The position numbers were made by a program, and so were the translations under genes. A stretch of 39,097 bases of DNA, from contig NZ_JQGK01000021.1 of NCBI RefSeq assembly GCF_000743525.1, forward strand, positions 1 to 39,097, in the 5' to 3' direction. This document shows, piece after piece, positions 1 to 39,097 of this stretch. The DNA is from Sulfurospirillum sp. SCADC (lineage in GTDB: Bacteria; Campylobacterota; Campylobacteria; Campylobacterales; Sulfurospirillaceae). Under the pieces are notes generated by a model. The model was not told the DNA's origin and did not search any database. It was given only the letters and a program-made list of their open reading frames with translations. Numbering within the stretch: position 1 is the first letter of the stretch; each line of letters opens with the position of its first letter.

Positions 1-534
1 ATGTATTTTGATGGGGGAGTAATAGAATCTTCCATTCGCGTGCTTGTTCTTGGACTCAGGGGCGAAGACCATGAGAGAGATAATTTTTCGATTGGGACGC
101 AAGTTGAAGAGATTATTCGTTCTTTACATGTACCCATTTTACTGGTCAATCAAGAATTTAAAACTCCCCAAAAAGTGCTCATCGCGTATGATGGATCACC
201 CAGTTCGAAAAAAGCCTTAGCGATGGTTTTAAACGAGCCGCTGTTTGCCAAAATAGAGCGACACATCGTTTATGTGCATCACGATAAAGAAGCTTCAGAA
301 AAACTTTTAAATGAAGCGTGTGCCCTTTTGGGCGAATCTGCGCTACACAAAAGTGTCTTCGTTTCGCTTCAAGGTGAGCCTGTTGCGGCACTTTTAGCGT
401 ATCAAGAAAAACAGGGTATTGATTTAATGGCGATGGGTGCGTTTAGCCATAGTCGTTTACGAGATGCCCTCTTGGGCAGTTTTACCGCTAAGATCCTCTC
501 TCAAACCCAAAAACCATTGTTGCTCTTACGTTAG
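1..534 (+). CDS. Universal stress protein (UspA family), tandem-domain type, 5' end cut by window
   Basis: The visible 177 residues contain the tail of one Usp domain (about 1-55, ending in a 'PILLV' strand) followed by a complete second Usp domain (about 58-177). The second domain opens with 'KVLIAYDGSPSSKKAL' and ends with the ATP-binding glycine signature 'MGAFSHSRLRDALLGSFTAKIL' in shortened form G-x(12)-GS. Tandem UspA proteins are usually about 280 residues, so roughly 100 residues lie upstream of the window and the ATG at position 1 is probably internal. The family comprises cytoplasmic nucleotide-binding stress proteins of mostly unknown biochemical role. The gene converges with aioA, and a strong hairpin separates the two. 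Confidence 0.9.
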   Translation: MYFDGGVIESSIRVLVLGLRGEDHERDNFSIGTQVEEIIRSLHVPILLVNQEFKTPQKVLIAYDGSPSSKKALAMVLNEPLFAKIERHIVYVHHDKEASEKLLNEACALLGESALHKSVFVSLQGEPVAALLAYQEKQGIDLMAMGAFSHSRLRDALLGSFTAKILSQTQKPLLLLR

Positions 535-556
535 GAGGTAGCCTAAGCTACCTCCT
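533..556. terminator. Bidirectional hairpin between uspA and aioA
   Basis: A perfect 10-bp stem (AGGAGGTAGC / GCTACCTCCT) with a 4-nt loop begins at the uspA stop codon and ends just before the aioA stop codon. There is no long T tract on either strand, but its position between convergent genes suggests shared termination. Confidence 0.65.
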
Positions 557-560
557 CTGT

Positions 561-3032
561 TTACGCGCGTTCCAAGAAGGTCATATCTTTGATAAGCCCT
601 TCGCTGCGTCCTACTTTGACGATGTTTGCCGCAGTTCCTTTGTAGAAAGGAATTTTAGTATCAGGATCGACATAGTCGGTGCAGAGGTCGTTGATGATGG
701 AGTTTTGGAAACCAAATGCCCCAAACACTTCGCCTTTACGTACCGCATCGGTGACAATCGCGATTGCTCGCGTGGAGCCATAATCGTTATTCAGTTGAAC
801 AATATCACCACTGGTAATGCCAAGCTCTTTAGCATCACTCGGGTGAATCTCAAGCGGAGCCATCGGCCAACGTTTGGCGGTAAATTCAAGACGACCGGTG
901 TGGTAGTTTGACTGCCATACTTCGTTAATACGACCGGTATTGACCCAGTATTTGTAGCGTTTGACTTGTTTCGCGACCTGTTTTGGCATGGCAGGTTGAG
1001 GTGTTGATAAGAATGTTGCACGACCTGATTTGGTGCCAAATTTGCCATCGGTGTAGTTGAGGCGTGTGCCAATAAGCTTGCCATTTTCGACTTTAACGAT
1101 AGGAAGTTGCACACCGTTATTACCAGCGTCTCTTAAAAGTTTATACGTAGCAAGCGTCCCAGTTGAGCCTCCTTGACTTGCCATTTTAGAGCCCTGACCT
1201 GCAAAACCATCTTTGAAGGAATCTTCTTCGTTTTTCCACTCAAAGCCTTCAAAGCGTTTTGCCATGACTTTATTGCCAGATTTTAGGTACTCAGCTTTCA
1301 GTGCATTGGCAATATCGGCTGCGATGAGACAGTCAGGTTTTGCTGTTCCTGGCGCGTCCATCACTTTCTCAGACAGACGCATTCTGCGTTCACCACTCAT
1401 CGAAGTGAGGTTCATCTCCATCGTTGTCGCCGCTGGCAATACAATGTGTGCTCGCTCGCTCGATTGCGTTGGGTAGATGTCCACATCGACCACAAAAAGA
1501 CCGCCTGATTTACATGCGTTGTAGATAATATCGCAGAGTTCATCAAGGTCGTTTCCATGATACCCATTGATCGCATCTTTGACAATTTGACTGCGTTTAC
1601 TCACCGCGTTTCTAAGGCGTTGTGTCGCGATAGACTGCCCAAACGGGTTGGTTCCCCAGATGGAATAGACAAGGTATTTCCCCTCGATGATGTCGGTGTC
1701 GATGACGGCTAGATTTTGCCTACTTGGTCCATGGTACTCAGGTCTCGTGTAGCCTTCTTGGTGACCACCAGCTCGACACACGCCTGTTCCCACACGTCCC
1801 ACGCTGTGGGTCAGCAGTGCTAAATTGACGATGGAAGCGACGTTTTCGTAGTTCTTAATACCCCAAATAATGCCTTTTTCATAGTAAATCGCATTGCGAG
1901 GGCGGTGTCCACTAGGTTTTGGCTTTGCAATCCATTCGGCCGCTTTTTTGATGTCAGAGACGCTAATGTTTGTCAGTGCAGAAGCGTATTCGAGGGAGAC
2001 TTTATTGACCTTGTACATTGCATCAAAGTTCTCGGTATGGTTTTTAATGAACTCTTTAGCTTCCCAGCCTTGCTCGATAATGTAGCTCACAAGGGCGTTC
2101 ATAAGGGTAATATCTTGACCTGGTTTGATCTGAAGATGAAGGACATTCTCTTTGCCTGCAATGGCAATCGAGTTGGTGATGGACGCCGTGCGTCTAGGGT
2201 CAACAAAAATGATCTTCCCCTTGCTCACACTCTCCCCTTTGTCATACTCTTTCTTTTTGGCTTCAAGCGTACTGCCATCAAGATTGGCTTGCATGTGAAG
2301 GTTAAAAAGATTGGTTTGACACTCATAAGGATTGCACCCAATGACAAGCATCGTATCGGAAATACTCGTGTCATAATAACTGCTGTTCAGCTCACCCACA
2401 CCCATTTCACGGCTTGAATGCACTTCAGAGTTGTACGCAGGGCGATTGTGAATCGAAGCCGATGCGGTGCCAATAGCGGCGTGAAAGAGCTTGCCTGTTC
2501 CCCATGTGTTTTCAAAGCCACCGCCACCGCCACCGTGGTCAAATGTTTTATGCGAAATTTCATCCGCACCGTCGTTGTCGATGATTTTTTTATAGACTTT
2601 TGCGATGATGGATGTGGCTTCTTCCCACGAGCTTTCCATCAGCATACCGCCTCTAAAAATTTGAGGATCCTTGAGTCTGTCTCTGGTCGGACTGGCTGCG
2701 TTGAAGGTTGAAACACCCATCATACCGCCACGCACAGAGTTTTGCCCAACGTTGACCACACACGCTTGATCAGGGATGACCATCAGATTGTATTTTCCAC
2801 CATCACGATCCGTAATCGTGTTGTACATCCGTTCACTGCACCACTCACCATAGGTGGGTTGTTGTTGCGAAAGATCGATGCCAAGGGCATTGTCTTTGTA
2901 GGTTCCTTCCTTTCCAAGTGGCCATTTATAAGACTTATAGCCACATCCAACGATGCAAAACTCACAGGTAACATTTTTGACTTCAGCATTTTTAGGAGGA
3001 ATGGGGAGTCTATCGTTTAAAGTAAGTGCCAT
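561..3032 (-). CDS. aioA: Arsenite oxidase large (molybdopterin) subunit
   Basis: Oxidises arsenite to arsenate at a bis-MGD molybdenum centre in the periplasm. The protein has 823 residues, close to the roughly 825 usual for AioA. Near the N terminus it has the AioA-type [3Fe-4S] motif C23-x2-C26-x3-C30 in 'CEFCIVGCGYK', and a serine (S99 in 'GQNSVRGGMMG') where other DMSO-reductase-family enzymes have a fourth cysteine. That serine separates Aio from Arr, Arx and Nap. There is no export signal. The family is known to cross the membrane bound to its Tat-exported Rieske partner, encoded 10 nt upstream. The start ATG follows an AAGGAG site. No aioXSR regulators or dedicated cytochrome c gene are adjacent. 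Identification is firm; activity is inferred. Confidence 0.93.
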   Translation of the reverse strand: MALTLNDRLPIPPKNAEVKNVTCEFCIVGCGYKSYKWPLGKEGTYKDNALGIDLSQQQPTYGEWCSERMYNTITDRDGGKYNLMVIPDQACVVNVGQNSVRGGMMGVSTFNAASPTRDRLKDPQIFRGGMLMESSWEEATSIIAKVYKKIIDNDGADEISHKTFDHGGGGGGFENTWGTGKLFHAAIGTASASIHNRPAYNSEVHSSREMGVGELNSSYYDTSISDTMLVIGCNPYECQTNLFNLHMQANLDGSTLEAKKKEYDKGESVSKGKIIFVDPRRTASITNSIAIAGKENVLHLQIKPGQDITLMNALVSYIIEQGWEAKEFIKNHTENFDAMYKVNKVSLEYASALTNISVSDIKKAAEWIAKPKPSGHRPRNAIYYEKGIIWGIKNYENVASIVNLALLTHSVGRVGTGVCRAGGHQEGYTRPEYHGPSRQNLAVIDTDIIEGKYLVYSIWGTNPFGQSIATQRLRNAVSKRSQIVKDAINGYHGNDLDELCDIIYNACKSGGLFVVDVDIYPTQSSERAHIVLPAATTMEMNLTSMSGERRMRLSEKVMDAPGTAKPDCLIAADIANALKAEYLKSGNKVMAKRFEGFEWKNEEDSFKDGFAGQGSKMASQGGSTGTLATYKLLRDAGNNGVQLPIVKVENGKLIGTRLNYTDGKFGTKSGRATFLSTPQPAMPKQVAKQVKRYKYWVNTGRINEVWQSNYHTGRLEFTAKRWPMAPLEIHPSDAKELGITSGDIVQLNNDYGSTRAIAIVTDAVRKGEVFGAFGFQNSIINDLCTDYVDPDTKIPFYKGTAANIVKVGRSEGLIKDMTFLERA

Positions 3033-3042
3033 GTTTTTCTCC

Positions 3043-3528
3043 TTAACCTACGTTGTTGTTGATACGGCCAAAAATAAGACCATCAACACCCATGGCAAAA
3101 ATGTCATCGCCACGGATCTCTAAAAGCACACGTGGAAGTGCTCCCGTTGCTTGCCCGATGACCATTTGCCCGTTATTTTTTGCGTCATATTTAGTGAAAT
3201 GACAGGGGCATTCGAACATCGCTTTTTCTTGGTTGTAAACGGTTGGGCACCCTTTGTGGGTGCAGATAATGCTATAGGCTTTGACTTCATTGTTAACATA
3301 GACAGCTTTACACAAAGCGTTTTCATCGGGGTATGAAAAATCAAGTTCTCCCGTCTTTTTGAGCTGTGCTAAAGAGCCAACTCTGTTTTTAGTGTAACCT
3401 CCATACACAGACATTCCAGGGTGTGCAGTTCCTGCAATTAAGGATGGAGTAGCCACAACTGCGCCAAGGCTCAAAGCCGAGAATTTAAAAAAATCTCGTC
3501 TGGTTTGTTTTGCTTCTACGATCTCCAT
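3043..3528 (-). CDS. aioB: Arsenite oxidase small subunit, Rieske protein with Tat signal
   Basis: 161 residues. Residues 9-33 form a twin-arginine signal ('TRRDFFKFSAL' then a hydrophobic stretch). The Rieske [2Fe-2S] ligands are C89 and H91 in 'CTHKGC' and C107 and H110 in 'CPCH'. The C94/C109 pair that forms the Rieske disulfide is present; some AioB proteins lack it. The downstream 'GQMVIGQATGALPRVLLE' segment is typical of AioB. It passes electrons from AioA to a periplasmic acceptor. I chose the ATG at 3528 rather than the longer reading frame because AAGGAG lies 7-12 nt upstream. It is followed by aioA in the usual B-A order. Confidence 0.93.
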   Translation of the reverse strand: MEIVEAKQTRRDFFKFSALSLGAVVATPSLIAGTAHPGMSVYGGYTKNRVGSLAQLKKTGELDFSYPDENALCKAVYVNNEVKAYSIICTHKGCPTVYNQEKAMFECPCHFTKYDAKNNGQMVIGQATGALPRVLLEIRGDDIFAMGVDGLIFGRINNNVG

Positions 3529-3841
3529 ATGTTTCTCCTTACGGGATGTTGTCACGTTTAGATTAGAGCGTTTTGTCTAAATAAAGTCTAAAAATAAAAA
3601 GTTAAACTATAAACATTTGTTATGTTAAAACGCTTCTACTGCTCATGTATAAAATTCAATATGTTTCAATACATAACTAATATTGAAGTTATGATGTATG
3701 TGTAGGCACTCTTTATTTTTTCGTCTTTTTATCATTTTAAATTAGTTTCATTTTTACACAGGCAAAGCATTGTAATCGTTTTGTAGATTTTCTTATGTAA
3801 GCTGTGCAGACTTGCAAAAGAAAAACGCAGAAGGAGAGAGG
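3529..3841. promoter_or_regulatory. Divergent aioB / arsC control region
   Basis: This 313-nt gap holds no gene. It is A/T-rich and must carry both outward promoters. Two features stand out. GTCTAAA occurs twice as a direct repeat with an 11-bp period (3575-3581 and 3586-3592), just upstream of the aioB ribosome site. There is also an inverted repeat TTCAATA-N9-TATTGAA at 3665-3687. Either could bind a regulator. The 11-bp period is the pattern expected for OmpR-family regulators, but no such gene is adjacent. The two-copy ArsR operator of the other ars promoters is not seen here. Confidence 0.4.
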
Positions 3842-4273
3842 ATGATCAAGGTTTTATTTGTGTGTATTCACAACAGCGCTCGCAGTCAAATGGCGGAGGA
3901 GCTTCTTCGAAAATACGGTGGCGAAAAGTTCAGTGTTCAAAGTGCAGGGTTGGAGCCTGGGATTGTAAACCCTCTTGCGGTTGAAATACTCAAAGAAGAG
4001 GGAATTGATATAACAGGTAAAGCAACACAATCGGTGTTTGATTTATTTAAAAATGGAAAACTGTTTCATTATGTTGTCACGGTGTGCGATGAGGGCAATA
4101 GTGAGCGATGTCCTATTTTCCCAGGTCAAACAAGCAGAATTCATTGGAGTTTTAAAGACCCTAGTCAGTTTACGGGAACGTATGAAGAGAATTTAGCGCA
4201 AACCAGAGTGGTCAAAGAAGAGATTAAAGCAGCGGTTTTAGCGTTTATTGAGATGGCTGAAACGCAATACTAA
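3842..4273 (+). CDS. arsC: Arsenate reductase, low-molecular-weight phosphatase (thioredoxin) type, copy 1
   Basis: Reduces arsenate to arsenite in the cytoplasm. 143 residues with the phosphatase-type loop C8-x5-R14-S ('CIHNSARS') and two further cysteines C82 and C90 in 'VCDEGNSERCPIFPG'. Together these make the three-cysteine relay of thioredoxin-coupled ArsC. 'HWSFKDPS' also matches the family. The ATG at 3842 is preferred over an upstream TTG because it has a strong GGAGAGAGG just before it. It lies upstream of arsR but outside the arsR operator, so it may be expressed separately. It is clearly diverged from the second arsC at 6093. Confidence 0.88.
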   Translation: MIKVLFVCIHNSARSQMAEELLRKYGGEKFSVQSAGLEPGIVNPLAVEILKEEGIDITGKATQSVFDLFKNGKLFHYVVTVCDEGNSERCPIFPGQTSRIHWSFKDPSQFTGTYEENLAQTRVVKEEIKAAVLAFIEMAETQY

Positions 4274-4297
4274 ACGCATATGTCTCCCTATGCGTTT
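4272..4297 (+). terminator. Hairpin after first arsC
   Basis: A 9-bp perfect stem (AAACGCATA / TATGCGTTT) with an 8-nt loop starts at the arsC stop codon. No strong T run follows, so termination may be partial. Confidence 0.5.
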
Positions 4298-4322
4298 CAT
4301 TGGGCGTACGCATCTCTTTTAC

Positions 4323-4362
4323 ATCAATATATCTTGATATAAAAGAGATATTGTGTTACACT
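4323..4362 (+). promoter_or_regulatory. ArsR operator and promoter of arsR-arsB
   Basis: The dyad ATCAA-N6-TTGAT (4323-4338) overlaps a sigma70-type promoter. The -35 box is TTGATA (4334-4339), the spacer 17 nt and the -10 box TACACT (4357-4362), about 30 nt before arsR. The same 21-bp block recurs exactly at 6021-6041. Binding by ArsR to block RNA polymerase is inferred from position and from the general ArsR mechanism. Confidence 0.75.
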
Positions 4363-4393
4363 CATCGCAATGATTTAAGACGAAGGTGACATC

Positions 4394-4708
4394 ATGGATG
4401 TTTTTTTAAAAACGGTTGGAGCGCTCAACGATGAGACACGCATTCAGATCTTAGCGTTTATCGCGCGCCATGGTGAAGTATGCGTCTGCGACATCGAAAG
4501 TTCGTTCACTATGATTCAATCGCGCGTCTCACGGCACCTCAAAATCCTCAAAGACGCAGGGTTTTTAAAAGTCGATCGACGCGGAAAATGGGCATATTAT
4601 GCCATTCGCTCACCACTGGATCGGTTTCGATTGGTGTGTTTGGAAGAGATAGGCTACCTTGAACTAAACCTGCCTCAAAATAGTTTTACATGTAAAGGTA
4701 TTTCATGA
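4394..4708 (+). CDS. arsR: ArsR-family arsenic-responsive repressor
   Basis: A 104-residue winged-helix dimeric repressor. The metal-binding helix carries C30-V-C32 followed by 'DIE', matching the canonical 'CVCDL' As(III) site. The recognition helix is 'MIQSRVSRHLKILKDAGFL'. The C-terminal residues FTCKGIS are encoded by a copy of the chromosomal palindrome TTTACATGTAAA. The gene overlaps arsB by 4 nt (ATGA). It is likely autorepressed through the operator at 4323 and also represses the second arsC operon through the identical operator at 6021. Confidence 0.92.
   Translation: MDVFLKTVGALNDETRIQILAFIARHGEVCVCDIESSFTMIQSRVSRHLKILKDAGFLKVDRRGKWAYYAIRSPLDRFRLVCLEEIGYLELNLPQNSFTCKGIS
4685..4696. 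repeat. Highly iterated palindrome TTACATGTAA, first of 22 copies
   Basis: The 10-bp core TTACATGTAA, usually extended to TTTACATGTAAA, starts at 4686, 6073, 6297, 6433, 8529, 9134, 14825, 15154, 15613, 16879, 18626, 19230, 19728, 20637, 22195, 23967, 27811, 28372, 29246, 31363, 33237 and 34922. About 14 copies lie inside genes, where they are read as LHVK/LHVN or FTCK/LTCK. The rest lie at gene ends or between genes. None lies in aioBA (561-3528), in the A/T-rich cassette 29488-31277 or after 35 kb. Chance expectation for a given 10-mer in 39 kb is well below one. Confidence 0.9.
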
Positions 4709-5955
4709 TTTTAGCCTCGCTTCTCTTTTTAACGACCTTGGTGTGTGTCATCTGGCAACCTAAGGGGTTACAAATCGGCACAGCTGCTGTTTTAGGCGCT
4801 GTGGTTGCCTTGGTGGTGGGTGTTGTGAGCTTTGCCGATGTGCTGGTGGTGACTAGTATTGTTTGGGATGCAACTTTAGCGTTTATCGGGATTATCATCC
4901 TCTCTATGGTACTCGATGAGATCGGCTTTTTTGAGTGGTGTGCGATTTGGATGACGAAGCTCTCTCGTGGCAATGGGCATGTAATGTTTGTCAATTCACT
5001 TATTTTAGGCTCATTCATCTCTGCTTTGTTTGCGAATGATGGAGCCGCACTTATTTTGACACCGATTTTATTGGCGAAAATGCGCCTTTTAAAATTGGGT
5101 ACGAAAACGATTGTTGCCTTTTTGTTAGCAGGTGGATTTATCAGCGACTCGGCTTCACTCCCCTTTGTCTTTTCAAACCTCACGAACATCGTCACCGCCA
5201 ACTATTTTCACATCGGTTTTGCAGAGTATTTGAGTGTGATGATGGTACCTTATGTGGCGAGTACGCTCATCTCTATCGTATTTTTATGGCTGTTTTTACG
5301 CAAAGATATTGTGGCGCAGGTGGATATTACCTTACTAAAACACCCTGATGAGGTTCTTAAAAGTAAGCCGCTTTTTTACATTGCTTGGCTGTTTTTAGCA
5401 CTGCTTTTGGCAAGTTATTTTGTGGGGGATGTGTACCATCTGCCTATTTCAGTCTTTGCGCTGGGTGGGGCGCTGATCTTTTTATTGATCGCCAATGCCT
5501 TTAAAGTGGTGCATCCTAAAAAAATTATTACAACGGCGCCTTGGCAAGTGGTGTGGTTTAGCATCGGGCTTTACATCGTGGTCTATGGGCTTAAAAACGC
5601 AGGACTCACAGAGTATTTGACCCTCATTCTTCAAGATTTAAACAGTCGAGGTGACACCATCGCCATTGTGGGAACAGGCTTTATTGCCGCCGCTTTGAGT
5701 GCTGTGATGAACAATATGCCCACCGTCATGATTATGGACATCGCCTTGCATGACATCCCCAATCATGCGTTAGCGTATGCCAACATCATTGGGTGTAACC
5801 TAGGCCCTAAAATGACGCCTTTTGGTTCGTTAGCAACCCTTTTATGGTTACATGTACTCGCACAAAAAGGGGTGAAAATCGGTTTTTGGCAGTACTCAAA
5901 GTTTGGACTTCTCATCACGCCACCCGTGTTGTTGTTGGTTTTATTGACACTTTAG
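4705..5955 (+). CDS. arsB: Arsenite efflux permease, ArsB/NhaD (ion transporter) superfamily
   Basis: 416 residues, close to the roughly 430 of ArsB, almost entirely hydrophobic with about 10-12 membrane segments. 'FANDGAALILTPILLAKM' (about 112-129) and the C-terminal 'NNMPTVMIMDIAL' with 'GCNLGPKMTPFGSLATLLW' are the paired, inverted-topology signature helices of this family. It extrudes arsenite from the cytoplasm, driven by membrane potential. It starts within the arsR stop codon and is therefore co-translated. The next gene is 138 nt away across a long hairpin. Confidence 0.9.
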   Translation: MILASLLFLTTLVCVIWQPKGLQIGTAAVLGAVVALVVGVVSFADVLVVTSIVWDATLAFIGIIILSMVLDEIGFFEWCAIWMTKLSRGNGHVMFVNSLILGSFISALFANDGAALILTPILLAKMRLLKLGTKTIVAFLLAGGFISDSASLPFVFSNLTNIVTANYFHIGFAEYLSVMMVPYVASTLISIVFLWLFLRKDIVAQVDITLLKHPDEVLKSKPLFYIAWLFLALLLASYFVGDVYHLPISVFALGGALIFLLIANAFKVVHPKKIITTAPWQVVWFSIGLYIVVYGLKNAGLTEYLTLILQDLNSRGDTIAIVGTGFIAAALSAVMNNMPTVMIMDIALHDIPNHALAYANIIGCNLGPKMTPFGSLATLLWLHVLAQKGVKIGFWQYSKFGLLITPPVLLLVLLTL

Positions 5956-5962
5956 AAGAGGT

Positions 5963-6002
5963 TTTCAAGCTTCCTAGCACAAGACATCTAGGAAGCTTGA
6001 AA
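5963..6002 (+). terminator. Long hairpin ending the arsR-arsB operon
   Basis: A perfect 15-bp stem (TTTCAAGCTTCCTAG with its complement) has a 10-nt loop and begins 8 nt after the arsB stop. There is no U tract downstream, but the very stable stem separates arsB from the promoter of the next ars operon. Confidence 0.65.
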
Positions 6003-6020
6003 GATTTGGAGATACAATAT

Positions 6021-6060
6021 ATCAATATATCTTGATATAAAGATAATTTTATGCTACTAT
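6021..6060 (+). promoter_or_regulatory. Second ArsR operator and promoter, second arsC operon
   Basis: The dyad ATCAA-N6-TTGAT (6021-6036) overlaps the -35 box TTGATA (6032-6037). A 17-nt spacer leads to the -10 box TACTAT (6055-6060). It is identical over 21 bp to the operator upstream of arsR and in the same place relative to its promoter. A copy of the palindrome TTTACATGTAAA (6072-6083) lies between this promoter and the start codon and supplies the AAAGG ribosome site. Confidence 0.78.
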
Positions 6061-6092
6061 TCTTATCGTGATTTACATGTAAAGGTTTTGAT

Positions 6093-6491
6093 ATGAAAAA
6101 AGTTCTGATTTTATGTACAGGAAACAGTTGCCGAAGCATTATCGCAGAAGCGTTGGTCAATGCTAAATTAGAAGGGATTGAGGCGCAAAGTGCTGGAGTA
6201 AAAGCAACGGCTAAAGTGAACGCTTATGCAAAGCAAGTTTTAGAAGAGGAAGGCATTTGGAGGGACGAATATCACTCTAAAACGCTGGATGAGGTTTTAC
6301 ATGTAAACTTTGATTTGGTCGTGACCGTGTGCGATCATGCCCATGAAACCTGTCCGATGTTTCCTAAGCCTATTCCAAAAATCCATGTCGGATTTTCCGA
6401 TCCAGATGGCAAAGATTACGGCGCGTTTATTCTTACATGTAAAGCGATTGAAGCCGAACTTTTACCGATTATCAAAGAAAAACTCTCATGA
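6093..6491 (+). CDS. arsC: Arsenate reductase, thioredoxin-coupled type, copy 2
   Basis: 132 residues, the usual ArsC length. P-loop C8-T-G-N-S-C-R14-S is followed by the resolving cysteines C80 and C87 in 'VCDHAHETCPMFPKP', the staphylococcal-type arrangement. It reduces arsenate through an intramolecular disulfide relay that needs thioredoxin. It heads an operon: its stop overlaps the next start by 4 nt. Two copies of TTACATGTAA lie inside the gene and give 'LHVNF' and 'LTCKA'. It differs enough from the arsC at 3842 to suggest separate origins rather than a recent duplication. Confidence 0.92.
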   Translation: MKKVLILCTGNSCRSIIAEALVNAKLEGIEAQSAGVKATAKVNAYAKQVLEEEGIWRDEYHSKTLDEVLHVNFDLVVTVCDHAHETCPMFPKPIPKIHVGFSDPDGKDYGAFILTCKAIEAELLPIIKEKLS

Positions 6492-7195
6492 ATGTAGAGC
6501 AGATGCTCATAGAGATGATCTCACAGTTTGGGGCATGGGCGATTGTGGCTTCCTTTGGCATCGGTCTATTAACCTCGCTCGCTCCGTGTTCCATCATTAC
6601 CCTTCCCCTGCTTGCAGGTAGTGCTTTGGGACTTTCAAAAGATCTCAGTGCCAAGCAAAAAAAAGTCTTTATTTACCAGTATTCGCTGTTATTTGTTTTA
6701 GGCTTGGTCATCAGCTTTTCACTCTTGATGCTTCTGGTTTCTAAAATGGGCATGATGCTCTCTTTAGCCCCTTTTTGGGCGTATCTGCTGGCAGCACTTG
6801 CCACATTTACGGTGGTTGCGTACGCGCTTGGATGGATTCAAGGCTTCGATAAAGAGACAGTGGCACGAAAATTTTTGAGATTTAAACTGTTGGGTGCGGT
6901 GATCATCGGGCTTATTTTTGGGCTGGTGAGCACGCCATGTGCATCCGCACCCTTGGTTGCCATCATCACCATTGCAAGTCAGAGCGGTTGGGTCTATTCG
7001 TACGCCCTTGTCTTGGCGTTTGCGTTGGGGCATGGCATGTTGCTTTTGGTGGCAGGAACCTCACTTGGTTTTACGCAAAGTGTCGTTTCAAGTCGCAAGA
7101 TCAACAAGGTGAGTCGTGTGATTAACGGCTTTTTTGTTGTGGTTTTGGTGGGGATTGGCGTTTATTTTCTCTACCAAGCGTACCGTGTATTTTAG
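6488..7195 (+). CDS. CcdA/DsbD-type transmembrane thiol-electron transporter
   Basis: 235 residues with six predicted membrane helices. The two functional cysteines of the CcdA family sit in helix 1 ('SLAPCSI', C34) and helix 4 ('VSTPCASAP', C151). Family members carry reducing power from cytoplasmic thioredoxin to periplasmic thiol proteins. Downstream lies a periplasmic thioredoxin-like lipoprotein, the natural recipient. The arsenic operon context suggests that periplasmic thiol chemistry is tied to arsenic handling. That is an inference, since these proteins also serve cytochrome c maturation. Confidence 0.85.
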   Translation: MNVEQMLIEMISQFGAWAIVASFGIGLLTSLAPCSIITLPLLAGSALGLSKDLSAKQKKVFIYQYSLLFVLGLVISFSLLMLLVSKMGMMLSLAPFWAYLLAALATFTVVAYALGWIQGFDKETVARKFLRFKLLGAVIIGLIFGLVSTPCASAPLVAIITIASQSGWVYSYALVLAFALGHGMLLLVAGTSLGFTQSVVSSRKINKVSRVINGFFVVVLVGIGVYFLYQAYRVF

Positions 7196-7203
7196 GAAAA
7201 CAG

Positions 7204-7644
7204 ATGAAGAAAACGATGATTTTAAGTGTATTAACCCTTCTTTTGGTCGGTTGCGGTGAGGCGAAAGTCGAATCCAAAACGCCGATGGCATCTCCTGTAC
7301 AAAAGACACAAGAAGCATCTTCAATATTAGAAGCAACACCGTATGCCCAAATTGCTTCTCACATCGCTAAAACGCCGATGCTCATCGAGTTTGGTTCAAC
7401 CAGTTGTGCTTCGTGTGTTGAGATGGGAAAACTCCTCTACCGTGCCAAACAAGAGCACCCCAAAAGTGCAATCTATTTTGTCGAGGTTTACAAAGACCAA
7501 CAAGCAACCCGCGATTACAGGATACAGATGATTCCGACACAAATTTACCTTGATGGCAAAGGGGCGGAAGCGGACAGACATATTGGAGCAGTGAGTTATA
7601 AACAGTTAATTGTTAAGTTGAAAGAGCAAAAGATTATTTTATAA
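7204..7644 (+). CDS. Thioredoxin-fold lipoprotein
   Basis: 146 residues. The signal peptide ends in a lipobox 'LLVGC' (C17). After a low-complexity linker (about 20-45) a thioredoxin fold follows, with active site C68-A-S-C71 in 'GSTSCASCVEMGK' and a cis-proline loop 'MIPTQIYLDGKG'. It is probably anchored in the periplasm and re-reduced by the CcdA-like protein encoded 8 nt upstream. Its substrate is unknown; the rhodanese downstream or oxidised arsenic-stressed proteins are possible. Confidence 0.85.
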   Translation: MKKTMILSVLTLLLVGCGEAKVESKTPMASPVQKTQEASSILEATPYAQIASHIAKTPMLIEFGSTSCASCVEMGKLLYRAKQEHPKSAIYFVEVYKDQQATRDYRIQMIPTQIYLDGKGAEADRHIGAVSYKQLIVKLKEQKIIL

Positions 7645-7655
7645 GGAGCACGAAG

Positions 7656-8615
7656 ATGTTTGATTGGTGGGAAAAAATCGTTGATGCCTTGGTGTTCGGG
7701 CTTTTAGGATTGGATGCAAGTACGCAAAAAGCTCAGGCGTTGCACTTTTTTATCTTCGATACGGTGAAAATTTATATTCTTTTAGTATTGATTATTTTTG
7801 CGGTCAGTTTTCTTAGAACCTATTTTAATACCGAAAAAGTCAGGGTCTATTTGCAAGGTAAAAGCGAATTTACGGGCAATATTTTAGCCGCACTTTTTGG
7901 TATTATCACCCCGTTTTGTAGCTGTTCGGCTATTCCGCTTTTTTTAGGGTTTATGCAAGCACGCATTCCGCTTGGTATTACCTTTAGCTTTTTGATTTCC
8001 TCTCCTATGAACAACGAAGTGGCGATAGCGCTTCTCTTTGGGCTTTTTGGGTGGAAAATCACGGCACTCTACATCGGATTTGGACTTTTGGTTGCCATTA
8101 TTGGCGGTTTTGTAGTAGGTCGTCTTGGCATGGAAAAGTATGTCCTCATCCCTGTTGTGCCAATGAGTGGGGATTTGGAAAATGTTGAGATTAAAATTAC
8201 ACTACAAAAAAGAGTCAAAGAGTCATGGGCATATACGATGGATATTGTGCAGAAGATTTATCTTTATGTGATGATCGGCGTGGGCATTGGGGCGTTTATT
8301 CACGGCTACATTCCGACTGAATTCATTGTGCAATACGCAGGAAGCAATACATGGTACAGTGTGCCACTCGCCGTCATTTTGGGCGTTCCGATGTACTCCA
8401 ATGCTGCAGGGGTGATGCCTTTGATTGAAGTTTTAACGTCTAAAGGGATGCTCTTGGGTACCGCTTTGAGCTTTATGATGGCGATCACTGCCCTTAGTCT
8501 GCCTGAAGCGATGATCCTAAAGCGCATCTTACATGTAAAGCTGATTGCGACGTTTTTTGGCATTGTCGCACTGGGCATTATGGGGATCGGATATCTGTTT
8601 AACGCCATTTTATAA
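7656..8615 (+). CDS. arsP: ArsP-like permease (DUF318/YraQ superfamily)
   Basis: 319 residues with about eight membrane segments. The signature 'ITPFCSCSAIP' (C88, C90) is followed by 'SFLISSPMNNEVAI', and a second half carries 'VPMYSNAAGVMPLIEVL'. This is the DUF318 permease family to which ArsP of Campylobacter jejuni belongs, described as an exporter of trivalent methylated and aromatic arsenicals. Its position in an ArsR-controlled operon supports an arsenic role, but the superfamily is broad and the substrate is not proven by sequence. One palindrome copy is inside the gene ('LHVK'). Confidence 0.8.
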   Translation: MFDWWEKIVDALVFGLLGLDASTQKAQALHFFIFDTVKIYILLVLIIFAVSFLRTYFNTEKVRVYLQGKSEFTGNILAALFGIITPFCSCSAIPLFLGFMQARIPLGITFSFLISSPMNNEVAIALLFGLFGWKITALYIGFGLLVAIIGGFVVGRLGMEKYVLIPVVPMSGDLENVEIKITLQKRVKESWAYTMDIVQKIYLYVMIGVGIGAFIHGYIPTEFIVQYAGSNTWYSVPLAVILGVPMYSNAAGVMPLIEVLTSKGMLLGTALSFMMAITALSLPEAMILKRILHVKLIATFFGIVALGIMGIGYLFNAIL

Positions 8616-8624
8616 GGAGTCAAA

Positions 8625-9086
8625 ATGAAAAAAGTGATGTTTGTTCTGTTGGCTATAGTGGGGTTAGTCCATGCAGCGGAGTTGAAACCGGTAAGTTTTG
8701 AGGAGTACCTTTCAAAATTTGACTATAAAGAACGCGAAGCGATGAAGATCAAAACGCCCGATATGCTCGCTCTTGTGGAAGAGGGTAAGGCGATTTTAGT
8801 GGATATTCGTTTTCGTGAAGAGTTTGAAGTGTGGCATATGAATTTTGCCAAAAATATCCCGTTAAACGAACTTCCAAAACGGCTGAATGAATTGCCCAAA
8901 GATAAGCTCATCATCACAGCCTGTCCTCATAATGACAGATCCAACATCGCGCGCCTCTTTCTCGTGCAAAACGGCTACAACGCACAATACCTCAATGATG
9001 GGCTGCTCAAAACCGCAGACTTTTTGCGCGGCGACAATGCCAAAGAATTTTTGGATGAATACAAAAGAAACAAGGAGAAAAAATGA
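8625..9086 (+). CDS. Periplasmic single-domain rhodanese-like sulfurtransferase
   Basis: 153 residues. Residues 1-17 form a cleavable signal (cut before AELKP). A rhodanese domain spans about 45-140, with 'ILVDIRFREEFEVWHM' and the catalytic loop C100-P-H-N-D-R. It would move sulfane sulfur or bind thiophilic species in the periplasm. The arsenic operon and thiol-transfer neighbours suggest a role in arsenic or thiol stress, but the acceptor is unknown. It overlaps the next gene by 4 nt. Confidence 0.82.
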   Translation: MKKVMFVLLAIVGLVHAAELKPVSFEEYLSKFDYKEREAMKIKTPDMLALVEEGKAILVDIRFREEFEVWHMNFAKNIPLNELPKRLNELPKDKLIITACPHNDRSNIARLFLVQNGYNAQYLNDGLLKTADFLRGDNAKEFLDEYKRNKEKK

Positions 9087-9316
9087 AAATCGAAATACTC
9101 GGAACCGGCTGTTCAAAATGCCAAGCGTTAACCTTACATGTAAAAGAAGCGGTGGCGAAAAAGGGGATGTTTGCACAGGTTGAAAAAGTCGAAGATATTA
9201 TGAAAATCATGGCGTACGGCATCACATCAACGCCTGCTTTGGTAATAGATGGCACGGTTGTAAGCAGTGGAAAACTTCTCAGTGTCGATGAAATTGTGGT
9301 GTTTTTGGGCTCATAA
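9083..9316 (+). CDS. Mini-thioredoxin (redox-active disulfide protein 2 family)
   Basis: 77 residues forming a minimal thioredoxin fold. The active site C10-S-K-C13 is in 'GTGCSKC', and the cis-proline region is 'GITSTPALVIDGTVVSSGK'. It matches the small TM0996/MTH895-type glutaredoxin-like proteins common in arsenic operons. It is cytoplasmic and a plausible reductant for the three-cysteine ArsC encoded at the head of the operon. A palindrome copy encodes 'LHVK' at residues 18-21. Confidence 0.85.
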   Translation: MKIEILGTGCSKCQALTLHVKEAVAKKGMFAQVEKVEDIMKIMAYGITSTPALVIDGTVVSSGKLLSVDEIVVFLGS

Positions 9317-9330
9317 TGTTACTGATTTTG

Positions 9331-9339
9331 TGTTATAAT
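9331..9339 (+). promoter_or_regulatory. Extended -10 promoter of the GGDEF gene
   Basis: TGTTATAAT is a TGn-extended, perfect -10 hexamer (TATAAT at 9334-9339). It lies 22 nt before the start codon of the diguanylate cyclase, with AAGGAG between them. No convincing -35 box is needed or seen. Confidence 0.55.
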
Positions 9340-9360
9340 CGCACACCATAAGGAGCGGCG

Positions 9361-10794
9361 ATGCGATTAAAAACCAAAGTTGTACTCATCATAGCAGGGC
9401 TGCTTTTAGGCGTCTCTATCACGGGTTCGATCATTAATTACCTGAAAAATGTGCGTGACACGCAAGCGCAGCTGCAAAACACGTCGTTGCCACTTTCGGT
9501 GGACAATATCTACACCGAAATTCAGCAACGTATGATCGAGCCACTTTTGGTTTCGTCGTTGATGTCGCATGACACTTTTTTGCGCGATTGGCTGATGGAG
9601 GGCGAAACCGACATGAACGGGATCGTGCGCTATCTTACCGAGATTCAGCAGAAATACGATATTTTCACCACCTTCTTGGTCTCAGAAAAAACCAAAAACT
9701 ACTACCATGCACGCGGTCTTATCGATGTGGTGAATAAAGAAAACAGTGCGGATGCGTGGTATTTTCGTTTTATGGGACAAAGTGAGCCTTACGAGATCAA
9801 TCTGGATTACAATGCGAACCTCAGTGACTCGCTCATCATGTTTATCAACTACAAAGTGATGGACTATAAAAACGAGATCATTGGTGTGACAGGTGTGGGC
9901 GTGAAAATCATGAATATCGAAGCGATGCTCAACTCCTTTAAAACCAAGTACAAATACGATGTCTATTTTGTCTCTGAAAAGGGTGAAATAACGCTTTTTG
10001 CCAAGGGGCTGAACAAACGAGGAAACATCGGCACTATCGAAGGTCTTAAAGAGATCAAAGAGAGCGTTTTTAAAGGTGAGCAGAGCCAATTTGAGTATAA
10101 AGGTAAAGAGGGCGAATACCTGCTCAACACCAAATACATCGAAAAACTCAAACTGCATCTTTTTGTTGAGATCAACAAAAATGAGTACATAGGCGAACTC
10201 AAAAAGACCTTTTACGTCAATCTCACCATCTCACTTTTGGTCACGCTTTTGGTCACGCTCATCATCATCTACACGATCAATATTTACCAACAACAGTTGA
10301 TTCAACTGGCGAGCGAAGACGCACTCACAGGACTGGCGAACCGTAGAAAGTTTAACGAACAGTTTGAAAAATTTTACAAGCTCTATAAAAAAGGGGTTAA
10401 CAGACTTACCCTTTTGCTCATTGATATTGATGATTTTAAAGAGGTCAATGACACATTTGGGCATCTTGTAGGCGATGACACGTTGATGCGAGTGGCTGAG
10501 ATTTTGCGCACGGAGTTGAGAAGTTCAGACATCATCGCGCGCTGGGGTGGCGAAGAGTTTGCCCTTTTACTGGTCGATGTTACGCCTTCAAAAGCGATGG
10601 AAATTGCACAAAAAATTTGCTATGCCATCAGGGAAGACGCGCTGTTGCAAGAGATATTGCAAAAGAAACTCACGGTCAGCATAGGACTAGGAGAGCTCAC
10701 CAGTTTGGAGAGCCAAGACGGATTGGTGCATAAAGTCGATATTGCCCTGTACGAAGCGAAAAAAGCAGGCAAAGACCAAGTCATCGTTGCGTAA
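9361..10794 (+). CDS. Membrane-bound diguanylate cyclase with periplasmic sensor domain
   Basis: 477 residues. TM1 is at about 7-28, a periplasmic sensor region (Cache-like, inferred from size and topology) at about 30-285, TM2 at about 286-308 and a GGDEF domain at about 315-477. The active-site loop is GGEEF (about 396-400), a catalytically competent form. RSSD lies 5 residues before it and matches the RxxD product-inhibition site. It should make c-di-GMP in response to an extracytoplasmic signal. It has its own promoter, and I see nothing linking it to the arsenic operon. Confidence 0.88.
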   Translation: MRLKTKVVLIIAGLLLGVSITGSIINYLKNVRDTQAQLQNTSLPLSVDNIYTEIQQRMIEPLLVSSLMSHDTFLRDWLMEGETDMNGIVRYLTEIQQKYDIFTTFLVSEKTKNYYHARGLIDVVNKENSADAWYFRFMGQSEPYEINLDYNANLSDSLIMFINYKVMDYKNEIIGVTGVGVKIMNIEAMLNSFKTKYKYDVYFVSEKGEITLFAKGLNKRGNIGTIEGLKEIKESVFKGEQSQFEYKGKEGEYLLNTKYIEKLKLHLFVEINKNEYIGELKKTFYVNLTISLLVTLLVTLIIIYTINIYQQQLIQLASEDALTGLANRRKFNEQFEKFYKLYKKGVNRLTLLLIDIDDFKEVNDTFGHLVGDDTLMRVAEILRTELRSSDIIARWGGEEFALLLVDVTPSKAMEIAQKICYAIREDALLQEILQKKLTVSIGLGELTSLESQDGLVHKVDIALYEAKKAGKDQVIVA

Positions 10795-10841
10795 TCGACC
10801 ACTGTAAATTGCATTAAGTGTGCCTACTCAAAGAAGCTGAA

Positions 10842-12269
10842 CTACTTGGAGGGAGCTAGTGGGAGCATTACGTTTATTTCAAGCCCTTGAGGGTGTCGGT
10901 TTTTGACCGTGATGGTGCCATCATGCACATCAACGATTTGCTGAACAATGGACAATCCTAGTCCAAATCCTTTGATCTGTTTTGAGCGTGAATCATCCGC
11001 ACGGTAAAAGCGCTCAAAGATGAGGTGAAGCTTCTCTTCATCAATCCCATTGCCTTCATCTTCAATCCGAAAATGCGCCATCTGATTTGCCGATGTGAGT
11101 GAAATGAAAATCGTAGTATGGTACGAGCTGTATTTGATCGCATTTTCAATCAGGTTGGAAAAAACCGTTTTCAATAAAATCTCATCGCCAATGACGATGA
11201 GATTTTCCAGTTCTCTTATTTCAAAGGTAATATTTTTCTGAGATCCAATGACGATGAGATCTTCGATGGCTTTAAGAAGCACATCATCCAAATGATGTTG
11301 TGTAAATTTACTTTTAAGCGACTCTTTTTCAAGGTACGTGAGCATAAGAAGGTTTTTGACGATGCTTTGCAAGGTATCGACCTCTTCCAGATTGGAGTAT
11401 AAAATCGTTTGGTACTCCTCGTTTGTGCGAGGCTCTTTAAGGGCGACTTCGAGTTCCCCTTTCATCGCCGTTAAGGGCGTTTTGAGTTCATGGGAAACAT
11501 CCGAAGAGAAGCGTTTGATCTGCCGAAGCGATTGGAGCATCTTAAGATGCGTTTCATCGCTAAAAATTTGCAACGCCTTAATAGAACAGATCGTAATGAC
11601 CAACGCACACAGGGCTCGAAAAAACTGCACAGGGATGCCAAAAGTTTCTAAAAACCATGCTGTGTTGATGATGTTCCCTGGGAAATAGTGCGTTGGTGAG
11701 ACGGCGATTCCCGCTAAAAGTGCATAAACGATAAAGGCAACGCCTGGGATTTTAAAGTAAATTTTGAGGCGTTCGACGTACTCACTCTTTTTCAGCGACT
11801 CCCCATAATAGTAAAGCCCAATACCCAGAAGTAAAGAGCCAACAAAACCGTACGTGTAACGAATGGCAGCAATGGCATCATCTAGGGATGGGTGAATCAA
11901 AATCAGGGTTAACAAGCTAGAGAGACTGATGACATAAATAACCGGTGCGGCATAAAGCGTGTGTAAAAAATGAAGTTTAGAGCTCTGGTTTTTAAAGCTT
12001 TCACGTACGATAAAACGTGAAAATTCAAATAAAAAGAGGTAAGAGAAGAGCAGAAGAACAAACTTTAGAGGGCTTAAAAGAGGTTCGTATTGGGGGTAGA
12101 GATACATGTAAAGAAAAACCCACTCCACGAAGGCATGCAAAATGGCAAAGATACCTAAAAGCCAAATCTTTCGTGCAAAAAAGATTGCGCTATCGGTTGT
12201 TCTAACAAATAAAACCAAAACGCCTAAGATAAAAAAAGAGAGACCGTAAACAAAGAGGATAATCTCCAT
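10842..12269 (-). CDS. Sensor histidine kinase with multi-helix membrane input
   Basis: 475 residues. About seven membrane helices fill residues 1-235, with almost no periplasmic domain, implying sensing within the membrane or by short loops. The dimerisation/phosphoacceptor segment 'FSSDVSHELKTPLTAMKG' (H about 260) and an ATPase domain with N box 'NLIENAIKYS', G1 'DEGNGID' and G2 'GFGLGLS' follow. It starts 1 nt after the response regulator stop. The pair diverges from the haem-protein genes at 13051, which are the obvious candidate targets. Confidence 0.88.
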   Translation of the reverse strand: MEIILFVYGLSFFILGVLVLFVRTTDSAIFFARKIWLLGIFAILHAFVEWVFLYMYLYPQYEPLLSPLKFVLLLFSYLFLFEFSRFIVRESFKNQSSKLHFLHTLYAAPVIYVISLSSLLTLILIHPSLDDAIAAIRYTYGFVGSLLLGIGLYYYGESLKKSEYVERLKIYFKIPGVAFIVYALLAGIAVSPTHYFPGNIINTAWFLETFGIPVQFFRALCALVITICSIKALQIFSDETHLKMLQSLRQIKRFSSDVSHELKTPLTAMKGELEVALKEPRTNEEYQTILYSNLEEVDTLQSIVKNLLMLTYLEKESLKSKFTQHHLDDVLLKAIEDLIVIGSQKNITFEIRELENLIVIGDEILLKTVFSNLIENAIKYSSYHTTIFISLTSANQMAHFRIEDEGNGIDEEKLHLIFERFYRADDSRSKQIKGFGLGLSIVQQIVDVHDGTITVKNRHPQGLEINVMLPLAPSK

Positions 12270-12270
12270 T

Positions 12271-12942
12271 CTAGCACGACTCTATTTTATAGCCAGAACC
12301 ACGAATGGTTTTAATAAGAGGCTTCTCGCCTTTGCTGTCTATTTTATGGCGCAGATGGTGGATAAAAACGTTAATGATATTGCTTGAAGTCGCTTCATTA
12401 ATACCCCAAATTTTTTCTTGGAGTTGGGTGTGGGTGATAATATTGTTTTGATTGAGTAGCAGATACACCAAAATGTCAAATTCTTTAGACGTCAGCGAAA
12501 TCGGCTTTTGAGAACGGGTTACGATGCGTTTGGAAACATTGACTTCAAGGGTATCAAGACGCAAGCACTCATTGAAATTATACGATGAACGGCGAAGCAA
12601 AGAGCGTACACGTGCCACCAATTCGGCAAAGACAAAGGGTTTGACCAAGTAGTCATCTGCTCCACAACTAAGCCCTGTGACGCGCTCTTCCACATTGGTT
12701 TTAGCGGTGAGCATCAAGATGGGTGTAACGATTTTTTGATCGCGGAGTTTTTCACAAATCTTCAATCCATCGAGTTTTGGCAACATCCAATCAACAATGA
12801 GAAGGTCATACGAATACTGCTCCGCAAGATAAAGTCCTTCTTCACCATCACTCGCAGTATCGACGATAAAACCCTCTTCTTGGAGTCCTTTTTGAACAAA
12901 AGCGATAATTTTTGGGTCATCTTCAATGATTAAGAGTTTCAT
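12271..12942 (-). CDS. OmpR-family response regulator
   Basis: 223 residues. Receiver domain 1-120 has acidic D8/D9, phosphoacceptor D51 in 'LLIVDWMLPKLDG' and K near 'YLVKPF'. A winged-helix DNA-binding domain follows (about 128-223) with 'ISLTSKEFDILVYLLLNQNN' and the terminal 'TIRGSGYKIE'. It is paired with the kinase just downstream. The 108-nt gap to the divergent haem-protein gene holds an 11-bp-spaced direct repeat typical of OmpR-type binding. Confidence 0.9.
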   Translation of the reverse strand: MKLLIIEDDPKIIAFVQKGLQEEGFIVDTASDGEEGLYLAEQYSYDLLIVDWMLPKLDGLKICEKLRDQKIVTPILMLTAKTNVEERVTGLSCGADDYLVKPFVFAELVARVRSLLRRSSYNFNECLRLDTLEVNVSKRIVTRSQKPISLTSKEFDILVYLLLNQNNIITHTQLQEKIWGINEATSSNIINVFIHHLRHKIDSKGEKPLIKTIRGSGYKIESC

Positions 12943-12976
12943 CCTTTCATCGTAGCTAAAGAAATATTAAAAAAAA

Positions 12977-12993
12977 TTAATGAAGCGTTAATG
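12977..12993. promoter_or_regulatory. Candidate response-regulator box (11-bp direct repeat)
   Basis: TTAATG occurs twice at 12977-12982 and 12988-12993, a period of 11 bp, between the response regulator gene and the divergent haem-protein gene. OmpR-family dimers typically contact direct repeats one helical turn apart. The region is A/T-rich, so chance is possible. Confidence 0.4.
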
Positions 12994-13050
12994 TTGACGA
13001 AATAAAACAATGTGATACTTCTTTTCACATTTACACAAAAGGAGTTTTAC

Positions 13051-14097
13051 ATGAAGAAATTTTCTTCTATCGTTTTGGCATCGGTCATTTTAGTAGGAAC
13101 AAGTGCCTTTGCAGCGGGCATTGCAACGTTAGAGAGTGTTAAAGGCACGCCAGCTTCTATGGATGCAAGCGATGCGGCATGGGCAAAAGCAAAAGCAGTC
13201 ACCGTTGTTTTGGATCAAACACCGTACGTGCCAGAGGGTTATAAAGGTATGCTCAAATCGAATGCGGTCATTCAATCCTTGTACGATGATAAAAACATTT
13301 ATGTGAAATACCAGTATGATGATCCAACTTTGAGTGTTGATCGTATGCCATGGGAAAAACAAGCCGATGGCTCATGGAAGCAGCTTAAAGCGCCTGATCA
13401 AACAGGGCATGACAATACGTATTACGAAGATAAAGCGGCAATTTACTGGAATATCAGCACTAAAGGCTTTGATAAAAAAGGGTGTGCGGTTGCCTGTCAT
13501 CTTACCAAAGAGGGCATGAATAATGGCTTTGCAGACTCTTCAGCGGGTCGAAAATATACCAACAATCCAGGCGAATTTCTCGATATGTGGCATTGGAAAG
13601 GTGTTAGGACAGGGCTCTCATTTGATCAAACCCATGACCAATTTGTCGATAGCACCAATGATCCAAAACTCTCCAAAGAGTGGGGTAGAAAAGGGGATGA
13701 ACAAACCAAAGGTGGCTATAAAAACAATATCAATGACGCCAAAACAGCTCCTGCATTTATGAACAAAGATGCTAAAGACAATGCGGTTGGTTCTATCAAA
13801 GAGGATAACAAAGTTCCCTTTGTTGATACCTTTAAAGCAGGCGATAGAATTCCTGGTGCGATTGTGACACAACACGATGGCTCAGCTGGCGATATTGCAA
13901 CCAAGGCGGTTTGGAAAGATGGAAAGTGGACCTTGGTCTTTAAACGTCCTTTGGTGACAACGCATCCAAAATCAGCGGAACAAGACGTTCAGTTTAATGA
14001 TTTGAAAAAGTCCTATTTCTTTGCGGTCTCGGCGTTTGATAACAGTCAAATCAATCATGTTTATCATGATGGAGCGATTGAGCTTCGCTTTAAATAA
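13051..14097 (+). CDS. Periplasmic haem-binding protein, ethylbenzene dehydrogenase gamma-subunit-like
   Basis: 348 residues. Signal peptide 1-21 (ends ...SAFA). The rest resembles the haem-binding domain family of the gamma subunits of ethylbenzene dehydrogenase and DMSO-reductase-type enzymes. Key stretches are 'SLYDDKNIYVKYQYDDP', 'KAAIYWNIS' and the C-terminal 'SYFFAVSAFDN...HVYHDGAIELRF'. A CX3CH sequence (C145-AVA-C149-H150) lies in the middle, one residue longer than the normal haem c motif. The ATG at 13051 is chosen over an upstream ATG because AAAGGAG lies just before it and it gives a clean signal peptide. It is co-transcribed with a membrane cytochrome. No catalytic molybdoenzyme is nearby. 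Confidence 0.75.
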   Translation: MKKFSSIVLASVILVGTSAFAAGIATLESVKGTPASMDASDAAWAKAKAVTVVLDQTPYVPEGYKGMLKSNAVIQSLYDDKNIYVKYQYDDPTLSVDRMPWEKQADGSWKQLKAPDQTGHDNTYYEDKAAIYWNISTKGFDKKGCAVACHLTKEGMNNGFADSSAGRKYTNNPGEFLDMWHWKGVRTGLSFDQTHDQFVDSTNDPKLSKEWGRKGDEQTKGGYKNNINDAKTAPAFMNKDAKDNAVGSIKEDNKVPFVDTFKAGDRIPGAIVTQHDGSAGDIATKAVWKDGKWTLVFKRPLVTTHPKSAEQDVQFNDLKKSYFFAVSAFDNSQINHVYHDGAIELRFK

Positions 14098-14108
14098 AAG
14101 GAGAGGGT

Positions 14109-14816
14109 GTGTCGATTCAACAACTCAACACACAGGCAAAAACAGCGATTTCGCTGTTTTTGCTCTTTGTGATAACAGCAACCATTTCATCGGTTATTCT
14201 CTTAGGGTTAGAGTTATCGGGTGAAAAAGCAGGGTTTAATATTCCTACCGTTTCTCAGATACAAAACAAATACACCATGCCTTCTATCGTTTCTGCGATG
14301 AAAGGGAGTATGTACAAAGAAGTAACGGATGATGCAGATATAGACACCGTACACAACTGGATCAAAGAGGGCGCTAAGAAAGAGGGCAAAGTGTATGATG
14401 ACGCATGGAAAATCATTCAAAATGATTGTGCGAATTGTCACAGTAAAACCTCCAAAATGAGCAGAGCCATTCCTTCAATGCCGTTTGATACGTATGAGCA
14501 GGTATTGACGCATACGGAGGCGGGTTACTCATGGTCTAAGATGTCTAAGCAAGCGCATATTCATATGTTTGGAATTTCGACATTTTTAATTTTAATTAGC
14601 GTTATGTTTGCCTATACTACGTATAAAGAAAGTGTGCGAAGTGTGCTGATCATCGCCTCTTTTGGCGGTGCGTTTTTAGATATTTTCTCATGGTGGTTTT
14701 CAAAATTTATCCCAGAACTCGTCTATCTCATCTTTGCGATGGGCGGCATTATGGTGAGCTCAATCCTTTTGATGAGTGTGCTTATTTTGGCGAATATTTG
14801 GAAAAAAGAGGGGTAA
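14109..14816 (+). CDS. Membrane-bound monohaem cytochrome c-like protein
   Basis: 235 residues starting at GTG with AAAGGAGAGG upstream. TM1 is at about 15-35. The periplasmic domain at about 36-150 has the haem c motif C107-A-N-C110-H111. About four helices follow to the C terminus ('HIHMFGISTFLILISVMFAY' onwards), with histidines that could ligate haem b. It lies 11 nt after the haem-binding periplasmic protein gene. The two probably form a small electron-transfer unit controlled by the divergent two-component system. Electron donor and acceptor are unknown. Confidence 0.75.
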   Translation: MSIQQLNTQAKTAISLFLLFVITATISSVILLGLELSGEKAGFNIPTVSQIQNKYTMPSIVSAMKGSMYKEVTDDADIDTVHNWIKEGAKKEGKVYDDAWKIIQNDCANCHSKTSKMSRAIPSMPFDTYEQVLTHTEAGYSWSKMSKQAHIHMFGISTFLILISVMFAYTTYKESVRSVLIIASFGGAFLDIFSWWFSKFIPELVYLIFAMGGIMVSSILLMSVLILANIWKKEG

Positions 14817-14843
14817 AATCCTCTTTACATGTAAAGGATTTTT

Positions 14844-15608
14844 ATGGAGATTTTTCTTGTCGCCTGTGTCGCTTTGATAGCTTCGTTGCTTACCTTTTTT
14901 TCTGGGTTTGGGCTTGGTACGCTGTTGATGCCCATTATCGCGCTTTTTTTTCCGCTTCCTATCGCCATTGCGATTACGGCGATTGTCCATTTTTCCAATA
15001 ACCTTTTAAAATTCTTTCTCCTGCTCAAACATTGTGATACGTCCATCTTACTACGCTTTGGCGTGCCTGCGGTTGTTTTTGCCCTTTTGGGTGCGTGGAG
15101 TTTGGAGCTTTTAAGCACATGGCAATGGAGTTTTACGTATACCCTTTGGGGTTTTACATGTAAGATTGTGCCGCTTAACGTGATCATTGGTTTGGTGATC
15201 GTACTGTTTTTGGTTGTGGAGTCTAGCCCAACCCTTCGCGTTCCCAATGCCTTTAAAAAGCTTTGGCTAGGAGGAATGCTGAGTGGTTTTTTTGGAGGAC
15301 TCAGCGGTCATCAAGGCGCGTTTCGGAGTCTTTTTTTAACGCAAAATGCACTTTCCAAAGAGGTCTTTTTAGCCACAGGCGTGAGCATCGCGGTGGTTGT
15401 TGATCTTTCACGGTTGAGTTTGTATGCAAAACACTGGGAGATGGCACTTTCGCAGTGGCAGATGATTTTGGTGGCGATTGTGAGTGCATTTGTGGGCACG
15501 TTTATTGGGAAGCACTATCTTCAAAAAGTGAGCATTGAGTTTATTCGTTTGGTGGTCGCATGGATGCTAGGTAGTGTGGCCTTTTTACTGATAGTTGGAA
15601 TTTTATAA
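14844..15608 (+). CDS. TauE/SafE-family membrane permease
   Basis: 254 residues with about seven to eight helices. The N-terminal glycine-rich segment 'FFSGFGLGTLLMPIIALFFP' and a repeated counterpart 'LSGFFGGLSGHQGAFRS' are the two-fold repeat of the TauE/SafE (DUF81) family. Members move sulfite, sulfoacetate or other organosulfur anions; the substrate here is not determined. The gap to the cytochrome gene is only 27 nt and contains a palindrome copy (14824-14835) that also provides the AAAGG ribosome site. Confidence 0.82.
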   Translation: MEIFLVACVALIASLLTFFSGFGLGTLLMPIIALFFPLPIAIAITAIVHFSNNLLKFFLLLKHCDTSILLRFGVPAVVFALLGAWSLELLSTWQWSFTYTLWGFTCKIVPLNVIIGLVIVLFLVVESSPTLRVPNAFKKLWLGGMLSGFFGGLSGHQGAFRSLFLTQNALSKEVFLATGVSIAVVVDLSRLSLYAKHWEMALSQWQMILVAIVSAFVGTFIGKHYLQKVSIEFIRLVVAWMLGSVAFLLIVGIL

Positions 15609-15628
15609 AGGTTTACATGTAAAGTGCT

Positions 15629-15649
15629 GAGCCATCGTTACAATGGCTC
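15629..15649. terminator. Hairpin between convergent tauE-like gene and mnmA
   Basis: A 7-bp perfect stem GAGCCAT / ATGGCTC with a 7-nt loop sits between two convergent stop codons, next to a palindrome copy (15612-15623). No long T tract is present on either strand. Confidence 0.45.
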
Positions 15650-15658
15650 TAAGACGCG

Positions 15659-16678
15659 TTACGCTTCGATCCAACCGCCGCCGATGACGAGGTCGTCTTG
15701 GTAGACAACGAGCGCTTGACCGCTTGCGAGTCCGTAAACGCCCTCGTGAAGCTCGGCGATGATCTTGCCATCCACAACGCTCACATGCGCTTTGGTTTTT
15801 GCACTTCTATAGCGTACTTTGACACCGTATTCACCTTCTTGAAAATCTTCACCTAGCGAAAAATTCTCTGCGACCACTTTGGTTTGAATGAGATCTTCTT
15901 TGGTTCCTGCGATCACCGTATTGGTCTTCGCGTCGATGTTCACAACAAAGTGAGGGTCATGCGCTCCTTTGATGGTCAAGCCTTTGCGTTTGCCGATCGT
16001 GTAGTGCATGTAGCCTTTGTGTTCGCCAATCACGTTGCCTTCGACATCTTTAATCAACCCTTTTTGATCGACGTTGATATGTTTTTTCAAAATGTCAATG
16101 TAGGTGTCCGTCACAAAACAGATCTCTTGCGACTCTTTGTAGCTCTCAAGCGTACCAAGCCATGGTAATTCTTTGAGGGCAATGGGTTTGATGTCATTTT
16201 TCAGCATGCCGCCCAGTGGGAAAATGATCTTCTCGATCACCTCTTTTTTCAGTCCAAAGAGAAAATAACTTTGGTCTTTTGACATATCAAATGCTTCTTG
16301 GATATGCCCATTTTCAACGCGCGCATAATGCCCTGTCGCAATTTTCTCACAACCCATCTCCATCGCTTTTTCAAAGGCAAATCCAAACTTCATTTTTGGA
16401 TTGCAAAAAGCACAGGGATTGGGGGTTTTACCTTGTTCGTAGGATCTCACAAAGTAGTCATAGACATGCTCTTTAAACAGCACTTTGGCATCGATGATAT
16501 GGGTCTCAATGCCCAAATGATGGCTGACTTTTTCAATGTTGGCGATGTTGATGGCATGTTTTTTCTCATCCTCGTGAAGTTTGAGATAGATGCCAATGAC
16601 CTCATGACCTTGGTTTTTGAGTAAATAAGCGGAGTAGCTAGAATCTATGCCGCCGCTCATTAAGAGTGCAATTTTCAT
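15659..16678 (-). CDS. mnmA: tRNA-specific 2-thiouridylase
   Basis: 339 residues, slightly shorter than the roughly 360 of E. coli MnmA, as is common in Campylobacterota. PP-loop '[14 protein letters not shown]' (7-20) binds ATP. The catalytic cysteine C89 is in '[15 protein letters not shown]' and the partner C187 in 'SQEICFVTD'. '[13 protein letters not shown]' is the conserved tRNA-handling segment. It installs the 2-thio group on U34 of Lys, Glu and Gln tRNAs. The terminal beta-barrel is complete. Confidence 0.94.
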
Positions 16679-16770
16679 TTTTTATTTCTCTTTTATTCAG
16701 GATTCGACGTCTAAAGAGTAAAAGTCTTTACGTTTCGTGTTAGCCCAAAATAGGGCACCGTTCATCTTTG

Positions 16771-16848
16771 ACACGCTTTTAAAGCAAAGCTTTAAAGCTA
16801 CGCTAACGCTGAGTTCACTTCGGCAGTGAGCCCACGCTACGCTCAAAT
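16771..16848 (+). repeat. Intergenic structured repeat, copy 1
   Basis: This copy begins ACACGCTTTTAAAGC, continues through a TTTAAAGC-type inverted repeat to CTACGCTAACGCTGAG, and ends CTTCGGCAGTGAGCCCACGC. Closely similar blocks occur at 25290-25374 on this strand and 17121-17209 on the other, with a weaker relative near 23806. All lie between genes. This copy has lost the terminator-like end seen in the other two. Confidence 0.75.
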
Positions 16849-16948
16849 AGGGGTCAGGGCTAAACTTTTAACTTTTCGTTACATGTAAAGCGAAAAGGTA
16901 GGGAATTAAACGTTTAGCATTCAAAACATGGGGAATTTCGTGAGAGGC

Positions 16949-17024
16949 TGGAGCTGGTGAAGGGGCTCGAACCCCCGACCTGTTGATTACGGATCAACTG
17001 CTCTACCAACTGAGCTACACCAGC
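16949..17024 (-). tRNA. tRNA-Thr (anticodon CGU), CCA encoded, C33
   Basis: A full cloverleaf: acceptor stem GCTGGTG/CACCAGC, D arm GCTC/GAGC, anticodon stem GTTGA/TCAAC with loop TCCGTAA (anticodon CGT at 34-36), 5-nt variable loop, T arm GGGGG/CCCTT with TTCGAGC loop, discriminator U73 and genomically encoded CCA (16951-16949). Reading ACG codons, it is tRNA-Thr. Position 33 is C instead of the nearly universal U. Confidence 0.93.
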
Positions 17025-17120
17025 GCGATGAAATTCTACACCATGTTTACTTTTTTTACTTTAAAACGACCGCTTTTGAGTGAATCAAATCTTTAGACTT
17101 CTTGCAAAACTCAATTTGCA

Positions 17121-17142
17121 AGAAAAAAAGCACTAAAAGTGC
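17121..17142 (-). terminator. Intrinsic terminator downstream of metY
   Basis: On the minus strand the stem GCACT-TTT-AGTGC is followed by seven T residues. It forms the 3' end of the structured repeat and lies 112 nt past the metY stop codon. A second hairpin, AGAGTTCT-GCA-AGAACTCT (17211-17229), lies closer to metY and may contribute. Confidence 0.7.
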
Positions 17143-17209
17143 GTGGGCTTTCTGCCGAAGAAAACCTAGTGTTAACGTAGCTTTAAAGCTTTGCTTTAAA
17201 AGCGTGTTA
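17121..17209 (-). repeat. Intergenic structured repeat, copy 3 (minus strand)
   Basis: Read on the minus strand this begins TAACACGCTTTTAAAGC and keeps the TTTAAAGC...GCTTTAAA foldback, the CTACG(C/T)TAAC block and CTTCGGCAG...AGCCCACGC in the order of copies 1 and 2. It then ends in a terminator hairpin. It lies immediately downstream of metY. Confidence 0.75.
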
Positions 17210-17253
17210 GAGAGTTCTGCAAGAACTCTTTTATGTGATTCACTCAAAATGTC

Positions 17254-18477
17254 TTATTGGGCTAATGCTTGGTCGATGTCTGCGAGCAAATCTTCCAAAT
17301 CTTCAATGCCCACAGAGAGGCGAATCATGCCCTCGGTAAGCCCATAAGCCGCCTTTTGCTCATCGGAATATTCCGCGTAAATCGTATGGTATGTTGCAAT
17401 CGCCAAGGATTTATTGTCTTGGACGTTCGTGCCTCGTTTGATGATGTTCAAACGGTTTAAAAAGGCATAGGTTGCCTCTTTATCGCTAAAGCTAAAGCTG
17501 ACGATACCACCACCGCCACTAAACTGCTTAGACGCGTTGGCAAAATAGTTCGAGTTTTCCAAAAACGGATACTCCACGCTGATAATCTCAGCCTTGCTTT
17601 GCAGATGTTTTGCCACAGCTAGGGCGTTTTGACAGCTTCTTTGCACCCTTAAGTCCAGCGTTTCAAGACCTAAGGAGAGTAAATAGGCACTTTGCGCCGT
17701 AAGCGCGGAGCCTAAATTGCGGAAGGTCTCTTTACGAAGGCGCGCCATGAAAGCAAACGGGCCAAATTTTTTGAAGAAAGGCTCCAGTGTTGCGTGGTTT
17801 TTCCAGTTAAAGGTACCGTTATCGACGATCAAACCGCCCAAAACATGCCCACCACCACTGATGTATTTGGTTGCAGAGATAATCTCAATGTCAACACCGT
17901 GCTTTTTGGCGTCAAAAATATTCCAAGGGGTTGCCGTTGTGTCGACAACTAAAGGCACATGCTGCTCTTTTAACACCACTTTTATCGCACTAAAATCAGG
18001 CACGATCAGCTGAGGATTGCTCACGCTCTCACAAAAAAGCAGACGTGTTTTAGCATCAATATTCGCATGAATCGCCTCAACATCGCTCAAATCCACGTAA
18101 CGCACTTCCACGCCAAAATCACTGAAAAGTGTTTGGAAAAGCGAGAGTGTATTGCCAAAAAGGTACTGGGTAGTGATGATGTTATCGCCACTTTTGACCA
18201 GTGCAAAAAGCGCGTTCGCAATCGCCGCCATCCCTGTTGCGGTTGCAATGACGCCAAACGCACCGCTGATCGCTTTGACTTTGAGCTCAAACTCCTCGAT
18301 AGACGGGTTGGAAGAGCGTGTGTAGACATGCCCCATCTTTTGACCTTTGAAAACAGCTTCAAGGTCTTCTGATTTTTCAAACTCAAACGCTGAACATTGG
18401 TAGATGGGGAAGCGCATTGCGCCGTGTTGGTCTTTGTGTGCAGGTTTGGCATGCAATGCTTTGGTGGTAAATCCCAT
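17254..18477 (-). CDS. metY: O-acetylhomoserine sulfhydrylase, HcyS-thiocarboxylate-dependent type
   Basis: 407 residues, a PLP enzyme of the Cys/Met metabolism family. The PLP lysine is K204 in 'SATKYISGGGHVLGG'. 'YTRSSNPSIEEFE' and 'TGMAAIANAL' are family phosphate/PLP motifs. In the Wolinella pathway MetY joins O-acetylhomoserine to the thiocarboxylated carrier HcyS, giving HcyS-homocysteine. The presence of hcyS, hcyF, hcyD and sir in the same run supports that role here rather than use of free sulfide. It starts 148 nt after cysG, with a 59-nt hairpin element in between. Confidence 0.88.
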   Translation of the reverse strand: MGFTTKALHAKPAHKDQHGAMRFPIYQCSAFEFEKSEDLEAVFKGQKMGHVYTRSSNPSIEEFELKVKAISGAFGVIATATGMAAIANALFALVKSGDNIITTQYLFGNTLSLFQTLFSDFGVEVRYVDLSDVEAIHANIDAKTRLLFCESVSNPQLIVPDFSAIKVVLKEQHVPLVVDTTATPWNIFDAKKHGVDIEIISATKYISGGGHVLGGLIVDNGTFNWKNHATLEPFFKKFGPFAFMARLRKETFRNLGSALTAQSAYLLSLGLETLDLRVQRSCQNALAVAKHLQSKAEIISVEYPFLENSNYFANASKQFSGGGGIVSFSFSDKEATYAFLNRLNIIKRGTNVQDNKSLAIATYHTIYAEYSDEQKAAYGLTEGMIRLSVGIEDLEDLLADIDQALAQ

Positions 18478-18530
18478 AAAATATCCTTCTTTATAAGGCT
18501 AATCAGCTTCGAAATAAACCCTCTCTCTAT

Positions 18531-18589
18531 ACGGTTGAGACACGATGGGAGCCCCGAAACGCTTACGCTTATTCGTCCCATCGGCTCAA
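18531..18589 (-). repeat. Foldback element A upstream of metY, inverted partner of 22258-22315
   Basis: Read on the minus strand it runs from TTGAGCCGATGGGACGAA to GTGTCTCAACCGT. It folds on itself through TGAG/CTCA, CGATGGGA/TCCCATCG and CGAA/TTCG, giving one long hairpin. It matches the element at 22258-22315 at 56 of 59 positions in the opposite orientation. It sits in the metY leader, 54-112 nt before the start codon. Confidence 0.8.
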
Positions 18590-18625
18590 GGTATCTCGTT
18601 CGGGTTTTTTCTGCGCGATTAGCCT

Positions 18626-19894
18626 TTACATGTAAATGATTTTGCCGCTGTTCTCAGCGGGTAAAATGTTCTCTTTTGCGACACACTCACCGATGATTAA
18701 GACCGCTGGTGTGGCACATAATGTCGCCATTTTATCTAATTTTCCCACAGTTCCCACTATCGTGATCTGATCGGGTAGGTCGATCTTCGAGACAAACGCA
18801 GCAGGTAGGTTGGGGTCGATGTTCTGCTTGGCGATGGCATCTTCAATTTTTTTCGCAAAACTGTGCGCCATCAAAACAATGACCGTATGCAACGGTTGTT
18901 TTAAAATGCTCACCCAGTCATCGTTAAAAAGAGTCTCTCTCAGGTGGGCTGAGACAATCGTCACCCCTTTGGAAATGTCGCGAATCGTTGGTACAATGCC
19001 TGAAACCGTACAGGAGCGAAGGGCTGAAGTAATGCCATTGATCACCTCAAAGGAGATACCATGCTGAGCCAAAACCTGCTTCTCTTCACCCAAGCGACCA
19101 AACAGAAGCGGATCGCCCCCTTTAAGGCGTCCAACGACTAACCCTTGCTTCGCGTAGTCTACCAAAAGCGCGTTGATCTCATCTTGACTTTTAGAGTGAA
19201 ACCCCTTCTTTTTACTGACATCGACCACTTTACATGTAAGGGGGATTAAGGCGCGAATTTCTTCTGAAACCAACGCATCCACCAATGCAACATCGAGCAG
19301 TTCAAAGGCGTTTAAAGCATCGAGCGTGAGGTTTCCCACATACCCCGTTCCACAGCCGATGAGAAAGACTTTTCCCGCACCTGCTTTGGCGATGCCACGT
19401 AATTTTTCCAAATCACGGTCTGGCTTTTTACGCTCGTTTTTCAGTCTGTCGATGAGTGCCGTCAAATCACGCGGTAAAATCTTCTCGATCTTATCGCGAA
19501 TGACTTGCGCCAAGGTAGGCGAACTGCCGCCACTGCTCACGGCGACTTGAATGTCTCCACGACGGGTGAGGGCGCTAAAGTAAAAATCACAGAGTTCGGG
19601 TACGTCCACGACGTTGAGCCAAAAATGAAGAATTGGTTTGAGCGTGACCAAACGCTGGGTCACGCTCTCATTGCCTGTCGCGTCAATAATCACCTCAAAT
19701 CCTTTAGCATCACCATCTTCAAACGCTTTACATGTAAAGATTTTGGAATCAAAATAGGCATCGAGCCTCTCTTTTGCGATAATTTCATACGCAAAATCAA
19801 GACTGTCTAGTACGCGCGCTTTCTGGGCGGCGACTTTGCCCGCCCCAATTAAAAGCGTGCGTTTAGGCGTGAGTGCGATGCCTAGGGTGCTCAT
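18626..19894 (-). CDS. cysG: Siroheme synthase: precorrin-2 dehydrogenase/ferrochelatase fused to uroporphyrinogen methyltransferase
   Basis: 422 residues. The N-terminal CysG(B)-type dehydrogenase/chelatase (about 1-150) has 'LIGAGKVAAQKARVLDSL'. The C-terminal SUMT methyltransferase (about 170-415) has 'VFLIGCGTGYVGNLTLDAL', 'VGRLKGGDPLLFGRLGEE' and 'VINGITSALRSC'. It supplies siroheme for the sulfite reductase encoded immediately upstream, whose stop codon it overlaps by 4 nt. It is somewhat shorter than E. coli CysG (457). Three palindrome copies are associated with it (19727, 19229 and at its stop codon, 18625). Confidence 0.92.
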   Translation of the reverse strand: MSTLGIALTPKRTLLIGAGKVAAQKARVLDSLDFAYEIIAKERLDAYFDSKIFTCKAFEDGDAKGFEVIIDATGNESVTQRLVTLKPILHFWLNVVDVPELCDFYFSALTRRGDIQVAVSSGGSSPTLAQVIRDKIEKILPRDLTALIDRLKNERKKPDRDLEKLRGIAKAGAGKVFLIGCGTGYVGNLTLDALNAFELLDVALVDALVSEEIRALIPLTCKVVDVSKKKGFHSKSQDEINALLVDYAKQGLVVGRLKGGDPLLFGRLGEEKQVLAQHGISFEVINGITSALRSCTVSGIVPTIRDISKGVTIVSAHLRETLFNDDWVSILKQPLHTVIVLMAHSFAKKIEDAIAKQNIDPNLPAAFVSKIDLPDQITIVGTVGKLDKMATLCATPAVLIIGECVAKENILPAENSGKIIYM

Positions 19895-22176
19895 TTTTTC
19901 ACGATCCTTACACGCCAGCCATTACCCTCTTTGGTAGTCGCTTCGACGGTGTGTCCTTCGCTTGCCACCGATTTTGGCACGTTGTCAATCGGTGCGCCAT
20001 CATCGAGTAAAATTTCCAAGACTTCACCGCTTCCGATTTTGGAGAGTTCCATCTTTATTTTGACAAAGTTCATGGGGCATGCAACACCGCTAAGGTCTTT
20101 AAAATGGGCTGATTTTTCTTCTTTAGGTGCATTCGCAGCCGCGGCTAACTCTTTTTCTTTCGCAAATTTCAGCGTATTGTCCATTGTCTCGTAAAGCTTG
20201 ATCACTTCTTCGGCAAGCTCGATCGATTTTTCATCCGCATCACCCTCTAACATCGTACCAAAGTACGCATTTAAAAGCGTGGTATCGACAAAAAGTGTTT
20301 TAAAGGCTTTGAGAACACCCGCTTTATCGCGCGCGTCTTCACCCCGTGTGACGAGTAGCATACGAGCCGCCAAAAGGCGAATCAACTCATAGTCTTTTTC
20401 CTCTTTCTCAAGTGCTTCTTTTAGGGCTTTTTTATCGGCTTCGATGAGGTCGTACATACCAGCACTACACTCACCCGTACCTCGACCTTTTAAAGAGAAG
20501 AGTTCCACCGCGTCGTAGTCAAAGTAAGGGTTTTTATCTTCTTTGAACGAAGGAATATCGACGTATTTTTTGCTAATTTCGGTGATGATGGCAAGTCCAC
20601 CATCATCAATCCAGTCTGCAAAACTCGCATAAGCCTTTACATGTAAAAGCCACGTATCCAAAACTTCTTCCACAAAGGCAGGAACATGAAAGGCTGCAAC
20701 ATCGCCTGCTTTTTGGGCGTACACACTTCCTTCCCCTGACGTACGAGAGCCTGCTACGACGTTGTAGGCAGGGTAGGAGTAGCCCTCATTACGTTGGACT
20801 TTTCCGAAAAATCCAAGATCGCCGATAAGGTGTTTTCCACAACTGTTTGGACAACCCGATAAATGGATTTTAAAGCCTTGAAGCGCGTCATAGTCACGCT
20901 CATCGATCAGTTTATTGAGACGTTTTTGAATCGCATCCACCGCACCACGAGGACGCGCGATGCCAAGCTGACAGGTTGCCGCTCCCGTACACGCCACCAT
21001 ATCGCTAAAGAGCGTTGGTTTGGAAACTTCCACAGAGAATTTTTGCAAGATGTCGTGTAAACTTGCCATTTGAGGTGCTGTTAGGTTTCGGATGTAAAGG
21101 TTTTGATCGCCTGTAAAACGAAGCACATCTTCACCATATGGAAGCAGGGCATTCGCAAGGTTACGGGCATTTTCAAAGTGAATATCTCCTAAATGCACCG
21201 GCACTTTACAGCCGTAAAGCCCCTCTTGTTTTTGGGCGTAAACATAACGGTTCCACCATTTTTTAATGTTTTCAGGAATGGCAAATGGCTCATGCGTGGT
21301 ATCGCCAATGGTGCGCTCGATTTCAGTGATGGGCATCTCCCAGTCACCTTTGTCTTTGACCGCTTTAAGCTCCACATCAAGAAGTTTATTAAATTCTTCA
21401 AGCCCTAGATCTTCAAATAAAAAGCGAAGGCGCGCGGCATGTTTGTTTTTGCGGTTGCCGTATTTGTCGAAGACTTGTTTGATCGCTTGGGAGTACAAAA
21501 AGACCTCGGTGTCTGGCACAAAGTCACGCAACAGGGTTCCCAAACGTGATTTTGCACCCATACCGCCCGCAGTAAAGAGTTTAAAACCTTTTACGCCATC
21601 TTGCATCTTAGCGATAAAACCAACGTCGTGGATGGTTGCATAACCGCGATCCGCTTCCGAGCCACTAAAGGTGATTTTGAATTTTCGAGGAAGCGCAAAC
21701 GAGTCTTTTTGCTCTAACATTTTAGACGTCATCGCAAGGGCATACGGAGAGACATCAAAAATCTCATCTTTTGCCGTACCTGCAAGTGGGTCAGCCATAA
21801 CGTTACGAACGGTATTGCCTCCGCCACCACGACCACTGAGGTCGATGCTGTGCAAGGTTGTGATAATGTCGATGATGTCTTCAATCTTGACATAGTGAAG
21901 CTGTGCGCCACCACGAGTCGTGATGTGAATCGCCTCGTGCGCGTACTTTTCAGCCAAATCAGCGAGCGTTAAAAGTTGTTTGGGGGTTAAGATGCCACCA
22001 GCTAATTTGATGCGCACCATAAAAGTGTTAGCCGCACGTTGTTCATACACACCAAAAGGAACACGCATCGTTTTAAAGGTCAGCTCATCAAGCGTGCCTG
22101 CCAAAAATTCGGCATGGTTTTTTTTAAAAACTTCAAGGTCTTCATAGACCATTTGGGGAATTTCATATCTGCTCAT
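19891..22176 (-). CDS. sir: Siroheme sulfite reductase with C-terminal TusA-like domain
   Basis: 761 residues. Two nitrite/sulfite reductase half-domains fill residues 1 to about 560. The siroheme-[4Fe-4S] ligands are in 'CTGAATCQLG' (about 395-400) and 'SGCPNSCGKHLIGDLGF' (about 440). The segment about 570-685 is helical and charged. Residues about 690-761 form a TusA/SirA-like domain with the 'CPMNFVKIKMEL' signature cysteine. It reduces sulfite to sulfide for thiocarboxylation of HcyS. A carrier-type domain fused to the reductase could hold the sulfur product. It is co-transcribed with cysG (4-nt overlap). The start at 22176 has AAGGAG upstream. Confidence 0.88.
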   Translation of the reverse strand: MSRYEIPQMVYEDLEVFKKNHAEFLAGTLDELTFKTMRVPFGVYEQRAANTFMVRIKLAGGILTPKQLLTLADLAEKYAHEAIHITTRGGAQLHYVKIEDIIDIITTLHSIDLSGRGGGGNTVRNVMADPLAGTAKDEIFDVSPYALAMTSKMLEQKDSFALPRKFKITFSGSEADRGYATIHDVGFIAKMQDGVKGFKLFTAGGMGAKSRLGTLLRDFVPDTEVFLYSQAIKQVFDKYGNRKNKHAARLRFLFEDLGLEEFNKLLDVELKAVKDKGDWEMPITEIERTIGDTTHEPFAIPENIKKWWNRYVYAQKQEGLYGCKVPVHLGDIHFENARNLANALLPYGEDVLRFTGDQNLYIRNLTAPQMASLHDILQKFSVEVSKPTLFSDMVACTGAATCQLGIARPRGAVDAIQKRLNKLIDERDYDALQGFKIHLSGCPNSCGKHLIGDLGFFGKVQRNEGYSYPAYNVVAGSRTSGEGSVYAQKAGDVAAFHVPAFVEEVLDTWLLHVKAYASFADWIDDGGLAIITEISKKYVDIPSFKEDKNPYFDYDAVELFSLKGRGTGECSAGMYDLIEADKKALKEALEKEEKDYELIRLLAARMLLVTRGEDARDKAGVLKAFKTLFVDTTLLNAYFGTMLEGDADEKSIELAEEVIKLYETMDNTLKFAKEKELAAAANAPKEEKSAHFKDLSGVACPMNFVKIKMELSKIGSGEVLEILLDDGAPIDNVPKSVASEGHTVEATTKEGNGWRVRIVKK

Positions 22177-22257
22177 AATCGTAACTCCTTATCGTTACAT
22201 GTAAAACTGTAAAGCAGTTCAGAGTAAAACGCGAAGAAATGACCTGAAAGAGACACT

Positions 22258-22315
22258 TTGAGCCGATGGGACGAAAAAGCGGAGCGTTTCGGGGCTCCCA
22301 TCGTGTCTCAACCGT
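22258..22315 (+). repeat. Foldback element B upstream of sir, inverted partner of 18531-18589
   Basis: This is the same 58/59-nt hairpin sequence as element A but on the plus strand, so the two form an inverted repeat exactly bracketing cysG-sir. Compared with A it has two substitutions and one deletion, all in the apical loop; the stem is intact. It lies between hcyD and sir, 82-139 nt before the sir start. Confidence 0.8.
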
Positions 22316-22372
22316 GTCGATAGAAGGTTATTTCGTAAGCTGTTTTACATTTTTCAACGCGCTTTACGGACT

Positions 22373-22768
22373 TTAAATAATTTCAATTTCTTCTTTTTCA
22401 ACCGTTTTATTTTTAATAATAAATGACTTCATATCGGGAACTTCGCCTGCAAGTGAGACGATGATGTAACTGACATTTGGGTCAAACGCTAAACGAATGT
22501 CTTCCTCACTCGGGCGCGCTGGTGTTTCGGGGTGAGAGTGATACACAGAGATCAGTCTCAGACCCTCTTTTTGCGTTTTTTTAAACGCGTCAAACTGCTC
22601 TTGTGGATCAAAGCTGAAGTGCTCATTGCTTGCATCCGTATTTTTCATAGGGATGGCGTATTTTACTTCGCCCTCTATTCCTGCAAGATAACCACACGCT
22701 TCGATGGGTGTATCTTTTAAGGCGTGTGCGACGATTTCATCGTACACGCTTTGTGGGATTTTTATCAT
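22373..22768 (-). CDS. hcyD: JAMM/MPN+ metalloprotease that processes the HcyS carrier
   Basis: 131 residues, a minimal JAMM domain. The zinc motif is complete: E23 ('PIEACGYLAG'), H77-S-H79 and D90 in 'YHSHPETPARPSEED'. In Wolinella HcyD removes the C-terminal alanine from HcyS and later releases homocysteine from HcyS-homocysteine. The HcyS here ends in GG followed by one Ala, exactly the expected substrate. It overlaps hcyF by 4 nt. Confidence 0.9.
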   Translation of the reverse strand: MIKIPQSVYDEIVAHALKDTPIEACGYLAGIEGEVKYAIPMKNTDASNEHFSFDPQEQFDAFKKTQKEGLRLISVYHSHPETPARPSEEDIRLAFDPNVSYIIVSLAGEVPDMKSFIIKNKTVEKEEIEII

Positions 22769-23571
22769 AATTTTGCCTCACAGACAACCGCTTCATAGTC
22801 GCGTATCTCTTTGATGCCTTCTCCGCCACACACGCGACATTTTGGGTTTTTCTTGAAATTGACATTTCTAAAGTTCATACTTTTTGCATCAAAGGTTAAC
22901 AGTCTGTTGTAGAGTGGTTCACCCACACCGACGATGTATTTGAGTGCTTCTGCGGCTTGAATCGTTCCTAGCATTCCCGCAACCGCGCCTAAAATGCCCG
23001 CACTTGAGCAGGTTGGAATGGCATTCGTTGGAGGTGGGCTGTCAAACACACACGCGTAACATGCGCTCTCGTGAGGCTTAATCGTCATCGTTTGTCCACC
23101 AAAACGCAAAATGCCACCGTGCGAATAAGGAACATTGGCTAAAACACACGCGTCATTGATGAGGAATTTTGCCGAAAAATTGTCCGTTCCATCGATGACG
23201 AAATCATAGCCTTTCACGATGTCAAGGATGTTGGATGCGTCTAAGAATTTTTGATAGACGGTCACTTTAACATTCGGGTTGATCGCTTCCATCTTCGCTT
23301 TAGCCGAGAGCACTTTAGGGACTCCGATGTCAGCTGTGGCGTGAATGACTTGACGTTGAAGGTTGGAAAGATCGACCACATCGCCATCCACGATGCCAAT
23401 TTCACCCACACCTGCCGCCGCAAGATAAAGCGCTACTGGAGAGCCGAGTCCACCTGCGCCGATGACTAAAATCTTAGAATTAGCAATCTTCTCTTGACCT
23501 TCAATCCCTACATCTTGGAGGATGATATGACGTGAATAACGCTCTAATTCCTCATCGCTAAACTCTTTCAC
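22765..23571 (-). CDS. hcyF: E1-like adenylyltransferase for HcyS (ThiF/MoeB family)
   Basis: 268 residues. Nucleotide-binding 'VIGAGGLGSPVALYLAAAGVG' (shown in part; about 35-54), 'DLSNLQRQV' and 'DGTDNFSAKFLIND' are E1 motifs. Two zinc CxxC pairs are present ('CYACVF' and 'CRVCGG'). It adenylates the C-terminal glycine of processed HcyS so that sulfide can displace AMP to form a thiocarboxylate. It overlaps hcyS by 4 nt and hcyD by 4 nt. The general ThiF/MoeB reading is certain; the Hcy role comes from the cluster. Confidence 0.9.
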   Translation of the reverse strand: MKEFSDEELERYSRHIILQDVGIEGQEKIANSKILVIGAGGLGSPVALYLAAAGVGEIGIVDGDVVDLSNLQRQVIHATADIGVPKVLSAKAKMEAINPNVKVTVYQKFLDASNILDIVKGYDFVIDGTDNFSAKFLINDACVLANVPYSHGGILRFGGQTMTIKPHESACYACVFDSPPPTNAIPTCSSAGILGAVAGMLGTIQAAEALKYIVGVGEPLYNRLLTFDAKSMNFRNVNFKKNPKCRVCGGEGIKEIRDYEAVVCEAKL

Positions 23572-23774
23572 GCGCCACCTCCCATAAAGTATAAAAAGTT
23601 GATCTCATCGCCGTCTTTTAAGGCGACACTTGCGTGTTCGTCTTGTCTGATAAACTCATCATTGAGTTGCACCGAGACCATGTCAGGTTGTTCAACATTT
23701 TCAATAATGAGTAGTTCTGGTAAGCTTACATTGTCCTTAATCTCTTTTGCATCGCCGTTAATGGTTAATTTCAT
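23568..23774 (-). CDS. hcyS: Ubiquitin-like sulfur carrier protein, Ala-capped
   Basis: 68 residues, a ThiS/MoaD-like beta-grasp fold. It begins 'MKLTINGDAKEIKDNVSLPE' and ends 'NFLYFMGGGA'. The diglycine is capped by a C-terminal alanine, as reported for HcyS-Ala of Wolinella succinogenes. The cap must be removed before adenylation, and the protease for this (hcyD) is two genes downstream. Thiazole or molybdopterin carriers normally end in a bare GG, so the cap argues for the homocysteine pathway. Confidence 0.9.
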   Translation of the reverse strand: MKLTINGDAKEIKDNVSLPELLIIENVEQPDMVSVQLNDEFIRQDEHASVALKDGDEINFLYFMGGGA

Positions 23775-23871
23775 GTCTATCCTTTTTTATTTTATAACAC
23801 CAAAAAAGCAAAGCTTCTTTGGCTACGCTAGCCGCTATGGCGCTAAAGCTTGCCTCAAAGAGGCAGAAATT

Positions 23872-25245
23872 TTAGGTAAATTGATGGGGAAAATGTTTAC
23901 GAAGAAGCGCAAAAAGCTCCTCTTCAAACTCTGCACTGGTACTGGCTTTGTCGACCAAAATATCATTTACATGTAAAGCTTTTGTGCGACGTGTGGTGTA
24001 CTGATCTAACACCTCAGTGATGATGCCTCCGCCTGCGATGTCGTACTCATCAACGATGACAAAACGACCGAGTTTTTGGTTCTCAGCAAAAAGCTCCATC
24101 GCCAAAAGATCGTGTACTCTAAAGATGACACACGCTGCTTCATGGCGTCCTACACTTGGCTCATCGGCGCGATCTAGCGTATCGCCATCGATCACGCGTT
24201 TGATCTCTTCAAGATAGATCGTGCTTTGCGCCGAACCGATTTTGATTTTGTACGGTTTATCGAGTTCCAACGGCTTTGCGCCCAACCAAAAGAGGTTCGC
24301 CTCAAAACGGTTACTCACCTTTGGGGCACTTTGGTCTGCACGAGCAACCACGTCACCGTTTCGCACGTAAATTTGTGTTTCGAGCGTAAAACCAACAGCA
24401 ACGCTTTCTTTGACACTCGTTTTGACTTCAGTGTTAAAGCTCTCGATGCTTGCAACACGCGAACGTTTGAGTGAAGGGTAAAAGACCACTTCATCGCCCA
24501 CATTTAGCTCACCACTCGTAACGGTTCCTGCGTAAATACGACGGTCATCGTTGTCACGGGTAAATTTGTACACATCTTGTAATGGCATTCTAAAGTCATC
24601 GTTCTCTTTCTCTTCCACGCTTTTGAAACTGTCTAAAATTTCTAAAACCGTTGGTCCTTGATACCAAGGTGTTGAGGCAGAATGCTCTATGAGGTTCACG
24701 CCCTCTCTTGCACTGATTGGGATAAAAATATCACTTTTAATGCCCAATGTCGCCAAGTATTCGCTGTATTCCACTTTCAGTTTGGTAAACGCGATTTCAC
24801 TAAAATTCACCAAGTCCATTTTATTGACCACAATCGCCACTTGTTTGATGCCCAAAAGGGAGAGCAACATGCCATGACGTTTGGAGTTTTCCGCCACACC
24901 CTCTTTTGCGTCAATGAGAAGCAAAGCCGCCTCCGCACGAGACGCTCCACTGATCATATTTTTTAAAAATTCGATGTGACCAGGTGCGTCGATGATGATG
25001 TACTCTCGTTTTTTACTTTGGAAAAAGACGCGCGCACTGTCTATGGTAATGCCTTGTTTCTGCTCATCGGCAAGTGCGTCAAGCAAGAAAGCATACTCAA
25101 ACGGACGTGCATTATTTTCACACATTTTTTTCACGCTCTCTAGTTTTCCTTGTGGCAATGAGTCGGTGTCGGCAAGCAGACGCCCGATGAGCGTACTCTT
25201 ACCATGATCGACGTGCCCTGTGATGACAATATTGAGGCGTTGCAT
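23872..25245 (-). CDS. cysN: Sulfate adenylyltransferase subunit 1 (GTPase subunit)
   Basis: 457 residues of translation-factor-type GTPase. The P loop is '[20 protein letters not shown]' (9-28), with '[12 protein letters not shown]' as switch II and 'VNKMDL' as G4. Two beta-barrel domains follow. It activates the CysD subunit so that ATP and sulfate give APS. No APS kinase (CysC) domain is fused to it and no cysC gene is nearby, which fits the APS-type reductase encoded upstream. A palindrome copy near the C terminus encodes 'LHVND'. Confidence 0.93.
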
Positions 25246-25289
25246 CGTTTTTATTCTCTCTTTACAATCTTGAAATTTTTATAACTTTA

Positions 25290-25374
25290 ACACGCTTTTA
25301 AAGCAAAGCTCTAAAAGCTACGCTAACGCTGAGTTTACCTCGGCGGTAAGTCCACGCACCTTGGGTGCTTTTTT
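25290..25374 (+). repeat. Intergenic structured repeat, copy 2, ending in a terminator-like hairpin
   Basis: This copy begins ACACGCTTTTAAAGC, continues with GCTACGCTAACGCTGAG and CTCGGCGGTAAG..CCACGC, and ends in GCACC-TTG-GGTGC followed by six T (25356-25374). It lies between cysD and cysN on the strand opposite those genes. The plus-strand terminator therefore has no gene to terminate except the element itself. Confidence 0.75.
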
Positions 25375-25401
25375 CTTTTGCATGTATGCAAAAGAAATCC
25401 A

Positions 25402-26280
25402 TTACATATATCCTTCTTTTCTGAGTGCCTCTAACGTTCCGCCGCCATCTTTATCTTGGGCGCGACCTGATCGTTCTGCGATGTCTTTAAACTTACCACT
25501 GGTCAGCTCTTCAATGATCTCTTTTGGATTACGAGCCTGTGAATCGACAGGTGCCGTACACGGAAAACACCCTAAAGAACGGTAGCGTTTACCATTGCCT
25601 TGGTCAAAGTAAAGCGAGATAATAGGAATGTTTTCTCTCTGTATATACTCCCAAATATTGAGCTCCGTCCACTCCAAAAGCGGGTGAATACGCACATGTG
25701 TTCTGGGTGCAAAATCGGTTTTGTACTGGTTCCACAGTTCTGGCGGTTGGGTGCTCGCATCCCATTCGCTCTTCTCATCACGTGCTGAGAAGACGCGCTC
25801 TTTGGAGCGGCTTCCCTCTTCATCCGCTCTAACACCCACGATAACGCCTGTATAAGGAGCTCCGTTTAACTCATCTTCCCATACTTTTTTGTAAGGGTTC
25901 CATTTGCGTCTCGCCCATGTACCATCTAACGTGTACTTGAGTGCGTCGCTTTTGAGCTTTTTACAACAACTAAGTCTGTCCAACCCATTCACAAAGGTTT
26001 CACCCTTGGCAAGGGCTTCTTTATTTTGTCCTACGACGAGGTTTAAATCCCATTGTACAGCGATTTCATCGCGGTATTTGATCATCTCAGGTATTTTAAA
26101 CGCCGTGTCGATGTGTACCAACGGATAGGGCACATGCCCAAAAAATGCTTTTCGTGTCAGCCACAACAGTACGGTGCTATCTTTACCGATGCTCCAAAGC
26201 ATGGCAAGGTTTGGGAAGCTTCGATACGCTTCTCGCAAAATATAGATACTCTGAGCTTCGAGTCGGTCTAAATGATCCAT
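25402..26280 (-). CDS. cysD: Sulfate adenylyltransferase subunit 2
   Basis: 292 residues. PP-loop-type ATP site '[15 protein letters not shown]' (about 37-51) and '[15 protein letters not shown]' mark CysD. The C terminus carries the typical '[12 protein letters not shown]...[22 protein letters not shown]'-like tail (only part quoted). The start at 26280 ([11 protein letters not shown]) is chosen over a longer frame that would overlap cysH extensively: it has AAGGA upstream and lies 4 nt after the cysH stop. It forms APS with CysN. Confidence 0.93.
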
Positions 26281-26284
26281 AAAT

Positions 26285-26980
26285 TCAGTCCTTTTTATGC
26301 AGATGCAATCCGCACTCTTTATGTTCTGGGTTCTCCCACCACCATCTGCCCGCTCTGATGTCTTCGCCTTCTTTAATGGCGCGTGTACAGGGCTTGCAGC
26401 CGATGCTTTTAAAGCCTTTAGCGTACAAAGCGCTTTTTGGGATGGCAAAATCAGTCATATAACGCTCCACGTCCTCGTCGCTAAAATGGGTGAGAGGGTT
26501 GAACTTTAAAAGCTTGAAATTTTCATCAAACTCCATGAGCTTTGTATCGCTTCTCGTGATAGACTGTGCGATGCGAATACCGCTGATCCAGCCATGGTAC
26601 CCCTTTAATGCCTGTGCTAAAGGGATGAGTTTGCGTACATGACAACACTCTTTGCGTAAATCAATATTGTCAAAAATGCCGAATTCTCCGACTTTTTCTT
26701 CCAAGTCTTTGATCTGTTCATCGCTTGCGCTAAAGCGTTTGATGGTAAGCCCAAAAAAGGCTTCAATCTCTTTTTCATAGGCTAAAGATTCATCAAAAAG
26801 TTTGTGCGTCTCAAGCGTAAACACATCAAAATCAATGCCCGCTTTTTGAGCAAGAGAGATGTTGATGGCATCTTCACTTTGATGGCTAAATGCCAACGTG
26901 ACATTAAGCACTTTGGCTCCGACAAGTTCTTGCAGGGTGTTGATCGCTTCTGCGACCTTAATTTCGTATGTTTGGCTCAT
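26285..26980 (-). CDS. cysH: Assimilatory APS reductase (iron-sulfur type)
   Basis: 231 residues. Cys pairs C112-C113 ('KECCHVRK') and C195-x2-C198 ('GCKPCTRA') bind a [4Fe-4S] cluster, the mark of enzymes that reduce APS directly rather than PAPS. The catalytic cysteine C223 lies in the C-terminal 'ECGLH'. '[11 protein letters not shown]' matches the family. It makes sulfite from APS. The lack of cysC in the cluster agrees. It overlaps the DUF2061 gene by 4 nt (ATGA). Confidence 0.93.
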
Positions 26981-27204
26981 ATTTGATACTCTGGTTCTGT
27001 TTTTTGGCGACCAAAATCGATCTTATTCCACGCTCTTTCATGAAAATAGTATAACAATGTTTTGGTGATAAGCTCAAATGCTCCGATAGAGACGGCGGCA
27101 AGTGGGCTTCCCGTGACGATAAAACTGATCAACATGGTGTCAACCGTTCCGAGTGTTCTCCATGAGATCGCTTTAGCGATGCTACGTTTTTTGTGCTCTA
27201 CCAT
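26977..27204 (-). CDS. DUF2061 small membrane protein, first gene of the sulfate-assimilation operon
   Basis: 75 residues starting 'MVEHKKRSIAKAISWRTLGT', with two membrane segments (about 22-42 and 43-55). 'SWRTLGTVDTMLISFIVTG' and 'ELITKTLLYYFHERAWNKI' (in part) are hallmarks of DUF2061. The family often precedes cys genes, but its function is unknown to me. I chose the ATG at 27204 because AAAGGAGG lies just upstream; the longer in-frame reading would run back through the foldback leader. Confidence 0.85.
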   Translation of the reverse strand: MVEHKKRSIAKAISWRTLGTVDTMLISFIVTGSPLAAVSIGAFELITKTLLYYFHERAWNKIDFGRQKTEPEYQI

Positions 27205-27425
27205 GTTGCCTCCTTTAAATAGACTTCTTTCATAACCTATTAAAATAAGAGTATTGAGACATAGCACATCACTTTTTAAAACTAAAAACATCGCCATAGC
27301 TTCGGCTATGACTCAATTTTGAGTTTCAAAAATTAACGCACTCTGTTCAAACTCTTTATATTTCAAAAGTTATGAAAGAAGTCTATGTTTTTTAGAATAA
27401 TAGCATTTTAGTAAGGTATTGTCAA
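27205..27425 (-). promoter_or_regulatory. Strong promoter and foldback leader of the DUF2061-cysHDN operon
   Basis: On the minus strand the -35 box TTGACA (27425-27420), a 17-nt spacer and the -10 box TATTAT (27402-27397) form a near-consensus sigma70 promoter. Transcription would begin near 27390. From 27386 to 27219 the RNA can fold into one long imperfect hairpin. Its ends are an 18-bp perfect inverted repeat (27369-27386 and 27219-27236) and its tip is CATAGC-CGAA-GCTATG (27295-27310). The ribosome site AGGAGG (27214-27209) follows the 3' arm by about 4 nt. No start codon in the leader has its own ribosome site. Nothing else is seen in this 304-nt gap apart from A/T-rich sequence near the kinase stop. 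Confidence 0.75.
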
Positions 27426-27508
27426 GTAAACTTATTAAAATACTCAAGTATAAAATAGGAGACCTGTTTTTTCGAGTAAGATTTCTTTAAAAAGACGAAA
27501 AAAAGAAA

Positions 27509-28651
27509 TTAAAAATAGATGCTAAAGGTAGAGCTTTCGCCTTCGATGGAGCTAATTTCAAGCCTAAAATTATTCGTCTTGCAGATGGTATTCACGATGT
27601 CCAAACCGATACCAAAGCCTCCTTTATCGCTATTGGCGCGTTTATAGCGTTTGGTGATGTCGCCTAGTTTGGAGCTTTCAATGCCGATGCCACTGTCTTT
27701 GACACTCAGCTTTTCAAGCTCAAGTGTGACGTCGATGCTCCCTTCAAAACGGTTGTATTTGATGGCGTTGGAAAGCAGGTTGTCGATAAGTTTGATGAGG
27801 CTCTCTTCGTTTACATGTAACATTTTTTCGCTCAGATTTAGGCTTAAGTCGATCTGTTTACTCGCCATTAAATCCGCAAAATATTCGACCCTCTCCTCGA
27901 TGAGTTTTTTCACATCGACATCGCTTTTGTCCTCATTTTGTTTGTCGTGCAAAAGCATGTAACTGAGGTTTCCATACAAGGTTGCGATGCGTTTGGCACT
28001 CAGTTCGATGCGTTTGAGCTTCTTTTCATCCACATTTTTGAGCGTTCCGATGCTCATCAAAATCGCCGTAATCGGCGTGTTGAGCTCATGCGTTGAGTCT
28101 TTGATGAAAGTGTCGAGATGGTTGATCTCTTCTTGAATGGGTTTGAGGAATTGCTTAGCTAGGACGTAACCCAAAACGGTGGCAAAAGAGAGGCTGAGGA
28201 GAAAGTAGAGCAGCACTTGCGAGCGAAGAAGGTTGATGGCGTTGGAGATATGCGCGTATTTGAGCACGATGGTGTGAATGCCCAAATGTTCTTGACTGCT
28301 CTCATCGCGCGCGTAAAAACTGTCATTGGCAAGGTAAAACGTTTTGGTAAAATCCACAGGTTCCGAAAAGCTTACATGTAAAGGCGCATTGCCCTCTCCA
28401 AAGAGTCCAAGTTGATACGCTTCTTCTAAGCCAAAACATTGCTCAGCAGGCTTTTCCGCGAGGCATTTTTGCAGCGTGTCATCTTCCATCATGTGCGCCG
28501 TGACGATTTTGTGAGCAATGGAAGAGGCGGTGGCGCGCATTTTTAAAGCATAGTTTTCGTGCAGATTTTTGATCTCAATGGTGTAAAACATCCACGCGAG
28601 CAAGCAGATAAACGCATAAATGGAGCCAAGATAGATGAGTAAAAACCTCAA
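27509..28651 (-). CDS. Sensor histidine kinase (two TM, periplasmic sensor)
   Basis: 380 residues. TM1 at about 3-23, a periplasmic domain of about 115 residues, TM2 at about 142-163, then phosphoacceptor segment 'KDSTHELNTPITAILMS' (H about 190). The ATPase domain has N box 'LIDNLLSNAIKYN', 'DSGIGIESS' and 'GGFGIGLDIV'. It lies 13 nt after the response regulator. Position suggests it once faced the cusCBA operon divergently, so a metal signal is plausible but not shown by sequence. Two palindrome copies are inside. Confidence 0.88.
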   Translation of the reverse strand: MRFLLIYLGSIYAFICLLAWMFYTIEIKNLHENYALKMRATASSIAHKIVTAHMMEDDTLQKCLAEKPAEQCFGLEEAYQLGLFGEGNAPLHVSFSEPVDFTKTFYLANDSFYARDESSQEHLGIHTIVLKYAHISNAINLLRSQVLLYFLLSLSFATVLGYVLAKQFLKPIQEEINHLDTFIKDSTHELNTPITAILMSIGTLKNVDEKKLKRIELSAKRIATLYGNLSYMLLHDKQNEDKSDVDVKKLIEERVEYFADLMASKQIDLSLNLSEKMLHVNEESLIKLIDNLLSNAIKYNRFEGSIDVTLELEKLSVKDSGIGIESSKLGDITKRYKRANSDKGGFGIGLDIVNTICKTNNFRLEISSIEGESSTFSIYF

Positions 28652-28664
28652 AAGCGAGCGTTTT

Positions 28665-29327
28665 TCATAGGCACTTAAAGCGATATCCCACTCCTTTGAT
28701 ATTTTCGATCAAGTTCTCTAGCCCGTAACTGCGCAGGTTTTTGATGTAGGTACGCACCGTCGCATGGGTCGGCACTTCATCAAACCGCCACACCTCTTCG
28801 ATGATCCCTTCAAAACTGACCATGCGGTTTTGATGAGAGATAAAATACTCCAAAAGCTGTGCCTCTTTTTTGCGAAGTTTGTACGACGTCTCAGAGGTAA
28901 CTATCTGATAATTTTGCGGATCGTAATGAATGGTTTGAGCCAGTTTCAAAAGCGCATTGTCTTCGATGTGGTGCAACTTTTTCGTCCGCTCGATGCGCAC
29001 CAAAAGCTCTTCAAGTTCAAACGGTTTTTTGAGGTAATCCTCCGCTCCCAACGCAAACCCTTTTTTCACATCGCTGATTTGGTCGAGTGACGTAATGAAG
29101 ATGACAGGCGTAGAAATGTTGGCACTTTTGAGCGTTTTCAACAACTCAAAACCGCTCAAACTTGGAACGTTGATGTCCAAAACCAAGATGTCAAACTTGT
29201 CCTCAAAAATGGCATCAAGCGCTTCTTTACCATCGAAAAAGAGTTTTACATGTAAACCATGTTCGACTAAAAACTCTTCGATAATTTCGCTAAGAATGGG
29301 GTCGTCTTCTAGGAGTAGGATTTTCAT
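28665..29327 (-). CDS. OmpR-family response regulator
   Basis: 220 residues starting 'MKILLLEDDPILSEIIEEF'. An upstream in-frame extension lacks family similarity. The receiver domain has D51 in 'ILVLDINVPSLSGFE' and the winged-helix domain ends 'NIKGVGYRFKCL'. It is paired with the kinase downstream. Its promoter region (29328-29487) faces the end of the A/T-rich PIN operon. A palindrome copy encodes 'LHVKL'. Confidence 0.88.
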   Translation of the reverse strand: MKILLLEDDPILSEIIEEFLVEHGLHVKLFFDGKEALDAIFEDKFDILVLDINVPSLSGFELLKTLKSANISTPVIFITSLDQISDVKKGFALGAEDYLKKPFELEELLVRIERTKKLHHIEDNALLKLAQTIHYDPQNYQIVTSETSYKLRKKEAQLLEYFISHQNRMVSFEGIIEEVWRFDEVPTHATVRTYIKNLRSYGLENLIENIKGVGYRFKCL

Positions 29328-29418
29328 AAAGGCATTATACATGAAATCTATATAAGGTGTTTTTGAAACTGTTTGTAGAGCGAACTCCAGTCGCTTCATA
29401 AGTTAAATTTTGAGGGAT

Positions 29419-29440
29419 AAGTGGCTAGAAATAGCCACTT
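29419..29440 (-). terminator. Hairpin after the PIN operon
   Basis: A perfect 9-bp stem AAGTGGCTA / TAGCCACTT closes a 4-nt loop, 48 nt after the PIN gene stop. On the minus strand no T tract follows. On the plus strand TTAGATTTTAT does. It probably insulates the PIN operon from the two-component system. Confidence 0.45.
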
Positions 29441-29487
29441 TTAGATTTTATATGTAAAGGTTTTAGAATCTGTATTAGAGTTGGATA

Positions 29488-30018
29488 CTAATGTGCTAAG
29501 TACCATGTAATATCAATGCCTAAATTTTTGAAGTCGTTATCATCACTTAATAATTTAAAATTCTTTTTTTGTACTGTATCGGCAATAATTAAGTCATTGA
29601 AATCACTTTGGTTATGTTTTGAAAGCATTTCGATAAAATTAAATTGTGCAAAATCATCATTAACATGATTTGCAAATTGAAGAAATTTTTTCATTTCTTT
29701 GAGCACAATTTCAAGAGTCCTTTTATATTGTGGGCTAGGTCTATAGTCTCGTTTAAAATTCTTTTTTCCATCTATATTAAAATTACGGTCAAAATCAAGG
29801 CGCATACATCTATTAATAAATTCAGAAATAACCGTAGCATTAATATAAAGTTTACAATGCTTTTCAACCAGTTTTTCAAAAATTGCTGAATATTTTTCAA
29901 CTTGATATTGTTTAGAACTTACAAATGAAGGAGAAAACAAAAAAATTAAAATATTTGTATCAATAAATACCTGATCTTGTGCATTAATTTTATAAATTAG
30001 TGGTGCGTTATCAGTCAT
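29488..30018 (-). CDS. PIN-domain ribonuclease-like protein
   Basis: 176 residues. The PIN fold acidic residues are visible: D20 in 'VFIDTNILIFLF', E in 'ATVISEFINR' (about 66), and D residues in 'SDFNDLIIADTVQ' and 'LLSDDNDF' near the C terminus. PIN proteins are usually metal-dependent RNases and often toxins. No classical VapB-type antitoxin lies next to it. Instead its start overlaps the stop of the DUF4325 gene by 8 nt (ATGACTGA), implying translational coupling. Base composition is distinctly A/T-richer than the flanking genes and the gene carries no chromosomal palindrome, both signs of transfer. Confidence 0.85.
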   Translation of the reverse strand: MTDNAPLIYKINAQDQVFIDTNILIFLFSPSFVSSKQYQVEKYSAIFEKLVEKHCKLYINATVISEFINRCMRLDFDRNFNIDGKKNFKRDYRPSPQYKRTLEIVLKEMKKFLQFANHVNDDFAQFNFIEMLSKHNQSDFNDLIIADTVQKKNFKLLSDDNDFKNLGIDITWYLAH

Positions 30019-30364
30019 TTAGAATATCCATTTGAATTTTTTCACTTCTTGTTATGTCTTTATAATGGCTTTTTGCTGTTGGGATCACTTTCTCTTTTAA
30101 TAATTGTAAATCATCGCTGTCAATTTTTATGTATTCAATTGCATTATCTAATATTTCCCAATTACTAAATTTTTCATATAGTTTACCTATACTTTCATTT
30201 AGAAAGTGAGAAATAAGAATATCAATATCTTCAAAAGATAGTTGTACCTTTTGAACTTTTTCTTGTTTTAATAAATTGTATAAAACTAAAAAAAGTTTTT
30301 GTCCATCTTCTGTAGACATTGCTATATTTTTTGAAATAACATCTTTTACACTAACTGTTTGCAT
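30011..30364 (-). CDS. STAS-like DUF4325 protein
   Basis: 117 residues beginning 'MQTVSVKDVIS', with GGAGGAA 7-8 nt upstream; a longer frame has no support. 'VQLSFEDIDILISHFLNESIGKLYEKF' (quoted in part) resembles the STAS-like DUF4325 fold, in which a strand-loop-helix with a conserved F-x-N/D-E-x-x-G patch recalls anti-anti-sigma proteins. It is sandwiched between, and overlaps, an ATPase gene (by 14 nt) and a PIN nuclease gene (by 8 nt). It is probably the middle partner of a three-protein switch. Function unproven. Confidence 0.7.
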   Translation of the reverse strand: MQTVSVKDVISKNIAMSTEDGQKLFLVLYNLLKQEKVQKVQLSFEDIDILISHFLNESIGKLYEKFSNWEILDNAIEYIKIDSDDLQLLKEKVIPTAKSHYKDITRSEKIQMDILND

Positions 30365-31277
30365 TTTTATGTTCCTCCTGCAAAAAATAGTATTGATTAC
30401 TTTGAGTGTTGAGTTCAATGCTTATTAAAGTTCCTTCAAATGAGCTTTCTAGTGTTTTAGATACTTCAATACCATCTTTGATAGAATAATACCCATCATT
30501 AGATATAATTTCAATACTCCCTTCACTAATTTTTATAAAATCCATTAAAAGACTAAGTCCTAATCCACCTTTTCCTGTTGTTGAATGTGTATCTTGCAAA
30601 GCCCATTGAATTGCTTCATCTCCACGCAGTGATTGAAATTTTTTGCCGAAAAGCTTCTCTGTGGTAGATCGGTTTTTAATAAATTGTTTGAAAAGGTAAC
30701 GATTGACATTGGTTTTAATTGTAACACCATTGTCAACGATAGTAAAATTAAATTTTTCGTTACTTGGATAAAATTGTCCAGAACAAAAAAGACCTAGAGC
30801 ACTTTCGCTATGTCGAAAAACATTTGAAAATAATTCAAGAATTTTTTGTAAAATCTTATTGAGTAGTTTTGGAGATAAATTAGCAACTTTCCCTGTGAAT
30901 TGTTGAATAAAGTATTGATGAAATTCTTGTAATTGTAAATCATAATTTGCTAAAGGAATATTTGTATATCTAATCATAGTTTTGAAAGTGTCTTTTGCGT
31001 CTTGTTCTTTCATGAAAGCAGACAAAAAGCCTATTTTTCTCATGGATATTAAAACGGTCTGTCTCCTTGGCAGAATAAGTTGTATTTGTATATCACGATT
31101 TTTGACTATTTCAAGTCCCATACCAATAATTGAGAGATAATGATTACGAACGAAAGAAGCATTTTCAAAATCTATCCGTAGTATTGCATTTGTAGCAATA
31201 TTTATAATTTGTTCAAAATAATCTATTGCTTCAAACAGAGAATTAACTTTATTGATTGGGACAGTCATAACTTTCAT
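30351..31277 (-). CDS. GHKL (histidine-kinase-type) ATPase without phosphoacceptor, STAS-like N terminus
   Basis: 308 residues. Residues about 30-110 have an alternating strand/helix pattern reminiscent of a STAS-like domain ('ILRIDFENASFVRNHY', 'IQIQLILPRRQTVLISM'). Residues about 135-295 form an HATPase_c domain: N box 'ELFSNVFRHSES', G1 'TIVDNGVTI', G2 'GKGGLGLSLLMDFI'. There is no membrane helix and no kinase H box, so it looks like an RsbW/SpoIIAB-type or MORC/Hsp90-like regulator rather than a sensor kinase. A/T-rich; first gene of a three-gene overlapped operon. The second ATG (31268) is an alternative start. Confidence 0.75.
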   Translation of the reverse strand: MKVMTVPINKVNSLFEAIDYFEQIINIATNAILRIDFENASFVRNHYLSIIGMGLEIVKNRDIQIQLILPRRQTVLISMRKIGFLSAFMKEQDAKDTFKTMIRYTNIPLANYDLQLQEFHQYFIQQFTGKVANLSPKLLNKILQKILELFSNVFRHSESALGLFCSGQFYPSNEKFNFTIVDNGVTIKTNVNRYLFKQFIKNRSTTEKLFGKKFQSLRGDEAIQWALQDTHSTTGKGGLGLSLLMDFIKISEGSIEIISNDGYYSIKDGIEVSKTLESSFEGTLISIELNTQSNQYYFLQEEHKNANS

Positions 31278-31450
31278 GTGTTACTACTTTAAATTATTAA
31301 ATTTAATCAATTGATTTTAACAGAGATAGAGTTAAATCGTTCTTTAATGTATATCATTGTTTTTACATGTAAATTTCTAGCACAACCCGCTCCACAAATA
31401 TTCCACACACGCCCTCTATACTTTCCTTATAACTTTACAAGGAGTGCGTG

Positions 31451-31837
31451 ATGAAGAAGATTTTAGGGATGTTTTTAGCGGTGGCGTTGAGCCTCGGCGG
31501 TTTGTATGCGGCAGAGGCGCTTTCTAAAAAAGGTATGGCTGGGCCATTAGAAGTGGAGTACAGCACGCTAAAGCCTGTCTCTCAGGGCATGAATCTCATT
31601 AAAGTCAAAGTTATGGAGGGTGCAAAAGAGGTTAAAGATGCCAAAGTAAGCATCATCGCTTCTATGCCAGCGATGCCTGGAATGCACGCGATGGAAGAAA
31701 AAGTCGATGCAAAATACACCAATGGCGCTTATGAAGCCAATGTTGTTTTTTCGATGAACGGAACATGGCAGATCAGCATCGTGGTCGAAACGAGTGACGG
31801 CAAAAAACAACGTTTAAAATCAAGCGTAAACCTCTAA
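31451..31837 (+). CDS. YtkA/FixH-like periplasmic protein at head of the cus operon
   Basis: 128 residues. Signal peptide 1-20 (ends ...GGLYAAEA). The mature part is a small beta-sandwich with 'GPLEVEYSTLKPVSQGMNLI' and a methionine/histidine-rich 'SMPAMPGMHAMEEKV' that could bind copper. It matches YtkA-like domains often seen with copper efflux genes. I chose the ATG at 31451 (spaced 7 nt from AAGGAG) over the adjacent GTG. Its stop overlaps the next start (TAATG). It may be a periplasmic copper chaperone; this is inference. Confidence 0.8.
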   Translation: MKKILGMFLAVALSLGGLYAAEALSKKGMAGPLEVEYSTLKPVSQGMNLIKVKVMEGAKEVKDAKVSIIASMPAMPGMHAMEEKVDAKYTNGAYEANVVFSMNGTWQISIVVETSDGKKQRLKSSVNL

Positions 31838-33021
31838 TGAAACGCGTCATTTTCATGCTCGTAGCCCTTTCGGGCTACGCTTTGGCGCAAAGCGAATTGA
31901 CCTCTTTAGCGTATGAGCATAACTATGAGTTAAAGGCACTCGAAGAAGAGGTTAAAGCGCTTGAAAAAGAGGTTGATCTAAGCAAGATTTGGGAAAACCC
32001 TATGCTCTCTGTTGGGGTCAACGACATCTTTTTAAATGAACCTCTTACTCGAAATAAAGAGATGCAAAATGAGGCGATTTCGCTTTCTCAAACAATTCCA
32101 ACAGGTGGAAAACTGGACATCAAAGAGTCGATTGCTCTGCAAGATTTGGCGATTAAAAAGCTGGAACTTAAAACTAAAAAGCTCGAAATGCAGCGTGAAA
32201 TCGGCGTTTTGGAGCAAAGTTACATCCGCATCAACCAAGACCTTGCTTTAGTCACCAAGTATGAAAAAGTGCTGGAAGACCTTAAAAATGCCCATCTTGC
32301 ATACAATACCACGAGCGCGCATTATGTCGATACATTGAACAATACGATTTTACAAAAAAATCTAGCCATCGAGAAAAAAACACTGCTTCGTGACAAAGCT
32401 TCCATAGAGCGAAAATTGGAGAGCATTATCGTAGCGCAAGTGCCAGAGATGAGCGCAAAAGAGGGGTTATTACTTTACACACTCAGTGATGAAGAGAAGC
32501 TTTTGGAAAAATCACCCAAGCTTCAAGTCCAAAACATGCAAAGCAACAAAGAGTTGTTGAACTTGCGTTATGAAAAAGCGAACAAAACGCCCGATGTAAC
32601 GGTAAGTTTGGGGTACAACCGAAGACAAGGCAGAGATGATTATGCTTTTTTAGGCGTTTCCGTACCACTTCCGATTTACGGCAAAGAAAATGCCTCCATC
32701 CAAAAAGCCACACTCACCCATGCCGCGTCTCTTCAGAGTGTGCAGTCGGTGCATAAAAGCTTACTCTTTGAGCTAAGAGATGAGCTTTTAAACAAAGAGC
32801 TTCAGTACGACAAAATCTCGCTTGCAAAAGAAGTTTTATATGAAAATGAGAAGATGTACGAAGTGCTTCAAAGCACGGCTCTTAGCCAAAATGACGCGCT
32901 TTTAAGCCTCTTAAATGTACTCACAGGAATGATTGAAGCGCAAAAACAGATTAACGCAAATACCTTCGCGTATAACGAGTCTATCATCAAAATCTACACC
33001 CTTTTAGGAGTCGAGCTATGA
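31837..33021 (+). CDS. cusC: TolC-like outer-membrane efflux protein (CusC-type)
   Basis: 394 residues. A signal peptide of about 17 residues ends 'YALA'. The remainder is the long-helix, heptad-rich pattern of outer-membrane efflux ducts: 'ELKALEEEVKALEKEVDLSK' near the N terminus, 'ENPMLSVGVNDIF', and a second repeat with 'KTPDVTVSLGYNRRQGRDDY' and 'GVSVPLPIYGKE'. It is shorter than E. coli CusC (about 457), as usual for Campylobacterota homologues. It forms the outer channel of the Cu/Ag pump and overlaps cusB by 4 nt. Confidence 0.85.
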   Translation: MKRVIFMLVALSGYALAQSELTSLAYEHNYELKALEEEVKALEKEVDLSKIWENPMLSVGVNDIFLNEPLTRNKEMQNEAISLSQTIPTGGKLDIKESIALQDLAIKKLELKTKKLEMQREIGVLEQSYIRINQDLALVTKYEKVLEDLKNAHLAYNTTSAHYVDTLNNTILQKNLAIEKKTLLRDKASIERKLESIIVAQVPEMSAKEGLLLYTLSDEEKLLEKSPKLQVQNMQSNKELLNLRYEKANKTPDVTVSLGYNRRQGRDDYAFLGVSVPLPIYGKENASIQKATLTHAASLQSVQSVHKSLLFELRDELLNKELQYDKISLAKEVLYENEKMYEVLQSTALSQNDALLSLLNVLTGMIEAQKQINANTFAYNESIIKIYTLLGVEL

Positions 33022-34004
33022 AAGTCACCTATCTCATTTTAACAGCACTTTTACTTTTAAGTGCTCAACTTGACGCCAAGCAGATTTTCAATGTCAAAAC
33101 CATCGAAGTAAAAAAAGTGTTAGAGGGTTCGGCTAAAGAGTTTTACGGCTACACCAAAGCGAATGAAGAGAGTGTCAAAGAGGTAAGCTTGCGTTATGAC
33201 GCGTTTATCGAGCAACTGTATGTCAACAAAAACTTTTTACATGTAAACAAAGGCGAGCCGCTTGCGAAGCTCTATTCGCAAGAGATTTACACCGCGGAGT
33301 TGGAACTTTTAAACGCTGGACGCATCAAAAGTGAGAGCATGGTGCAAAGCATCACCCAAAAGCTCAAACTCTTAGGGGTCGATGAAAAGACCATCCAGAA
33401 AATCATCGCCGATAAAAATGTGCCTGAAAACATCACCATCGTTTCGCCGTACAGTGGCATCGTAACGGCAAAATCGGTCAATCAAGGTGCATTCGTTCCC
33501 AAAGGCACCAAACTCTACGAGATTAGTGACTACACAAACTTATGGCTCATCGTCAAAGTGTATGAAAAAGACCTTGATTTTGTTAAAACTGCCCAAACTG
33601 CCGACATCTTTTTTGATATGAGCGCAAAGACCTATCATGCCAAAATTGATTTTATCTACCCTAAAGTTGATCCGCAAACGAAAAGTGTGGATGTGCGTTT
33701 GGTGATCGAGAATAAAGACCTTGAAATTTATGAAAATGCGTTTGCCAAAGCGAGATTTGGAACAGCCAAGCGTGAGTATTTGAGCTTACCAAAAAGTGCG
33801 GTGATGACCAAAGGTGCGAAGACGAGTGTCTTTGTCAAAGGCGAATTTGAGGGCGAGTATGAGCCACGCGAGGTCGAAGCAAAACGTCTGAACAACGACA
33901 CCTTTGAAATCATCAAAGGCTTAAAAGAGGGCGATGTGGTTGTCTCAAATGCACTCTTTATGTTTGATGCCGATGCCCAAAATAACGCAGGGGTAATGAA
34001 ATGA
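33018..34004 (+). CDS. cusB: RND efflux periplasmic adaptor (CusB-type)
   Basis: 328 residues. Signal peptide 1-20 ('...LLLLSAQLDA'). A lipoyl/barrel-sandwich half ('VKEVSLRYDAFIEQLYVNK' and 'IVSPYSGIVTAKSVNQGAFV') flanks a helical hairpin, followed by beta-barrel and membrane-proximal domains ending 'LKEGDVVVSNALFMFDADA'. It links the inner-membrane pump to the outer-membrane duct. It lacks the long N-terminal methionine-rich extension known in E. coli CusB. Palindrome copy at 33236 encodes 'LHVNK'. Confidence 0.87.
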   Translation: MKVTYLILTALLLLSAQLDAKQIFNVKTIEVKKVLEGSAKEFYGYTKANEESVKEVSLRYDAFIEQLYVNKNFLHVNKGEPLAKLYSQEIYTAELELLNAGRIKSESMVQSITQKLKLLGVDEKTIQKIIADKNVPENITIVSPYSGIVTAKSVNQGAFVPKGTKLYEISDYTNLWLIVKVYEKDLDFVKTAQTADIFFDMSAKTYHAKIDFIYPKVDPQTKSVDVRLVIENKDLEIYENAFAKARFGTAKREYLSLPKSAVMTKGAKTSVFVKGEFEGEYEPREVEAKRLNNDTFEIIKGLKEGDVVVSNALFMFDADAQNNAGVMK

Positions 34005-37000
34005 TCGAGAGTATCATTGAAAAAAGCGTCAAAAACAAGGCGCTTCTTCTTTTAACTTTGCTTATTGCCGCTTTTCTCTCATTTTGGGCGATTCGGCAGA
34101 CGCCACTGGATGCTTTGCCAGACCTCACGCCACCGCAAGTCATCGTCAATGTGAAGTACTTGGGGCAATCACCAAAGATCATCCAAGATCAGCTCGTTTA
34201 TGAGTTAACCAATGCGTTGCTCTCGGTTGCTAAGACCAAAACCGTGCGCGCGTTTACGTCGTATGAAAATGCTATCGTTTACATCATCTTTGAAGATGGC
34301 ACCGATCTCTACTGGGCGCGAGACAGGGTCAATGAAGTCATCCAAAATGTCTCTAAAAATGCTCCTAAAAATGCGACCATCAAGCTAGGACCCGATGCAA
34401 CGGGCATTGGTTGGGCATTTGAGTATGCGCTCACCTCTAAAAACAGAAGTTTAGATGAGCTTCGAAGCATTCAAGACTATCTTTACCGCTACGCACTTTT
34501 AGGCGTTGAAGGGGTAAGTGAAGTGGCGAGTGTGGGCGGTTTTGTGAAAGACTATGAAGTCACACTTCGCGCGGATGCACTCTACAAATACGACCTAAGT
34601 ATCGACGATCTTATGAACGCACTTTCCAAAAATAACAGTGATTTGGGTGGGCGAGTGGTGCTTGAAAATGGCTTTGAGCAGATCATCCAAGCTAGAGGTT
34701 TTGCCGCCTCTTTGGAAGACCTTTCGCACATTACCATTAAAACGGTCAATGGCATTCCGCTCAAGCTTTCTGACATCGCCGATGTGCGTGTGGTTCCCAC
34801 GTATCGCAGTGGTTTGGCTGAGCTAAACGGCGAGGGCGAAGTGGTCGGTGGTGTGGTTGTTGTGCGCCACAAAGAGAACGCGTACAAGGTCATCCAAGCG
34901 GTTAAAGAGAAGCTAGAATCTTTACATGTAAACGATGTGGAAGTGGTGACAACCTACGATAGAAGCGATCTCATCACCAAAGCGATCAACAACCTAAAAC
35001 GAGCTCTCCTAGAAGAGAGCATTGTTGTTTTGGCGGTGGTTATGCTCTTTTTACTGCATTTTAGAAGCGCATTGGTCGTTATCACTGTTCTACCGCTCAC
35101 CATTGCTATGACATTTTTGGCGATGAAGCTTTTTGGGCTGGAGTCAAACATCATGAGTTTAGGCGGCATTGCCATTGCCATTGGTGCGATGGTTGATGCG
35201 TGTATCGTGATGATCGAAAATGTGCATAAAAAGCTTTCACACGGCGAGATTAAAAGCGAAGAAGAGCGCAAAGCCATCATCATCGCTTCCTCCAAACAAG
35301 TCGGTCGCCCGATCTTTTTTGCCCTTTTGCTGATCGTGGTTAGTTTCTTGCCTATCTTTGCACTCAGCGGTCAAGAAGGAGCGCTCTTTAAGCCGTTGGC
35401 GTACACCAAAACCTTCGCGATGCTCATCGGTGCGGTGCTTTCCATTACATTGGTTCCGCTTTTGATGCTCTTTTTTGTCAAAGGCAAAATCCTTGAAGAA
35501 CATAAAAATCCACTCAATAACTTTTTCATCTGGCTTTATGCACCGCTTTTACGACTGCATATGCGTTTTTGGTACATCGCTATGGTTGCGTTCATCGGCT
35601 TTTTGGTGCTGGGGTATCACACGTTTACCAAACAGCGTTGGGAGTTTATGCCACCTCTGAATGAGCAGACGTTTATGTACATGCCTGTCACGCCGTTTGG
35701 CATCAACACCCCGATGGCAAAAGAGTACGCGCAAAAGAGCAATGAGGTCATCAAAAGCTTCCCCGAAGTGTTGAGTACCTTCGCCAAAGCAGGGCGAGCG
35801 GAGAGTGCAACAGACCCCGCACCTCTATCGATGATCGAGACCATCATACAGCTCAAACCCAAAGAGCAGTGGAGAGAGGGCATGACGTACGAGAAGCTTC
35901 GAGACGAGATGAACGAACAGCTTCAAATGTTGGGGCTCACGAACTCATGGACATACCCAATTCGCGGGCGCATCGACATGCTCATAACAGGCATTCGCAC
36001 ACCGCTTGGCATCAAACTCTACGGTGACAATGACCAAGCGCTAGAAGATAGCGCCAATAAAATCGCGAGTGTGCTTTCAAACTATGAGGGAACTAAAAGC
36101 ATTTTTGCGGACAAAGCAAACAGCGGTTACTACCTCAATATGACGTTAAAGCCAGAAAATATCGCCTCTTATGGTCTCACGAAAGAAGAGATACTTAATT
36201 TTGTGGACAACGCCATCGGTGGCTCAAAAGTGAGCACCTTTTACCAAGGCATCGAGCGTTATGCGATCACGCTGAGACTCGAAGAAGAGAGTCGAAAAGA
36301 CTTAAATGCCATTGCGGAGCTTCCCATCAAAACGGCGTATGGTTTCCAACGTTTAGGGCATTTTGTGGAACTGGGTTACGACGTGGGTGCGAGTGAACTC
36401 AAGTCTGAGATGGGCAAGAAAGTCAACTACATCTACATTACGCTCAAAGAGGGTTTTTCGTCTAAAACCTATAAAGAAGAAGCCAACAAAATCCTGAAAG
36501 AGAGTGTCGAACTTCCCACAGGCTTTTACATCGGTTGGGCAGGGGAGAGCGAGTACCTAGAGAGTGCCATGGAGCGTTTGCAGTTCATTCTTCCGCTCAC
36601 GCTTTTGGTGACGTTTGTGCTGATTTATCTTGGACTCGGTTCGTTTAAAAATGCGCTTTTGGTCTTTTTGACCTTGCCACTTGCTGCGGTGGGTGGGTTT
36701 TTGTATGTGGACTACTTGAATTTTAACCTCTCTATCGCCGTTATCGTGGGTTTTTTAGCACTCATTGGCATCGCGGTGGAAACGGCGATTGTGATGATTA
36801 TCTATCTTGAGGAAGCCCTCACAAGCGTCAAGCATAAAACCAAAGAGGCGGTACAAGAAGCTATCTTTGAAGGTGCCGTTTTAAGAGTTCGCCCTAAACT
36901 CATGACCGTTTTTGCCATCCTTGGAGGGCTATTGCCTATCATGTGGTTAAACGGTGTCGGAAGCGAAGTCATGCAACGCATCGCCGCTCCGATGATCGGT

Positions 37001-37078
37001 GGCGTGGTGAGTTCGGCTATCTTGACGCTTTTGGTGATTCCTGTTTTGTATTATCGGATGCAAAAAATTGAGGAGTGA
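34001..37078 (+). CDS. cusA: Heavy-metal RND pump, Cu(I)/Ag(I) type
   Basis: 1025 residues with the twelve-helix RND layout and two large periplasmic loops. The TM4 sequence 'AIAIGAMVDACIVMIENVHKKL' (quoted in part; about 387-405) has the A-M-V-D-A-x-I-V-M-I-E-N pattern of the copper/silver HME4 class, not the D-G-A pattern of Co/Zn/Cd CzcA. 'PPLNEQTFMYMPVTPFGI' and 'GMTYEKLRDEMNEQLQMLG' belong to the methionine-containing periplasmic cleft. It pumps Cu(I)/Ag(I) in exchange for protons. Complete, with no frameshift seen. Palindrome copy at 34921. Confidence 0.9.
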   Translation: MIESIIEKSVKNKALLLLTLLIAAFLSFWAIRQTPLDALPDLTPPQVIVNVKYLGQSPKIIQDQLVYELTNALLSVAKTKTVRAFTSYENAIVYIIFEDGTDLYWARDRVNEVIQNVSKNAPKNATIKLGPDATGIGWAFEYALTSKNRSLDELRSIQDYLYRYALLGVEGVSEVASVGGFVKDYEVTLRADALYKYDLSIDDLMNALSKNNSDLGGRVVLENGFEQIIQARGFAASLEDLSHITIKTVNGIPLKLSDIADVRVVPTYRSGLAELNGEGEVVGGVVVVRHKENAYKVIQAVKEKLESLHVNDVEVVTTYDRSDLITKAINNLKRALLEESIVVLAVVMLFLLHFRSALVVITVLPLTIAMTFLAMKLFGLESNIMSLGGIAIAIGAMVDACIVMIENVHKKLSHGEIKSEEERKAIIIASSKQVGRPIFFALLLIVVSFLPIFALSGQEGALFKPLAYTKTFAMLIGAVLSITLVPLLMLFFVKGKILEEHKNPLNNFFIWLYAPLLRLHMRFWYIAMVAFIGFLVLGYHTFTKQRWEFMPPLNEQTFMYMPVTPFGINTPMAKEYAQKSNEVIKSFPEVLSTFAKAGRAESATDPAPLSMIETIIQLKPKEQWREGMTYEKLRDEMNEQLQMLGLTNSWTYPIRGRIDMLITGIRTPLGIKLYGDNDQALEDSANKIASVLSNYEGTKSIFADKANSGYYLNMTLKPENIASYGLTKEEILNFVDNAIGGSKVSTFYQGIERYAITLRLEEESRKDLNAIAELPIKTAYGFQRLGHFVELGYDVGASELKSEMGKKVNYIYITLKEGFSSKTYKEEANKILKESVELPTGFYIGWAGESEYLESAMERLQFILPLTLLVTFVLIYLGLGSFKNALLVFLTLPLAAVGGFLYVDYLNFNLSIAVIVGFLALIGIAVETAIVMIIYLEEALTSVKHKTKEAVQEAIFEGAVLRVRPKLMTVFAILGGLLPIMWLNGVGSEVMQRIAAPMIGGVVSSAILTLLVIPVLYYRMQKIEE

Positions 37079-37085
37079 GAAGCTA

Positions 37086-37121
37086 ATAGGAATAAAGGTT
37101 GTTGGTAAGCCTTATTCCTAT
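37086..37121. terminator. Bidirectional hairpin between cusA and the AIPR gene
   Basis: ATAGGAATAAAGG pairs with CCTTATTCCTAT (one bulge) across an 11-nt loop, between convergent stop codons. No long T run is present. Confidence 0.55.
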
Positions 37122-37132
37122 CCTATACAAAT

Positions 37133-38845
37133 CTAAGAAATCGAATTGTGCGTAAAAATCGAATTACTATTTTCTACTAAATCGAGTTTGTTGTTTAAAT
37201 CATATCTTGATTTGGATGATTTAAAATAACCATTATGAGAATAGGTAAGAGACTTATTTTCAAAAAGCTGTTTTTCTGTCTCTGTAATTTCTTTGATGGC
37301 CTGACAAACTTTGTCATAACTGTTTTGAAAATCCTCATTAAGTTTATATAAGCCGTATGAAATCAGCTCATCTGCATAATTTACAAAATCATTTACTGGT
37401 GTTTTTTCATTTCTTTTATCTACAACAAATTTATATATTTTATATGCTGCTAAAAGTTGCTTATATATAAGGGAATCTTTTTCACCATTAAATAATTTAT
37501 GCAGTTTATGGTTTTTATCAATAGTAGAATCATATATTTCTTCTAGTATTTTGGATTTAGAATTTTTTGCAACTTCTGGCATTTCATAAAATGTTGCATA
37601 CCAAAATTTGAGCACCATATCACTGTGAATTGATTCATTTAGATTTTTACTAAAATTGTTTTCAAAAGTATCACCTCTTTTTGCAAGGTAACCGATTTGG
37701 TTCAATTCAAAAAGTGTCTTTGTGTATGTATTAAAATCTCTATTACTAATTTTATCTCTAAAATTTATTGGAGACTGGGTATTTGTAGCGTCTGTTATTT
37801 TGTCTATAATTTCTGGATCACTTGTCTCATATAATCTTATAAGCACATATATTTCATCTAACTTTGTTCTATCTTGTTGATAAATATCATAAATAACATT
37901 TGTTGTTTGTAAACCATTAACGATAACGGGATTTTTTGTTTCAATTGGATAATAACCAGCTTGCATTTCTCTTGGTATTTTCATTTGTTCTGATATGATT
38001 GTAATACCATTATTTAGAAAAGGGAAGTATTCAGCAAAATCACTTTCTATTGTATCTTTTATATTTTTATTTGTTTTATTGTATTTTAAAAAGCCTCTAA
38101 TATTATCACTAAAAACAGTATCTATACGCTTGTTAATACTTTTTTCTTCATCTAGTAACTTGCACAATTCTAAAGCTCTAAGCCTAAAATTTATAGCTTT
38201 AATATTTTGAATTTGAAATGATATTATAGCTTGTGGGTCATGTTTTAAAGAAATATTTGATTTTTCTGCCATAAAACTAAATTTAACATCTTTTCGCTTT
38301 TTATTCTCAGATACCAAATTATCTATCTTGTCATAAAGGTCATCAATATCATATATTTTTAAATTTTCATTTTCATCAAGATGTCTTGTAATGAGATCAT
38401 CATGTTGTTTCTCTTTTTCTCCACCAAAAATAAAATAGAGTTTTGTATCAACTATTTTTCCAGAAGAAACTATATCTTTATATTTTACAAGGGCTGCATT
38501 CACTTTTGTGTTTAATGGTAAATTTGTACTGTTATCGTAAACAAAAATATTTCTGTAGTCATTGACAAATTTAGATAAAACATTATCACCTAAACTTTTG
38601 CCATGTTTTATCTGAAATATATGCATGGTACATTCGTTTTCATCTTCATCAATATAAATACCATCCATACCACCATCATGGCTTCCTGTGCCGTTTTCTA
38701 TTGTACTAATATTTTGCATTACTTCGTCAAAACTTTGATCTAAAAATGCAGATATGCAAAGTATTTCAAATGCTAAATCTTCAGATAGCTCAAACTTGAT
38801 TTTTATTCTATCAATGTATCCACCAATAAACAATTCTTTATTCAT
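37133..38845 (-). CDS. AIPR-family protein (abortive infection / phage resistance nuclease)
   Basis: About 570 residues from the ATG with AAAGG upstream; an upstream TTG (38869) is an alternative start. The N-terminal part has a PD-(D/E)xK-like pattern: D61 in 'SHDGGMDGIYI' and Q78-x-K80 in 'MHIFQIKHG'. The central AIPR block is 'FPFLNNGITIISEQM', 'NPVIVNGLQTTNVIYDIY' and 'ATNTQSPINFRDKIS'. AIPR proteins are linked to abortive phage infection in lactococci and usually stand alone or beside restriction genes. The composition is A/T-rich with no chromosomal palindrome, suggesting transfer. Cleavage activity is inferred. Confidence 0.85.
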   Translation of the reverse strand: MNKELFIGGYIDRIKIKFELSEDLAFEILCISAFLDQSFDEVMQNISTIENGTGSHDGGMDGIYIDEDENECTMHIFQIKHGKSLGDNVLSKFVNDYRNIFVYDNSTNLPLNTKVNAALVKYKDIVSSGKIVDTKLYFIFGGEKEKQHDDLITRHLDENENLKIYDIDDLYDKIDNLVSENKKRKDVKFSFMAEKSNISLKHDPQAIISFQIQNIKAINFRLRALELCKLLDEEKSINKRIDTVFSDNIRGFLKYNKTNKNIKDTIESDFAEYFPFLNNGITIISEQMKIPREMQAGYYPIETKNPVIVNGLQTTNVIYDIYQQDRTKLDEIYVLIRLYETSDPEIIDKITDATNTQSPINFRDKISNRDFNTYTKTLFELNQIGYLAKRGDTFENNFSKNLNESIHSDMVLKFWYATFYEMPEVAKNSKSKILEEIYDSTIDKNHKLHKLFNGEKDSLIYKQLLAAYKIYKFVVDKRNEKTPVNDFVNYADELISYGLYKLNEDFQNSYDKVCQAIKEITETEKQLFENKSLTYSHNGYFKSSKSRYDLNNKLDLVENSNSIFTHNSIS

Positions 38846-38927
38846 GAAACTAGCCTTTTTAGTAATCAAATATTAGAAAATAGTATAGCATAATATGCTA
38901 TTTATCTTGGAATAGATAGGACTCTCA

Positions 38928-39074
38928 TCAAGCCGATATTTTGACATTGTACTTTGCCATAATCTCTTTAGCTTGTTGTTGCAAAGGCTTAGATGTAGGT
39001 TTATAGCCTTCTATACTTTGGGAAATTGAAACAACTTTTTTGATTGTTTCTTTGGAAATTTTAGGTGCTTTCAT
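38928..39074 (-). CDS. Small protein resembling a class I Fic antitoxin (VbhA-like)
   Basis: 48 residues: begins 'MKAPKISKETIKKVVSIS', continues 'QSIEGYKPTSKPLQQQAKEI' and ends 'MAKYNVKISA'. S18-x3-E22-G23 matches the (S/T)xxxE(G/N) inhibitory helix by which class I Fic antitoxins block AMP transfer, and the following segment resembles the rest of the small VbhA fold. In-frame TAA lies upstream, so the ORF is complete, though the ribosome site is weak. A fic toxin normally follows directly. Here the next gene is AIPR, which has no HPFx(D/E)GN motif, so the antitoxin is orphaned or its partner is outside the window. Moderate confidence. Confidence 0.5.
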   Translation of the reverse strand: MKAPKISKETIKKVVSISQSIEGYKPTSKPLQQQAKEIMAKYNVKISA

Positions 39075-39097
39075 CGCAGCACTTCTGCGTTACTAAT

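Follow-up and report, generated by a model that had tools for sequence, protein, structure and literature searches.

A probable vapKSC operon of Sulfurospirillum sp. SCADC located at a chromosomal hotspot

Results

Genes of the locus

The window analysed here, 39,097 nt of Sulfurospirillum sp. SCADC (contig NZ_JQGK01000021.1), contains three overlapping genes on the reverse strand, which are named below after their homologues vapK, vapS and vapC. The first (30351-31277, 308 aa) encodes a STAS domain followed by a SpoIIAB/RsbW-like GHKL kinase domain, the second (30011-30364, 117 aa) a DUF4325 STAS-like protein and the third (29488-30018, 176 aa) a predicted PIN-domain RNase. For the vapS homologue the ATG was taken as the start codon, while the ORF lister begins at an upstream TTG. 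The first two genes overlap by 14 nt (30351-30364) and the last two by 8 nt (30011-30018), and their GC content is 25-29 % compared to 41-49 % in most of the flanking genes; the overlaps and the A/T-richness agree with an earlier note on this DNA. A hairpin with a 9-bp stem (29419-29440), approximately 48 bp past the vapC stop codon, is a possible terminator, its T-run having been scored on the plus strand only.

The earlier note had also named the families as a GHKL ATPase without an H box, DUF4325 and PIN, and the Pfam searches bore this out. The first protein matched HATPase_c (E 1e-4, just under the family cut-off) and, over its full length, phrog_3364 (E 3e-38), and no HisKA was found in it by the Pfam search. 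The second and third proteins matched DUF4325 (E 1.3e-11) and PIN (E 1.2e-8), respectively. There was no HTH family match in the VapK or the VapS homologue in the same search.

Homology to VapKSC

VapKSC was described by Chambers et al. (EMBO J, 9 June 2026; PMC13373217) as an anti-phage system related to CapK/CapS. It consists of the STAS-GHKL kinase VapK, the STAS antitoxin VapS, with a conserved Ser/Thr (S48) and a C-terminal helix, and the PIN toxin VapC (PMC13373217). The Escherichia VapC is toxic and its D28A mutant harmless. VapS binds VapC and neutralises its toxicity, both being lost with the phosphomimic S48E, and neutralisation is also abolished by removal of the C-terminus (PMC13373217). 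The Escherichia vapKSC protects E. coli against phage Bas42 by approximately 2 log, and the protection disappears with VapC D28A, VapS S48A or VapK F54A; the kinase activity of VapK and its activation by ssDNA were predicted in the same study (PMC13373217).

The three genes of the window have the same layout, i.e. STAS-GHKL kinase, STAS protein and PIN protein in the same order. When the DUF4325 profile was compared with the PDB, the Escherichia VapS (9z7o_A) was matched over the VapS length with E 6e-24, and the PIN profile had a sole match in the whole PDB, the Escherichia VapC (9z7o_C, E 1e-12). With the PIN sequence of the window alone the E value against 9z7o_C was 0.54, so that this homology link depends on the profile. 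The reverse search with the VapS sequence recovered three of the trio loci described below, from Deinococcus, a gut phage and phage Javan172 (L016, L018 and L087). Based on these profile matches and the reverse search, we are highly confident that the trio is a vapKSC operon, in which VapS would hold VapC and VapK would free it by phosphorylation. The earlier note had considered the module possibly new; it is of a kind already published as VapKSC, and the window contains a further member. PADLOC-DB 2023 has no model covering the trio, because VapKSC was described later. Two DefensePredictor candidates were also considered and rejected (PMC13092281): DS-3 is a single split-PIN protein and DS-5 a pair of PIN and DUF5830/AcrIF4-like proteins, neither being the trio.

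Predicted folds and conserved residues

The predicted model of the VapK homologue (mean pLDDT 85) has two domains, a STAS domain at residues ~1-90 and a kinase domain at ~98-293. Residues 98-293 superimposed on SpoIIAB with a VIA Z of 13.1 (rmsd 2.8, 134 of 140 residues), and five SpoIIAB entries headed the ranking of this domain, other GHKL proteins having Z of ~8-10. Residues 1-89 matched RsbV with a Z of 10.2 and an rmsd of 2.1. The earlier description as a soluble GHKL ATPase was thus right as to the family but missed the N-terminal STAS domain, which lies in the region predicted to be involved in ssDNA activation. The kinase motifs were located at E148, N152, H156, D182 and G184, with a GGLGL motif; the E, N, H and D residues are invariant in all 17 trios compared and the ATP motifs are kept. 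F42 is a candidate equivalent of the ssDNA site F54 of VapK and W68 of CapK, this column being F or W in 15 of 17 proteins. By analogy with the Escherichia system, the VapK homologue would be a kinase activated by ssDNA. In 16 of the 17 trios the phospho-position of its own STAS domain is occupied by Asn, Ala, Val or His, and in one by Ser, so this domain can hardly be a substrate as judged from the alignment. When all nine GHKL proteins were aligned, the divergence was too great for a degenerate-pattern search.

The model of the DUF4325 protein (pLDDT 87) ends in a single long helix (residues 83-116). Compared to RsbV, SpoIIAA and RsbS it gave a VIA Z of 6.8-7.3, which is moderate and similar to that for SLC26 STAS domains. 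These STAS matches came from the second aligner, as Foldseek gave weak matches only (M17 aminopeptidase rows). The predicted phospho-acceptor is S52 (codon 30211-30209), and the site, which aligns with VapS S48, is Ser or Thr in 17/17 PIN-linked proteins. S52 also aligns ungapped with the SpoIIAA residue that we take to be Ser58.

The catalytic acids of the PIN protein, which the earlier note had left to be checked, are present and conserved: D20, E66, D139, D142, D160 and D162 are invariant in 16-17 of 17 copies, the exception being one copy truncated at the start. D20 falls in an aligned DTN motif, the catalytic acid of the Escherichia VapC being D28. The VapC homologue would be expected, by analogy with the Escherichia protein, to be a toxic RNase.

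Distribution, mobility and insertion site

The trio, with its gene order preserved, was found at 17 loci, the window included, with 21-64 % identity to the window proteins, and since the order recurs in this way the arrangement is not due to chance. The conserved co-occurrence and order, which the earlier note had proposed as a check, were therefore found also in other genomes. The loci comprise those of seven Campylobacterota genomes out of 397 sampled (the window's among them), further Campylobacterota and one Thiobacillus MAG from a genome collection, three from a survey of 398 Campylobacterota genomes, and those of Deinococcus gobiensis plasmid P5, a gut phage contig and the Streptococcus temperate phage Javan172. 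The trio thus spans Campylobacterota, Pseudomonadota, a Deinococcus plasmid and a Streptococcus prophage. The distances of the three proteins correlated strongly with each other (Mantel r 0.84-0.89, reached in 0 of 5000 permutations), and in 387 Campylobacterota genomes all seven matches to the PIN family were within the trio.

In Javan172 (L087, MK448860.1) the trio is flanked by the repressor region and the integrase, and its PIN gene (6155-6685) is unannotated in the record. In genome G238 (L022/L061) a stop codon interrupts the PIN frame, and in G127 (L021) the C-terminus of the GHKL kinase is broken; the partner genes are intact in both. No relative was detected when IMG/VR was scanned with four GHKL queries, although the trio occurs in deposited phage records, so it is either rare among these viruses or has diverged beyond the reach of the scan.

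In the sister genome G208 the two flanking sequences adjoin, the aligned parts being separated by 5 bp (window 29341|31391). This comparison shows that the window holds an exact insertion of 2,049 bp, an A/T-rich island (29342-31390) with the trio as its sole content. The site lies between a response-regulator gene (listed as 28665-29399, with a better start at ~29328) and a YtkA gene (31448). At the corresponding loci compared within the genus (L108-L114) there are toxin-type modules, GHKL/DUF4325 pairs, the trio or nothing. In G379 the site is occupied by a DarT protein (PF14487, E 3e-14) and, after it, a macrodomain protein; G807 has an HTH/IrrE and a DUF4411 protein there, and G056 and G799 a convergent GHKL/DUF4325 pair. 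The exact 2-kb insertion between conserved flanks, and the presence of the trio on the Deinococcus plasmid and in temperate phages, would fit a plain addiction module maintaining a mobile island, with no role in phage defence. However, a plain type II toxin-antitoxin pair needs no kinase, whereas the ATP motifs are retained in every trio, and the homologue protects against phage Bas42 (PMC13373217). We thus consider mere maintenance unlikely.

Neighbouring restriction systems

The earlier note had proposed to look for proximity to defence islands. Four of the 17 trios adjoin or sit within restriction-modification (R-M) operons, a descriptive count without a background rate; no R-M gene directly adjoins the others, the window's included, in the annotated stretches. 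The trio is located between hsdS and hsdR in L035 and L038, overlaps a type IIG enzyme by 4 nt in L023 and follows type III mod/res genes in L054. In L026 it is a related GHKL/DUF4325 pair that lies between hsdS and hsdR. The window itself carries a gene of the AIPR (abortive infection) family at 37133-38869 (E 2e-48), 5.9 kb from the trio. In the published census of vapKSC, 36 % of 289 loci were within 10 kb of another immune gene (PMC13373217).

Since four trios touch or sit within R-M operons, the signal sensed by the kinase might not be ssDNA but the breakdown of a linked restriction system, with the PIN RNase as a second line, much as PrrC is silenced by its linked type I R-M enzyme and released by phage Stp (PMC2610378). 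We regard this as quite improbable: the remaining trios have no R-M direct neighbour in the annotated stretches, the types of R-M system differ, so that there is no common physical partner, and cutting by R-M enzymes also damages DNA, which fits the ssDNA model equally well (PMC13373217). The occurrence of the trio within several kinds of restriction operon supports the idea of a damage-triggered second line behind restriction.

Related branches without the PIN gene

The DUF4325 proteins of 397 Campylobacterota genomes were surveyed for branch classes. Ten loci have a VapK-like kinase and a DUF4325 protein together with a small membrane-anchored protein in place of PIN (L066, L077, L079, L080, L081, L082, L085, L086, L032 and L128, the last in Helicobacter prophage BK070146). 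The third gene encodes 96-194 aa with an N-terminal hydrophobic segment, which is present in 9 % of ORFs of the same size (45/506). A clear mutual relationship (E 1e-12 or better) was seen for six of these proteins, and two or more related families were noted among the whole set. Most of the kinases of this branch have a Lys/Arg-rich N-terminal extension. A Francisella phage carries, after its CI repressor, ORFs Fhv_0046-0048, annotated as a 293 aa hypothetical protein, a 112 aa DUF4325 protein and a 125 aa transmembrane protein (PMC7924643), which looks like the same gene set. The main text of the VapKSC paper contains neither 'transmembrane' nor 'DUF4325' (PMC13373217).

Stand-alone kinase/DUF4325 pairs mostly have Gln or His at the phospho-acceptor position. 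Such pairs, often convergent and without a third gene, were seen at L058, L059, L068, L071-L074, L029 and L111. In two S. agalactiae phages (L088, L089) the pair is bordered by the lysin gene on one side and by the phage end or integrase on the other, where accessory genes are typically located, and in G056 (L070) an HTH-like start, HATPase and DUF4325 are fused in a single protein.

Discussion

For the Sulfurospirillum locus, the present analysis shows the gene architecture and homology, the conserved motifs and folds, and the mobility and distribution of the trio. VapKSC is thereby confirmed for a remote group of bacteria, and located at a chromosomal hotspot in which DarT-macrodomain and other toxin-type modules can take its place. 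The trio is very probably a compact kinase-antitoxin-RNase switch, which shuts down the cell when damage or phage attack is sensed. The earlier note had read it as a partner switch that holds or releases a PIN toxin, in a defence or toxin-antitoxin system, and this reading matches the experiments on the homologous vapKSC (PMC13373217).

We propose that in a healthy cell VapS (30011-30364) would use its STAS domain and C-terminal helix to bind the PIN RNase VapC (29488-30018) and keep it off RNA. DNA damage or phage replication would generate single-stranded DNA, which would presumably be bound by VapK (30351-31277) between its STAS and its GHKL domain. VapK would then phosphorylate VapS at S52, resulting in the release of VapC, and free VapC would cleave RNA of the cell, most likely tRNA or rRNA, so that growth stops and the phage with it. 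For the window locus we infer the kinase activity, the ssDNA trigger, the RNA target and the phage defence from the homologous system.

The membrane-protein branch suggests that the same kinase switch drives other outputs, and is in our opinion the most interesting open lead. VapKS may be a general phospho-switch cassette with exchangeable outputs, either a PIN RNase or a membrane-anchored protein, with the stand-alone pairs perhaps as a third kind; we put this forward tentatively, with our doubts slightly the heavier. The membrane-anchored protein could act on the membrane as an effector or serve there as a sensor, and the stand-alone pairs may be a third kind that works differently.

As regards known systems, the trio shares with SpoIIAB/SpoIIAA and RsbW/RsbV the kinase fold, both STAS folds and the position of the phospho-site. 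However, the kinase of the window is fused to a STAS domain and the target would be an RNase instead of a sigma factor, the third gene encoding a PIN protein in all 17 loci. Non-sigma output of a partner switch is known from SiaABCD of Pseudomonas aeruginosa (PMC7647112), which has a diguanylate cyclase as the output and includes the phosphatase SiaA. As in VapBC, a PIN RNase toxin would be held by an antitoxin encoded in an overlapping operon, but the partner of the PIN protein is the DUF4325/VapS homologue, a STAS protein presumably controlled by phosphorylation, and not a DNA-binding VapB. PrrC of EcoprrI is likewise a phage-defence RNase encoded inside an hsd operon, as the trios of L035 and L038 are; it is an unrelated nuclease with a fused ABC ATPase and is activated by the loss of R-M control.

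In CapK/CapS a STAS-GHKL kinase also acts on a STAS partner at the equivalent serine (PMC13373217), but this system differs by the HTH of CapK and the DNA-binding wHTH of CapS, and its output is transcription of an immune operon. That the pair in the window is such a transcription regulator, with the PIN gene a bystander, is hardly credible even though the related CapK/CapS act as a repressor switch (PMC13373217), since the VapK homologue lacks the HTH and the VapS homologue, ending in one long helix, the wHTH, and the PIN family was confined to the trio in the genomes sampled.

VapKSC of Escherichia sp. E4736 (PDB 9z7o) shares with the window the gene order, a STAS-GHKL kinase without HTH, a STAS antitoxin with a conserved Ser/Thr and a C-terminal helix, a PIN RNase with conserved acids, and profile homology for both VapS and VapC. 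The window operon differs in its remote sequence, in its Campylobacterota host and in its site, a hotspot flanked by a two-component system and an efflux operon.
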